Assembly: GCA_026981985.1 (NCBI GenBank)
Contig: JALSHZ010000114.1
Location: 1-64,000, forward strand
Length of the DNA stretch: 64,000 nucleotides
From: Gammaproteobacteria bacterium
Lineage (GTDB): Bacteria; Pseudomonadota; Gammaproteobacteria; UWMA-0217
Direction: 5' to 3'
Shown here: in pieces, positions 1-64,000 of the stretch
Position numbering within the stretch: position 1 is the first letter of the stretch
Layout of the letters: each line of letters starts with the position of its first letter
The notes under the pieces: generated by a model
Databases searched by the model: none
What the model was told of the DNA's origin: nothing
The model's input: the letters and a program-made list of their open reading frames with translations, nothing else
Program-made: the position numbers and the translations under genes

Positions 1-96
1 ACCCGTGCGCGTTCTGCACTGCGTTCGCTGCAGAAAAGTACCGATTTGATCAAGCGGTTTTTTCATGAGTCACATGTGCAATATGTAATAACTTGA
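1..96 (+). CDS. 3' end of a truncated CDS, product unknown
   Basis: Frame 1 is open from the window edge to TGA at 94-96 (TRARSALRSLQKSTDLIKRFFHESHVQYVIT*). Too short to identify. Confidence 0.35.
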   Translation, partial: TRARSALRSLQKSTDLIKRFFHESHVQYVIT

Positions 97-298
97 TGTC
101 TGGTAGGTTTTTGCCGGGTTAGTATTTCGGGCATCGAATCAGCAACGGCGCGGCGGAGGGGCTGAATTTAAAGCTCCAGACCATTAAAGCCAATGCGGAA
201 GGCTATCGGTCATTTAAAAGCTTCAGAAACAACACCCTGGTTTACTGGGGAGCCTTGGATATCCTGCCACGTTTTCCATGCTGACCTACGAAGAAACT

Positions 299-1108
299 TC
301 AAAATTGAGTCCAAGAGTCACCTTCATACCCATATAGCTCAAAATCTTTTCGAAAGGTATCATGTACTTTTCTAGCGAGTTCCTGGTCATAGTATTTTTT
401 TCTAGGACGTTTTGTCGCATTAGCTTTTTTTGAGGCCTCCTCAATTAACTTGGCTGGCGCCTTGATACGCTCGAGTACGTAAGCAAAATCGTTAGAGAAA
501 TTTTCAAGTTTTCCCACAAAATCAAAATTAACATACGGATGCCACATCGTAAGATGTTGGTCTAGCCAATGTCGGTCCATGTCATACCGTTTTTGTTGGG
601 ATATGAATTCAACAAATTCAGCAAACGAAACCGGATTTCTATCAAGATTTATTTCACGGGGATTGCCGCCAACGAAGTTGGCTTTAATCCTTTGTGCCAA
701 TGGAACGTAATTTCGTTTCGTCGGATCCTTCTGTGGCTGATATATTTTATCGGAATAGGCCGACAGAGTTCGATCGTATGGATTGCGGACGAAACCGAAT
801 TTAAAGAACTCTTCCCCCGATACCACTCGAGACAGGCCCCTCCAGGTCAGATTTTCTGGGCCGATTAGACCTGTCCTCTCCTTGTTGTGAATATGAACCT
901 CCTTTTCGAGGATCTGATCAGCAGTCAAGGGCCAATTGTCAAGCGTCAAAAGAACTTTCTTGATCTTTGTGCACGCCACCTTGGAGTTCTCTATATAGAC
1001 AACATCATAATTCCTGAGCAGCGTTAAACTTGCGTTGAAGAATGGTTTGTAGTAAGTCCTCGATTTAATGGTTTTTCCGATCACGGCGCCTCTGACTGCA
1101 GCTAGCAT
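299..1108 (-). CDS. Sulfotransferase family protein (carbohydrate sulfotransferase-like)
   Basis: 269 aa. 'YIENSKVACTKIKKVLL' resembles the 5'-PSB PAPS-binding loop and 'FGFVRNPYDRTLSAYSDK' the 3'-PB motif. Located in a capsule cluster with cysC. Confidence 0.75.
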   Translation of the reverse strand: MLAAVRGAVIGKTIKSRTYYKPFFNASLTLLRNYDVVYIENSKVACTKIKKVLLTLDNWPLTADQILEKEVHIHNKERTGLIGPENLTWRGLSRVVSGEEFFKFGFVRNPYDRTLSAYSDKIYQPQKDPTKRNYVPLAQRIKANFVGGNPREINLDRNPVSFAEFVEFISQQKRYDMDRHWLDQHLTMWHPYVNFDFVGKLENFSNDFAYVLERIKAPAKLIEEASKKANATKRPRKKYYDQELARKVHDTFRKDFELYGYEGDSWTQF

Positions 1109-2901
1109 GGCCCCTCCTGGGAAAACTGTGTCCAGAGATCAACCCCATTAGAGATCTTTTTTATACCGAAGTCAAAATCAACCTCGTTATCGATATTCCA
1201 TTTCTCATAAAACAGAGAGATCCCGTCTCTACGATTTCTATACTTCACGTACTCCATATTCTGACGGCGATTATGGAGCACACTGAAGGATGGATCGTAG
1301 ACGATTTTGACGCCTCCTTTTTTATAGAGATTGAAATAGAAATCGATATGCTCCCCGGATATTTTCATTCTTTCGTCCCAGCGCACCTGAGGGTCATCAA
1401 ATAATGACCGTCTGAACAATGCCAGGTTGTTTACGCAGTCGACGGGAACGCATCGGGTATCCTCATCAAACTGTCTTTCAAACGGAATATAGTTAAATGG
1501 GATTCTGACCAGTGTTCTCGTCTTGGGCTCAAACTCAAATCTCATGGTGAACTGCCTATCTTGAGCATGTGTGAACTTTAATTCCCGATCAAAAATGATG
1601 TCGCGATAATACCCCCCAACAACTCCAATATCCGGGTTCTCATCGAGCACCTTTACAGCGTTGTTGAGGAAAAACTCATCATCGATCACGAAGTCGTCAT
1701 CACACAGAACGAAGTACTCTGTGCCGACATGGTCTAGCATGATATTTCTAGCCCGAGACAAGCCGATGTCTTTGCCAAGAAGAATGATCTCTGCATTGTA
1801 ACGTGACCCGATATCCTGAAGTTCGGTGCTCAGGTTGTCCGCTTGCACACCTAAGATAATCGCTGAGTCAGGGAATCGATTCCGCGCGCTGATAATATAG
1901 CTTTCAGCTACTTCATAGCGAGACATGGTGGTCGCCATAAAGGTTATCTTTCTTTCATCTACAGGATACGTGGCAAGATTTTGTTTTGTTCTTAGCCCTT
2001 CGTCCTGATATTTGTTGAGTTCAGTGTCTGAAAACGCCTTCCTCTTTTCCCAGGGTACGCTTACAAAACGACTGCCATTGTATAGATTTATCCATTTTCC
2101 AATATGGAATTCCTGGTAGATCCCCCATTTCTCACAATAGATGCTCGTGTAATTGTTTCTTGTCCGTTTTTCAGTATATTGATGATTTTCTCGATCTGTA
2201 ATTCCATCAAACTCGGAAACAATCAATCTAGGGTTGTATATTACTTTATATTTTTCGGTATCGGGGTTTCTTTTTAGTGACAGGTAGAAATCCAGATGCT
2301 CATTTTTTATCTTAATCCGCTCGTCCCACGCCAAGCCAAGCTCGCGAAAGTTATCAACATTGAAAATCACAAAATTTTCGACGACATCCGCTAGAAAATA
2401 TCCATCTTCTATGAGGGTAGCAGATTCCATACCGAACTTGTGGATCGAGAGGAATGAGGCGTAATCCTTGTCATCGTCATTAAGAATAAAATAGTCAAAG
2501 TCAGGATTAACTAGTTCCTTGATATCGCCATTTTCGTTCCGTAGCTTTGAGGCGCGTCCCCCTACCGCGAGTACATCTTGTCGGGACTCCATAAACGCCA
2601 CACTCTTCCAGACTTCGTCCACAGATATATCGACAAGGTCGTCGTCGCAAAGTAACAGGTATGGTGTGGTTGTCTCTCTGAATATCTTATTCCTCGCCGC
2701 GGACAGGCCTACGTCTTTGCCGATGAACCTGAAGTCAATTTCTTTCTCCTCATAGATATTCTTCATCTCAAAAGTCGGGTCGTTCTGATCTGCTACAAGG
2801 ATTCGAACGCCCGGCAAGAGGTCGCGCAGTTTGTTGAGAGCACTCTTACAATCATCATTCCGGTCGATTGTCGTGAAGGCGACTGTCAATTTGCTTTCCA
2901 T
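1102..2901 (-). CDS. Tandem-domain family 2 glycosyltransferase
   Basis: 599 aa with two GT2-like halves, each with GKD(V/I)GLS(A/R)ARN followed by a CDDD metal-binding motif. Confidence 0.8.
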   Translation of the reverse strand: MESKLTVAFTTIDRNDDCKSALNKLRDLLPGVRILVADQNDPTFEMKNIYEEKEIDFRFIGKDVGLSAARNKIFRETTTPYLLLCDDDLVDISVDEVWKSVAFMESRQDVLAVGGRASKLRNENGDIKELVNPDFDYFILNDDDKDYASFLSIHKFGMESATLIEDGYFLADVVENFVIFNVDNFRELGLAWDERIKIKNEHLDFYLSLKRNPDTEKYKVIYNPRLIVSEFDGITDRENHQYTEKRTRNNYTSIYCEKWGIYQEFHIGKWINLYNGSRFVSVPWEKRKAFSDTELNKYQDEGLRTKQNLATYPVDERKITFMATTMSRYEVAESYIISARNRFPDSAIILGVQADNLSTELQDIGSRYNAEIILLGKDIGLSRARNIMLDHVGTEYFVLCDDDFVIDDEFFLNNAVKVLDENPDIGVVGGYYRDIIFDRELKFTHAQDRQFTMRFEFEPKTRTLVRIPFNYIPFERQFDEDTRCVPVDCVNNLALFRRSLFDDPQVRWDERMKISGEHIDFYFNLYKKGGVKIVYDPSFSVLHNRRQNMEYVKYRNRRDGISLFYEKWNIDNEVDFDFGIKKISNGVDLWTQFSQEGPC

Positions 2902-2914
2902 AGTTGTCTCCGAG

Positions 2915-5200
2915 TTACCGTGAAAACAGAAATTTCAGGTTGCGAACTGCCGGTGATTTGGCGTCGTCAAAATATTGATAGGGATCTCGTCTGAGTTTTC
3001 TCAACTTGCGACTTAGAGTTCCTGCCTCTCCTCGTACGAGGCCCAGTCGTCTTCGCTTCTCAGCTTTGTATGGGGAATTATTGACTCGTTGCTGCATGTG
3101 CTCGGCGGAGGGGGCGCTGCCACTAGGTTCGTGGTTTTTTGCGCTCCCCTGAATACCACGACCCGCAGTCTTGGTGGGTACCTTCAGATTTTTCTTCTTT
3201 TGACGTATCAATTTGTAATCATGCTCAACCTCTCGATGAAACTTCACTACTTGCTCATGAGAGATAACTGGGTTGACCTGTCTGGAAAGGTGGCGTTCCC
3301 AGCTGTCCCAGGTAAACTTGTAGTTAGCCTGGCAAAGTGAATGATTTACCTTCGTGTAGAGTACCCGAAAGCGTTGATGTGTCCCGGCCAATTGTTCTGG
3401 AGCATCGGTGTGTGGCGCAGTAAGGATGAACTCCGACGATATCTTTTTCATATATCTCAGGGCGTCCTGATGGTCGACTACCGTTTCATCGTTACGCAGT
3501 TGGCATAGCCACTCATATGTCTCGGCAACGCTTGCGACGGTTTTTATACCGAAACCTGTCGACGAAAGTATCGTACCGGTCGTGGTCACGGGTTTGTTTC
3601 TGATGACCGCCTGCCATACATCAGCAGGGGATTGTGTAATGACAACATCGCTCACGCGGTATAGCATTTCGATGTCCCTGTTTGAAGCATCGATGAGGTT
3701 GCCAAATGGAGAAGACACCTGTTGTTTCTGGTTCGGGTCATACATCACAAATACAGTCTGATCATCGAATAGGGGTGCGACACCATATAGCAGGCTTCTA
3801 AAGTCCGGATCTGAAATCCCAAAGATATCCAAAACGTCTTTATCAATTGTCTGAGATGAGAAGTGAAATAGTACAACCTGTTTCCCTGTCAGCTGATGCT
3901 CGGCTACAAAGCCGTCCGCGGCCGCATGGTACTCAAGGCCCCCACACTCCATTGTGAAAACACGCTCTATTTCGGGGGATATAGTATCGTGTTCTCTAGT
4001 TGTGGCCTTAGCCACAAAAACTTGGCCATCAAAGTGAAGCATAAGGCTCATTCGAGATAGAGAAGTGGGGTATACCAGGTTGAAACTAACCTTCATGCGT
4101 ACTAATGTCGATGCTGCAACCAGATCGGCATGACTGAGATCGATACCTCCAAGAACCCGTGTGACTCGCGATTCACGCATAAGGGGTCCTTGACCCTTTC
4201 GAAGAAGCGTGTCGGGGGTATTTACAACTAGTCTGCTGTTCGGTGGATAGAACAGCCTGTTCAGCACTGATGGGCAGTCTGAGTATATGTGTATTTCCTT
4301 GAGCTCCTTGCTCAGGGACTTGGGTTGCTCAAAATTTATCCCAACGCGAGGATGTGACGTAAGGCGGGAAAACAGTCTATAGTTGTCGTCCTTTCTGGTT
4401 TTCCAGATGCCTTCTCTTTGGGAATGATATGCATGGAAGAGGAAGATATTTGCACGGAGAGATTCCTCCCCGAGAAGTTCTGCTGCGGCCCTCCACGATC
4501 TATACTCTCCCTTGTCCCAGGGTGATGCTGCCGAGAACTCTTTGTGTGCATTGGGCTCAGGAACCGGCATTGGAAAACTGGTTAGCTTCCACAAGAAGTG
4601 CCAGTCCTCAAATCCCCAGCCTTCAAATCCTTCGTACTGGCCTCCTATCCTAAGATAGAATTCACGAGACATTAGGATGCTGGAGCTTATTCTGTTAAAG
4701 CTGTCGATATTTGATGATATTGTTCCGAATAGCAGCTCGTCATGGCTTGTAACGTTTTCCATGCTCCTAAGAAATTCATCATTTCCAGGTTTGAGATAAA
4801 TTGCGGGAATCGGAAAATATGAGTTGCTTTGTTTCCGCATATCCTTTTTGTCGATGAAACTGACTATATTCTTATAAAAATCTCTGTGTGGAATCAGGTC
4901 GACATCCATGAATAAAATCATGTCTCCTGAGGCATGGAAGACACCAATGTTCCGGGCGGTCGCCAGTGAGTATATGCCATTCAGCACCGGAACAGTAACA
5001 ATCCGGATCTGCTCTGGATTTTCTTTGGCAAAATCTGCCAATTTTACAGGTAGGGGTTCTTCTTCTGGCAGCACATAGATAAACTCAATTTCTTTTAGGG
5101 AGTTACGAAGAGGATTCCCCAATCTTCTGACCAATCCTTGGTCGTCTACGCCAAATATGGGGATGATTACTGATAACTTTTCGTCCATGATTTTTTTCAC
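2915..5200 (-). CDS. Large capsular glycosyltransferase / putative polymerase with N-terminal GT2 domain
   Basis: 761 aa. N-terminus LSVIIPIFGV...ATARNIGVFHASGDMILFMDVDLIP and later GFEGWGFEDWHF, typical of GT-A capsule or chondroitin-type transferases. Confidence 0.7.
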   Translation of the reverse strand: MKKIMDEKLSVIIPIFGVDDQGLVRRLGNPLRNSLKEIEFIYVLPEEEPLPVKLADFAKENPEQIRIVTVPVLNGIYSLATARNIGVFHASGDMILFMDVDLIPHRDFYKNIVSFIDKKDMRKQSNSYFPIPAIYLKPGNDEFLRSMENVTSHDELLFGTISSNIDSFNRISSSILMSREFYLRIGGQYEGFEGWGFEDWHFLWKLTSFPMPVPEPNAHKEFSAASPWDKGEYRSWRAAAELLGEESLRANIFLFHAYHSQREGIWKTRKDDNYRLFSRLTSHPRVGINFEQPKSLSKELKEIHIYSDCPSVLNRLFYPPNSRLVVNTPDTLLRKGQGPLMRESRVTRVLGGIDLSHADLVAASTLVRMKVSFNLVYPTSLSRMSLMLHFDGQVFVAKATTREHDTISPEIERVFTMECGGLEYHAAADGFVAEHQLTGKQVVLFHFSSQTIDKDVLDIFGISDPDFRSLLYGVAPLFDDQTVFVMYDPNQKQQVSSPFGNLIDASNRDIEMLYRVSDVVITQSPADVWQAVIRNKPVTTTGTILSSTGFGIKTVASVAETYEWLCQLRNDETVVDHQDALRYMKKISSEFILTAPHTDAPEQLAGTHQRFRVLYTKVNHSLCQANYKFTWDSWERHLSRQVNPVISHEQVVKFHREVEHDYKLIRQKKKNLKVPTKTAGRGIQGSAKNHEPSGSAPSAEHMQQRVNNSPYKAEKRRRLGLVRGEAGTLSRKLRKLRRDPYQYFDDAKSPAVRNLKFLFSR

Positions 5201-5298
5201 CTGATTTCGTACTATACTGTGACGTACCTTGGATGGGTTTGTTTCATGCTTTCTTACCTCTTAACTGTTGAGAGGTTCAGTGATTAGATCACTTGTTT

Positions 5299-5919
5299 TT
5301 AGCTCGCGCGACGCTGGGCTAGCGGGAGAATAGCATTCCGTTGCATATATTCGATCACCTGGTCGCAGCAGTATTGGAGCGGCATTCGGCCGGTATTAAC
5401 GGTGATCTCGGGGTTTGCTGGGGCCTCATAGGGTGATGAAATCCCTGTAAAGTCCTCGATCTCGCCTGCACGGGCTTTTCTGTACAGTCCTTTGACGTCC
5501 CTCGACTCGCATACTTCGATTGATGCATCACAGTGGATCTCGATGAAGTCGCCTTCTGGAACCAGGGCCCGCACACGATCCCGGTCTTCGCGGAAAGGGG
5601 AAATAAATGCGGTGAGGGTAATGATCCCCGCATCGAGAAAGAGCTTGGAGACTTCTCCAATACGGCGAATGTTCTCTTTTCGGTCTTCTTCGGAGAAACC
5701 AAGATTGCCGCAGAGGCCGTGACGCACGTTGTCTCCATCAAGTACGAAAGAATGATATCCCATCATGTTTAGGCGCTCGTCGACTGCTTGAGCGAGCGAT
5801 GATTTGCCGGCGCCGGATAACCCGGTAAACCACAGAATAACGGCTTTATGGCCGTTCTGAAGCTCCCTGTGGGTTCGCGATACGGTGGACGGGTGTTTTA
5901 CCGTGTTCGAACTCTTCAT
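5299..5919 (-). CDS. cysC: Adenylylsulfate (APS) kinase
   Basis: 206 aa: WFTGLSGAGKSSLAQAV (P-loop), LDGDNVRHGLCGNLGFSEEDRKENIRRIGEV, FISPFREDRDRVR and DVKGLYRKARAGEI are CysC hallmarks. Confidence 0.93.
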   Translation of the reverse strand: MKSSNTVKHPSTVSRTHRELQNGHKAVILWFTGLSGAGKSSLAQAVDERLNMMGYHSFVLDGDNVRHGLCGNLGFSEEDRKENIRRIGEVSKLFLDAGIITLTAFISPFREDRDRVRALVPEGDFIEIHCDASIEVCESRDVKGLYRKARAGEIEDFTGISSPYEAPANPEITVNTGRMPLQYCCDQVIEYMQRNAILPLAQRRAS

Positions 5920-6349
5920 TCTATAGACTCCATGGATTGTGGCTTGGCGGGCCTTCCTGCTGGCCCCAATATAATGGTAATTTTTTCAAATATGTTTCCT
6001 GGGTGCAATGCAGCCCGTCTGCTCTTGGGGGGGGGTGATCAGGGATAGGGTGACGGGGCTCACCTTTGTGAGGTTTCAGTCCTGAATCGGGGTATACAGT
6101 AGGTCTAGGCTGGCCTGGATTTGGTTCCGTTGCCAAGCTGGTCGCCCACCCAAGGGGCCGGCTGCTGGATTGCTGTTTTGTCGAAGGCTCTCTACCTCTG
6201 GTCAGGGCTTATAAGCAAACCGGGATTAGGCACCTCATCTCTGTAGTGGCCTGTGTTTTGATTGCTCGACCATACTTGGCCGCCCGGTGGGCGAGCCAAG
6301 GATAATCCGAACATGCTGAAATCGCGCTAGTCGACTATAGGAATCGCAG

Positions 6350-8419
6350 GTGATAGTAGGGACATTTTCCAGAGGCATACACCGAAATGAATCCCTCGAT
6401 GAATTTCTCGGTGCGGATGAGATCCGCCTCAATCCGGGCTCAGGTGAGCTGAGGCAAGGTGATGTTGTGGTTGGCTGGGGCCGTAAACCCAATACTGTGC
6501 GGGCACGCGCGTATGCGCGTCGTCACGGCCTGCGCTACCAGGCATTGGAAGATGGTTTCATTCGCTCTGTCGGGCTGGGGCGCGAGGGCGTTGCATCACT
6601 GTCTTTGGTTGCTGACCCGGTGGGGATCTATTTTGATGCAACACAGCCTTCGATGCTGGAGGAGATCCTCAATAACGGTGAGGGGCTGTCAGATCCAGGA
6701 TTGCTGTCTTGTGCTCGGGAGGCTGTTGCATTCATGCTGAAGCACCGGATATCAAAGTATAACGGCGCGCCTTTGTATCGGGCCGATCCGATGAGTTCTG
6801 CAGGAAAAAATATTCTTGTTGTGGATCAGGTGCGTGGGGACGCTTCGCTGGCGTATGGATGTACTGGGTCATTTGATTTAGGCACGATCGTTCGTTGTGC
6901 GATGGAGGAAAACCCGGGTGCACGTATTCATGTGAAACTGCATCCGGAGACGATCGCGAGGCTCAGAAAAGGCGCATTTGAGTCTTTTGATGCAACCGAA
7001 GAAATCGTGCTGATCAAAGACGAGGTGAATCCGATTTCAGTCCTTGAGGCGATGGACAAGGTTTACGTGGCTACCTCATTGATGGGTTTTGAGGCGCTGT
7101 TGCTGGGCAAGGAGGTGGTCTGTTTCGGCATGCCGTTCTACGCGGGGTGGGGGGTGACCGATGATCGTGTCTCTTGTCCCCGTCGTCGGGCGCGTCGCTC
7201 GGTGATGGAGATCTTTGCTGCCGCTTATATCCTGTACAGCCGCTATATCGATCCCCATACGGGTCGTCGCTGCGACATCATGACGGCGCTGAACATTTTG
7301 CAGCGGCAGATAGCGCATGAGAACCTCAGATCGCGCAACATTTTCTGTTTCGGGATTCGTCATTGGAAGCGCTATAACGTACTTCCGTTTTTACGTTCGC
7401 GGCAGAATAAGGTCGTTTTCGCCAGAACTGTCGAAGGTGCCATTGCAGAAGGAATCAAGGCGGGCGATGACGTTGTGGTTTGGGGGGCGAGGGAGCCTGG
7501 TGGGCTGGAGAAGCTTCTCGAAATAACGGGGCGTCCGTTGTTGCGAATGGAAGATGGGTTCCTCCGTTCCGTGGGGCTGGGCTCCGACTTCTCGCGTCCA
7601 TCCTCGTTAGTCCTCGACCCAGACGGTATCTATTTCGACCCGTCGCGGCTTTCTCGGCTAGAAAAGATATTGTGCGAGACCGACTTCGACGAAGCATTGC
7701 TTGCAAAGGCTGCCCGGGTGCGGGAGAAGCTGTTGTCATCCCGGCTGAGCAAATACAATCATCAGCAAGGTGAAACGCTGGACTTAAGTGCCGCCTCAGG
7801 ACGAAAAATATGCTTTGTACCTGGGCAGGTTGCCGATGACGCATCGTTAGCAAAAGGCTGTGTCGATGTCAGGGACAACGCAAGTTTGTTACGCCTGGTG
7901 AGAAAAAACAATCCTGATGCCTTTATTGTGTACAAGCCGCACCCCGATGTGACCAGCGGAAATCGTAAAGGAAAGGTGAATGCTGAGGTTTTGGAAAGCT
8001 GCTGTGATCTGGTCGTCGAAAAAGGCAGTATTGCGGATATTCTTGAACAAGTGGATGAGGTGCATACGATGACCTCGCTGGTAGGATTTGAGGCGGTCAT
8101 ACGCGGTATCCGCGTTCATGTTTACGGGCGCCCATTCTATGCCGGCTGGGGTTTGACGACAGACAAGTACCCTGTGGAGCGTCGCGGTCGGCAACTCTCC
8201 ATCGATGCGCTTGTTGCCGGTGCGTTGTTGTTGTACCCGGAATATTACGACTGGGACAGTAAGCTATTTTGTGATGCCGAGACGGTGATAGACAAGCTGT
8301 CTGCACAAAAGCGTAGTATCGAGAAGGCCGGGCGATTGCGCAGCCTCGACCCAGGTTACATCGAAAGGCAGGTCAGAAAAATGATACTAATAATAAAAGG
8401 ACTTGGGTATGCCCACTAA
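6350..8419 (+). CDS. kpsC: Capsular polysaccharide biosynthesis protein KpsC (beta-Kdo transferase)
   Basis: 689 aa with internal duplication (EDGFIRSVGLG...DPVGIYFD and EDGFLRSVGLG...DPDGIYFD; two 'FYAGWG' blocks) typical of KpsC. Confidence 0.9.
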   Translation: MIVGTFSRGIHRNESLDEFLGADEIRLNPGSGELRQGDVVVGWGRKPNTVRARAYARRHGLRYQALEDGFIRSVGLGREGVASLSLVADPVGIYFDATQPSMLEEILNNGEGLSDPGLLSCAREAVAFMLKHRISKYNGAPLYRADPMSSAGKNILVVDQVRGDASLAYGCTGSFDLGTIVRCAMEENPGARIHVKLHPETIARLRKGAFESFDATEEIVLIKDEVNPISVLEAMDKVYVATSLMGFEALLLGKEVVCFGMPFYAGWGVTDDRVSCPRRRARRSVMEIFAAAYILYSRYIDPHTGRRCDIMTALNILQRQIAHENLRSRNIFCFGIRHWKRYNVLPFLRSRQNKVVFARTVEGAIAEGIKAGDDVVVWGAREPGGLEKLLEITGRPLLRMEDGFLRSVGLGSDFSRPSSLVLDPDGIYFDPSRLSRLEKILCETDFDEALLAKAARVREKLLSSRLSKYNHQQGETLDLSAASGRKICFVPGQVADDASLAKGCVDVRDNASLLRLVRKNNPDAFIVYKPHPDVTSGNRKGKVNAEVLESCCDLVVEKGSIADILEQVDEVHTMTSLVGFEAVIRGIRVHVYGRPFYAGWGLTTDKYPVERRGRQLSIDALVAGALLLYPEYYDWDSKLFCDAETVIDKLSAQKRSIEKAGRLRSLDPGYIERQVRKMILIIKGLGYAH

Positions 8420-9683
8420 TATCTTGCTTCTTCAAGGGCCGGTTGGTCCTTTTTTTGAACGCTTCTCTACCGAGCTTTCGGCACTTGGAAACCGGGTGTA
8501 TAAGGTCAACTTTAATGCCGGGGATCGCTATTTCTATCAGCGTGCGGGCGCTGTCAGTTATCGGGGAGGCATCAAAGAGTGGGGGCGGTTTCTCGAAGAT
8601 CTGATCTCACGCCTGTCAATCGAGCGCATATATGTGTTTGGGGATTGTCGTATTTACCACGAGATTGCCAGGGATGTCGCGAAACAATCCCGCGTCAGAT
8701 TCTTTGTGTTCGAAGAAGGTTATCTCAGGCCGGACTACATAACACTCGAAGAGAATGGTGTGAATGGCCACTCAGAAATTGCATTTCCCGACAACCCGGC
8801 AGTGGTGAGTCTGAGGCCAGAGGCAATGTCGAAGTATCACTATTCCCGTAGCTTCTTACGCAGTGGTTGGTATGCCATTCAGTACTATATCGCTGCGAGC
8901 TGGGGCGAACATGAATTTCCATTTTATCGGCACCACCGCCCGCTCAATGTGCTGAATGAAGGCAGCAAATGGCTGATATCGGGGTGGCGAAAGTTAAAGT
9001 ACCTGCGAAGCAGCAGGCGTTTCGAGCAACGTGTATCGGGTGAGCTTGCGGGGCGCTATTTTTTGGTGCCGTTGCAGGTTCATGCGGATATGCAGGTGCT
9101 AAAGCATTCGAGATTCCGTTCTGTTGAAGAATTTATCTCAGCGGTCTGCGAATCGTTTTCGCGTTCGGCGCCTGATGATGTTGATCTGGTGTTCAAGCAT
9201 CACCCATTGGATCGTGGTTACCGTCATTATGGCGAGTATATTCACTCGCTTGAGAATCGCTACGGGCTGACGGGAAGAATCCACTATGTTTTCGACAGTC
9301 ATCTGCCGACGTTGCTGAAGCATGCCTTGGGTACAGTGACCATCAACAGCACGGTGGGTTTATCCTCACTCCACCATGGTGTGCCAGTCAAGGTCATGGG
9401 GGACGCGATCTATGACCAGCAGGGCCTCGCTTTTTCGGGTGCTCTCGATCAATTCTGGCGTGATCCAGGAAAAGTTGACAAGCGCGTGTATCGTCAATTC
9501 AGAAAGTACCTATTGGATACCAATCAGGCCAATGGGAATTTCTACGAGCGCAGTGTCGAAGCACCCAATGCAACCGGGGTCTTATGGTCCCCGTATCTGT
9601 CGCAGCAGCATTGCGCCAGATTTCTACCAGGGCCAGAACATAGCAGCAGGGGCCCGCGGCTGGTGAAGGACTCGGTTGCGTGA
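8403..9683 (+). CDS. kpsS: Capsular polysaccharide biosynthesis/export protein KpsS
   Basis: 426 aa: NILLLQGPVGPFFERFS, YVFGDCRIYHEIA, FVFEEGYLRPDYITLE; overlaps the end of kpsC. Confidence 0.9.
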   Translation: MGMPTNILLLQGPVGPFFERFSTELSALGNRVYKVNFNAGDRYFYQRAGAVSYRGGIKEWGRFLEDLISRLSIERIYVFGDCRIYHEIARDVAKQSRVRFFVFEEGYLRPDYITLEENGVNGHSEIAFPDNPAVVSLRPEAMSKYHYSRSFLRSGWYAIQYYIAASWGEHEFPFYRHHRPLNVLNEGSKWLISGWRKLKYLRSSRRFEQRVSGELAGRYFLVPLQVHADMQVLKHSRFRSVEEFISAVCESFSRSAPDDVDLVFKHHPLDRGYRHYGEYIHSLENRYGLTGRIHYVFDSHLPTLLKHALGTVTINSTVGLSSLHHGVPVKVMGDAIYDQQGLAFSGALDQFWRDPGKVDKRVYRQFRKYLLDTNQANGNFYERSVEAPNATGVLWSPYLSQQHCARFLPGPEHSSRGPRLVKDSVA

Positions 9684-9757
9684 ATTTTCTACCGTAGCAT
9701 GGGCGGTGGCATTACAATTGGCGATCATAGCTGAATAATTCAAGGAAGGCGTTTTCG

Positions 9758-10528
9758 ATGCACTGCAAAGTTGTCATCCCGGCCCGGCTGGGGTCCACCC
9801 GTTTACCCGGCAAGCCGCTATTGGAGATCGCCGGCAAGCCGATGATTCAGCATGTCTGCGATCGTGCGGTCGAGGCCGGGGTGGGTGAGGTGGTTGTTGC
9901 CACTGACGAGCAAGAGGTTGTTGCGGCGGTTGAAGCGTTCGGAGGGGTGGCTGTGCTGACCTCTGCGAGTCACGAATCGGGTACGGACAGGCTTGCCGAA
10001 GTCGCGCAATTGGCTGGATGGGACGACGATACGATCGTCGTCAATCTTCAGGGTGATGAGCCGTTGATGGATCCCGTATTGATCGGTGATGTTGCGGGGA
10101 ATCTGGATCAAGATCCTGTGGCTGGCATCTCCACGCTGGCTACGCCGATTCTGGCGCGTAGTGATATTTTCAGCCCGGACGTGGTCAAGGTGGTGGTGGA
10201 TAAAGCAAGTCATGCCCTCTATTTCAGCCGGGCGCCGATCCCCTGGGTTCGGGGTGACTATGGCGGTGATGATACTGAAGAGATGCCATCTGCAATACAG
10301 CCTTTGCGTCATTTGGGGATCTACGCTTACCGGGTCGGCGTGTTGCGCCAGATCGCGACGTTACCGCCTGTGCCGATCGAGCAGGCGGAGTGCCTGGAAC
10401 AACTGCGTGCATTGTGGCACGGCATCCGCATTCATGTTGGCGTCATCGATGATGCGCCGGGCCATGGTGTCGATACGCAGGAAGATCTGGAGCGGGTGCG
10501 GCGGATATTCGAATCGGGTAGTGATTGA
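9758..10528 (+). CDS. kdsB: 3-deoxy-manno-octulosonate cytidylyltransferase
   Basis: 256 aa: VVIPARLGSTRLPGKPLLEIAGKPMIQHV, VNLQGDEPLMDP, HLGIYAYR, IEQAECLEQLRAL. Confidence 0.95.
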   Translation: MHCKVVIPARLGSTRLPGKPLLEIAGKPMIQHVCDRAVEAGVGEVVVATDEQEVVAAVEAFGGVAVLTSASHESGTDRLAEVAQLAGWDDDTIVVNLQGDEPLMDPVLIGDVAGNLDQDPVAGISTLATPILARSDIFSPDVVKVVVDKASHALYFSRAPIPWVRGDYGGDDTEEMPSAIQPLRHLGIYAYRVGVLRQIATLPPVPIEQAECLEQLRALWHGIRIHVGVIDDAPGHGVDTQEDLERVRRIFESGSD

Positions 10529-10537
10529 AGAGTGTGG

Positions 10538-10770
10538 GTAGCTATTCAGCATAGACCTGTAACTGCTCAGATTTCCCCTTTGTCAAAGGGGGGTTTATAC
10601 CACCTCACCAGCCCAAAACTCCGCAGCAGTAATCCCTCCAAACCTCCCTTTGCGAAAGGGAGGCTTCTAGTGGCTCCTCAGCGACGGAGCTACATTCGAG
10701 CTATCCCTTTCCCTGGGGGAGCAGGCTGATGTGCAAATCTGAACACCGAAACTTGAGCTGAATATTCTTG
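10538..10770. repeat. Degenerate MITE-like / dispersed intergenic repeat with nested hairpins
   Basis: Left end GTAGCTATTCAGC(n8)GTAACTGCTCAGATTtCCCC closely matches the inverted end of the MITE at 63124-63265 with the same 21-nt spacing. Right side has AAATCTGA...GCTGAATA. Internal inverted repeats CCCCTTTG/CAAAGGGG (10575-10591) and CCTCCCTTT/AAAGGGAGG (10643-10663). Confidence 0.55.
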
Positions 10771-10828
10771 ACGGCTCGCTGGCTTTGGCAGTTTGGGCAA
10801 AGCTCAGCGTGCCCAACGAATAACCGGA

Positions 10829-11506
10829 TCAGTAACCGCTCCCCCAGCTGTCGCGCTTGCGCAGACGTATTCGTGGAATGATTAGTCCGAGAATAATGCC
10901 GATGATGATGACGCCAGCGCCACGCAGGAACCAGTCCTTGTCGGATCGATCTTTCAGTATGCGGTTTTCTTCTCGTAGCGCGTTGTTTTCGGTTGTCAGG
11001 GTGTCGGCCTGAGCGGCCAGTGTTTGGTTCTGTTCATTGATTGCGACGACATTGGCGGTGTCGTTTCGCAGCTTGTCGTATTGTGCCTGTAGCGCTTTCA
11101 GATCGCTGCTGAGCGATTTCACTGTGGCGCTTTTGTCGGCGCTGCCTTCTCGTAGTTCAGCGAGTTGTTTTTTCAGCTGCGCATTTTCCTTTTTCAGCTT
11201 GTCGTAGGCTTTGGTTTTTTGTTCCAGACGCCGTGCTGCACCGGGTTGTCGGCTAAGCTTCGAATCCGGCACCCAGCCTTCGGTTTTTCCAACCTTGATA
11301 AGCGAGTAGCCGGTTTCCTTGTCCTTGACGATGAATTCGACGGCGGTGCCGCTTTTGACCATTTTCAGAATCTTGTGGCGGCTGCTGGTGCCGTCGCGCA
11401 GTGGGATTTTCAGGTCATCGGTGATGTAACGTGTTTCCGCGTGCAGCGCGGCCAGTGGCTGGGCTGTAATGAATAACAGTATGAAAAGCAGGAATCCCTT
11501 GCGCAT
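10829..11506 (-). CDS. SH3-domain protein, YgiM/TIGR04211-like
   Basis: 225 aa: signal peptide, bacterial SH3 region (RYITDDLKIPLRDGTSSRHKILKMVKSGTAVEFI), coiled coil, C-terminal TM helix. Confidence 0.8.
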   Translation of the reverse strand: MRKGFLLFILLFITAQPLAALHAETRYITDDLKIPLRDGTSSRHKILKMVKSGTAVEFIVKDKETGYSLIKVGKTEGWVPDSKLSRQPGAARRLEQKTKAYDKLKKENAQLKKQLAELREGSADKSATVKSLSSDLKALQAQYDKLRNDTANVVAINEQNQTLAAQADTLTTENNALREENRILKDRSDKDWFLRGAGVIIIGIILGLIIPRIRLRKRDSWGSGY

Positions 11507-11509
11507 GCG

Positions 11510-12727
11510 TCAGCCTACCAGTTCATTCAATTCGAAAATGGGCAACAGAATAGCAAGAACGATGATCAGAACAACAGCCCCCATGATCAGGATCAGCGCT
11601 GGCTCGAACAGGCTGAGAGCCGTGCTGATGGTGGTCGTGGTTTCGCGCTCCTGCTGCTCTGCGGCGCGTTCAAGCATATCTTCGAGTTTGCCACTTTGCT
11701 CGCCACTGGCGATCAGGTGCATGGCCATTGGCGGGAACAGCCCGGTTTTCTGCAATGAGCCGCTGATGGTCCCGCCTTCGCGGACTTTTTCCGCAGTCCG
11801 TTCAATCGCCTCCTTCATTGGCAGGTTGCCAACAACGTCGGCGGAGTTTTTCAGTGCCGTCAGAATGGGGACGCCGCTGCCTGCCAGAATGCTCAGGGTG
11901 CGGGAGAAGGCGGCGCCGTTTTTACCACGGATCAGATTGCCGATCAGCGGCAGGCGCAGCATCATGCTATCGACCCGGCGCTTGAAGCTAGGGCGCCGGT
12001 ACATGCGGGCGAAGACGATGGCGCCGATGATGCTGAATACGAGAACCCAAGGCCCCAGTGTCTTGACGATATCGCTGGCGGCGATCATGGCGCGCGTGAG
12101 GAATGGCAAATCCTGCCCCATATTGTCGAATACCTGCACGACCTGGGGAACGACATAACCGAGCAATCCCGAAACCACGCCAATGGCGATCAGCGTCAGC
12201 ATCACCGGGTAGATCAGCGCCGAGGTGATTTTCTGCTGCATCGCCTGATGGTTTTCGGTGTAGTCGGCGAGGCGTTCCAGCACCTTGTCGAGGTGGCCGG
12301 CATGCTCTCCGGCGGCGACTGTGGCGCGGTACATGTTTGGGAACGCGCCAGGAAATTGCGCCAGGCTGTCGGCCAGGGAATAGCCTTCCATGACCCGGCT
12401 GCGCACCCCGATAATAATCCGCTCCACCGACTGCCGGTGCGCTTGCTGGGCAATGGTGCCGAGCGCCTCTTCCAGCGGCGTACCCGCCTGCAGCAGCGTT
12501 GCAAGCTGGCGGGTGATGAGCGACAGATCGGCAGTTTTCAGGCTCCGACGGTAGGTGCGCAGCCCTTTATCCGCGGCACCCTTGCGTTCGCGGACTTCCT
12601 CGACTTCCAGCGGGGTCAGCTGTTTTTCCCGCAACAACTGGCGCACCTGTCGGGGCGTGTCGCCCTCCATCGTGCCTTTGCGTTCTTTGCCGCGGCTGTC
12701 AATGGCGATGTATTCGTAGGCGGGCAT
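11510..12727 (-). CDS. gspF: Type II secretion system inner membrane protein GspF
   Basis: 405 aa: MPAYEYIAIDSRGKERKGTMEGDTPRQVRQLLRE; duplicated T2SSF domains; follows gspE. Confidence 0.95.
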   Translation of the reverse strand: MPAYEYIAIDSRGKERKGTMEGDTPRQVRQLLREKQLTPLEVEEVRERKGAADKGLRTYRRSLKTADLSLITRQLATLLQAGTPLEEALGTIAQQAHRQSVERIIIGVRSRVMEGYSLADSLAQFPGAFPNMYRATVAAGEHAGHLDKVLERLADYTENHQAMQQKITSALIYPVMLTLIAIGVVSGLLGYVVPQVVQVFDNMGQDLPFLTRAMIAASDIVKTLGPWVLVFSIIGAIVFARMYRRPSFKRRVDSMMLRLPLIGNLIRGKNGAAFSRTLSILAGSGVPILTALKNSADVVGNLPMKEAIERTAEKVREGGTISGSLQKTGLFPPMAMHLIASGEQSGKLEDMLERAAEQQERETTTTISTALSLFEPALILIMGAVVLIIVLAILLPIFELNELVG

Positions 12728-14220
12728 CAGACTTCGCGGGTTACGCGCAACACTTCATCGATGGTGGTTACGCCTTGCAGCACCTTGTCGATCCCGTCGC
12801 GGCGGATGCTCGGCGTGAATTTGCGTGCCTGGTGTTCCATTTTCTGCTCGCTGGCGCCATCGTGGATCATGGTTTGCAGCTCGTCGTCGATCACCACCAG
12901 CTCGTAGATGCCGGTACGGCCAATAAAGCCGGAATGGCTGCACTTTTCGCAGCCTTTGGCATCGTAGATCGTTGGTGCGGGCGAAGGGAGCTTCAGTCGC
13001 TCGCATTCGATGGCGGTGGCTTGCCGTGGTGCTTTGCAGTGCGGACAGAGTTTGCGCACCAGCCGTTGCGCCAGCACGCCAACCAGCGTCGAAGACAGCA
13101 GAAAAGGCTCCACGCCCATGTCGCGCAGACGTGTTACCGCGCCCACCGCGGTATTGGTGTGCAAGGTGGAAAAAACCATGTGGCCGGTAAGACTCGCCTG
13201 GACCGCGATCTCGGCGGTTTCCAGGTCGCGAATCTCACCGACCATGACGATATCGGGGTCTTGCCGCAGGATGGCGCGCAGCCCGAGCGCAAAGCTCATG
13301 TCCACCTTGGTATTGACCTGCGTCTGGCCGATGCCGTCGAGATAGTATTCCACCGGATCTTCGACGGTCAGAATATTGCGGCTGCGATCGTTCAGCTCGA
13401 CCAGCGCTGCATAGAGCGTGGTGGTTTTTCCTGAACCTGTCGGGCCGGTGACGAGGAAGATGCCATGCGGTTTGCGAATGCAGTCCAGCGCTTTCTCATA
13501 GACCTCAGGCTGCATGCCAAGATGCGCCATGTCCAGCCGCCCCGCCTGACGATCGAGCAGGCGCAGCACCACCCGCTCGCCGGAGCCGGACGGCATGGTC
13601 GAAATCCGCATGTCGATCTTGTGGCCGCCGATGGAGCGGGTGATGCGCCCGTCCTGGGGCAGGCGTTTTTCCGCGATGTCCAGTTTGGCCATAACCTTGA
13701 TGCGTGAAACCAGCAGCGGCGCCAGCTCTTTCGGCGGTTGCAGAATCTCGCGCAGCACACCGTCGACCCTGATCCGAATCGCGAGGCGGTTTTCGTAAGG
13801 CTCGAAATGGATGTCTGATGCGCCTTCCTTGATCGCCTGTTTCAGTACCGCGTTGATCAGGCGGATGATGGGCGCGTCATCGTCCGATTCGAGCAAGTCC
13901 TGCGACTCCTGCAGCGACTCGGCCACCTCGTCCAGATCGAGGTCATCCCCCATGTCCTGGAACTCGACCATTGTCACGTCGCCGCTATTGTCATAGAGGC
14001 GCGACAGATTGCTGTCGAATTCGGACTCGTTGACCGCCAGTAGCTTGAACGGAGCGCCCACCAGCCGGCGAACCTCGGTAACCGCATTGGGAGCCAGCGG
14101 CTCGCGGTATAGCAGAGTCAGTTGTCCTTGCTGATCTTCGCCAATCACCATGTTGTAGCGCTTGGCGAAGCTGTAGGGCGGCAGTCGGTAACGGCTGGTG
14201 GGTTCGAGAACGATACTCAT
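12727..14220 (-). CDS. gspE: Type II secretion system ATPase GspE
   Basis: 497 aa: GPTGSGKTTTLYAAL, VEDPVEYYLDGIGQTQV, LRQDPDIVMVGEIRDLETAEIAVQASLTGHMVFSTLHTN; CPHC...C-KC zinc motif. Confidence 0.96.
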   Translation of the reverse strand: MSIVLEPTSRYRLPPYSFAKRYNMVIGEDQQGQLTLLYREPLAPNAVTEVRRLVGAPFKLLAVNESEFDSNLSRLYDNSGDVTMVEFQDMGDDLDLDEVAESLQESQDLLESDDDAPIIRLINAVLKQAIKEGASDIHFEPYENRLAIRIRVDGVLREILQPPKELAPLLVSRIKVMAKLDIAEKRLPQDGRITRSIGGHKIDMRISTMPSGSGERVVLRLLDRQAGRLDMAHLGMQPEVYEKALDCIRKPHGIFLVTGPTGSGKTTTLYAALVELNDRSRNILTVEDPVEYYLDGIGQTQVNTKVDMSFALGLRAILRQDPDIVMVGEIRDLETAEIAVQASLTGHMVFSTLHTNTAVGAVTRLRDMGVEPFLLSSTLVGVLAQRLVRKLCPHCKAPRQATAIECERLKLPSPAPTIYDAKGCEKCSHSGFIGRTGIYELVVIDDELQTMIHDGASEQKMEHQARKFTPSIRRDGIDKVLQGVTTIDEVLRVTREV

Positions 14221-14226
14221 TGCCGC

Positions 14227-16263
14227 TCAGAACTCACCTGACGTGACCGGAAGCTGTTCGATCATGTCGCTCTCACCGGGTAATTGCGTGATCAGCTCGT
14301 CGAGGTCGGGCAACACCCCGGTGTCGTTGTGCAGCAAGCCGCGATCCTGCAATTTGGCTTCGAGCTGACGGCTACGCAGATCATTGTATTTGGCCCGTGT
14401 GTAGGCACGCGCGCTCTTGGCATCACGCAGAATCACCGGCCGAATGAAGACCATCAGCGTCTGCTGTGATTTCTTGGTGCCATTGAAGCGGAACAGGTGG
14501 CCAAGCACCGGAATGTCGCCCAGCAGCGGCACCTTTTCACTCGTGTCGCGGTAGGAGTCGTCCATCAGCCCGCCGAGTACGATGACCTGGCCGTCTTCGG
14601 CCAGCACCGAGGTTTTGATGGTGCGCTTGTTGGTCACTACATCGGCAGTGGACAGGCCGCCCGCAGTGGCCGCGAGGGTCGATGATTCCTGCTGGATCTC
14701 CAGCATCACCGCGTCACCCTCGTTGATCTGGGGCTTGATCTTCAGGGTGAGGCCAACATCCTTGCGTTCGATTGTCTGGAACGGATTGACGCTGTTGGTA
14801 TTGGTGCCGGTGCTGGTGAACTGCCCGGTGAGGAACGGCACTTCCTGGCCAACGGTGATCTCTGCTTCAACATTGTCCAGCGTCACTAGCGTCGGCGTTG
14901 ACAGAATATTGGTTGCCGCATCGGAGCCGAGCGCTTTCAGCAGAATGCCGAAGCTGGTACCGCCGCCCTTGGCCAGATCGCCGCCGCCCAGCAGCAGCCC
15001 CGACAGGCTCGATGGAATCTGTCCGCCATTGGCGACGGCCAGTGCGGTGCTGGTCAACTGGCCGAGATTGGTGACCAGTGCCGGGCTGTTGGCGCGGCCG
15101 CTGGCATTGGTGCTGCCAACGGCCAGGGAGGTACCCAACTCCTTGGCCAGTTCCTGGCTGACCTCGGCGATGATGGCCTCGACCAGCACCTGGTCACGAC
15201 GGATATCGAGCTGCGAGATCACCTGCTTGAGTTCCTGCTGAATGGCCGGCGGTGCGGTGATGACGATGGCATTGTTGGTGATGTCGGCCTGGATGCTTAC
15301 ATCCTGCCGTGCGCCATAGCCGGTGGGGCGGACGGCGGGTGATTTACCTTTGCGCGCTGTGGCGATACTGGCGCCGCTGCGGGATTTCGCCGAGGTATTG
15401 GATTTGCTGACGCCGGTGAGAATCTTCACCAGCTCTTCGGCCTGCGCATACTTGAGGAAGATGACCTGGGTATCGCCACCACTATCCAGTGGCGTGTCGA
15501 GGTGGGCGATCAGCCCACGCAACCGCAGCCGGGTTGATTTGTCGCCGCTGATCAGAATGCTGTTGGTGCGTTCATCGGCCGTGATCGAAGGCTGGCCTGG
15601 CATCAGCGAACCCTTGGCATCCTGTTTCTGCAAGGTGGAAAGAGTGCGCGCCACGTCGCTGGCTGGCGCATACTTCAGCGGGATGATCTCGATGTCAGAC
15701 TGATCCGGACGGTCGATGCGGCGGATGATTTCAACCAGCCTGTTCACATTGGCCGCGCGGTCGGAAATCAGCAAGACATTGCTCGGCTGATAGGCGGCGA
15801 GCTGCCCCTGCTGTGGGATCAGCGGACGCAGAATCGGCACCAGCTGGGCAGCAGGGACGTGATTGATCTGGATCACCCGGGTGATGAGCTGGTCGCCAGC
15901 GGTGCGTGACTTTGAGGTCCCGCCGGCGGTGGGCACCGGCCCCTGCTTGGCGTTGACATCGGGCACGATCTTGATCACGTCGCCAACCGGAACGGCCGCA
16001 AACCCATGTACTTGCAGGATTGACAGGAAAATCTGGTATAGCTCGTCGGCCGCCATGGGCTGGGAGGAAACCACCGTGACTTTGGCCTTGACCCGCGGAT
16101 CGATGATGAAGTTCTTGCCGGTGACCGATGCCACCGTATCGATCAAAACGCGGATATCTGCATCCTTCAGATTGAGGGTAGCGGTTTCAACGGCCGCAGC
16201 GGGCAGGCTCAATGTCCACAGCAGCAGGCCGGGGAGCAGCCATTTTGCGAATTCTTTCAGCAT
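14227..16263 (-). CDS. gspD: Type II secretion system secretin GspD
   Basis: 678 aa: signal peptide, N0-N3 repeats, secretin core (VPLLGDIPVLGHLFRFNGTKKSQQTLMVFIRPVIL). Confidence 0.95.
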   Translation of the reverse strand: MLKEFAKWLLPGLLLWTLSLPAAAVETATLNLKDADIRVLIDTVASVTGKNFIIDPRVKAKVTVVSSQPMAADELYQIFLSILQVHGFAAVPVGDVIKIVPDVNAKQGPVPTAGGTSKSRTAGDQLITRVIQINHVPAAQLVPILRPLIPQQGQLAAYQPSNVLLISDRAANVNRLVEIIRRIDRPDQSDIEIIPLKYAPASDVARTLSTLQKQDAKGSLMPGQPSITADERTNSILISGDKSTRLRLRGLIAHLDTPLDSGGDTQVIFLKYAQAEELVKILTGVSKSNTSAKSRSGASIATARKGKSPAVRPTGYGARQDVSIQADITNNAIVITAPPAIQQELKQVISQLDIRRDQVLVEAIIAEVSQELAKELGTSLAVGSTNASGRANSPALVTNLGQLTSTALAVANGGQIPSSLSGLLLGGGDLAKGGGTSFGILLKALGSDAATNILSTPTLVTLDNVEAEITVGQEVPFLTGQFTSTGTNTNSVNPFQTIERKDVGLTLKIKPQINEGDAVMLEIQQESSTLAATAGGLSTADVVTNKRTIKTSVLAEDGQVIVLGGLMDDSYRDTSEKVPLLGDIPVLGHLFRFNGTKKSQQTLMVFIRPVILRDAKSARAYTRAKYNDLRSRQLEAKLQDRGLLHNDTGVLPDLDELITQLPGESDMIEQLPVTSGEF

Positions 16264-16352
16264 GGGGAAGCTGTCGTCCTTGTATCCGATAGTGGGGGAA
16301 TGGTAATCGCTACGACGCCGGAATGCATTGTTGGGACTCGCAATTTCGTCTG

Positions 16353-17231
16353 CTAGAGCGAGAGATTGAGCTGGATATACTGACCATCACGCTTGATGGT
16401 CACGCTGGCCTCGCTGGCTCTGGCCAGCTGCTGAAGGATCTGCAACCCCTTTTGGGGGGAGTCGATCGGAATGCCGTTGACCTCGGTGATGATGTCGCCG
16501 GATTGCAAGTTCAGCTCCTTGAAAACCGGGTCCGCGCGACGCGTGGTGATGCGGTAGCCGGCAAAGACGCCGTTTTCATAGGCAGGCTTGGCGCTCACCA
16601 ATTCTGCCAGTTTGCGCGGATTGCGCAGGATCTCTTGGCGCAGTTTGACGGTGCGGCTGTTGGCGCCGAGCTTTCTGGTCTGTGAACCGCGGTTGCGTGG
16701 CACATAGCTGCTACCACCTGTGGTTTTTGTGTTGACCATCCGCAGTGTTTCGTAACGGCCCTTGCGGTCGAGGATCACTCGATCCGGGTAGACTGCTTTC
16801 AGTACCGCATTGCCCGGCACCGACTGTCCGGTGGCGTACAGCTTTTCCTTGCCCGAACCGCTGGCAATCAAGGCATAACCCTTGTGCTCGTCGTCAGTGG
16901 CGTAGACACCGCGTAGTTTAAGGTTCAGTCGGGTCTCCGGCGCTTCGACCACCTTGGTTGCTGCTTCTTTTGCTTCGCCGAACAGATGATGGGCCACGAT
17001 ATCGTCGGCAATGCTGGTATCGAGCGCCTTGCTGCCGGCAACGCGGTGGTTTTGTTGTGTTGGGTGGGCGGTAAGCGCGGGTGTCGCAGCGGGCGTCAGC
17101 AACAGCCAGACCAAGCGGGAAGATGCCCATGCAATCAATAGGATCAGCAACACGGTGGTCAGGGTAGATGCCTTGCGGGTGAGCCCCGCAAGATCAATGC
17201 CTTGAAAATGTTGTTGCAGCCGGGTTGCCAT
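16353..17231 (-). CDS. gspC: Type II secretion system protein GspC
   Basis: 292 aa: N-terminal TM, HR domain (LKLRGVYATDDEHKGYALIA), C-terminal PDZ (LNLQSGDIITEVNGIPIDSPQKGLQILQQL). Confidence 0.9.
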   Translation of the reverse strand: MATRLQQHFQGIDLAGLTRKASTLTTVLLILLIAWASSRLVWLLLTPAATPALTAHPTQQNHRVAGSKALDTSIADDIVAHHLFGEAKEAATKVVEAPETRLNLKLRGVYATDDEHKGYALIASGSGKEKLYATGQSVPGNAVLKAVYPDRVILDRKGRYETLRMVNTKTTGGSSYVPRNRGSQTRKLGANSRTVKLRQEILRNPRKLAELVSAKPAYENGVFAGYRITTRRADPVFKELNLQSGDIITEVNGIPIDSPQKGLQILQQLARASEASVTIKRDGQYIQLNLSL

Positions 17232-17426
17232 GGATATTGGTCAGCCAGTGTTCTATGCAAAGCGGGCGATTATCGCACAGATCGTCATTTCAGAGGTGAT
17301 GCTGGCTGGAGTTTCGGCTCAATCGTGGTGAAAACAGAGGCAAACGGCGCGGCATGCGTTTCAGGCAGCGCGGTAGCTGCACGGGGCGGCAACGCCATCC
17401 CCCCCGTACAGTTGGGTGACAGTGAA

Positions 17427-17777
17427 TCAGATCATGTCCTTCAGCCCTTTCAGCGCCGTAACCTTGACGGCACGGCGTGCGGGCTTGGCCTTGAAGGTCA
17501 TCTCTTCCCCGGTAAACGGGTTGATGCCTTTGCGTGCCTTGGTGGCCGGCTTCTTGACGACCTTGATCTTCAGCAGGCCGGGGAGGTTGAAAGCGCCAGC
17601 ACTGCGTGGCTTCAGGTTTTTCGCAATGAGCCCGGTCAGTGAATCCATTACCATGGAGACTTCTTTTTTTGTCAGGCCTGTTTCATCGGCGATGTGAGAG
17701 AGGATTTCTGTTTTCGTGGGCGGCTTCTTGACTGCTGCAGCTTTCTTTTTTGTAGCGGCTTTCTTTTTGGCGACCAT
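17427..17777 (-). CDS. HU/IHF-like DNA-binding protein with Lys/Ala-rich N-terminal extension
   Basis: 116 aa: MVAKKKAATKKKAAAVKKPPTK then TEILSHIADETGLTKKEVSMVMDSL... and INPFTGEEM. Confidence 0.85.
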   Translation of the reverse strand: MVAKKKAATKKKAAAVKKPPTKTEILSHIADETGLTKKEVSMVMDSLTGLIAKNLKPRSAGAFNLPGLLKIKVVKKPATKARKGINPFTGEEMTFKAKPARRAVKVTALKGLKDMI

Positions 17778-17989
17778 GCTGGATACTCCATCGACTAGTG
17801 AAAATTGTCGGCCCGGGTAGGCTCCTGAGCCGTCTGATTGAATGTGCTGGGCAGAGTGTGAACCAATAATATGCTTGTTTTCAAGGGCTTTTGCTTGTAT
17901 CAGCTTGAAAAATTACATGTTTTTTGCCGATATGACGGGTTTTGCATGCAAAACCGGATGATCGGCACCAGCGAAGGAGGGTATATAAC

Positions 17990-18682
17990 ATGCTAGAGGT
18001 TCAGGGCTCGCTGTTGGCGGCTTTCGTGGTCGGCTTGCTCGGTGGTGTTCATTGCCTGGGCATGTGCGGCGGTATTGTCGCCGCGCTGTCGTTTGGCATG
18101 GAGACCAGCAAAGACCGGGGTCACCAGTGGTTGTTGCTGGGCGGTTATAATTTGGGCCGTATCGCCAGCTACACCGTGGCGGGCGCCATTGTCGGCGTGC
18201 TCGGCATGCTGGCGCTGGGGTTTGCCGGCATTCAACAGGCGCGCATCATTTTTCAGATCGTGGCCGCATTGGTGATGGTAGCGCTGGGGCTGTATCTTGG
18301 TGGCTGGTGGTTTGGGCTGGCGAAAATAGAAAAGGCCGGCGCGAAATGGTGGCAGTTGCTGGAGCCCGTTGGGCGGAAGCTGATTCCGGTACGTTCCGTC
18401 GGCAGCGCCGTGCTGGTGGGCGCCATCTGGGGGTGGCTGCCCTGTGGCCTGGTCTATAGCGTGCTGATCTGGAGCCTCTCCTCGGGCGACCCGGTTCACG
18501 GGGCGCTGTTGATGCTGGCATTTGGCCTGGGAACCCTGCCCAATCTGATGCTGATGGGCGTTTTTGCCACCAGCATGCGGCGCTTCATTCAGGATACCCG
18601 CGTACGTAGGCTGGCTGGCTTGAGCGTCATTGCCCTGGGTCTGTGGCAAGGCCTTCTGGCGTTACGTGCCTGGCTGGGCTGA
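17990..18682 (+). CDS. Sulfite exporter TauE/SafE-family (UreH-like) membrane protein
   Basis: Start taken at ATG 17990 after GAAGGAGGG. MLEVQGSLLAAFVVGLLGGVHCLGMCGGIVAALSF; GAIWGWLPCGLVYSVL. Confidence 0.85.
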   Translation: MLEVQGSLLAAFVVGLLGGVHCLGMCGGIVAALSFGMETSKDRGHQWLLLGGYNLGRIASYTVAGAIVGVLGMLALGFAGIQQARIIFQIVAALVMVALGLYLGGWWFGLAKIEKAGAKWWQLLEPVGRKLIPVRSVGSAVLVGAIWGWLPCGLVYSVLIWSLSSGDPVHGALLMLAFGLGTLPNLMLMGVFATSMRRFIQDTRVRRLAGLSVIALGLWQGLLALRAWLG

Positions 18683-18958
18683 AATCATCTCGGGCAGCTG
18701 TCTGGGTGACGGTATTCTGAGTCGCTTGTTGCGATCGCTCTGCCCGGAAAGGATTTCGATGCCCGATGGTGGCGTTTTGAACAGCCGGCCGAGATAGCGG
18801 CACAGCGCCTTGTTGGCCTTGCCATCGATGGGCGGTGCGGTGAGATAGATCTTGATTCTGCCATCGATGACGTCACCGAGTTTTTCCCGTGACGCTTTCG
18901 GCTGGATGCGGGCGTGGAGGATGAGGTCGTCACCCTGCCATGCAAAGAATTCATCCAT
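18662..18958 (-). CDS. yggU: DUF167 family protein YggU
   Basis: 98 aa: RIQPKASREKLGDVIDGRIKIYLTAPPIDGKANKALCRYLGRLF...ILSGQSDRNKRLRI. Confidence 0.92.
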   Translation of the reverse strand: MDEFFAWQGDDLILHARIQPKASREKLGDVIDGRIKIYLTAPPIDGKANKALCRYLGRLFKTPPSGIEILSGQSDRNKRLRIPSPRQLPEMISAQPGT

Positions 18959-18962
18959 TTGC

Positions 18963-19514
18963 CTACAACGAGCGAATCACGATCAGGACGATGTTCAGCA
19001 GCAGGATGGCAATCAGCGGGCTGATATCGACCATGCCGATGGGCGGCATGACGCGTGAGATTGGCGCGACGATCGGGTAGGTCAGGCTGTTCAGCAGTGA
19101 GCCCATCGGGTTGCCGCCCTGGAGCGCGGCCGGATTCACCCAGCTGATGACCGCCTGGATGATCAGCGCAAAGATGTAGACGTACACCGCCAGTTCCAGC
19201 AGTTGCAGAACCGCATACCAGGCCAGTGGCAACAGTGCGGGCGCCTGTCCCTTGATCATCAGCAGCAGGCTCAGTTGCAGTATCTTCAGCAGCAGCATGG
19301 CAACTATGGCCGAGGTGTCGATCTTGCCGATCGGTGGTACGAACGCGCGTAGCGGTTTGAGCACCGGATTGGTCGCCGCGATGATGAAATGCGACAGGGG
19401 GTTGCGAAAATCGGCGCGTGCAAGCCCCAGCAGGAACCGCACCATGATCAGGGCGATATAGAGCGAAAAAAGCGTATCGACGAGAAAATAGAGTACGTTC
19501 GATAAAGCGTTCAT
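18963..19514 (-). CDS. yggT: YggT family membrane protein
   Basis: 183 aa, two YGGT modules (NPLSHFIIAATNPVLKPLRAFVPPIG; LNSLTYPIVAPISRVMPPIGMVDISPLIAILLL). Confidence 0.92.
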   Translation of the reverse strand: MNALSNVLYFLVDTLFSLYIALIMVRFLLGLARADFRNPLSHFIIAATNPVLKPLRAFVPPIGKIDTSAIVAMLLLKILQLSLLLMIKGQAPALLPLAWYAVLQLLELAVYVYIFALIIQAVISWVNPAALQGGNPMGSLLNSLTYPIVAPISRVMPPIGMVDISPLIAILLLNIVLIVIRSL

Positions 19515-20395
19515 TGGTCTTTTCCCAGTTGTTCGGCCAGTTCTTCGGCGCGTTGGTTGGCAGCCTTGAGTGCGTCTTCAAAAAGTTGGCGGATGTTACC
19601 GGCTTCGAGTACCCCGAGCGCGCTTTCCGTTGTGCCGCCTTTCGATGTCACACGCTCGCGCAGCGTTGCCGCATCCTCGCTGCTTTCCAGTGCGAGTTTG
19701 GCCGCGCCAAACACGGTCTCGATGCTGAGCAGGCGGGCGATATCTTGTGGTAGTCCCAGTTTCTCTCCTGCACTCTGCATCGCTTCGATCACCAGGAAAA
19801 CATAGGCGGGACCGCTGCCCGACAAGGCCGTTACCGCGTTCAGCATCTGCTCGTCATCGACCCAGACGGTTGTGCCCACGGCGCGCAGCAGGGTTTCGGC
19901 CAGCGCCCGCTGCTCGGTGCTGACAGCCGAATTGGCGAACAATCCGGTGGCGCCGCTCTGTACCAGTGCCGGGGTGTTCGGCATGCAGCGCACTATCGGC
20001 AGGCCCCCGCCGCACCAGCGGTCGATGTCGGTGCTGAGGATACCTGCGGCGATCGAGATAATCAGTGGCTTGCGCGATGAGAGTGTCGTGGCAAGATCAC
20101 GGCAGACCGGCTGCATGATCTGCGGTTTGACCGCCAGCACGACGACATCGGCCGTTGCCGCCGCCTGCTGGTTGTCATCGATGACGGTGAGCCCGCTGTC
20201 GAGTTGGTAGAGACGCGCTGGTTGCGCCGGATCAGGGTCGGAAACCGTGATATCTCCAGCAGGCCAGTCATTTTGCAGCAAGCCGCCGATGAGGCTGCGG
20301 GCCATGTTGCCGCCACCGATAAACGCCAGTTTGCTGCGGTTTGCCGATGGTGGGATATTGGTGGTCGTCAGTTCCTTTTGTTCCAAAATTGTCAT
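19511..20395 (-). CDS. proC: Pyrroline-5-carboxylate reductase
   Basis: 294 aa: LAFIGGGNMARSLIGGLL, VRCMPNTPALVQSGATGL, ALSGSGPAYVFLVIEAM, TSKGGTTESAL. Confidence 0.96.
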   Translation of the reverse strand: MTILEQKELTTTNIPPSANRSKLAFIGGGNMARSLIGGLLQNDWPAGDITVSDPDPAQPARLYQLDSGLTVIDDNQQAAATADVVVLAVKPQIMQPVCRDLATTLSSRKPLIISIAAGILSTDIDRWCGGGLPIVRCMPNTPALVQSGATGLFANSAVSTEQRALAETLLRAVGTTVWVDDEQMLNAVTALSGSGPAYVFLVIEAMQSAGEKLGLPQDIARLLSIETVFGAAKLALESSEDAATLRERVTSKGGTTESALGVLEAGNIRQLFEDALKAANQRAEELAEQLGKDQ

Positions 20396-20417
20396 GCTCT
20401 GGTTGGGTTGGAGCAGC

Positions 20418-21107
20418 TCAGTCGCGCTGCCCGAAAATGGCGGTGCCGATTCTGATCATCGTCGCGCCTTCGGCAATCGCGGCAGCATAGTCGCCCGACA
20501 TGCCCATCGAAAGGGTGTCGAGCGCAAAACCGCCTGTGTTCAGATCGGCCATGGCCTCGCGTAGCTGCGCGAAGGGCAGCCGCTGTGCGGCCGCATTATC
20601 GCGCCGACGAGGGATGCACATCAGGCCGCGCAGCCGGATATTATCGATGTCGGCGATGTTTTGCGCCAGCGCCGGCAGTTCGTCAAGCGTTACGCCGGCT
20701 TTGGCGGGCTCATTATCTATATTGACTTGCAGGCAGATATTCAAGGGGGGAAGTGAATCAGGCCGCTGCCTGGCCAGACGGCGGGCAATCTTTTCACGAT
20801 CGACGCTGTGAACCCAGTGCGCATGTGCCGCGATCAACTTTGTCTTGTTGCTTTGAATCGGGCCGATGAAATGCCACTCGATGCCGCTGTTTGCGAGTGC
20901 CGTGACCTTCTCTTGAAACTCTTGTGCATAGCTTTCACCGAAGCAGCGCTGCCCGCAAGCCAAGGCCGCCCGGATCATTTCGACCGGCTTTTTCTTGCTC
21001 ACGGCAATGAGTTGTACGCTGCCTTCGGCGTGCCCGGCCATGCGCTCGCAATGGCGAATGTCTACGGTGATTTTGTCCAGTCGCCCACATATTGCTTCTG
21101 ATGTCAT
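20418..21107 (-). CDS. yggS: YggS family PLP homeostasis protein
   Basis: 229 aa: LIAVSKKKPVEMIRAAL, FGESYAQEFQEK, WHFIGPIQSNKTKLIA, LSMGMSGDYAAAIAEGATMIRIGTAIFG. Confidence 0.95.
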   Translation of the reverse strand: MTSEAICGRLDKITVDIRHCERMAGHAEGSVQLIAVSKKKPVEMIRAALACGQRCFGESYAQEFQEKVTALANSGIEWHFIGPIQSNKTKLIAAHAHWVHSVDREKIARRLARQRPDSLPPLNICLQVNIDNEPAKAGVTLDELPALAQNIADIDNIRLRGLMCIPRRRDNAAAQRLPFAQLREAMADLNTGGFALDTLSMGMSGDYAAAIAEGATMIRIGTAIFGQRD

Positions 21108-21280
21108 GTGATCGCGCTCATATGGCGTTATCGGTGGATTGGGTAGTGTTGCCGGGTCGACCGAAATACCCCGTTTGGCCTGATCATGCGGATGATCTAT
21201 TGCCGCCCAGTGTTAATATAAATCGTCGAATCATTAATTGGCTTGGCGGGTATGCTATTGGATAACTCAGGAAACAGAAT

Positions 21281-22318
21281 ATGGATATTACCCAACTCCT
21301 GGCGTTCGGTGTAAAAAATAACGCCTCTGACTTGCACCTCTCCGCCGGGCTTCCCCCGATGATTCGTATCGATGGCGATATCCGCCGCCTCAATATGCCC
21401 GCGCTGACGCATAAGCAGGTGCATGCGATGGTCTACGACATCATGAACGATGGGCAGCGCAAGGAATTCGAGGAGAAGCTGGAGACGGATTTCTCTTTCG
21501 AGGTCAAGGAGCTGGCGCGTTTCCGGGTCAATGCCTTCAATCAGGATCGCGGCGCTGGTGCGGTGTTTCGTACCATCCCCTCCGAAGTGCTGACGCTGGA
21601 GCAGCTGGGTGCGCCGAAGGTGTTCGAGGAGATCGCTTCGCTGCCACGCGGGCTGGTGCTGGTCACGGGGCCGACAGGTTCAGGTAAATCGACCACGCTC
21701 GCGGGCATGATCGACTACAAGAACAAGAACGAATATGGCCATATTCTCACCATCGAGGATCCGATCGAATTCGTGCACCAGTCACAGCAGTGTCTGGTCA
21801 ACCAGCGTGAGGTGCATCGTGACACTCTGGGCTTCGATGAGGCGTTGCGCTCGGCGTTGCGGGAGGACCCGGATACCATCCTGGTCGGTGAGATGCGGGA
21901 TCTGGAGACCATCCGCCTGGCGCTGACCGCCGCGGAAACGGGGCACTTGGTATTCGGCACGTTGCACACCACGTCGGCCGCCAAGACCATCGACCGGGTG
22001 GTCGATGTTTTCCCGGCCGATGAGAAATCGATGGTGCGAACCATGCTGTCGGAGTCGTTGCGCGCGGTCATCTCGCAAACACTGTTGAAGAAGATCGGTG
22101 GTGGCCGGGTTGCGGCCCATGAGATCATGATTGGCACACCTGCCATCCGTAGCCTGATCCGGGAAAACAAGGTGGCGCAGATGTATTCCGCCATTCAGAC
22201 CGGACAGAAGGACGGCATGCAGACGCTGGATCAAAGTCTCAAGCAATTGCTTGGCACGGCCATGATCACCCGGGATGAGGCAAGAAAATATGCCGTCAAC
22301 CCCGATTCACTGACCTGA
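21281..22318 (+). CDS. pilT: Type IV pilus retraction ATPase PilT
   Basis: 345 aa: MDITQLLAFGVKNNASDLHLSAGLPPMIRIDGD, GPTGSGKSTTLAGMI, AIRSLIRE motif. Confidence 0.96.
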   Translation: MDITQLLAFGVKNNASDLHLSAGLPPMIRIDGDIRRLNMPALTHKQVHAMVYDIMNDGQRKEFEEKLETDFSFEVKELARFRVNAFNQDRGAGAVFRTIPSEVLTLEQLGAPKVFEEIASLPRGLVLVTGPTGSGKSTTLAGMIDYKNKNEYGHILTIEDPIEFVHQSQQCLVNQREVHRDTLGFDEALRSALREDPDTILVGEMRDLETIRLALTAAETGHLVFGTLHTTSAAKTIDRVVDVFPADEKSMVRTMLSESLRAVISQTLLKKIGGGRVAAHEIMIGTPAIRSLIRENKVAQMYSAIQTGQKDGMQTLDQSLKQLLGTAMITRDEARKYAVNPDSLT

Positions 22319-22352
22319 CAGGTCAGTCGTTCGAGAGACAGGATAGCGCGAG

Positions 22353-23522
22353 ATGGATAGAGACAAGGCAGTCGGATTTATCAACGATTTGTTGCGGGCG
22401 ATGGTAGAGCGTGGCGGCTCGGATCTGTTCGTGACGCCGGGCGCGCCGCCGAGCATCAAAGTCGATGGTGTTGTCACGCATCTGACCGAGCAGCCATTGA
22501 CGCCGGGACATACCGAGTTACTGGTGCGTTCGATTATGAGCGACCGGCAGCTGCGCGAGTTCGAGGAGACCCAGGAAAGTAACTTCGCGATCACCGTGCC
22601 TGGATTGCAGCGCTTCCGGATCAGCGCTTTCATGCAGAAAAACAGTGCGGCGATGGTGTTGCGAACCATCCGCACGACGATTCCATCCATCGAGGAGTTG
22701 CAACTGCCGCCGATTCTGAAGGATGTCTCGATGTCGAAGCGGGGGCTGGTGCTGGTGGTCGGTGCCACCGGGTCGGGCAAATCGAGTACGTTGGCGGCAT
22801 TGATTGGCCACCGCAATGAGCACAGTCAGGGCCATATCATCACGATCGAAGATCCGATCGAGTTCGTTCATGAGCATCGCAGCTGCATTGTCACCCAGCG
22901 TGAAATCGGCATCGATACGGCCTCCTACCAGGTGGCGCTGAAAAACACCCTGCGTCAGGCACCTGATGTGATCCTGCTGGGTGAGATTCGTGACCGGGAG
23001 ACGATGGAATATGCCATCGCCTTCGCCGAAACCGGTCATCTCTGCGTCTCGACATTGCACTCCAACAGCACGAACCAGGCGCTCGACCGCATCATCAACT
23101 TCTTTCCCGAGGAGCGGCGCTCGCAGCTACTGATGGATCTGTCGCTGAACCTGCGAGCCATCATGTCGCAGCGGCTGGTGCGTCGCATGGATGGTGAGGG
23201 GCGGGTGCCTGCCGTCGAGGTGATGATGAATTCTCCGCTGATGGCGGACCTGATCTTGCAGGGGCGCGTCCATGACTTGAAGGAGCTGATCAAGAGTTCG
23301 ACGGAGCTGGGTATGCGGACCTTCGATCAGGCGCTGTTCGATCTGTTCGAGCGTGGCATCATCGACTATCGTGAAGCACTGCGCAATGCCGATTCTGTCA
23401 ACGACTTGCGGTTGCGCATCAAGCTTGAAAGCAAGCGCGGGCGAACGAAGGATGTGTTCGAGGGCACCGATGGCATCGAATTGATGGAAACGCCTGACGA
23501 CAACGGGAACAGCTTGCTCTGA
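22353..23522 (+). CDS. pilU: PilT/PilU-type ATPase (first PilU-like paralog)
   Basis: 389 aa: GATGSGKSSTLAALIGHRN, IEDPIEFVHEHRSCIVTQREIGIDT, TLHSNSTNQALDRIINFFPEE. Confidence 0.88.
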   Translation: MDRDKAVGFINDLLRAMVERGGSDLFVTPGAPPSIKVDGVVTHLTEQPLTPGHTELLVRSIMSDRQLREFEETQESNFAITVPGLQRFRISAFMQKNSAAMVLRTIRTTIPSIEELQLPPILKDVSMSKRGLVLVVGATGSGKSSTLAALIGHRNEHSQGHIITIEDPIEFVHEHRSCIVTQREIGIDTASYQVALKNTLRQAPDVILLGEIRDRETMEYAIAFAETGHLCVSTLHSNSTNQALDRIINFFPEERRSQLLMDLSLNLRAIMSQRLVRRMDGEGRVPAVEVMMNSPLMADLILQGRVHDLKELIKSSTELGMRTFDQALFDLFERGIIDYREALRNADSVNDLRLRIKLESKRGRTKDVFEGTDGIELMETPDDNGNSLL

Positions 23523-23574
23523 GTGCCTGGCAGGATGTCCGGGTGATACATGGAAGTCTAGGGATAGAACAACA

Positions 23575-24801
23575 ATGAAGATCGAAACATATCTGCGCTT
23601 CATGGCGGAAAAGGGGGCTTCCGATCTATACATGACCACCGGGGCCAGGTTGAGCATGAAGCTCGATGGTGAAATGGTCCCGATATCTGAAAAACCCCTC
23701 AAACCCGGCGTGGCGAAAGCCGTTGCCTGGGATCTGATGACGCCCGAGCAGCAGCAAACCTTCGAGAAAAACCTGGAAATGAACATCGGCCTGCCGATTC
23801 ACGATGTGGGGCGTTTTCGGGTCAATATCTACTATCAGCGTGGCGAGGTATCGCTGGTGGTTCGCTATGTCAGCTCGAACATCAAAACGCTGGAAGAGCT
23901 GTCGATGCCACCCATCCTCAAGGATCAGGTCATGTTGAAGACCGGTCTGGTATTGGTGGTGGGGGCAACGGGAACGGGTAAATCCACCACGCTGGCGGCG
24001 ATGATCGAGCACCGCAACGCCCACAAATCAGGGCATATCCTGACCATCGAAGATCCGATCGAATTTGCTTTTACCCACAACAAATCGATTGTGGGGCAAC
24101 GCGAGGTCGGCATCGACACGCTCAGCTACGAAAATGCGCTGCGTGAAGCCATGCGTGAGGCGCCGGACGTGATTATGGTTGGTGAGATTCGCGACCATGA
24201 AACGATGGAAGCTGCGCTCAGTTTCGCGGATACCGGGCATCTGGTGGTATCGACGCTGCATGCGGTCAATGCCAATCAGGCGCTGGACCGCATTGTTGGC
24301 CTGTTTCCTGAGGATGCCCGCAACCGGGTGTTGCAGGATCTGTCACTGAACCTGCGCTGTATCGCTTCGCAGCGCTTGGTCATGGGGATCGATGGCAAGC
24401 GGGTTCCGGCAGTCGAAATACTCCTCAATACACCATTCATTGCCGACTTGATCTACAAGGGTCAGGTCGGTGATATCAAAGAGGTGATGGAAAAGTCTGC
24501 GTCGATTGGCATGCAGACCTTCGATCAGTCGTTGCTGCTGCTCTATCAGGAAGGCAAGATCAGTCGCGAAGAGGCGCTGTCGAACGCTGATTCGAGGAAC
24601 AACCTTGAATGGCGCATGAACTTCGGCGGTGGTGTCAGCGATCCGACCACCGAAACTCCCGAGCTGGAAGCGTTCCGCTATGCGGGTGATGACGGCGGGT
24701 TTGCAAAGCGGAGCGCCGGATCAGCGGCGTCGGAGCGGCCTTCAGCACTTGATGATCTGGAGCCGTTGTCGGATACGGCGATCATGGGGCGGAAACGTTA
24801 G
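23575..24801 (+). CDS. pilU: PilT/PilU-type ATPase (second PilU-like paralog)
   Basis: 408 aa: GATGTGKSTTLAAMIEHRN, IEDPIEFAFTHNKSIVGQREVGIDT, TLHAVNANQALDRIVGLFPED. Confidence 0.85.
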   Translation: MKIETYLRFMAEKGASDLYMTTGARLSMKLDGEMVPISEKPLKPGVAKAVAWDLMTPEQQQTFEKNLEMNIGLPIHDVGRFRVNIYYQRGEVSLVVRYVSSNIKTLEELSMPPILKDQVMLKTGLVLVVGATGTGKSTTLAAMIEHRNAHKSGHILTIEDPIEFAFTHNKSIVGQREVGIDTLSYENALREAMREAPDVIMVGEIRDHETMEAALSFADTGHLVVSTLHAVNANQALDRIVGLFPEDARNRVLQDLSLNLRCIASQRLVMGIDGKRVPAVEILLNTPFIADLIYKGQVGDIKEVMEKSASIGMQTFDQSLLLLYQEGKISREEALSNADSRNNLEWRMNFGGGVSDPTTETPELEAFRYAGDDGGFAKRSAGSAASERPSALDDLEPLSDTAIMGRKR

Positions 24802-26077
24802 TTTCATACACCAACTCCCCGCCGACAAATGTATGCGTCACCGTGCCGCGAAATGGCCAGCCGGCAAATGGCGAGTTTTTGCCCCGGCTGTGAAAGGTGG
24901 CGGGCTGGCATTCCCATTCGGTGTCGGGATCGATGATGCAGAGGTCGGCGGTGGCACCGGCGCCCAGGTGTCCCAGGTCGTCCAGTCCCAGAATGCGGGC
25001 CGGGTTGCAGGTGATCTGGGCGACGGCTTGCGGGCGTGACAGCACCCCTTCCTCAACCAGGCGGAGCGTGAGCGGCAATAAGGTCTCCAGCGCGGAAATC
25101 CCCGGTTCGGTCACTGCGAACGGCGCCAGCTTGGCATCGAGTTCGTGCGGCTGGTGGTCGGAACAGATGGCGTCGATGCCATTGCTGGTCAGCCCTTTTC
25201 GCAGTGCTTCCTTATCGCGTTGGGTGCGTAGCGGGGGGCGGGTGTGACACAGTGGGTTGAAGTCGGACGCATCCATTTCGGTGAGGAAGAGCTGATGGGC
25301 GCAGACGTCGGCGCTGACCTTCAGGCCATCGATGCGGGCGCGCCGGATCATGTTCATGCCTTCGCCGGTGGATAGGCGGCAAAAATGCGCTCTTGCGCCG
25401 GTCAGCTTCAGAATGGGCAGGATATAGCCGATGGCAGCGGTTTCGGCGGCTTCCGGCATTGCTGGCAGCCCCAGTCGTGTCGCGACCGCGCCTTCGTGGA
25501 CACAGCCGCCATTGGCGAGGTCGAGGTCTTCCGGGTGGATGAAGATGGTCAGGTCGTGACTGGCGGCATAGGCCAGTGCACTGCGGATGACATTGCCATT
25601 GGCAAAGGCGGCAAACACATTACTGACCCCGATGCACCCGGCATCCTTCAGTGCCGCCATTTCGGTGAGCTGAGATCCTTTCAGCCCCTGCGTGAGGGCA
25701 GCGATCACCTTGATCCGTGCGAGACCGACCTCCTCCTGGCGTTGTTCGATGAATTCGATTTCTGCCGGTGCGTCGATGACTGGTGAGGTGTCGGGCGGGC
25801 AGCAGAGCGTGGTGATGCCGGCGCTGACTGCGGCCAGGCTTTCCGAGTCGATATCTGCCTTGTATTCGAAACCGGGTTCGCCAAGCCGTGCCGAGAGGTC
25901 GATCAGGCCGGGAATGACCAGTTTTCCGGCCGCGTCGAGCTGTTGATCGGCAACGAAGCCATCAGGTGCGGTGGCGCCGACATGGACAATGCGATCCTCA
26001 CTGATGAACAGCGACGTGACGGCATCGACCCCGTTTGCCGGATCGACGACGTGTCCGTTGACGATGCTGATGTTCAT
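24782..26077 (-). CDS. pyrC': Dihydroorotase-like protein, probable non-catalytic PyrC' (PyrX)
   Basis: Start taken at ATG 26077 after GGAGGAGG, in an ATGA overlap with pyrB. Dihydroorotase fold; '[15 protein letters not shown]' replaces the canonical D-x-H-x-H-x-R-E-P-G. Confidence 0.88.
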
Positions 26078-27069
26078 CCCTTGCCTCCTCCTGTGGCGCC
26101 CAGACACATGGACATCACCGCCATGCGGATGGCGAGACCATTGCTGACTTGCTCCAGAATCACCGAGCGGGGACCGTCGGCAACGGAAGATGCGATTTCC
26201 ACGCCGCGGTTGGCGGGGCCGGGATGCATCACGATGGCATCGGGTTTGGCATAGGCGAGCGCTGCTTCATCCAGTCCGTAGAGGCGGAAGAATTCATGCT
26301 CGCTGGGTAGCAGTGCGCCGGTCATGCGTTCGCGTTGCAGGCGCAGCATAATGACGACATCGACATCTTTCAGCCCTTGGGCCATGGAGTGATAGACCTG
26401 AACGCCCAGTTGTTCCACGTTTTCCGGCAGCAGCGTTTTGGGGGCAATGACACGGACTTCGCCGGTATTGAGCGTGTTCAGTGCATGGATCTGCGAGCGG
26501 GCAACCCGCGAATGGAGGATATCGCCGACGATGGCGACCCGCAGCGCGGTCAGATCCGGTTTGTGCCGACGTATCGTGAACACGTCGAGCATGGCTTGAG
26601 TCGGATGGGCATGGCGCCCGTCACCGGCATTGATGACGCTGACATGCGGGGCGACATGCCGGGCGATCAGCTGCGCCGCGCCGCTGTCGGCATGGCGCAC
26701 CACGAACATGTCGCTGTACATGGCTTCCAGATTACGCAGGGTATCGAGCAGGCTCTCGCCCTTGCTGGTGGCCGAGGTGCTGATGTTCATGTTCATGACA
26801 TCGGCCGAAAGGCGCTTGGCGGCGAGTTCGAAGGTGGTGCGGGTGCGGGTGCTGGGCTCGAAAAAGAGGTTGAAAATGGTCTTGCCGCGCAGTAGCGGGA
26901 CTTTCTTGACGGGCTGTGTGGCGACGACCGAGAAAGATTCGGCGACATCGAGTATTTCGGTCAGCAGGGTCGCCGACAAGCCTTCGATGGTGAGGAAATG
27001 GCGCAGTTTTCCGTTGTCGTCGAGCTGCATCGATGCGGGCAGCGGTCCTGGCTGCAATGTGTTGCTCAT
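26074..27069 (-). CDS. pyrB: Aspartate carbamoyltransferase catalytic subunit
   Basis: 331 aa: [44 protein letters not shown]. Confidence 0.96.
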
Positions 27070-27575
27070 GATGCTTGAATTTCCAGTGTCAGAGGCTCCG
27101 GTCCGCCGAGCTTGATGTGCTGTTCCGGGGCCAGAACAAGGCGGTGGCCGCAGATATCGGACTGAATCGGCAGCTCACGGCCATTGCGTTCCACCAGCAC
27201 GACCAGATGGATACTGGCAGGGCGGCCATAATCGAACAGTTCGTTCATGGCGGCGCGGATGGTGCGTCCGGTATGCAGCACGTCATCGACCAGCAGAATA
27301 TGCCGACCTTCGACATCGAAAGGGAGGTTTGAGGGCTGCACGACCGGATGCAGCCCCTTGCGGCTGAAGTCGTCGCGGTAGAAATTGATGTCCAGCGTAC
27401 CCAGTGGGGCTTTGATGTCCAGCAGCTTGTGCAGTCGTGCGGCGATCCATGCGCCACCGGTGTGTATGCCGACGATGGCGGCGTCGCCCAGCTTGCGTTC
27501 GCTGCAGTAGCGTTTCAGGTTGGTGGCCACTTGCTGCACCAGCCATTCCGCATCCAGAACATTATGTTGTGCCAT
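27066..27575 (-). CDS. pyrR: Bifunctional pyr operon regulator / uracil phosphoribosyltransferase PyrR
   Basis: 169 aa: [75 protein letters not shown]. Confidence 0.94.
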
Positions 27576-27999
27576 GGTTCTCCAGCCAGGTTTCGACGAT
27601 GACCGCAGCGGCCAAGCGGTCGATTTCGTTCTTGCTCACACGCTGTTTGCGCCCCTGTTGTCGTTGCCGTTTGAGGCGAGTTTCGGCTTCGTGGGAGGTG
27701 AAAGCCTCGTTGACGAATTCGACCGGCGTATCATAACGTTTTTGCAGCTGTGCAGCGAAACGGCGGATGGGTTTTTCCATCGAGCTCGGTTTGCCGTCGT
27801 CGGTCTGGGGCAGCCCGAGCAGCAACAGTGTGGGTGCCCAGCTGGTCATCAGTTCATCGATGGCGGGCCAGGGCAGGTCGGGGTAGTTGCAGGAGAGGGT
27901 TTCGAGCGGGCTGGCGGTGGCGGTGAGGGTATTGCCAAGAGCGGTGCCGATTCTTTTCTTGCCGAAATCGAAGGCGAGCACCCGGATCGCTTCAGGCAT
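27562..27999 (-). CDS. ruvX: Putative Holliday junction resolvase RuvX/YqgF
   Basis: 145 aa: VLAFDFGKKRIGTALGN, LLLLGLPQTDDGKPSSMEKPIRRFA, DTPVEFVNEAFTSHEAE. Confidence 0.94.
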   Translation of the reverse strand: MPEAIRVLAFDFGKKRIGTALGNTLTATASPLETLSCNYPDLPWPAIDELMTSWAPTLLLLGLPQTDDGKPSSMEKPIRRFAAQLQKRYDTPVEFVNEAFTSHEAETRLKRQRQQGRKQRVSKNEIDRLAAAVIVETWLENHGTT

Positions 28000-28552
28000 G
28001 TCCGGCGTCTGGATTCAGCAGGCTCAGGTCGATGCCAAGCTGGCTGGCTGCTTTTTTCCAGCGTTGTTCGACAGGGGTGTGAAAAACGATATCGGCGCTG
28101 GCTTCGGTTGTCAGCCAGGCGTTATCGGCCATTTCCTCCTCCAGTTGTCCGGGTGCCCAGCCGGCATAGCCCAGCAGGTACAGGATGTCTTTTGGGCCTT
28201 CGCCCTGAAGGGTGCTTTCGATAATGTCGCGTGATGAGGTGATGGCGAAGTCATCGCTGACTTTCATGGTCGTCGCCCAGGACTTCTCTGGGGAATGGAG
28301 GATAAAGCCGCGGTCGATATCGACCGGGCCGCCCTGATAGAGCGGGGCGTCGGTGATGCCGGACATGGGTGAAAATTCCAGCCCCTGTTGTTCCAGCAAG
28401 TCGCTGAGTGGAATGCCGGCAGGCCGGTTGATGACGAAGCCGAGTGCGCCATTGTCGTTGTGTTCGCAGATCAGCGTCAGGGTTTCCGAAAAATTCGGGT
28501 CTGCCAGATTGGGCATCGCGATCAGGAACTGGTTCGTGAGTTGCAGGGTCAA
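27992..28552 (-). CDS. algH: YqgE/AlgH family protein
   Basis: 186 aa: LTNQFLIAMPNLADPNFSETLTLICEHNDNGALGFVINRPAGIPLSDLL, YQGGPVDIDRGFILH. Confidence 0.95.
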   Translation of the reverse strand: MTLQLTNQFLIAMPNLADPNFSETLTLICEHNDNGALGFVINRPAGIPLSDLLEQQGLEFSPMSGITDAPLYQGGPVDIDRGFILHSPEKSWATTMKVSDDFAITSSRDIIESTLQGEGPKDILYLLGYAGWAPGQLEEEMADNAWLTTEASADIVFHTPVEQRWKKAASQLGIDLSLLNPDAGHA

Positions 28553-29481
28553 CCTCCCTCGCCGGGTTTATTGTTGTCGCCAATATTGGTGTTGAATGAC
28601 CAGGTGCGGGTGATCATCAGCTGGTCGTAACGTTTGCGCATCTCCTCCGGAAAAGACGGGAACGGGGAGGAGATTTTCACGATTTGAATGGCTGCTTCAT
28701 CAAGGACGCTGCTACCCGAGGATACCGCAACCTGCACCTTCAGCACCTTGCCATCGTTGTCCAGCAGGACATTGAGGATCAGTTTACCACTGATGCGGTC
28801 GCGTTTGGCCTGCGCCGGATAGTTGAGGTTGCCGATGCCTTCGACGCGATGTACCCAATCGTTGATATAGGCGGCTTCGACAGCACTCTTGGCGCTGGTG
28901 GCATCGATGAAGTGAATTTTCGGGCGCTTGGCATAGCTGCGCTGGCGGGCTTCGAGTTCTGCCGTCAGACGGGCGATCTCCATTTCGCGATTGAGCCGCT
29001 CGCGGCGGGATGGCCGGTCGGCTTCGCGCTGTGCCTGGGTCTTGTCGCTGCTGCTGACGTGAGTTTGCGACTTGCGGGTGGTCAGCAGTTGCTGCGCCTG
29101 CACCAGCTCGACGCGGGTGACCTGGCGTTCCATGGGCGTTGCGGCAGCCCCGCTGCTGGGTAGTGGAAAGGTGCTGGTGACTGGGCTGGATGGCCGGCCT
29201 TCTTCGTCCCGGCTGCCACTGGCCTGTTGATTGAACTGGGCGATCTTTTCCGCATTCTCGGGGGCATCCTCACTCTGGGTGTGTACCAGGATGACGTCGA
29301 TCGGTTTGCTGAATGGCCGCTTGAAGTCGATATCCTTACCAAAGGTAATGCCGAGGATGACGATGCTGTGCAGAATCGCTGCGATGAACAGCGTGAGACC
29401 GAGACGATCGTTGTCGGAAACGCCGGAAGCTGGGGGAAGGGGGGTTGGGGCTGGCATGATGCAACAAACGTCCTGGTTCAT
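28549..29481 (-). CDS. TonB family energy transducer
   Basis: 310 aa: N-terminal TM, central linker, C-terminal TonB domain (GNLNYPAQAKRDRISGKLILNVLLDNDGKVLKVQV). Confidence 0.9.
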   Translation of the reverse strand: MNQDVCCIMPAPTPLPPASGVSDNDRLGLTLFIAAILHSIVILGITFGKDIDFKRPFSKPIDVILVHTQSEDAPENAEKIAQFNQQASGSRDEEGRPSSPVTSTFPLPSSGAAATPMERQVTRVELVQAQQLLTTRKSQTHVSSSDKTQAQREADRPSRRERLNREMEIARLTAELEARQRSYAKRPKIHFIDATSAKSAVEAAYINDWVHRVEGIGNLNYPAQAKRDRISGKLILNVLLDNDGKVLKVQVAVSSGSSVLDEAAIQIVKISSPFPSFPEEMRKRYDQLMITRTWSFNTNIGDNNKPGEGG

Positions 29482-29509
29482 TTGAACAGCATTTTACTAC
29501 GATTCGATT

Positions 29510-30586
29510 TCAAAGGTTTGAATCGGTCGATGGTTTTCGTGATGAACCGCTGTTTGTCAGCAGAGTGTAGGTGTCGCTGCCCGTTGTGAGATCTATCCGC
29601 TCTAGCATCGCAGGCGTTAGCAGCAGATGGTTGTCCCAGTCCAGTAGCAGGAAGCTGTCCACTCCCATTGCTGTTGCGACCGCCATGCGTTCTGCAGGTG
29701 ATGCGACCATCAGCGCGGTAGCTGCCGCATCGGCAGTGGCGGGGTCGTCGTGGATGACCGTGACGGCATGCGCCTGGCGGGCGGGGTAGCCGCTGCGAGG
29801 ATCTATAATGTGGTGCCGGCGTCCTGCAGTGCTGTCGTAATAGCGTTCGTAGTCGCCGGAGGTGAAGATGGCCTCGCCGTCGTGCGGTTCGACGGTGGCG
29901 AGACTGCCGCGCCCGTCGGCTTTTCTGACGCCGATTTTCCAGTGCCGTAAAGGGTGTTGGCCATAGGCCACGAGATCGCCCCCAGCGTTGAGGATGAAGT
30001 CGTCGATGCCGAGTGCCTTCAGCTTTTTTGCTTCCAGCGCGAGTCCATAGCCTTTGGCGATGCCGCCGAAGTCGAGCTTCACCAGCCGATTGCGTGATTG
30101 CAGCTTGCCGTTCTTGAGCGCAAGGTCGTCCATGCGCGGCTTGGCGGCCAGCAGATTGGCGATGGCTTTTGCCGAGGGTTCGCTGTCGCGGCCGAACTCG
30201 TCCTGATGGAAACCCCACAGCGCGATGAGGTTTCCGGCGGCGGGATTGAACAGATAGCTGCTGGCGCGTGAAAGCTGCGTGGCCTTGGTGATCAGTGGCA
30301 ATAGCGAAGGGTGGGGGCGTATTTTTTCACCCTTGCTGATAGCGGTGTTGAGCGTCATCAGCGGGCTGGGTTTCCACACCTGCCAGTTGGCCTGCATCTC
30401 GGCAAAGTCGTGTTCCAGCATCTTGATGGCGCGTTCAGCCAGCGTCTGATTGCTGACTAGCGTCACGTCGATGATGGTGCCGAACTGGAGAATGCGGTGG
30501 TGGTGGATTGCTTGGCGTTTGCAGTTGGCGAGCAGCAGGAGCATCAGCAGGGTGATGCATAGTTGGCAGAGTTGTTTCTTGTTCAA
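29510..30586 (-). CDS. apbE: FAD:protein FMN transferase (ApbE family)
   Basis: 358 aa: LVKLDFGGIAKGYGLALEAKKLKALGIDDFILNAGGDLVAYG, HHIIDPRSGYPA. Confidence 0.92.
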   Translation of the reverse strand: MNKKQLCQLCITLLMLLLLANCKRQAIHHHRILQFGTIIDVTLVSNQTLAERAIKMLEHDFAEMQANWQVWKPSPLMTLNTAISKGEKIRPHPSLLPLITKATQLSRASSYLFNPAAGNLIALWGFHQDEFGRDSEPSAKAIANLLAAKPRMDDLALKNGKLQSRNRLVKLDFGGIAKGYGLALEAKKLKALGIDDFILNAGGDLVAYGQHPLRHWKIGVRKADGRGSLATVEPHDGEAIFTSGDYERYYDSTAGRRHHIIDPRSGYPARQAHAVTVIHDDPATADAAATALMVASPAERMAVATAMGVDSFLLLDWDNHLLLTPAMLERIDLTTGSDTYTLLTNSGSSRKPSTDSNL

Positions 30587-30590
30587 GACA

Positions 30591-31538
30591 CTACGAAAGC
30601 TTGGCTTTGATGCAATCCATCAGATCCCCGGCGATATCCAGATCATAGAGACTGTCGAGTTCGCGGATGCAGGTCGGGCTGGTGACATTGATTTCGGTGA
30701 GGTAGTCACCGATCACGTCGAGGCCGACAAAAATCAGTCCACGCTGTTTCAGTTCGGGGGCGACTTCGTTGCAGATCCAGCGGTCACGCTCGGTCAGCGC
30801 AACGCCTTCCCAGCTGCCGCCAGCCGCCAGGTTGGCGCGTGCTTCGCCTTTGGCGGGAATGCGCGCCAGGGCGTAGGGTACGGGGTCACCGTCGATCAGC
30901 AGAATGCGTTTGTCGCCCTGGGTGAACTCTGGCAGAAAGCGCTGTGCCACTGCCGTTTTGCGGCCATGATCGAGCACGGTCTCCAGAATGACATTGGTAT
31001 TGAGATCACCGCCGCTGATGTGGAAAATCGACGCGCCACCCATGCCGTCGAGTGGTTTCACGACGATATCGCCCTGCTGCGCCAGGAACTGCTTGATGCG
31101 CTGCGGATCGCGGCTGACGATCTGCGGCGGCGCGCATTGGGGGAAGCGGGTGGTGAAGAACTTCTCGTTGACATCGCGCAGGCTCTGCGGGCGATTCACC
31201 ACCAGTACACCTTGCGCTTCAATGGCCTCCAGCATGTAAGTGGTATAGATGTATTCCATGTCGAAGGGCGGATCCTTGCGCATCAGCACGGCATCCAGCG
31301 AGCTCATGTCGATCTCTTCTGTGGTGCCGAGATCAAACCAGTGTTCGCGGTGATCCTCCACCGTGATCTGTTCGGCACGCGCAACGACACGGCCGTCCGC
31401 CCAAGCGATGTTTTGCTGCAGAATGTGAAATAGCTGCCAGCCACGGCGCTGCGCGGCGAGCATCATGGCCAGGGTGCTGTCCTTCCAGGGCTTGATGCTG
31501 GCGATGTGATCCATCACGATGCCAAGACGCTTGCTCAT
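30591..31538 (-). CDS. gshB: Glutathione synthetase
   Basis: Start taken at ATG 31538 (MSKRLGIVMDHIASIKPWKDSTLAMMLAAQRRGW) after GGGAG; GDIVVKPLDGMGGASIF, NVTSPTCIRELD. Confidence 0.95.
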   Translation of the reverse strand: MSKRLGIVMDHIASIKPWKDSTLAMMLAAQRRGWQLFHILQQNIAWADGRVVARAEQITVEDHREHWFDLGTTEEIDMSSLDAVLMRKDPPFDMEYIYTTYMLEAIEAQGVLVVNRPQSLRDVNEKFFTTRFPQCAPPQIVSRDPQRIKQFLAQQGDIVVKPLDGMGGASIFHISGGDLNTNVILETVLDHGRKTAVAQRFLPEFTQGDKRILLIDGDPVPYALARIPAKGEARANLAAGGSWEGVALTERDRWICNEVAPELKQRGLIFVGLDVIGDYLTEINVTSPTCIRELDSLYDLDIAGDLMDCIKAKLS

Positions 31539-31827
31539 CTGCATCTCCCGTGAATGCCGAGGACGTATTGTTCCCAGGCAGTGAAAAGTGTGCGGATGAT
31601 CATGAATTGCCTCAAAAAAAGATAACTGGATTCGATATTTGTCTACCGGTCGTTGATCGCAAATTCTTGCATGCGGTAGATTGACTATCCTAACTGTATC
31701 CGCGTGGAGCACAAGAGGGATCTGGTGCGGCGGCAATGCAGGCCATAATTTTCGTTTCGGATCGGCGCGGTGTTGCTGCAGGCCGGACATGTCATGGCGG
31801 TTCCCATTAGTAGTGAGGTTTCAGTAA

Positions 31828-32256
31828 ATGTCTGTTGCCGAGGAAGTGGAGTCATCCACAACCGGTCTCAAGATCATGGTCATCGATGACAGCAAGACGA
31901 TCCGGCGTACTGCAGAGTCGATTCTGTCGCGTCAGGGTTATCACGTCATCACTGCCGTCGATGGCTACGAAGCACTGGCCAAGATCGCCGAGCACGAGCC
32001 CGATATCATCTTTGTCGATATCCTGATGCCGCGTCTCGATGGCTATCAGACTTGTACGCTGATCAAGCACAATGCGCGTTTTCGTAATACGCCGGTGATC
32101 ATGTTGTCCAGTAAAGACGGGATTTTTGACCGCGCCAAAGGGCGGGTAGTGGGTGCCGAGTACTACATCACCAAGCCGTTCAATCAGGATGACCTGCTTG
32201 GCGCCATTCGCCGCTTCGTGCCGATGCATGAAGCCGTCAGTGCGGAAGCAGGATAG
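31828..32256 (+). CDS. pilG: Twitching motility response regulator PilG
   Basis: 142 aa receiver domain: KIMVIDDSKTIRRTAESILSRQGYHVITAVDGYEALAKI...FVDILMPRLDGYQTC; first gene of the Chp cluster. Confidence 0.93.
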   Translation: MSVAEEVESSTTGLKIMVIDDSKTIRRTAESILSRQGYHVITAVDGYEALAKIAEHEPDIIFVDILMPRLDGYQTCTLIKHNARFRNTPVIMLSSKDGIFDRAKGRVVGAEYYITKPFNQDDLLGAIRRFVPMHEAVSAEAG

Positions 32257-32311
32257 CGGCCATGGTAGCGGCGATGAGCCACCAACGGTTCGACAGGGGA
32301 GGAAGAGTTGA

Positions 32312-32680
32312 ATGTCACATATTCTGGTCGTAGATGATTCGGCGACGGATCAGTACGCGTTACGCAGTATTCTGGAAAAGAACGGCTACCAGGTCAGCGT
32401 GGCCAACGATGGCCGCCAGGGTGTCGAAATGGCTAGGCAGTTGCATCCCGACCTGATCTTGATGGACGTGGTGATGCCGGATCTCAACGGTTTCCAGGCA
32501 ACCCGCGAGCTGACCCGCGGTGAAGAGACGAGTGGTATCCCGGTCATTATGGTGACCTCGAAGGATGCCACCACCGATACCGTCTGGGCCAAGCGTCAGG
32601 GTGCCCAGGACTACGTCGTCAAGCCGGCAAGGGAGAAGGATTTGTTGCAGCGAATCACCCGATTGTTGAGGGCGCTATAA
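32312..32680 (+). CDS. pilH: Twitching motility response regulator PilH
   Basis: 122 aa receiver: HILVVDDSATDQYALRSILEKNGYQVSVANDGRQGVE...LMDVVMPDLNGFQATREL. Confidence 0.93.
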   Translation: MSHILVVDDSATDQYALRSILEKNGYQVSVANDGRQGVEMARQLHPDLILMDVVMPDLNGFQATRELTRGEETSGIPVIMVTSKDATTDTVWAKRQGAQDYVVKPAREKDLLQRITRLLRAL

Positions 32681-32682
32681 CC

Positions 32683-33231
32683 ATGACGGCCACCGGTATG
32701 GAGAATTCGGCGTGGCAACTGTTGCGTCAGGCGGAGCAGAAATACCTGTCACTGCACAGCCAGGGAGGGGATGTCGCCGAACATCAAGAGTGGAATGGCG
32801 TGCTGTTTTGTATCGGTGACGACAAGGTGCTGGCACCGATGGCTATGTTGCAGGAGATCGTTCCGGCACCAACCTGGATTCATGTTCCGGGTGTCCACCC
32901 CTGGCTGCGGGGGTTGGCGAACATCCATGGCACGTTGGTACCGGTCGTCGATCTGGAAGGTTATCTGTTCGGCCGTAACCTGGCGGGCAGTAGGGCGAAG
33001 CAGCGGCTGCTGGTCATCAACGACGGTGTCAACCGGGTCGGTGTCCTGGTGCCTGAAGTGATGGGCATGAAACATTTTTGGACGAGTGATGAAGTCAATG
33101 AACGACCGCAGCTCGATGAGCGGCTATTGCCATATATCAGCGCTGCGCTGCGCCGCTATGGTGAGCACTACCCCGTTCTCGATATGCGGAAACTATTCAA
33201 TGATCCGGGCTTTCAGCAAGTCGCCGTCTGA
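32683..33231 (+). CDS. pilI: CheW-like coupling protein PilI
   Basis: 182 aa CheW domain: [58 protein letters not shown]. Confidence 0.92.
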
Positions 33232-33251
33232 GGTCCACTGGTAACAAGACT

Positions 33252-35390
33252 ATGATTTTCAAGAAAGGTAACAACAAGCTGTCCACCGGTCTGGATAAGG
33301 CTCTGCTGCTTTGGGGCGGATTGTTTCTGCTGCTGACATTGCTGGCAGGTGCTTCTTTCTGGAAGAGCACCCAGCTACAACAGGCGGGGCGGCACTATTC
33401 AGAGCTGGCGGGTGACCTGAGACTGTTGTCGCAGCAAATGACGACACAGGCGCTTTCCGCATCGCGTGGTTCGGAGCAGTCATTTCTGCTGTTGGGCCGT
33501 TACAAACAGCAGTTTGATCAAACGTTGAAGCTATTGCGTGATGGTGATCCGGAGTCGGGTTCACCGCCGTTGACTGCCGAAATGTTGCCTGAGCTCGAGC
33601 AAATCACTCGGCAGTGGCGCTCTTTCTCCCAGGATGTCGACAAGATTCTCGCCAGCCGTGAAATCATTTCCAGCGCCAGACAAGTTGTCGCTGATGTCAG
33701 CGCGCGCCTCCCAGCGCTGCTTGCCGATGCTGAGAAGGTGGCAGAGTTGATGCGGGATGCCGGTATTCGTGGGCGTCAGCTCTATCTCGCTTCGCGTCAG
33801 TTGATGCTGGCAGAGAGAATTCGAATCAGTCTGATCGAAATGTTGAGCGGTTCGGCTAACACACTGGATGCTGCGGATCAGCTGGATCGCGACGTGAATC
33901 AGTTCAGTGCGGTACTCGATGGTATGTTGAGCGGCAATGCCGATCTGGGGATCACCAAAGTTGCGAATAAAAAGATACGCGCGATTCTCGAAGAGATGGT
34001 GGTCGATTTCAGTGACATTGCCGATACCTCGGGGCAGCTGTTGAGCAGTGCGCCTGATCTTTACGAGATTTCCGAATCGGTTGCCGCCATAGAAGGTAAC
34101 GGACGTAACCTGTTCGAGAGTGCTTCGCGTTTCGAAGCGACGATCAATGACGCGAACAAGGGGAATCAGCTCTGGGCTACGCTTGGTTTTGGGCTCGGCC
34201 TGCTGGCGTTGCTCAGCTTCTTGATGCTGGTCGCCGGGATCATTCGCAACACCCGCAAACAGCTGCTGCATACGCAGGAAACCAATGAGCGAAACCAGCA
34301 GGCGATTCTGACGCTGCTGGATGAGATGGCCACCCTGGCTGACGGCGACTTGACGGTGAACGCAACGGTCACCGAAGACATCACCGGCGCCATCGCCGAC
34401 TCCGTCAACTATGCGATCGAAGCGCTGCGCAACCTGGTTGTCGCAATCAACCAGGCGGCGACCAAAGTGTCGAACACCTCCAATCGCACCAAGGAGAGTG
34501 CATTGCAGCTGGCGAAGTCGAGTGAGAAACAAACCGAGAAGATCGAGTCGGTTTCCGATGCGGTCGATGGTTTGACCCGGTCGATCGAGAAAGTGTCCGA
34601 AAATGCCGGGCTGTCCGCAGAAGTAGCGGATCAATCGCTGGGGATCGCACAGCGGGGTGTGGAAACGGTGCGGCGAACCATCGAGGGCATGGACAGCATT
34701 CGTGAAAACATTCAAGACACCTCCAAGCGCATCAAGCGACTGGGTGAAAGCTCTCAGGAGATCGGCGACATTGTCGGTCTGATCACTGATATCGCTGACC
34801 AGACGAATATTCTTGCACTCAATGCCGCGATTCAGGCTTCGTCGGCGGGTGAGGGCGGGCGCGGCTTTGCTGTTGTCGCCGATGAGGTGCAGCGCCTGGC
34901 AGAGCGGGCGGCCAATGCAAGCAAGCAGATCGAGGCGCTGGTACGGACCATTCAGGCTGACACCAATGAGGCGATCCAGTCGATGGAAAAGAGTACCTCG
35001 CAGGTGGTCGCCGGTGCCCAGCAGTCGGAAGAGGCAGGCAGTGCGCTGGAGGAGATCGAGAGCGTCTCGTCTCGACTGGCCGAACATATTCGCAGCATCT
35101 CCGAAGAGTCGCGTGAACAGTCGGAGGTGGCCAGCATCGTTGGTGAATCGATGACTGCTATCCGTGAGATCGCCCGCAATACGCTGGCTTCGTCCAAGGA
35201 AACGGCCATTGCCGTTGGTGAGCTGGCTGAGCAGGCTGATGAGCTGCGACGTTCCGCAGAAGGATTCAAGCTGCCTGAGTCTGATTTGATCATGGAAGAA
35301 GCGGATGCGTTCGACTCGTTGAGCCAGACAGAGGAGAATCCGACATTGACTACCGAAATGAGTGCCCGGGGATCATTGGCTGAAGCGTAA
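33252..35390 (+). CDS. pilJ: Methyl-accepting chemotaxis protein PilJ
   Basis: 712 aa: two TM segments, HAMP, signalling hairpin [49 protein letters not shown]. Confidence 0.94.
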
Positions 35391-35479
35391 CCGGAAACGC
35401 AGGAACAGCGGTAGCTGAACACGCAACAGGGAAAGGCCATCAAGGGAATGGGATTATTGTGCAGATCAGGGCGTCCAAC

Positions 35480-38400
35480 ATGAGCAACGAGAATAGTTTC
35501 AACCTGAACTCACTGAAGTGGGTCAAACAGGAGATCGACGCTTCCCTGATCGCTGCCCGGGAAGGACTTCAGCGCTATGTGGCTGATAGTGATCAGCGGC
35601 AACAGCTGGAGTTGTCATTGGGGCAGTTGACTGACGCACTGGGTACGCTGGAGATTGCTGAGATCAAAGGCGGAGCCATGTTGGCGCGGGAGATTCGGGA
35701 TGTTCTGCTGGCGCTGAAGTCCCCGAAACCCGAGCATCATTTCAAGGATGTCGATACCGTCAGTTGCCCTGTTATCAGGGCGATGATCCAGCTTTCTGAC
35801 TACCTCGACTACATCGAAGCGGGCAATCCTGATATTCCGGTCGTGCTGATCAATGCCATCAATGACCTGCGCCTGATTCGTCATGCGGAGCTGATGTCGG
35901 ATGAGATTATCGACATCCCCGGATTACGCAGTGATGAGGCCGTACTGTCACGGCAACCACACGCCCAGGAGAGTATTCGTGACCTGGCCGGTGTGGCGCG
36001 TCATGTTTTTGAGCTGGGTTTGCTGGGCTGGTATCGCAACAAGCATGTCGAAGCCAGTCTCAACAAGATGTCGATCGTGTGCCGGCGGCTGAAGAACGCC
36101 TCTGCCCATACCGCCAGCCGGCGCCTGTGGTGGGTGAGTGAGGCCGTTGTTGCCGGGCTACGTGCCAAGGTATTGCCTCATTCCTATTCCCTGAAGTTTC
36201 TGGTGGGCCGGATCGATCGTCAGATCAAACAGCTGCAAAAGATGGGCGACAAGCAGTTTGCCGCCGAAGTGCCGTTGCCTCTGATTCGGAGCATGCTCTA
36301 CTACATTGCCAGCGCACACCCCGGAGAGCCTGTGCTCGATGAGGTGCGTGAGGTTTATTTCTCCGCTGATGGTGGTCAACTGCTGCCGCTTGCTCGAACC
36401 GGGGGCGGTGGCCAGAATGCCGATCTGTATCAGTCTCTGGCTGGCGCTTTGCAGGAGCAGGTTGCGACCATCAAAGACAAACTCGAACTTCACGCGCTGG
36501 CGGAGGATGGTTCCGAGCAACATCTTCGAGCGCTACAGCCAGCGTTACAGTCGTTGGCGCAGACCCTGCAGATGCTCGGCATGCGGCACCAGGAAGCTTT
36601 TGTACTCGATCACAAGGAAAGGCTTGACGCAGCGCTGCGCGATGAAAAACCGCTCTCGGATGCTGACATCAATCGGCTAGCAGATATGCTGCTCGGCGTG
36701 GAGTCGGCGGTACAGGCGTTCAGCATACTCGGCCCGAGTTTGCTTGCAGAGGTCAATGAGGACAATGCAGCGGGCGAGGTGGGTGAGGTCCAGGCGCTGG
36801 TGGCGGATCAGGAGTTTCGCCAGATTCGGGCGACGGTCATCCGCGAATCGCAGGAGAACCTCGAAAAGTGCAAGGCTGCATTCCAGCAATACGCCGCCAA
36901 CCCCAATATGCTCACGGTGCTCGATGCGGTGCCGAAAACCCTCGGGCAGATTTCCGGTGCAATGTTGCTGGTGTCGGAAGACCGCGTTTCGGGCCTGCTC
37001 GATGCTGTCAGCGAATTTGTGAACCACAGATGCGATGCCGGAAAAGTCATCAATCATGCTGAGATCGAGCATGTGGCGGAAGCCATTGCGGCGGTCGATG
37101 TCTATCTTGAAATTCTCGATACCAGTGGCATTCAGCAGTCGCAGTATCTTGACCGCGGTATGGCGACGGTTGCCTTGCTCGATGCCGGGGCCGATGTCGA
37201 AGCTGCTGATCCAACACGCATGCTTGAAGAGGATGCGTTGTTGGATGAGCCTTCGCGTCTATTCAATCCGGAAACGCTGATTGTCGATTTCAAAGCGCTC
37301 GATGAGGGTTCCGGCGAAGCTGTTGTCGGGGCCGAGCCGGTAGATGAGTCGCAACAACAGGCCGCTAGCAGTGAGGAAGAAGCGCCGTCGTTTGCCGATG
37401 TGGCCCAGGAGGTGGGTGACGAGTCGATGCTGTTCGATGCCGCGACCCTGACAATTGCCGGCTTCGGTAGCGAGGAGCAGCTGGATGTTCTCGACATTGC
37501 ATCACTGGATGACGATGACGAAGCATTTGTTGCGCGGCACGAGGAAGATGAATCAGCGTACGCGGAAGACCCACTCAATGCATCGCGGCTGATTTCAGCA
37601 GAAGCATTTGGCGATGCACAGAGTGATCAGGACGAGTTGCTCGAAATTGAAATGGACGAGAGCAGTGCGTCGCTGCTTGCCGATGCTGCGATGCAGGATA
37701 TGGCGTCAGCCCCAGCGGATGACCAGACCCAGCCGACGATCCCCCCGATCATCGTCAAAGCAGATGAACAAAGAGAGCCTGAGCCAGCCTCTGAGGTCGA
37801 GGCTGTGGACGGTGAACCAGAGCATACGCAAGTCGTTGAAGTGGCGGCACTGGATTCGGCATATGCGGATCAGGAAGATGAACCTGCTGCTGAACAGGAA
37901 ACTGAACTGGCTGATGCTGCTGATCAGACGCAGCCTATCGCCGATCTCGACCTGTCTGCGATTGTAGACGGCCTGGATGAAACCGGGCAGACGCCTGCTC
38001 CCGAAGCTCAGGCGATGGAACCGCCCACATTGACCGTATCCGGCATCGAGGTGGAAGAGCTCACCTCGCTGGATAATGGTGGTGTGGATATCGATGCCTT
38101 TCCGACCATCCGCGCCGACACAGAAGAGGAACTCGATACCCTCGCGGCGATGGAGATCGACGACGGTCTTGCTGCTGTCACCGACGGGCATGATCTTGCG
38201 GATCTTGTCGGTGATCAGGATCAGAGCGAATTCGATATGGAGGGGAGCGTCGAAACCAATATTGGTACCGCCAGTGCCTTCCTGTTTCCCGACGAGTCGG
38301 CGCTCGGAGAGCCGCCGACAGAAGAAGGTATCGAGGCTGATAGCGATGCTTTGACAGGCGCTGCGGTGTTGCCGGAAGAGGTTGCGCCGTTACAGGATGT

Positions 38401-41400
38401 CGTTGCCGACGCCGCTGATCTGCCGGGTGAGACCGGCGTGAGAAAGCTGTCGCTTGAAGAGGTCGTCGACGACCTGGGCGATGAGGTTGGTGAAGCAGCC
38501 GACAACGATGTGCTGACACTGGTCGATATTCTGCCAGATGACGAAATTATCGACCTTGGCGATGCGGCTGCTGGTCTCGATGAGGTTGTTGCCAGTGCTG
38601 TGGAGAGTGGCGATGCGCCAGCGACTGATAGAGATGCGATGCCTGCAGCCGCCTCTTTGTTTGATGGGCTCGCTGTCCTCAAGCCTGGTGCGGACGAAGA
38701 AATTATTGAGATCTTCCTCGAAGAGCTGGGTGAAGAAGCATCGGCATTGGAGGGTGTTTTTCCGCAGTGGCAAGAGGAACCAGGGCGTCAGGATACCTTG
38801 AGTTCGCTGCGGCGTTCATTTCACACGATCAAGGGGAGTGCGCGGCTGGTGGGGGCTGAGGTGGCTGGAGAGTTTGCCTGGCTGCATGAGAAATTGCTCA
38901 ATGAGGTCATGGAGAACAGCCGGGAGATCACGCCGGAAGTCGTCTCCTGCCTTGGCGACGGGGTTACGCTGTTGCCTCGCCTGCTGCAGCAATTGCAAGA
39001 TCGTGCAGCGCCGGATGCGGATATCGTGGCCCATGCCAGCAGAATCGACAGCTTGCTTAGTGGGGAGGCCGCTGAAGCCGTCTCTGAAGAGGTCGCGGTA
39101 GCGCATGAGGTTACTGAACCTGACACGTTGATATCAGCGCTCGAAGACCTTGCCTTGATGGAGATTTTTATCGAGGAGACAGCCGGTAACCTGGAGCGGC
39201 TCGATTCCCTGCTCCAGCGGCTCGACGAAGGCGTCGAACCAGATACGGTTCAACAGGAACTGTTCCGCACGATTCATACCCTCAATGGCAGTGCCAGAAC
39301 GGCCAAGGTGCCGGCAGTGCATCAGCCCAGTGCTGCGTTCGAACGCTACCTGAATCTGAAGTTCCAGATATCGCCCGAACTGCCGGCAGCAGATATCGAT
39401 CGCTTGCGGGATCTGCATGGGCATGTGACAGCTGCGTTGCAGGCCATGCGTGCAGGCGAGGCCATGCCTGATGCGGCGGATCTGGTCGCCACATTGACTG
39501 CGCTTGCCGATGCGATCCAGCCTGAAGTGCAGCAGCCCGAGGCGGGTTTTACGCAATTGCTCGATGAGGCGAGTGTAGGTACGGCGCCGGAGCAGGTCCC
39601 GGTTGTTGAAGAGGTCGATGAGTCTCATGCGGTCTCCAGGGAGCTGGTCGAGGTCTTTCTCGACGAAAGTGAAGAGATCCTCGAACATTGTGACAGCACC
39701 ATGCAACGCTGGCAGCAGCAGCCTGAGGATATGGAGCTGGTGCGCGAACTCTATCGTGATCTCCATACCCTCAAGGGCAGCGCCAGAATGGCGGGCCTGG
39801 AACAGATCGGCGACCTGACCCATGCGGTGGAAACGCTGCTGACTGCTGTCGAGAGCGGTGAGGTGACTGCCGACAAGTCCCTGTTTACCGTGGTATTCGG
39901 CGCCCTCGACCGTTTTGGCGAAATGAACGAGGCCGTGCGTGCCGGCCGCGATGTTACCCCCGCCGATGCCTTGATCGAGCTGATGACGAGGATTCAGCGG
40001 GGGCAGCAGCTGTCGGATGAAGACCTTGTGATTCTAAAGTCGGGTGCGGGGCTTGAAGCATCGGCGCCGCGCGTGGCTGAGCGGGAAGATAGCGTGGTGC
40101 CACCGCAAACGGATGCTTTCGAGAGTCATCTGGCTGATCTGATGCCGCATGATGAAGGGGTGAGCGCCGAAGGTGAAATGCTGGTATCGCGCTTACAGGA
40201 TTCGGTCAAGGTCAGCCCCGATTTGCTCGACCAGTTCGTCGACAGCGTGGGGGAAATCAATATTCTCAACTCGCGCGTTGAGCAGCAAAACAGCGCTTTT
40301 GGCTTTAACCTGCAAGAACTGGAACGCACTATCAGCCGTCTGACGGATCAGCTCCGGCAGTTGGAAATGGAGGCGGAGGCGCAGATTCTGCATCGCTTCG
40401 ATGGTCAACACCTCAACCCGGACGAGACCGGCATCGACGAATACTTCGATCCGCTGGAGCTGGATCGCTACTCCACCATCCAGCAGCTTTCCCGCTCACT
40501 GGCGGAGAGTATCGATGATCTGGTGAGCCTCCATCAGTTGTTGTCGGAAGGGCGTCGTGACATGGAAAACCTGTTGCAACAGGAAACCCGTGTCGGCAAC
40601 AGTCTGCAAGAAGCGTTGATGCGTACCCGGATGTCAGCGTTCAAGGTAATGGCACCGCGGCTGCGGCGCGTGGTCCGAGGTGTCGCACTGGAGCTCGGCA
40701 AAGAGGCCGATTTCGAGATCAGTGGTGAAGAGCAGGAACTCGACCGTAAAGTGTTGGAAGGCATGGTTGTGCCGCTGGAACATCTGCTTAGAAATGCACT
40801 GGCGCATGGTATCGAGAGGCCGCAGGAGCGTCTCGACGCCGGCAAGCCCGAAGCCGGCAAGATTACTGTCAGTGTTATGCGCGATGGGCCGGAAGTGGTT
40901 ATCGAAGTGCGTGACGATGGGGCCGGCATCAACAAGCAGATGGTACGCCAGCGTGCCATCGAGAAAGGCATCATCAGCGAGGATGCTGAGCTGACCGATG
41001 CGGAGATTCATGCGTTGATTCTGCACCCCGGGTTCAGCACGGCGAATGAGGTCAGCCAAATCTCCGGTCGCGGTGTGGGTATGGATGTCGTGCAGGAACA
41101 GCTGCGGCATCTTAATGGCTTGTTGGAAATATCGTCTGACGAAGGCCAGGGCACGACGTTCCGGATCAGACTGCCCTTTACACTGGCGATCAACCAGTCA
41201 TTGTTGGTGCGGGTGGGCGCACATACCTATGCGGTGCCGATCAATACCGTCGAAGGGGTCGTACAGATCTCCGACAAGGTATTGGCGGACAAGTTGCAGG
41301 GCGATGACGCTAGCATCGACTATGCCGATCGGCGCTATCGTCTGTTCCGTCTGGACGAGGTGCTGGAGAATGCGCGATTGGAGCCTTTCCAGCCCAGTGG

Positions 41401-42055
41401 TGAAACACGGCCGGTGCTGCTGGTTGGCTCCGGCGAGCATTTGGTGGCACTGATCGTCGATGAGATCGAGGGTAACCAGGATGTCGTCGTCAAACCCATC
41501 GGTGGTCTGCTCAACAGCGTGCCTGGCCTGGGTGGCGCGACCATTCTCGGTGATGGCCAAGTAGTGCTGATTCTCGATACCGGCGGGGTGGTACGGGCGG
41601 CGACCGGCAGTCGCAAGGTCACCGATATTCGGGAGTTCCAGGCTGCGAACGAGCAGAATTGGCGCCCCACGATCATGGTGGTCGATGACTCGATCACCAT
41701 CCGGCGGGTCACTGAGAAAATGCTCGAACGTCACCATTTCAATGTCGTGACAGCAAAAGATGGTCTCGATGCGGTGGCCCGGCTCGAAGAGGTCAAGCCG
41801 GACATGCTGCTGCTGGATATCGAAATGCCGCGCATGGACGGCTTTGAACTGGCGGCACACATGCAGGGTAGTGAACAGTACCAAGATGTCCCGATCATCA
41901 TGATTTCTTCACGCACCGGCAAGAAGCATCGGGAGCGCGCGGCTACACTGGGGGTACGTGGCTTCCTCGGCAAGCCTTACCAAGACAGTGAGTTGTTGCA
42001 GAATATCGAGGCCATGCTGAAACAGAAGGAAGGTAGAAACCGCCATGTCGGCTGA
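35480..42055 (+). CDS. chpA: Chemosensory hybrid histidine kinase ChpA/PilL with several Hpt domains
   Basis: About 2190 aa (start ATG 35480 or GTG 35459). Hpt motifs (SFHTIKGSARL, TIHTLNGSART, DLHTLKGSARM), CheA-type HATPase (LLRNALAHGIERP, GRGVGMDVV), CheW domain, C-terminal receiver. Confidence 0.95.
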   Translation: MSNENSFNLNSLKWVKQEIDASLIAAREGLQRYVADSDQRQQLELSLGQLTDALGTLEIAEIKGGAMLAREIRDVLLALKSPKPEHHFKDVDTVSCPVIRAMIQLSDYLDYIEAGNPDIPVVLINAINDLRLIRHAELMSDEIIDIPGLRSDEAVLSRQPHAQESIRDLAGVARHVFELGLLGWYRNKHVEASLNKMSIVCRRLKNASAHTASRRLWWVSEAVVAGLRAKVLPHSYSLKFLVGRIDRQIKQLQKMGDKQFAAEVPLPLIRSMLYYIASAHPGEPVLDEVREVYFSADGGQLLPLARTGGGGQNADLYQSLAGALQEQVATIKDKLELHALAEDGSEQHLRALQPALQSLAQTLQMLGMRHQEAFVLDHKERLDAALRDEKPLSDADINRLADMLLGVESAVQAFSILGPSLLAEVNEDNAAGEVGEVQALVADQEFRQIRATVIRESQENLEKCKAAFQQYAANPNMLTVLDAVPKTLGQISGAMLLVSEDRVSGLLDAVSEFVNHRCDAGKVINHAEIEHVAEAIAAVDVYLEILDTSGIQQSQYLDRGMATVALLDAGADVEAADPTRMLEEDALLDEPSRLFNPETLIVDFKALDEGSGEAVVGAEPVDESQQQAASSEEEAPSFADVAQEVGDESMLFDAATLTIAGFGSEEQLDVLDIASLDDDDEAFVARHEEDESAYAEDPLNASRLISAEAFGDAQSDQDELLEIEMDESSASLLADAAMQDMASAPADDQTQPTIPPIIVKADEQREPEPASEVEAVDGEPEHTQVVEVAALDSAYADQEDEPAAEQETELADAADQTQPIADLDLSAIVDGLDETGQTPAPEAQAMEPPTLTVSGIEVEELTSLDNGGVDIDAFPTIRADTEEELDTLAAMEIDDGLAAVTDGHDLADLVGDQDQSEFDMEGSVETNIGTASAFLFPDESALGEPPTEEGIEADSDALTGAAVLPEEVAPLQDVVADAADLPGETGVRKLSLEEVVDDLGDEVGEAADNDVLTLVDILPDDEIIDLGDAAAGLDEVVASAVESGDAPATDRDAMPAAASLFDGLAVLKPGADEEIIEIFLEELGEEASALEGVFPQWQEEPGRQDTLSSLRRSFHTIKGSARLVGAEVAGEFAWLHEKLLNEVMENSREITPEVVSCLGDGVTLLPRLLQQLQDRAAPDADIVAHASRIDSLLSGEAAEAVSEEVAVAHEVTEPDTLISALEDLALMEIFIEETAGNLERLDSLLQRLDEGVEPDTVQQELFRTIHTLNGSARTAKVPAVHQPSAAFERYLNLKFQISPELPAADIDRLRDLHGHVTAALQAMRAGEAMPDAADLVATLTALADAIQPEVQQPEAGFTQLLDEASVGTAPEQVPVVEEVDESHAVSRELVEVFLDESEEILEHCDSTMQRWQQQPEDMELVRELYRDLHTLKGSARMAGLEQIGDLTHAVETLLTAVESGEVTADKSLFTVVFGALDRFGEMNEAVRAGRDVTPADALIELMTRIQRGQQLSDEDLVILKSGAGLEASAPRVAEREDSVVPPQTDAFESHLADLMPHDEGVSAEGEMLVSRLQDSVKVSPDLLDQFVDSVGEINILNSRVEQQNSAFGFNLQELERTISRLTDQLRQLEMEAEAQILHRFDGQHLNPDETGIDEYFDPLELDRYSTIQQLSRSLAESIDDLVSLHQLLSEGRRDMENLLQQETRVGNSLQEALMRTRMSAFKVMAPRLRRVVRGVALELGKEADFEISGEEQELDRKVLEGMVVPLEHLLRNALAHGIERPQERLDAGKPEAGKITVSVMRDGPEVVIEVRDDGAGINKQMVRQRAIEKGIISEDAELTDAEIHALILHPGFSTANEVSQISGRGVGMDVVQEQLRHLNGLLEISSDEGQGTTFRIRLPFTLAINQSLLVRVGAHTYAVPINTVEGVVQISDKVLADKLQGDDASIDYADRRYRLFRLDEVLENARLEPFQPSGETRPVLLVGSGEHLVALIVDEIEGNQDVVVKPIGGLLNSVPGLGGATILGDGQVVLILDTGGVVRAATGSRKVTDIREFQAANEQNWRPTIMVVDDSITIRRVTEKMLERHHFNVVTAKDGLDAVARLEEVKPDMLLLDIEMPRMDGFELAAHMQGSEQYQDVPIIMISSRTGKKHRERAATLGVRGFLGKPYQDSELLQNIEAMLKQKEGRNRHVG

Positions 42056-42527
42056 CAACAAACTCCAGGCGCTGATCGTGCCGCTGCGTTCGACGAATCT
42101 GGTTGTGCCCCAGGTATTGGTGGCCGAGATCATCCCCTTTCCCCATGTGTCTGAAGTCGGGACGCTGCCATGGTTTCAAGGGATGTTCGAATGGCGGGAA
42201 CACACCATCCCGCTGATTTCGATCGAGCGTTTCTGTCATCCTGACGAGGAGGGGCGCTCAGCCTCGCGCTCGCGCCGCGTTGCTGTACTCAATGGGTTGG
42301 GAGAGATCGATGGTGTGGCGCAATACGGTATCGAAATCGGTTCGATTCCGCATCCCGTTCGCCTCGGTGAAGACGAAATCAAGCCAATGAACGATGTCAA
42401 GCCCTGCGAAATGCTGGCCCAGCATGTTCACGCCGCCGGGGTACGAGCAGCGGTGCCGGATTTTGCCGCTTTGGAGAATCGGGTTGGCGAGGCGCTGCAG
42501 CAGTTGAATAACGCGGTCGAAATGTAA
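42045..42527 (+). CDS. CheW-domain protein, ChpC-like
   Basis: 160 aa; overlaps the chpA 3' end. ALIVPLRSTNLVVPQVLVAEIIPFPHVSEVGTLPWFQGMFEWREHTIPLISIERF. Confidence 0.85.
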   Translation: MSADNKLQALIVPLRSTNLVVPQVLVAEIIPFPHVSEVGTLPWFQGMFEWREHTIPLISIERFCHPDEEGRSASRSRRVAVLNGLGEIDGVAQYGIEIGSIPHPVRLGEDEIKPMNDVKPCEMLAQHVHAAGVRAAVPDFAALENRVGEALQQLNNAVEM

Positions 42528-42637
42528 TTTGGACGAAAATTTGAAGTAACTTCCCACCAAACCGATCGCGTGGCAATCACCGATACCCCTTTGCCCGCCC
42601 GAGCATCGCAGGCACAGCCGGGATCAGCCCACAGGGG

Positions 42638-42894
42638 CAGGCCATGGATGGCCTGCGTCGGCCGTCACGAAGGGACGTGTCGGCCGACGCCCGGCTGGGC
42701 CGAGAAGCGCAGGAAACAGCGGGGAGTCGGGGGGGCATTTTTTGGTACCTTTTTGTTGCTGTTGACAAAAAGGTACTCGGGGCCATGGCAGAGGGATGGG
42801 ACGGAAGCACCACTGCTTGATTGGCCACGAAATAATACCACCATTCTTTCCAAGTGCTGAGGCCAACAAACCTGATGTCCCGCTTGTTGGCCTC
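42638..42894. repeat. Intergenic array of four perfect inverted repeats
   Basis: CAGGCCAT/ATGGCCTG (42638-42655); GCGTCGGCCG/CGGCCGACGC (42655-42664, 42681-42690); GTACCTTTTTGT/ACAAAAAGGTAC (42745-42756, 42765-42776); GAGGCCAACAA/TTGTTGGCCTC (42859-42869, 42884-42894). Confidence 0.75.
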
Positions 42895-42963
42895 ACCATT
42901 TGTATCAAGCGAGGTGATAGGTTTCGCGCTCATCAGCGCTACGATTCTTCCAACCCATACTCG

Positions 42964-43698
42964 TCAGGCATCCCCGAACTGTACTTGCAGCCATGCCAAC
43001 ACCGCGACGCCTGCCGTTTCGGTGCGCAGGGTTCTCGGTCCCATCCGGACTGGCTTTACCTCGGCATGCGCCAGCATCCTCAGCTCATCCTTGCTAAATC
43101 CGCCCTCCGGGCCGATATAGATCTCCATGCCCCTGTTGGGAGGCTCAATGTCGCCGAGCGTGGTATTGGCATCTGGGGTGAGGACGATGGCGGCTGTCTT
43201 GCGATCGCGTTGCGCAACATGGCCTTCCAGGCTCGATGGCTGTTCCAGCGTGGCAAGCCGGGTTCGCCCCGATTGCTCGGTAGCGTGGGTAATCACGCCT
43301 TGCCAGTGGCGCTGTTTTTTCTCGACCTGAGCAGGTTTGAGGCGCCGCTGCGATCTTTCCGACCAGACGGGGATGATACGCTTGACGCCGAGTTCCACGG
43401 CCTTTTGTAGTGCATAGTCCATTTTGTCGGTAGCGCTGATGGCCTGAATCAGGCTGAGGTCAAGCGGTGATTCTCGCTCGACCTCGGTGATGGTGAGGAT
43501 TTTCGCTGTCGCCGATTTCTTGCCGGTTTCCACGAGTACGGCCACTGCTTCACTTGGATTGCGGCCATCGAAGGCGATGAATTCCTGCCCGCTGCGAAGA
43601 CGTAACACCTTGATGAGGTGGCGTGTTGCAGGTTCAGGCAGGGTAATGTACTCACCTGCCTGCAAATCCGCGTCCACAAGAATTCGGGTGCGTCTCAC
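42964..43698 (-). CDS. rsmE: 16S rRNA (uracil-1498-N3)-methyltransferase
   Basis: Start taken at GTG 43698 (VRRTRILVDADLQAGEYITLPEPATRHLIKVLRLRSGQ), GTGA overlap with metF; IGPEGGFSKDELRML, RMGPRTLRTETAGVAVLAWLQ. Confidence 0.93.
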   Translation of the reverse strand: MRRTRILVDADLQAGEYITLPEPATRHLIKVLRLRSGQEFIAFDGRNPSEAVAVLVETGKKSATAKILTITEVERESPLDLSLIQAISATDKMDYALQKAVELGVKRIIPVWSERSQRRLKPAQVEKKQRHWQGVITHATEQSGRTRLATLEQPSSLEGHVAQRDRKTAAIVLTPDANTTLGDIEPPNRGMEIYIGPEGGFSKDELRMLAHAEVKPVRMGPRTLRTETAGVAVLAWLQVQFGDA

Positions 43699-44555
43699 TG
43701 TTTTTGGTGCAAGCCGAGGTTCTTCCAGATGGTCATTGTTGGCTCGGTTTTGTTCATCGTATAGAAATGCAGTCCCGGCGCGCCTTCGGCCAGCAGGCGT
43801 TCGCACATGCTGGTGACGACCTCTGTACCGAATGCCCGAATGGCGTCGAGATCATCGCCGTAGGCTTCCAGCCGCTTGCGAATCCAACGCGGGATTTCTG
43901 CCCCACAGGCGTCGGAAAAGCGGGCCAGTTGCGTGTAGTTGGTAATGGGCATGATGCCGGGGACGATCGGCAAGGTGACGCCCATCTTTTCACAGCTGTC
44001 GATAAAGCGGAAATAGGCATCGGCATTGTAAAAATACTGCGTGAGTGCGCTATTGGCGCCGGCTTCGACCTTGCGTTTGAAGTTTCGCAGATCGTCGTTG
44101 GCATCTTTGGCTTGCGGGTGGAATTCGGGGTAGGCAGCTACTTCGATAAAGAAATGGTCGCCGGTTTCCTGGCGGATGAATTTGACCAGCTCGTTGGCAT
44201 ATTGCAGGTCGCCGTGGGTGCGCAGACCGGAAGGCAGGTCGCCGCGCAAGGCAACGATATGCTTGACGCCACTGTCCTTGTAGGTTTTGAGGATCTCGCG
44301 GATTCTCTCCTTGTCGGAGCCGATGCAGGAAAGATGCGGGGCGGCGTCGAGGCCGGAAGCGCGCTGAATATCCAGTACGGTCTCCAATGTGGCGTCTTGT
44401 GTGGAGCCGCCGGCACCAAAAGTGACAGAGAAAAAGCGAGGGTTCAGCGTGGCGAGTTCGGCGCGCACCTGGCGCAGATTTTCTGCGCCCTGTTGCGTGC
44501 GCGGGGGAAAGAACTCAAAGCTGAATACCCGCGGGTGTTTGCGTTGGGATTCCAT
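43695..44555 (-). CDS. metF: 5,10-methylenetetrahydrofolate reductase
   Basis: Start taken at ATG 44555 (MESQRKHPRVFSFEFFPPRTQQGAENL); VTFGAGGSTQD, HLSCIGSDKERIREIL, IVALRGDLP. Confidence 0.95.
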   Translation of the reverse strand: MESQRKHPRVFSFEFFPPRTQQGAENLRQVRAELATLNPRFFSVTFGAGGSTQDATLETVLDIQRASGLDAAPHLSCIGSDKERIREILKTYKDSGVKHIVALRGDLPSGLRTHGDLQYANELVKFIRQETGDHFFIEVAAYPEFHPQAKDANDDLRNFKRKVEAGANSALTQYFYNADAYFRFIDSCEKMGVTLPIVPGIMPITNYTQLARFSDACGAEIPRWIRKRLEAYGDDLDAIRAFGTEVVTSMCERLLAEGAPGLHFYTMNKTEPTMTIWKNLGLHQKQ

Positions 44556-44614
44556 GGTGCACCTTGTCGGGTGGAGTAGAGGCTTCCCCCGGCATGCAGG
44601 GGGAAGGCCGGCTG

Positions 44615-46042
44615 TTAGTAGCGGTAGTGATCGGGCTTGTAAGGGCCGTCGATCGGTACGCCGATATACTCCGCCTGTTCCGGTGACAACCGGGTCAGAT
44701 GCACGCCGAGTTTGTCGAGATGCAGCCGTGCCACCTCCTCGTCGAGAATCTTTGGCAGCACGTAAACCTTGTTCTCGTAGTCGTCCGGCTTGGTGAAGAG
44801 TTCGATTTGCGCCAGCACTTGGTTGGTGAACGAGGCCGACATAACAAAGCTGGGATGGCCGGTGGCGCAACCAAGGTTCACCAGGCGTCCTTCCGCCAGC
44901 ATGATGATGCGCTTGCCGTCGGGAAAGACGATGTGGTCGACCTGGGGCTTGATGTTCTCCCACTTGCAATCCTTGAGCCCGGCAATGTCGATTTCGTTGT
45001 CGAAATGACCGATGTTGCAGACGATGGCTTCATTTTTCATCGCCGCCATGTGGTCGTGGGTAATGATGTTGAAGTTGCCGGTGGTGGTGACGAAGATGTC
45101 CGCGATCGGTGCTGCTTCTTCCATCGTCACGACACGATAGCCTTCCATCGCGGCCTGGAGCGCACAGATCGGATCAATCTCGGTGATCCAGACGGTGGCG
45201 CCGAGCCCGCGCAGCGACTGGGCGCTGCCCTTGCCGACATCACCATAGCCGGCGACAACGCAGATCTTGCCGGCAATCATCACATCGGTGGCGCGCTTGA
45301 TGCCATCCACCAGCGATTCGCGGCAGCCATAGAGGTTGTCGAACTTCGATTTGGTCACCGAGTCGTTGACGTTCATGGCTGGGAACAGCAGTTCACCACG
45401 CTCCATCATCTGGTAGAGGCGGTGTACTCCGGTGGTGGTCTCTTCGGTGACGCCCTTGATCGATTCGGCCATGCGGTGGTAGCGCTTCGGGTCTTCTTCC
45501 AGACTGCGCTTGAGTGTCTTGAGGATCACCTGCCACTCTTCGCTGTCGTCCGCGCTCGGTTCGGGGACAGCGCCGGCATCGGCATATTCGACACCCTTGT
45601 GTACCAGCAGGGTGGCGTCGCCGCCGTCGTCGAGAATCATATTGGGGGTGCCGCCATCGGGCCAGTTCAGTACTTGTTCGGTACACCACCAGTATTCTTC
45701 CAGGGTCTCGCCTTTCCAGGCATAGACGGGAATGCCTTCGGCGGCGATGGCGGCGGCAGCGTGATCCTGGGTCGAGAAGATGTTGCAAGAGCACCAGCGC
45801 ACTTCGGCGCCCAGCTCGACCAGCGTCTCGATCAGCACAGCAGTCTGGATCGTCATGTGCAGCGAGCCGGTGATGCGTGCGCCGCTCAGGGGTTTTTCTT
45901 TGCCGTACTTTTCGCGCAGCGCCATCAGGCCAGGCATTTCGGTCTCGGCGATGGCGATTTCCTTGCGGCCCCAGTCGGCCAGGGAGATATCGGCAACCTT
46001 GTAGTCGGTGAAAGTGGTTTCGAGATTAGCGTTCAAGTTCAT
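44615..46042 (-). CDS. ahcY: S-adenosylhomocysteine hydrolase
   Basis: 475 aa: [84 protein letters not shown]. Confidence 0.97.
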
Positions 46043-46065
46043 TCTCCATTTGTGTTGATGAAAAA

Positions 46066-46156
46066 TGAGCGCCGTTGTTGCTGGTGAAACCTCGGAACAG
46101 AGGGTTCGAGTCGGGGCTGAGCCTGGCGGAAATCCGTCGCAACGCTCCTCAGCCCG
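46066..46156 (-). promoter_or_regulatory. SAH (S-adenosylhomocysteine) riboswitch upstream of ahcY
   Basis: Minus strand: CGGGCTGAGGAGCGTTGCGACGGATTTCCGCCAGGCTCAGCCCC...AACGGCGCTCA. P1 GGGCTGAG/CTCAGCCC, CAGGCTC core, and a 3' CGCTC able to pair with GAGCG, as in the SAH riboswitch pseudoknot. Ends ~24 nt before the ahcY start. Confidence 0.9.
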
Positions 46157-46193
46157 CGCGGGCGGCCATGCCGGCCACCCGCGGAAGGGGATG

Positions 46194-47366
46194 TCAGGCC
46201 ACCTTAGTGATGTTGGCGGCGGCCTTCAAGTCTTCTGCCTTGTCAGTGCGTTCCCACGGCAGGTCGATGTCTTCGCGACCAAAATGCCCGTAGGCGGCAG
46301 TCTGCTGATAGATCGGTTGAATCAGGTTTAGCATGTTGACCAGCCCGTAAGGGCGCAGGTCGAAATGTTCGCGGATCAGTGACTCGATGGCGTCGTCGTC
46401 CATTTTGCCAGTACCAAAGGTGTCGACCGAGATGGAAGTCGGCTCGGCAACGCCGATGGCGTAGGAGACCTGGATCTCGCAACGCTCGGCCAGCCCGGCA
46501 GCGACAAGGTTCTTGGCGACATAACGGCAGGCATAGGCGGCGGAGCGGTCGACTTTCGAGGGATCCTTGCCGGAGAAGGCGCCGCCACCGTGGCGTGCCA
46601 TGCCGCCATAGGTATCGACGATGATTTTGCGACCGGTGAGGCCGCAGTCGCCTACCGGGCCACCGATGATGAACTGGCCGGTGGGGTTGATGTGGTATTG
46701 GGTATCGGCAGAAATCCACTCGCTGGGCAGGATGGGCTTGATGATTTCTTCCATCACCGCTTCGCGTAGATCCTGCTGCGAAATGTCCGGATCGTGCTGA
46801 GTCGACAGCACGACGGCTTCGATGCCAACCGGCTTGCCGTTTTCATAGCGAAACGTGACCTGGCTCTTTGCGTCCGGGCGTAACCAGGGCAGTGTGCCGT
46901 TTTGTCGCACATCGTGCTGACGCCGCACCAGCCGATGCGAGAACGTGATGGGCGCTGGCATCAATACATCGGTCTCGTTGGTGGCGTAGCCGAACATCAG
47001 TCCCTGATCGCCCGCGCCTTGCTCTTCTGGAGCGCTCCGATCTACGCCCATCGCAATGTCGGGAGATTGCTTGCCGATTGCCGACATGACCGCGCAGGTG
47101 TCGCCATCGAAGCCGATATCGGAGCTGTTGTAGCCGATGTCGGTTACGGCCTGGCGGACGACATCCTCGTATTCAACGTGTGCGGAGGTGGTCACTTCTC
47201 CAGCGACCATGACCATGCCGGTTTTCACCAATGTCTCACAGGCCACGCGTGCTCCTGGGTCTTGCTCCAGAATGGCATCCAGAATGGCATCGGAGATCTG
47301 GTCGGCAACCTTGTCGGGATGACCTGCGGAGACGGATTCGGAAGTGAACTGATAGCTGTTGGACAT
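46194..47366 (-). CDS. metK: S-adenosylmethionine synthetase
   Basis: 390 aa: [59 protein letters not shown]. Confidence 0.97.
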
Positions 47367-47777
47367 GCGAGCTTTCCCTGGATGCGAGCGAAAAATTGGT
47401 CGACAAGTGTATATGAAGCGAAACGGCGAAAACCAGAGCTACTTCAAAAACTCATGTCATTGGCGCTGATTGAGCCGGAATTCCAGCAGCGCAAGTATAA
47501 AAATTCTGAATATATACTATTGAAAAGTTCTGTAAGGTACTGATAAGAAGTAAAATAAGATATTTTTTCTGCGATTCTGCTTGCCCGTGGGTAACATTTA
47601 GGCAAGAATGTTGCGCCTGAAATTGTACCGCCGGGTGCCTTGGGTCGCTATCAAAATAAGTAACTGGCCTGACTCAGCGGCTCGACCAGAATTTTATCCC
47701 GCCAGCATGGCCAGTCGTTATCCGGCGCCTGCTGACGCTCAAGTTTTTCACATGACAACCCTGCCGGGAGTTTTTTT

Positions 47778-49763
47778 ATGCCATCTCGTAGAGACTTAGC
47801 CAATGCCATCCGCGCATTAAGCATGGACGCTGTTCAGAAAGCCAACTCGGGGCACCCTGGTGCGCCCATGGGAATGGCTGACATTGCGGAAGTGCTGTTC
47901 AATGATTTCATGAAGCACAATCCGGGGAATCCTTCGTGGGTCGATCGCGACCGCTTCATCATGTCCAATGGCCACGGTTCGATGCTGCCTTATTCAGTGC
48001 TCCACCTCACTGGGTACGATTTGAGTATCGATGATCTGAAAAACTTCCGTCAGCTACATTCAAAGACGCCGGGTCACCCGGAGTATGGTTATGCGCCGGG
48101 CATCGAGACCACCACCGGTCCGTTGGGGCAGGGCATTACCAATGGCGTCGGCATGGCCATTGCTGAGCGTGCGCTGGCGGCGCATTTCAATCGCGATGGG
48201 CACGAAGTCGTCGATCACAACACCTATGTGTTCCTGGGTGATGGCTGTCTGATGGAAGGCATTTCACACGAGGCTTGTTCCATTGCCGGTACGCTGGGCC
48301 TCGGCAAGCTGATCGCTTTCTACGACGACAACAATATCTCCATTGATGGTGAGGTCGAGGGCTGGTTTACCGATGACACGCCGAAGCGTTTTGAAGCTTA
48401 TGGCTGGCAGGTGATTCCTGATGTTGATGGACATGATCCGGACGCCATCAAAGCGGCAGTCGAATCTGCGCGTTCGGTCAGTGACAAGCCCACGCTGATC
48501 TGCTGCAAGACCACCATTGGTTTTGGTTCACCCAACAAGTCCGGCAAAGAGGATTGCCACGGTGCACCGCTGGGTGAGGAGGAGATCGAGCTGACCCGCA
48601 AGGCGCTGGGTTGGGAATACGGCCCCTTCGAGATTCCCGAAGAGATCTACGAAGCATGGAGTGCGGTTGCCAAGGGTGAAGCTGCCGAAAAGGCATGGAA
48701 CGAGAAAATGGCTGCCTATCGCGAAGCCTATCCGGAGCTTGCGGCAGAATTCGAGATGCGTATGGCGGGTGAGCTGGGTGATGACTGGAGCGAGAAAGCG
48801 GACGCCGTGATCAAGTCGGTAGCTGAAAAGGGTGAAAGCATCGCCAGCCGCAAGGCATCCCAGAATGCGATTGAAGCACTGAGCAAGTTCACTCACTTCA
48901 TGGGCGGCTCAGCAGACCTTGCTGGATCCAACCTAACTATTGTCTCCAATTCAGTGCCGATGCGCGCCAATCAGCCTGATGCCAATTACATCAACTGGGG
49001 CGTGCGCGAGTTCGGCATGACCGCGGCGATCAATGGTATCGCGTTGCATGGCGGCTTCGTTCCGTATGGCGCGACTTTCCTGATGTTCTCCGAATACGCG
49101 CGTAACGCGCTGCGTATGGCGGCATTGATGAAAATCCAGAACATCGAAGTCTTCACCCATGACTCGATCGGTCTGGGCGAGGACGGGCCTACTCACCAGC
49201 CGGTCGAGCAGGTGGCCACACTGCGCATGATTCCAAACATGAGCTTGTGGCGCCCCTGCGATGCCGTCGAGTCGGCAGTAGCCTGGAAGATGGCGGTATT
49301 GCGCAAGAACGGGCCTACCAGCCTGATCTTCTCGCGTCAGAATCTGCCTCATCAGGCGCGTAGCGATGAGCAGATCAAGCTGATCGAGCGTGGCGGTTAC
49401 ATCCTCAAGGATTGCGACGGCACGCCCGATGCAATCATCATTGCAACCGGCTCTGAAGTCGGTCTGGCCATGGACGCAGCTGCTGCGATCACCGACAAGA
49501 AGATCCGCGTCGTGTCGATGCCTTCGACCGATGTCTTCGATGCACAGGACGATGCCTATAGGGAATCAGTGCTCCCCGCTGCCGTAACCGCACGGGTCGC
49601 CGTCGAAGCAGGCGTGACTGCTTTCTGGGCCAAGTACGTTGGCTTGCAAGGTGCCGTGGTGGGTATCGACACTTTTGGCGAGTCGGCCCCGGCATCGGAT
49701 CTGTTCAAGGAGTTCGGCTTCACGGTCGAGAATGTGGTCAAGGCCGTCAACAGCGTCGCCTGA
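47778..49763 (+). CDS. tkt: Transketolase
   Basis: 661 aa: [68 protein letters not shown]. Confidence 0.96.
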
Positions 49764-49773
49764 AGCTAATTCG

Positions 49774-49806
49774 TCTGCCCCGTCGTCGCGGGGCAGATTT
49801 GTATTG
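49774..49806 (+). terminator. Probable intrinsic terminator after tkt
   Basis: TCTGCCCCG-tcgtcg-CGGGGCAGA followed by TTTGTATT. Confidence 0.65.
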
Positions 49807-49822
49807 TCCGTTAAAAAGTTAG

Positions 49823-50836
<1,014 letters not shown>

Positions 50837-50854
50837 TCGGCTTGTTGTGATTGT

Positions 50855-50887
50855 CCGCAAGACGGCATAGCCGTCTTGCGGATTTTG
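50855..50887 (+). terminator. Hairpin / probable terminator after gap
   Basis: Perfect 12-bp stem CCGCAAGACGGC-ATA-GCCGTCTTGCGG then ATTTTGT. Confidence 0.65.
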
Positions 50888-50900
50888 TCTTGCAGAGACA

Positions 50901-50934
50901 TTTGCCAAGCCGCCGGGCTTGGCAAATATTTTTG
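50901..50934 (+). terminator. Second hairpin between gap and pgk
   Basis: Perfect 11-bp stem TTTGCCAAGCC-gccg-GGCTTGGCAAA followed by TATTTTTGTT. Confidence 0.6.
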
Positions 50935-50962
50935 TTGAATCATCTCCCTGGGAGTGGATGCT

Positions 50963-52144
50963 ATGTCAATAATCAAGATGACCGACCTGGACCTGGCCGG
51001 AAAGCGTGTGCTGATCCGTGAAGACCTCAATGTGCCGATCAAGGATGGCAAGGTGGCATCCGACAAGCGTATTCGCGCGTCGATGCCGACCATCGAGCAT
51101 GCAATGAATGCGGGCGCCAAGGTCATGCTGATGTCCCACCTCGGGCGTCCGACCGAAGGCGAGCCGGCTGAGGAATTCTCGCTCCAGCCTGTTGCGGATC
51201 ACCTGTCCGGTCTGCTGGGCAAGGAAGTGCGTCTGATCAAGGACTATCTCGACAACCCGCCTCAGCTCGAAGATGGCGAAGTCGTCATCCTCGAAAACGT
51301 CCGCTTCAACAGGGGTGAAAAGGCAAACAATGAAACCCTTTCCAAGAAATACGCCGCGTTGTGCGACATCTATGTGATGGATGCTTTCGGTACGGCGCAT
51401 CGCGCACAGGCATCTACTCATGGTGTTGGTACTTTCGCGCCAGTTGCCTGCGCTGGCCCGCTGCTGGCCGGTGAGCTGGATGCGCTTGGCAAAGCGCTGA
51501 ACAATCCAAAGCGCCCAATGGTCGCGATTGTCGGTGGCTCCAAAGTATCCACCAAGCTGACGGTGCTGGAGTCATTGTCGCAGATCGTCGATCAGCTGAT
51601 CCCGGGTGGTGGCATCGCCAACACCTTCATCGCGGCGATGGGACACAATGTGGGTAAGTCACTCTATGAACAAGATCTGGTCGCGGAAGCCAAGCGCCTG
51701 ATGGAGGCGGCCAAGGCAAAAGGCGGCGAGATTCCCGTGCCTACCGATGTGGTTGTCGGCAAAGAGTTTTCCGAGTCGACCGAGGCTACTGTCAAGAAGG
51801 TCGAGGATGTCGCCGATGATGACATGATCTTCGATATCGGTCCTGAGACAGCCGCGCGCTTTGCCAGCATGATGAAGGAAGCGGGGACAATCGTCTGGAA
51901 TGGCCCGGTCGGTGTTTTCGAGTTCGATCAGTTTGCCGAAGGCACGAAGGTGCTGGGTGAGGCGATCGCAGAATCCGATGGATTCTCCATTGCCGGAGGT
52001 GGCGACACCCTGGCTGCCGTCGACAAGTATGGTCTGGCAGACCGGATTTCCTACATTTCCACTGGTGGCGGCGCCTTCCTCGAGTTCCTCGAAGGCAAGA
52101 AGCTGCCAGCGGTGGAAATGCTGGAACAGCGGGCCAAGGGGTAG
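50963..52144 (+). CDS. pgk: Phosphoglycerate kinase
   Basis: Start taken at ATG 50963 after [55 protein letters not shown]. Confidence 0.96.
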
Positions 52145-52153
52145 CAGTCGACA

Positions 52154-53638
52154 ATGAGCGACGGATCACCGATCTGCCACCGCAACTCCCGCGGCCTGCG
52201 GCGTACGAAGATTCTGGCGACGCTGGGGCCTGCCAGTGAATCACCAGAAATGCTCCGTGCGCTGGTCGAGGCGGGTGTCGACGTTGTGCGCATGAACTTT
52301 TCGCATGGCACGCGTGAAGATCACGTCAAGCGTGCGGAGATGATTCGCGAGGCGGCGGAAGACTGCGGTTGCGAGGTTGCCATCCTTGGTGATCTGCAAG
52401 GGCCGAAGATTCGCATCGAAAAGTTCGGCAGCGGCAGCGTTCAGCTTCAGGAGGGGGGGCATTTCATTCTCGATACCGCACTGGGCAGCAACGATGGCAA
52501 CGTCGAGCGTGTTGGTGTCACCTACAAGACGCTGGCGAGCGAGGTCTTTCCTGGCGATCTGCTATTGCTCGACGATGGACGAATTGTGCTACAGGTGGAG
52601 AAGGTCGAAGGGTCGGAGATCCACACCATTGTCGTTACCGGCGGTAAGTTGTCCAACAACAAGGGCATCAACCGTAAGGGGGGGGGGCTTTCAGCCTCTG
52701 CGCTGACCGAAAAGGACAAGCGCGATATCTTGCTCGCTGCCGAACTCGATGTCGACTATCTCGCCGTTTCTTTCCCACGAGATGGCAATGATATGCACGA
52801 GGCGCGCCGCCTGCTCAGTGAAGCTGGTAGCGAGGCTTGTCTCGTTGCCAAGATCGAGCGGGCTGAAGCGTTGGAGAACATCGACGAGATTCTGCAGGCT
52901 TCGGACGCGATCATGGTTGCGCGCGGTGATCTTGGCGTGGAAATTGGCGATGCCGAGTTACCTGCGGTGCAGAAGGATCTGATTCATAAAGCGCGGGTTT
53001 ATGATCGTATCGTCGTCACGGCGACGCAGATGATGGAGTCGATGATCGAAAACCCGATTCCTACCCGCGCCGAAGTTTTCGACGTTGCCAATGCCGTACT
53101 CGATGGTACTGATGCGGTGATGCTCTCTGGCGAGACCGCTGTTGGCAAATATCCTGCGAGGGTGGTCGAAGCCATGGGGGATATCTGCGTCGAGGCGGAA
53201 AAACAGTCGCTGGCGAGAAAATCCGATCATCGGATCAATACGACGTTTCAGCATATCGATGAAGCGATCGCGATGGCGACGATGTATACGGCTAACCATG
53301 CCAACGTCGCGGCGATTGCTGCCTTGACCGAGACCGGGTCGACGCCCAAGTGGATGTCGCGCATCAGCTCTGGTATTCCGATCTATGCAATGTCGCAACG
53401 CCCTAAGACGAGGCGCCGTGTAAAACTGTATCGGGGTGTTTACCCGGTGGATTTTCCCACGAGTACCACATCGCACGAACGTGTGAACATGACGGCGGTG
53501 GATATCCTCAAAAGACACAAGGTCGTCGAGGATGGCGATATCGTCATTATTACCAAGGGCGATCTGATGGGGGATGGCGGCGGCACCAATGCGATGAAGA
53601 TCGTGGTGGTCGGAAAGCTGGTCGAACCACTCGATTGA
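52154..53638 (+). CDS. pyk: Pyruvate kinase
   Basis: 494 aa: RRTKILATLGPASESPEMLRALVEAGVDVVRMNFSHG, ILGDLQGPKIRI, MVARGDLGVEIG, TDAVMLSGETAVGKYP. Confidence 0.96.
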   Translation: MSDGSPICHRNSRGLRRTKILATLGPASESPEMLRALVEAGVDVVRMNFSHGTREDHVKRAEMIREAAEDCGCEVAILGDLQGPKIRIEKFGSGSVQLQEGGHFILDTALGSNDGNVERVGVTYKTLASEVFPGDLLLLDDGRIVLQVEKVEGSEIHTIVVTGGKLSNNKGINRKGGGLSASALTEKDKRDILLAAELDVDYLAVSFPRDGNDMHEARRLLSEAGSEACLVAKIERAEALENIDEILQASDAIMVARGDLGVEIGDAELPAVQKDLIHKARVYDRIVVTATQMMESMIENPIPTRAEVFDVANAVLDGTDAVMLSGETAVGKYPARVVEAMGDICVEAEKQSLARKSDHRINTTFQHIDEAIAMATMYTANHANVAAIAALTETGSTPKWMSRISSGIPIYAMSQRPKTRRRVKLYRGVYPVDFPTSTTSHERVNMTAVDILKRHKVVEDGDIVIITKGDLMGDGGGTNAMKIVVVGKLVEPLD

Positions 53639-53741
53639 GGGTGAGGCTTCCCTTCCGGCCATGTATGAATTTCCATTGCGGTTGTCGACCGGGATAACCT
53701 GTAGCGGTTTTGCTGGATAGATCAACAATCGTTATTTATAG

Positions 53742-53815
53742 GTAACTGTTCAGCGCTCGCTCAAGTACAACCGTAACTGCCCAGAGAGTGGTCCGATAGA
53801 TCAAGAACTGCTCAG
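53742..53815. repeat. Three copies of a GTAACTGYYCAG-like motif at 31-bp spacing
   Basis: GTAACTGTTCAGC (53742), GTAACTGCCCAG (53773) and agAACTGCTCAG (53804), exactly 31 bp apart, just upstream of fba. Confidence 0.5.
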
Positions 53816-53850
53816 AATTTTTTTATCACTAAAGAAAGGAGACAAGTCTT

Positions 53851-54915
53851 ATGGCACTGATCTCAATGCGTCAACTTCTCGATCATGCCGCCGAAAATGG
53901 CTATGGCATGCCTGCATTCAACGTCAACAACATGGAGCAGGTTCACGCCATTATGCAGGCGGCGGATGAAACCAATTCACCTGTCATCATGCAAGGTTCC
54001 GCTGGCGCGCGTTCCTATGCTGGCGAGCCGTTCCTGCGTCACCTGATTTCAGCTGCCGTGGAAATGTATCCGCATATCCCCGTGGTCATGCACCAGGATC
54101 ACGGCTCCGAGCCGGCGGTATGTCTGCGTTCGATCCAGTCCGGTTTCACCTCGGTGATGATGGATGGCTCGCTGATGGCCGATATGAAAACCCCGGCTTC
54201 TTTTGAATACAACGTAGAGGTCACTCGCAAGGTCGTCGAAATGGCCCATGCTGGTGGTGTTTCGGTTGAAGGCGAGCTGGGCTGCCTGGGCTCGCTGGAA
54301 ACCGGCGAGATGGGTGAAGAAGACGGCCACGGCGCAGAAGGCAAGCTGGACATGGATCAGCTGCTGACCGATCCCGAAGAAGCGGCCGAGTTCGTCAAGC
54401 AGACCGGCGTTGACGCGCTGGCGATTGCGATTGGTACTTCTCACGGTGCCTACAAGTTCACCAAGGAGCCGACTGGCGATATCCTGCGGATCGACCGTAT
54501 CAAGGAAATTCACGCCCGCCTGCCCAACACGCATCTGGTCATGCACGGTTCTTCATCTGTTCCCCAGGATTGGTTGGAGATCATCAACAGCTACGGCGGT
54601 GACATGGGCCAAACCTATGGTGTGCCCGTTGAGGAGATCGTCGAAGGCATCAAGAATGGCGTTCGCAAAGTCAATATCGATACCGACCTGCGCATGGCCT
54701 CCACCGGAGCGATTCGCAAGCATCTGGCAGAAAACCCGTCGAACTTCGATCCGCGCAAATTCCTCAAAGCGTCTACTGAGGCGATGAAGGATATCTGCAA
54801 GGCGCGTTATGAAGCGTTCGGTTGTGCAGGACAGGCTGACAAGATCAAGCCCGTCTCGCTGGAAGTGATGTACAAGCGTTACGAATCGGGAGAGCTGGAC
54901 CAGAAGGTCAGCTGA
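53851..54915 (+). CDS. fba: Fructose-bisphosphate aldolase, class II
   Basis: 354 aa: [77 protein letters not shown]. Confidence 0.96.
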
Positions 54916-54924
54916 TTGAGGTTG

Positions 54925-54960
54925 GCCCGGCATTGCCACCGGGTGGCGATAATGCCGGGC
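54925..54960 (+). terminator. Nested hairpin downstream of fba
   Basis: GCCCGGCATT...AATGCCGGGC 10-bp stem enclosing a GCCAC/GTGGC inner stem. Confidence 0.45.
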
Positions 54961-54973
54961 TGGATAGATGCTG

Positions 54974-55005
54974 AAAAGGGCGGTTGCTTGCAACCGCCCT
55001 TTTTC
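54974..55005 (+). terminator. Intrinsic terminator after fba
   Basis: Perfect stem AAAAGGGCGGTTGC-TT-GCAACCGCCCTTTT with a terminal T tract. Confidence 0.85.
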
Positions 55006-55028
55006 GTTGCAAGCAGTGAAGGGGTTAC

Positions 55029-55229
55029 ATGATATTGAGGGTTTTTCTCATTTTGCACTGGGTAGGTATTGGTCTCGTTGCGCTGGGGCTCTACCTTTGG
55101 TTGTTTTCGGCTGCGAAAGCGGGTGACGTCAGTCAGATGGTCTGGACGGCCACGGCCTTTGGTCTGGGTGGTTTACTGATGTCACCGTACCCGGTGGTCA
55201 AGGCTTTCCAGTGGATGTCCAGAAAGTGA
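55029..55229 (+). CDS. Small two-TM membrane protein, function unknown
   Basis: 66 aa, hydrophobic: MILRVFLILHWVGIGLVALGLYLWLFSAAK...FGLGGLLMSPYPVVKAFQWMSRK. Confidence 0.6.
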   Translation: MILRVFLILHWVGIGLVALGLYLWLFSAAKAGDVSQMVWTATAFGLGGLLMSPYPVVKAFQWMSRK

Positions 55230-55865
55230 CAGCAGTTCGCTGACATTGAGGTTTCCACCATAGCCAAGTGAAATGACCGGTCGGGATTGCAGCTCACGTA
55301 ACAGCGAAGCATTGCTGCTGATAGCTTGGCCTGGCTCGGTCTCGCTCAATACGATGGCCAGTGTTTCCAGGCCATGCTGTGCAATGGCGGCCAGTGTCAG
55401 CAAGACATGATTGATACAGCCAAGCCGGTTGGCCGCGACGAGTATCACGGGATAACCAAGCGCAGCTGCCAGATCGGCATTTAGCACCTGTTCGGCCAGG
55501 GGTGAATAGAAACCACCCGCACCTTCGACAATGGCCAGCGCTTCCCCCTTGTTTTCGCAGGCCATGATCAGTTGATCGAGTGTCAACTCAGCCCCTTGTT
55601 CCCTTGCCGCAACAAGGGGTGCGATGGGTGCCTCAAAACAGTAAGAACAGATCTGCTCCAGTGGAATGCTGTCATCCAGTGCCTGCCGATAGCGCCAGGC
55701 ATCGGCCGGGCGGAGGCCAGCGGCGGTAGCTGCGCAGCCGGATTCTACGGGTTTGCGTGCGGTCACGGAGATGCCATGTTGCCACAGCTGGGCTACAATC
55801 TGGGCGCCGATTTCCGTCTTGCCAACTTCGGTGTCCGTTCCCGTGATGAATAAGCCTTTGAGCAT
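55182..55865 (-). CDS. bioD: Dethiobiotin synthetase
   Basis: Start taken at ATG 55865 (MLKGLFITGTDTEVGKTEIGAQIVAQL); ARKPVESGC, IVEGAGGFYSPL. Confidence 0.93.
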   Translation of the reverse strand: MLKGLFITGTDTEVGKTEIGAQIVAQLWQHGISVTARKPVESGCAATAAGLRPADAWRYRQALDDSIPLEQICSYCFEAPIAPLVAAREQGAELTLDQLIMACENKGEALAIVEGAGGFYSPLAEQVLNADLAAALGYPVILVAANRLGCINHVLLTLAAIAQHGLETLAIVLSETEPGQAISSNASLLRELQSRPVISLGYGGNLNVSELLSLSGHPLESLDHRVR

Positions 55866-55939
55866 CTCCCGATTCCTGTTCCGCAGCTGATCCGCAATAC
55901 TGCATAATCCCGTGGACACTGTCACCGGAAATTCTTTCC

Positions 55940-57007
55940 ATGTCCCTAACCCAGAATGCCTCGCTCGCGTCCCTCAACAGTTTTGGCGTCGAAGCTCGAG
56001 CCAGATACCTGCTGCGTGCGAAGTCTGCGATCGCGATCCTCGATGCGCTGGCTGACCCCGAATTGCGCGACTTGCCGCGTCTGTTGCTTGGCGGCGGCTC
56101 GAATATGTTGTTCGTGGCGGACTGGCCGGGGATCGTCATCCAGCTTGAAGCTGGCGGTATCGACGTGGTGGGGGAGGTGGACGGCAAGGTGCTTGTACGA
56201 GCCGCTGCAGGCGAGCGCTGGGACGACTTGGTTCGCCACACCATCGACATGGGATACGCGGGGCTGGAAAATCTGTCGTTGATTCCTGGCTGTGTTGGCG
56301 CAGCGCCGATTCAGAATATCGGTGCCTATGGTGTCGAGCTGTCGCAGTTGTTCCATCAGCTGGAAGTCATCGATTTGCAGACCGGCGAGACGATCATGAT
56401 GGACCGGCAGCGTTGTGCGTTTGGCTATCGTGACAGCTGGTTCAAGCGGCAGCAGGCGGGGCGCTATCTGATTGTCTCGGTAACGGTGGCACTGCCACGA
56501 GAACCATCGTGGTTGCTGGGCTATGGCGAGCTGGCCGACGAGGTGGCGCGCCGTGGCGATGGCAATATCAGCGCCGCGCTGATCCGCGGGGTCGTCTGTG
56601 ATATTCGTCGCCGCAAACTGCCGGATCCTGATGTGTTGGGGAATGCCGGCAGCTTTTTCAAGAACCCGCTGCTAACAGCAGCACAGGCTGAAGCGCTGCG
56701 TGCGCGCCACCCGGATGCCCCCCTCTATGCCTTCGGCTCGGCGTTCAAGCTGTCGGCGGGATGGTTGATCGAGCATTGCGGCTGGAAGGGGCGTCGGCGG
56801 GGCGACGCGGGTGTGTCGGCACAACACGCGCTGGTGCTGGTGAACTACGGTCAGGCGAGCGGTGCGGAGATATGGTCGCTGGCGACCGAGATCATCGCCG
56901 ATGTGGCCGAGCGCTTTGGCATTGTGCTGGAACCGGAGCCGAGAATTCTGGGTGTTGACCCTACAGAATCAGAAAAACCGCTACCGCCAGCGCCGAAATC
57001 AGGCTGA
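55940..57007 (+). CDS. murB: UDP-N-acetylmuramate dehydrogenase
   Basis: 355 aa: LNSFGVEARARYLLRA, LLLGGGSNMLF, GYAGLENLSLIPGCVGAAPIQNIGAYG, FGYRDSWFK, NAGSFFKNP. Confidence 0.95.
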   Translation: MSLTQNASLASLNSFGVEARARYLLRAKSAIAILDALADPELRDLPRLLLGGGSNMLFVADWPGIVIQLEAGGIDVVGEVDGKVLVRAAAGERWDDLVRHTIDMGYAGLENLSLIPGCVGAAPIQNIGAYGVELSQLFHQLEVIDLQTGETIMMDRQRCAFGYRDSWFKRQQAGRYLIVSVTVALPREPSWLLGYGELADEVARRGDGNISAALIRGVVCDIRRRKLPDPDVLGNAGSFFKNPLLTAAQAEALRARHPDAPLYAFGSAFKLSAGWLIEHCGWKGRRRGDAGVSAQHALVLVNYGQASGAEIWSLATEIIADVAERFGIVLEPEPRILGVDPTESEKPLPPAPKSG

Positions 57008-57311
57008 TGGATGTGACGGGGGTAATGATCAGCCCACTGTGGGTAAACATCAGAAATGCCGCTTCGGCCACAATGATCGCTACCGCAAACCCCAGTGCGC
57101 GCGAGGGCTTGAGCCAGCCGGTTTCGTTGGCGAGGGAGATGATGGCAAGACCAAGAAAGGCGGCACCCATCATGCCCGCATAGGCCAGATTGAGTGGGCC
57201 ATCGGAAAAATGCCCATGCACCAGCTCTGGTCTGATCATCATCAGTAATCCCCAGATGCCGAATACGAGAATGGCAGCAAAGAGTGCGAATCTTCTGAGG
57301 GGGTCGGGCAT
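56961..57311 (-). CDS. Four-TM small membrane protein, function unknown
   Basis: Start taken at ATG 57311 after GGAGA. MPDPLRRFALFAAILVFGIWGLLMMIRPELVHGHFSDGPLNLAYAGMMGAAFLGLAI. Confidence 0.65.
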   Translation of the reverse strand: MPDPLRRFALFAAILVFGIWGLLMMIRPELVHGHFSDGPLNLAYAGMMGAAFLGLAIISLANETGWLKPSRALGFAVAIIVAEAAFLMFTHSGLIITPVTSISLISALAVAVFLIL

Positions 57312-57615
57312 GGTAAGGTCTCCTTTGGCAGTAGCTATATTTATGCTTGGCATCTTGCGGTGAAACTATAGGCAATACAAGCACTTATCATGCCGTCCGA
57401 CTGGGGTTAATGGTGCTTTGTCGGGTCTTTGTTGATTTAAGTCATTAGTTTTGATGAAAAAAGGATGAGTGGCTGAATATTCCAGATAAGTTGTGTCGGG
57501 CAGCGATCAGGAAAGATTCCCGGAATACACCGGATCATGCCGCGCCGTTGCGCTTTGTTTTTGACGTAATCGGGCCGATTGTGCGAGGCTACCGCCTTTT
57601 CCAACGGGGCAGTCA

Positions 57616-58467
57616 GTGAAACTCACCGTCGAGCAATTCAGGCGCAGGGAACACAAGAGCATCACTTTGCTTGGCATGTCCGGCGTGGGCAAGACACGGC
57701 TGTCGTGCATCCTGCGCGAGGCGGACTGGTTTCACTATTCGGGCGACTATCGAATCGGCACCCGGTATCTGGATGAGCCGATTCTGGACAATATCAAGCG
57801 CCAGGCCATGCAGGTGCCGTTTCTGCGCGATTTACTGCGTTCCGATTCGATCTCCATCCACAACAATCTGACGATCGATCACCTCAAGCCGGTATCGAGT
57901 TTTCTCGGCAAGTTGGGCAACCCGGAGCTGGGTGGTTTGCCGCTGGCCGAATACAAGCATCGTCAGCGCCTTCACCTCAACGCTGAAATCGCAGCGATGA
58001 AAGATGTTCCCGCATTTATCGAGAAGGCGCAGTCGATCTACGGCTATGAAAATTTTATCAATGATGCCGGTGGCAGCGTCTGTGAGCTGGATGATCAGGC
58101 GGTTCTCGATGTGCTTGATCGGCATACGCTGATCGTCTATATCCAGGCGACGGCCGAGGATGAGCAGGTATTGATCGAGCGGGCAAAATCCGCGCCCAAG
58201 CCGTTGTTCTATCGCGAGCCATTTCTCGATGAGTTGCTCGATGATTACATGACGGAAAAAGCGTTGCAGTTTCCCTCCCAGATCGAACCTGATGATTTCG
58301 TGCGCTGGAGTTTTCCCCGGTTGTTCTATTCGCGTATTCCGCGTTACGAGGCCATCGCCAACAGCTATGGCTACACCGTCACCACCGATGAGATTGCCAA
58401 GGTCAATGACGCTCGAGATTTTGTCGAGCTGTTGGAGGACGCGATAGGGAGAGACACATGCCGATAG
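57616..58467 (+). CDS. P-loop ATPase-like protein of unknown function
   Basis: 283 aa: Walker A LLGMSGVGKTRLSCIL near the N-terminus; overlaps metA by 10 nt. Confidence 0.8.
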   Translation: MKLTVEQFRRREHKSITLLGMSGVGKTRLSCILREADWFHYSGDYRIGTRYLDEPILDNIKRQAMQVPFLRDLLRSDSISIHNNLTIDHLKPVSSFLGKLGNPELGGLPLAEYKHRQRLHLNAEIAAMKDVPAFIEKAQSIYGYENFINDAGGSVCELDDQAVLDVLDRHTLIVYIQATAEDEQVLIERAKSAPKPLFYREPFLDELLDDYMTEKALQFPSQIEPDDFVRWSFPRLFYSRIPRYEAIANSYGYTVTTDEIAKVNDARDFVELLEDAIGRDTCR

Positions 58468-59549
58468 TTGCCAATTCCGATCTGCCAACGTTCGGCCGGC
58501 TGCGGCAGCAGGGGCATATCATCCTCACGCCCGAGCGGGCGGCGCATCAGGATATCCGCGGCCTGCATGTGGGGCTGCTGAACATGATGCCCGATGCAGC
58601 AATGGAAGCAACCGAACGCCAGTTCTTCCGCCTGCTGGGAGAGAGCAACCCGATTGCGCAGTTCTTTTTGCACCCGTTCACCATCGACGAGATACCCCGG
58701 GGTGAAAAGGCAGCAGCCCATGTCGCCAAATACTACCGCGCGTTCGAGGAGATCGCGGCAGAAGGGCTTGATGCGCTGATCATCACCGGCGCCAATGTTA
58801 CGCAACCCAACCTGGCGCTGGAGCCATTCTGGGAACCGCTGACACGCATCATGGACTGGGCCGAGGAAAACGTCACCTCGACGCTCTACTCCTGCCTGGC
58901 CACCCATGCCGGGTTGCAGCATCGCTATGGTCAGAAACGCCGACGCTTGCCGACCAAGCGCTGGGGGGTGTTCGAGCATCGTGTGGTCGATCGTCGTCAC
59001 CCGCTGGTCATGGACATCAACAGCCGTTTCGATGTGCCCCATTCACGTTTCAATCAGGTTGATCGCAGCATGTTCGATGCAGCGGGGCTGCGGGTGTTGA
59101 TCGAAAGCGACAAGGCTGGTGTGCATCTGGCGGTCAGCCCCGACCTGCTGCGGACAGTCTATTTTCAAGGGCATCCGGAATACGACACCATCAGCCTGCT
59201 GAAGGAATACAAGCGTGAAGTGCTGCTGTATCTGCATGGTCAGCGTGACGACTATCCACCTTTCCCGGATCACTACTTCGATATCTATTGCCGATCGATC
59301 ATGAATGACTATCGCGAGGTTGCAGAGCGGGCGATGGCAATGGGCAAGGCGCTACCCGAATTCCCGGAGAAGTTGATCATCGATCGCCTCGACAATACCT
59401 GGCACGATACCGGCGAGGCCATCGTCGGCAATTGGATGGGGCTGGTCTATCAGGTGACGAACGCCGATCGGCGCGTCTCCTTCATGGATGGTATCGACCC
59501 CAACGATCCGCTGGGGTTACTGGCTGCGGAGCGCGAAGCCTCGCGGTAA
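58458..59549 (+). CDS. metA: Homoserine O-succinyltransferase (MetA family)
   Basis: 363 aa: LHVGLLNMMPDAAMEATERQFFRLLGESNP, DALIITGANVTQPNLALEPFWEPL, STLYSCLATHAGLQHRYG, YFQGHPEYDTISLLKEYKREV. Confidence 0.88.
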   Translation: MPIVANSDLPTFGRLRQQGHIILTPERAAHQDIRGLHVGLLNMMPDAAMEATERQFFRLLGESNPIAQFFLHPFTIDEIPRGEKAAAHVAKYYRAFEEIAAEGLDALIITGANVTQPNLALEPFWEPLTRIMDWAEENVTSTLYSCLATHAGLQHRYGQKRRRLPTKRWGVFEHRVVDRRHPLVMDINSRFDVPHSRFNQVDRSMFDAAGLRVLIESDKAGVHLAVSPDLLRTVYFQGHPEYDTISLLKEYKREVLLYLHGQRDDYPPFPDHYFDIYCRSIMNDYREVAERAMAMGKALPEFPEKLIIDRLDNTWHDTGEAIVGNWMGLVYQVTNADRRVSFMDGIDPNDPLGLLAAEREASR

Positions 59550-60014
59550 CACGCGCCTCGCCCCGGTCAGCGAGCGGCGCCAGTAGCGATCGTTGAGACG
59601 GCTACGGGTCACCCCCGCCGACGTCGATGCATGAATAAACTGGTTGTCGCCCATGTAGATTCCCACATGGCGGTTGCCACGCGCGGGCCGGAAAAACAGT
59701 AGATCACCCGGTCGTAACCAGCGGCTGTGAATGCCTTGCCCTACGCGCTGCTGCTCCCGGGTCGTGCGTGGCAGCCGAATGTCGAATGCCTCCTGATAGG
59801 CCTGCCGGACAAATGCCGAACAATCCATTCCCCGCCGATCGCTGCCACCCAAACGGTAAGGCGTACCTTTCCAGTGTGCGAAAGCCTGTGTCAGTCGCTG
59901 TGCCACTTCATTGGGCTGGTGAACGGCACGCTCAGGTGGCATCACGGCTTGTGAGGCGCAACCCGCGAGTCCGATGCTGATGACCAGCAACGCGATTCCT
60001 CTCATCCTGATCAT
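59517..60014 (-). CDS. NlpC/P60 (C40) family lipoprotein peptidase
   Basis: 165 aa: lipobox ISIGLAGCAS; GTPYRLGGSDRRGMDCSAFVRQAYQEAF; NRHVGIYMGDNQFIHAST. Confidence 0.92.
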   Translation of the reverse strand: MIRMRGIALLVISIGLAGCASQAVMPPERAVHQPNEVAQRLTQAFAHWKGTPYRLGGSDRRGMDCSAFVRQAYQEAFDIRLPRTTREQQRVGQGIHSRWLRPGDLLFFRPARGNRHVGIYMGDNQFIHASTSAGVTRSRLNDRYWRRSLTGARRVLPRGFALRSQ

Positions 60015-60490
60015 AATGGCCTCTCGCTACCATCCGGCCTCAGCAGGTCAGGCTTGCCACTGCGCCGGCGTATCCAGTTGATCGACTTATAAACCGAATC
60101 CTTGCTGATAAGCCAGCGTTCAAAACGGTACTTGCCGGGAAAGTTGATCAACAGCACCCCAATCAGCATCGTCAGCAAACCCTGCCCCGGCAGCACCAGC
60201 ATGGCCAGGCCGATGACAAAGCAAAAGATGCCGAACAGGTTCTTGATCACGAGAATGGTGATGTAGATAGCCGGGTGATAGGCGCGCAGGCGGCTCTCGT
60301 GCCGCTTCACGTCGATAAAGTAGTCATCCGGGATCTTCGTGATCAGCCAGGGAATGACCAAGATCGTACCAACCAACGTCAGCACGGACAGCCCCGCCAA
60401 GTGGTAACCCCAGTCCTGCAGAAAAGGGAGGATTTGTGCCGTTACCTGCATTGTCACATTATGCGTTTTATCGGCTGCCGACAGTAGCAC
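60011..60490 (-). CDS. PGPGW-type putative transmembrane protein
   Basis: 159 aa with multiple TM segments and 'GLAMLVLPGQGLLTMLIGVLLINFPGKYRFERWL'. Confidence 0.75.
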   Translation of the reverse strand: MLLSAADKTHNVTMQVTAQILPFLQDWGYHLAGLSVLTLVGTILVIPWLITKIPDDYFIDVKRHESRLRAYHPAIYITILVIKNLFGIFCFVIGLAMLVLPGQGLLTMLIGVLLINFPGKYRFERWLISKDSVYKSINWIRRRSGKPDLLRPDGSERPL

Positions 60491-60532
60491 ATAGCGGCTA
60501 GCGGGCGAATTAACCAGCGCTGATCTGAGCTG

Positions 60533-61726
60533 TTATGCGTCCATTTTCCTGCCGACCGAATGGCTGCCCTCAATGCTGGCACAGAGCCGTCGTATCATCT
60601 GATCGATTTCATGCTCGGATACCGTCAGCGCAGGCATGAAGCGCAGCGTGTCCGGTCGTGGTGCATTGAGTAAAAGCCCTTGCTTGAATGCCTTGGCAGC
60701 GATGTTGGGTGCGCTGATTTGCCCCGTGTCCAGTGCCAGTAGCAAGCCTTTGCCACGGACTTTGCCAAGCTGGAATGCTTGCGAAATCTCGCCCAGTCGA
60801 TCGCTCAGGTAGGCTGACTTACGCTGTACAGAATCGAGAAAACCTGGCTGTAGCAGCGTGTCGATAACAGCCTGGCCGGCAGCGCACACCAGCGGGTTGC
60901 CGTTGAAGGTACCTCCCTGATCTCCCGGCTCGAAACAGCTGAACCGTTTCTTTGTCAGCAAGGCGGCAAGCGGTACGCCGCCACCGATCCCTTTGCCGAG
61001 CGTCATGATGTCGGGTTCGATGCCAAACTGCTCGTAGGCAAACAGCGTGCCGGTACGCCCCATGCCGGTTTGTACCTCGTCAACAATCAGCAGCAGCCCA
61101 TGCTTGCGAGCGAGCCGGGAAAGCTCGTGCAGGAACTCAGCCGTCGCAGGAATCACGCCTGCCTCGCCCTGGATGAGTTCGAGCATGATGGCAAGGCTAT
61201 CGTTGTCGACTGCCGCTTCCACCGCGCTGATATCGTTGTAAGGCACCTTGATAAAGCCGGAAACCACCGGTGGAAACAGTTCATCCCAGCCTGGCTTGCC
61301 AGTTGCGGCCATGGTGGCGAGTGTTCTGCCATGGAAGCCATGCTCGAAGGTGATGATCTTGTATGCACCCTCTCGATTGATGGCACCCCATTTGCGTGCC
61401 AGTTTGATTGCGCCTTCGTTAGCTTCGGCACCGCTGTTGGTGAAAAATACTTCGTCGAAAACACTGTTGGCGGTGAGCTGCTGTGCCAGGCCGATCATTG
61501 CCTTGTTATAGAAAGCTGGGCTGGGGTTGAGCAGCGACTCGGCCTGTTTCTGTAGTGCGCTGACGACAGCCGGGTGGCAATGCCCGAGCGAATTGACGGC
61601 CCAGCCCTGGATAAAGTCGAGCCACAACGTACCCTGTTCATCCTCGAGCCACGAGCCTTTTCCTGAAACGAAGATGGTACTCGGGCGATCTATAATCGGC
61701 ATGATGTAGGGGTGGAGGTCGCTCAT
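60533..61726 (-). CDS. argD: Acetylornithine/aspartate aminotransferase family (class III PLP)
   Basis: 397 aa: [77 protein letters not shown]. Confidence 0.9.
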
Positions 61727-62652
61727 GCGCTTTTCTCCTTTGTCAGACTCACCAGCAGGACGCCCGAAAGCACCATCGCTGCACCCGCCAGTTGGCCGAG
61801 GCTCAAGGTTTCGCCGAGAACCGCCCAGGCCATCAGCAGTGTTGCAACTGGCCCGGCGGCACTGATGATCGAGGTGCGCGCCGCACCAATGCGCTGTATG
61901 CCGGCATTCATCAGGAACGCTGGAATGACGGTGGAAACCAATGCCAGCATCACACCCAGAAACAGGATCGAACCAGAAACCTGGAGTTGAGTCAGCGGCT
62001 TGCTAAGGCTGAAATGCAGCAGCGTCGCAAGACAGGCAATCGACATGGACAAGGCGGTAAAGCGTCTCGACCCCAGACGAGGGATCAGATGACCGCTGCC
62101 GGTCATGAATACGGCGAACACCACGGCGCTGCCGAAAACCAGTAGTGACCCCAGCTGGAGGTTGCTGGACTGGGTGATGACAGCATCGCTGGCAAAGACG
62201 AACGCAATGCCCGCATAGCTGAGTGCCAGTGCTGCCAGTTGCGCTACGGCAATCCGGCGTCGATACAGCACTGCGGTGAGCAAGACGACGATGGTGGGAT
62301 AAAGAAAAAGGATCAGGCGCTCAAGCCCAGCCGAGATCAGTTCAAGCCCGCTGAAATCGAGGAAGCTGGCGAGGTAGTATCCCAGAATGCCGAGTACGAC
62401 AATCCCCAGCCGATCGGAGGCGGTAAGCGGGGTTGGTCGAGCCGATGAGCGCCACATTGCAGCGACCAGAAAGAAAGGCAGTGCAAACAGCATGCGCAAG
62501 GTCATCAGGGTGATGGCATCGACGGCGGCACTGTCGCTGTAGGCAAGCTTGATGAGAATCGACTTCGAGGAAAAACCCATGGCCGCCAGCACGATCAAGG
62601 TGCTGCCGATGATCATCGAGCGTCTGTTGTTCTGTTTGCCGGGTATATCCAT
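61723..62652 (-). CDS. DMT family (EamA) transporter
   Basis: 309 aa, ~10 TM segments with two EamA repeats. Confidence 0.9.
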
Positions 62653-63072
62653 GGTGGTTGCTCCAGGAGGAGGGCAACCACGAATTCAGCGGCGAAAAGT
62701 CAAGAAGTCTACGGCAGTCGCAGCGGAATTCGCGGCTGCCGGGAAAATCAGATCAGAATGATTACGATTGGCAGCTCGGCGCAGGCAGTAGCCAGCGGCG
62801 TCGCAGCCAGAGTGTGCTGGTGGAAAAAATGGCGGTGTCGAATATCATGTCCGCAAGGCTATAAGCGGATTATGAACCTGTCAAGCACAGACAGCACAGG
62901 CATGCAGACTGGGTGGCAATCAATGTAGGCCGTTCTCCATGCTGCAATTCAGGACCCCAATGGCAATACTCGACCAATCACATTTTCAGTCGTCGATCAG
63001 GTAAATAACAATTCTATTTTTGTGTTAGCCATCATGCACAACAGCAGAAAACCAGGTTATTGGGAAGGCCGC

Positions 63073-63348
63073 ACATAACAAGGCACTTCAACACGGACAG
63101 GCCTCCGCGCTGCTTGTTTTGTGGTAACTACTCAGCTTACCCCCTTATTTGCGCCAACTCTGCGTTGGAAGTGCTCATTTACACTTGTAAACTGCGCGCT
63201 TCCGCCTCGATTTGACGCAAAACGGGGGCAATCTGAGCAGTTACGAGACTGTGCTGAGTAGTTACGTTTTGTGTTGTCATTCCGCTGCGCTGCATTATCG
63301 CACAAAACAATCAACGCTCCGGCCTGCCGGTTAAGTGCGACATTAGGC
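63073..63348 (+). other. attC-like integron recombination site (~126 bp without insert), interrupted by a MITE
   Basis: Arms GCACTT(C)AAC(A)CGG(A)CAGGCC (63083-63103) and GGCCTGCCGGTTAAGTGC (63321-63338) pair with three unpaired bases on one side. The stem continues to TTGTTTTGTG / CACAAAACAA. R''-like ACATAAC (63073-63079) and R'-like ATTAGGC (63342-63348), each separated from its L box by 5 nt. Confidence 0.75.
63124..63265. mobile_element. 142-bp MITE, IS66-like ends
   Basis: Perfect 13-bp TIRs GTAACTACTCAGC / GCTGAGTAGTTAC flanked by perfect 8-bp direct repeats GTTTTGTG (63116-63123 and 63266-63273). No ORF inside. Inner C5/G5 and GGAAG...CTTCC pairing. Confidence 0.88.
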
Positions 63349-63735
63349 TTTCGGAAAGGAGTGTTCACCGAACCAGCGAGAAAGGTCCTTCTCGGTTAAT
63401 TTGCCAGCAGCCAGATCTTTAATTACAACAACGGCATCCGGTTCCGGGGAAGCTAGAACGTAGCCATTTATTTCCAAAAATATCGCCGCAATGGTTAAAG
63501 CAATCCGTTTGTTGCCATCAACAAAGGGGTGATTGCTCGCTAATCCATAGCAATATGAAGCAGCGAGGTCAAAAATTGAAGAGTCAACGGCATATTCAAA
63601 ACGTTGCCGAGGACGATTTAGTGCAGATTCAAGCAGGGTGTGATCACGTATTCCGGGTGCACCCCCATGTTCAGCCAGCAGCATCTGATGAACGGCAGCT
63701 ACTACCTCTGTCAATACCCAGTCTGGTTCCTTCAT
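63343..63735 (-). CDS. doc: Death-on-curing (Doc) family toxin, Fic fold
   Basis: 130 aa with intact HPFVDGNKR motif; GAPGIRDHTLLESALNRPRQ. Confidence 0.93.
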   Translation of the reverse strand: MKEPDWVLTEVVAAVHQMLLAEHGGAPGIRDHTLLESALNRPRQRFEYAVDSSIFDLAASYCYGLASNHPFVDGNKRIALTIAAIFLEINGYVLASPEPDAVVVIKDLAAGKLTEKDLSRWFGEHSFPKA

Positions 63736-63956
63736 TTTGCAAGTTCGTGGAGGGCGTTTCGGTATTTCTTCATGACTTTCTCAGCTGCTTGCATCTGCTT
63801 CTCAAAATCGTGCTGGTAGGGGGTAAGGGTCAGGCCCTCTGGCCCCTCAACCAAATACAAGACATCACCCTTTTCTGCCCTGAGCTTCGTAAGCGCTTCT
63901 TTTGGCAACACAATCCCCATGGAATTACCGATCGAAGTGACTTTTACTTTCAACAT
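63732..63956 (-). CDS. AbrB/MazE (SpoVT-AbrB fold) antitoxin
   Basis: 74 aa: MLKVKVTSIGNSMGIVLPKEALTKLRAEKGDVLYLVEGPEGLTLTPY; 4-nt overlap with doc. Confidence 0.92.
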   Translation of the reverse strand: MLKVKVTSIGNSMGIVLPKEALTKLRAEKGDVLYLVEGPEGLTLTPYQHDFEKQMQAAEKVMKKYRNALHELAK

Positions 63957-63975
63957 GGTAGTATGCCCCGATAGA

Positions 63976-63992
63976 GTTATAACATAAGTTAT
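63976..63992. promoter_or_regulatory. Possible operator upstream of the TA operon
   Basis: Overlapping palindromes GTTATAAC and ATAAC-ATAA-GTTAT 20 nt upstream of the antitoxin start. Confidence 0.4.
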
Positions 63993-64000
63993 TACGCAGT

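Follow-up and report, generated by a model that had tools for sequence, protein, structure and literature searches.

CALINs consist of attC sites and cassettes that lie away from intI, with intI elsewhere in the genome, and IntegronFinder 2 by default calls a CALIN when at least two attC sites are present (PMC9024848). In the sedentary chromosomal integrons of Vibrio cholerae, toxin–antitoxin pairs with their own upstream regions are placed between attC sites (PMC11023631). The VCR site is a long attC with a large terminal structure and three extrahelical bases, G16, T20 and T24, spaced 4+4 (PMC2727003). Mobile elements inside or at attC sites are represented by the IS1111-attC group and the group IIC-attC introns, and insertions that target attC are already known from work cited in PMC12444791. 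CALINs, toxin–antitoxin cassettes and attC-targeting insertions are thus all on record; their combination at the locus described here is a new example. The locus probably represents (probability about 0.8) a fossil, integrase-distant integron fragment of the CALIN type, in which a cassette lies between an attC site (attC1) and a decayed second one (attC2), and which is interrupted by a MITE. As in CALINs, intI is found elsewhere in the genome, on contig C36 and not on C114, where the locus lies. In contrast to typical CALINs (PMC9024848), only two sites are present, one degenerate and one interrupted. Because the default is two intact sites, the locus may escape routine calling.

The window, that is, the whole stretch of 64,000 nucleotides that was analysed, corresponds to positions 1-64000 of C114, one of 149 contigs of the source assembly; five genomes represent the order in the comparison. 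The features of the locus are as follows, R1 being the covariance model described below.

63073-63079, + strand: R'' box ACATAAC of attC1, from the sequence and its alignment to R1, with one mismatch to the consensus RYYYAAC
63085-63103, + strand: L'' arm of attC1, with extrahelical C63089, A63093 and A63097 seen as three one-base bulges in DNA folds
63116-63123, + strand: left copy of the target-site duplication GTTTTGTG, from the sequence and a script
63124-63265, no strand assigned: MITE of 142 bp with GTAACTACTCAGC and GCTGAGTAGTTAC as terminal inverted repeats, many copies in the genome and 8-bp duplications
63266-63273, + strand: right copy of the target-site duplication GTTTTGTG, from the sequence and a script
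63321-63339, + strand: L' arm GGCCTGCCGGTTAAGTGCG of attC1, pairing with L'' in DNA folds
63342-63348, + strand: R' core ATTAGGC of attC1, from the sequence; all 19 attC sites of the model have G at its first base
63343-63735, - strand: Doc-type (Fic/DOC) toxin gene (PF02661, 65.8 bits; motif HPFVDGNKR), with its TAA stop codon inside the R' box
63732-63956, - strand: MazE/AbrB-type antitoxin gene (PF04014, 30.7 bits)
63970-64000, - strand: antitoxin upstream region with the palindrome GTTATAAC-N-GTTATTAC, which recurs in homologues by flank comparison
C114 64009-64068, outside the window: degenerate attC2, found with R1

attC1 extends from 63073 to 63348 on the + strand and is 126 nt long once the MITE and one copy of the duplication are taken away. 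The models and the DNA folds agree on an R''-L''...L'-R' box layout and on a bottom-strand stem with extrahelical bases. Because these bases are spaced 4+4, the orientation of the site can be assigned, and the arm that carries them is the one predicted for an attC on the + strand. Folded as DNA, the insert-free bottom strand (128 nt) reaches -30.4 kcal/mol and shows three one-base bulges; its shuffles reach -19.5 +/- 3.0 kcal/mol (z -3.6; 0 of 200 as stable). An R'-like heptamer, GTTAGCC, is present at 63024-63030 of the window, 43 bases to the left of attC1; it may be the left boundary of a very small cassette lacking an ORF, or may have arisen by chance.

A search of the genome itself with a simple attC core pattern gave nothing convincing apart from attC1, and a covariance model was therefore built. 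Nineteen attC sites were collected from other genomes with a box-and-stem scan and aligned (alignment A1); several belong to arrays or adjoin integron integrases, and the site of the window was kept out. Both R1 and a pair-profile scorer were made from A1; they are models of this study and neither IntegronFinder nor HattCI. When 1.7 kb was searched by cmsearch with R1 and filters off, the top match coincided exactly with 63073-63348 and spanned the insert (E 0.05, 11.5 bits). In the pair-profile scorer, attC1 without the insert reaches 43.4 bits, within the range of held-out attC sites (about 33-58 bits), whereas 1.57 Mb of reversed DNA, scanned on both strands as a control, gave at most 30.7 bits. 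attC1 is thus far above chance by R1 and by the scorer, two tests that rest on one shared training set, and the scores are empirical rather than exact because some control loci overlap and the training sites were self-selected by the scan. The sequence-only reading had described an attC-like palindrome that emerges at 63073-63348 once an insert is removed, and both these scores and inspection of the sequence bear out its coordinates, boxes, stem and insert. It had also held that a lack of other attC sites in the genome would speak against an attC here; two more were found with R1, at 20195-20291 of C59 (48.1 bits) and at 1986-2057 of C55 (42.5 bits).

attC1 shares with VCR-type sites its length, the three extrahelical bases spaced 4+4 and the large terminal structure, but differs from them in having ATT in place of GTT in the R' core and a terminal structure enlarged by the MITE (PMC2727003). 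The conserved GTT is replaced by ATT at 63342-63344, and CGTT is invariant in 19 of the 19 model sites of A1. Because the GTT of its R' core is changed, attC1 is classed, as judged from its sequence, as a genuine but decayed attC and not as an active one. GTT has been described as the sole absolutely conserved part of the core (PMC10609294), and the G-to-A change is for this reason expected to be the more serious, and likelier to be the disabling lesion than the MITE. The R' box had been noted before as one change away from GTTAGGC, which is correct as sequence but not as a minor difference. The R' core of attC2 is likewise changed, to GTCAGGC, and because both R' cores are mutated the attC remnant is probably immobile. 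It is unlikely that attC1 is still functional, so that the IntI of this genome, acting in trans, would excise or shuffle the toxin–antitoxin cassette in spite of the MITE and the ATT core. IntI is full length, the stem and the extrahelical bases are kept in the fold with the insert, and loop length matters little for single-stranded delivery: when the VCR terminal structure was replaced, recombination changed only 1.6-2.4-fold with DNA arriving by conjugation (PMC2727003). In replicative conditions, however, recombination is lower by up to 4 logs with long terminal structures (PMC8946536), and both R' cores, ATTAGGC and GTCAGGC, depart from a sequence that is invariant in the model sites.

The insert is a MITE by its size of 142 bp, its lack of coding sequence, its matching end repeats, its 8-bp duplications and its many copies in the genome. 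In seven other copies that were examined, 6-8 of the 8 duplicated bases match, and the duplication sequences differ between copies. It is distinctly unlikely that the MITE targets attC sites or hairpins like the IS1111-attC elements. This copy sits in an attC, and the same end sequence occurs near two other attC sites at the contig ends of C55 and C59; however, the duplications of the other copies differ in sequence, and their removal, where the duplication matches, left no attC-like site. Because none of the other checked insertions of the MITE is in an attC, targeting is unlikely and, unlike in the IS1111-attC group and the group IIC-attC introns, the insertion looks untargeted, the other copies in the genome having 8-bp duplications of varied sequence. 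The MITE-type end sequence GTAACTACTCAGC near the ends of both other attC-bearing contigs (L293:3316, L294:10415) may explain breaks of the arrays in the assembly. Longer elements of about 0.9-1.1 kb are bounded by the end repeats of the MITE (L017:1501-2407, L020:1501-2409 and L029:431-1570), and no recognisable transposase was seen by eye among the ORFs listed for two of these three. An IS66-type mobiliser was considered and rejected, there being no PF03050 match in the genome.

When the bottom strand is folded with the insert, the recombination stem and its bulges are kept, and the MITE folds into a separate, second hairpin within the loop. The MITE is thus placed in the variable terminal loop, and the stem recognised by IntI is predicted to stay foldable. 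The MITE had been expected to alter the folded bottom strand, but in the computed fold the part recognised by IntI is undisturbed. A site carrying such a self-folding MITE in its loop could still be recombined in trans by IntI, the MITE acting as a natural long-loop switch that would permit recombination for single-stranded incoming DNA and not during replication; this is regarded as very improbable.

Equally improbable is that the main chromosomal integron array of the genome has its edge at this locus. In favour of such an edge, the gene for a full-length IntI stands at a contig end, that of C36 (scoring 476 bits against TIGR02249, where the cut-off of the NCBIfam integrase_gron entry is 265; best PDB match 2A3V, E 1.2e-98), so that its own array is not assembled beside it. 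However, chromosomal genes flank the remnant on both sides on C114, a 140-kb contig, the genome-wide search with R1 found no further attC on it, and the end of the array is better sought at the attC on C59, which lies by a contig end. The sequence-only reading, which saw no integrase and proposed a lone attC or an integrase-less cassette cluster continuing past 64000, holds for the window as to the integrase but not for the genome, and holds as to an integrase-less cassette remnant but not as to the continuation. Beyond 64000 there is only the degenerate attC2, followed by chromosomal genes, and the locus is therefore not the start of a long array. Judged by eye from the ORFs and not by a family search, the genes beyond attC2 read as a Na/Pi cotransporter, an MscK-like channel, RecX, AlaS and an aspartate kinase. 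attC2 itself is weak, which counts against the CALIN-type explanation: it scores 7.5 bits with R1 (E 0.48 in 1.7 kb) and 20.5 bits in the scorer, both derived from A1. The match to a genome of the same genus (G001) begins at 64633 and runs rightwards, with other genes to its left in G001. No empty or MITE-free site was found in the relatives compared, including G001, and the missing empty site likewise counts against the CALIN-type explanation. Several tandem-like copies of a unit of about 120 bp (CCTGTAACT...GGATGCAGGAATCCAG...) lie downstream of intI on C36 (L039:12040-12540). On C55 (L293, 1-2057) and on contig C175 of another genome (G003; L235, 532-2452), an IS91-type Y2 transposase gene, which has a tyrosine recombinase gene beside it, ends just upstream of an attC; this adjacency in two genomes of the family may reflect insertion beside attC. 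An SAH riboswitch (RF01057, 58.2 bits) is also present in the window at 46060-46156 on the - strand.

The cassette between attC1 and attC2 is a reverse-oriented MazE/AbrB–Doc pair, extending from 63343 to about 64062. The earlier description of the attC-like site had missed this cassette to its right, together with the toxin stop codon in the core. A Fic/DOC toxin with the HxFxDGNKR motif adjoins an antitoxin gene, as in Doc toxin–antitoxin systems, and the palindrome GTTATAAC-N-GTTATTAC is a possible operator. Like the cassettes of Vibrio cholerae (PMC11023631), the pair and an upstream region of its own are enclosed by attC sites, but the pair is of the MazE/AbrB–Doc type, is reversed relative to the attC sites and has the toxin stop in the R' core. 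That the palindrome is an ordinary hairpin, for example the terminator of this operon, resembling attC by chance is the least probable reading of all: it does follow the toxin gene immediately on the minus strand and forms a stable fold, but its 43.4 bits exceed the highest value in 1.57 Mb of control, 30.7, it scores only 16.8 bits in the reverse orientation, and the genome has other attC sites and an IntI.

The closest homologues of the Doc pair outside the order were compared, together with the 56-58% relatives within it. The Doc of an Escarpia tubeworm endosymbiont (L045) is 67% identical, and its stop codon lies in the intact GTTAGGC of an adjoining attC-like site, which is weak (13.6 bits); a strong attC (35.7 bits) lies 3 kb away. 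In another homologue (L050), the DNA match runs through the antitoxin upstream region into GCCTAACAATAGCGTCAACACGG, the counterpart of the 5' half of attC2. No convincing adjoining attC was found in L046-L049, L051, L052 and the 56-58% relatives of the same order, two of these loci ending at contig ends. The family thus occurs both in and outside cassette-like settings, and the pair may not have originated as a cassette, which counts against the CALIN-type explanation. All Doc homologues in plasmids are below 60% identity, and no DNA-level match was found in plasmids or phages.

In the CALIN-type reading, the cassettes would have come via IntI, which either acted in trans on a secondary, attG-type site or left them as the relic of an older array. 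attC1 would then have lost the G of its R' core to give ATTAGGC, and the L'/R' half of attC2 would have decayed. A copy of the common genomic MITE presumably inserted itself into the variable terminal structure of attC1, making the 8-bp duplication. From the published effects of loop length, the insert would mainly hinder folding during replication, and the core mutations would be a likelier cause of immobility than the insert. The intact-looking toxin–antitoxin operon may help to keep the locus. The MITE inside attC illustrates one way in which routine calling can miss an integron remnant. The locus also offers a natural case for comparing two lesions, the G-to-A change in the core and the enlarged terminal loop, and adds a toxin–antitoxin cassette in which the toxin gene terminates at the recombination core.
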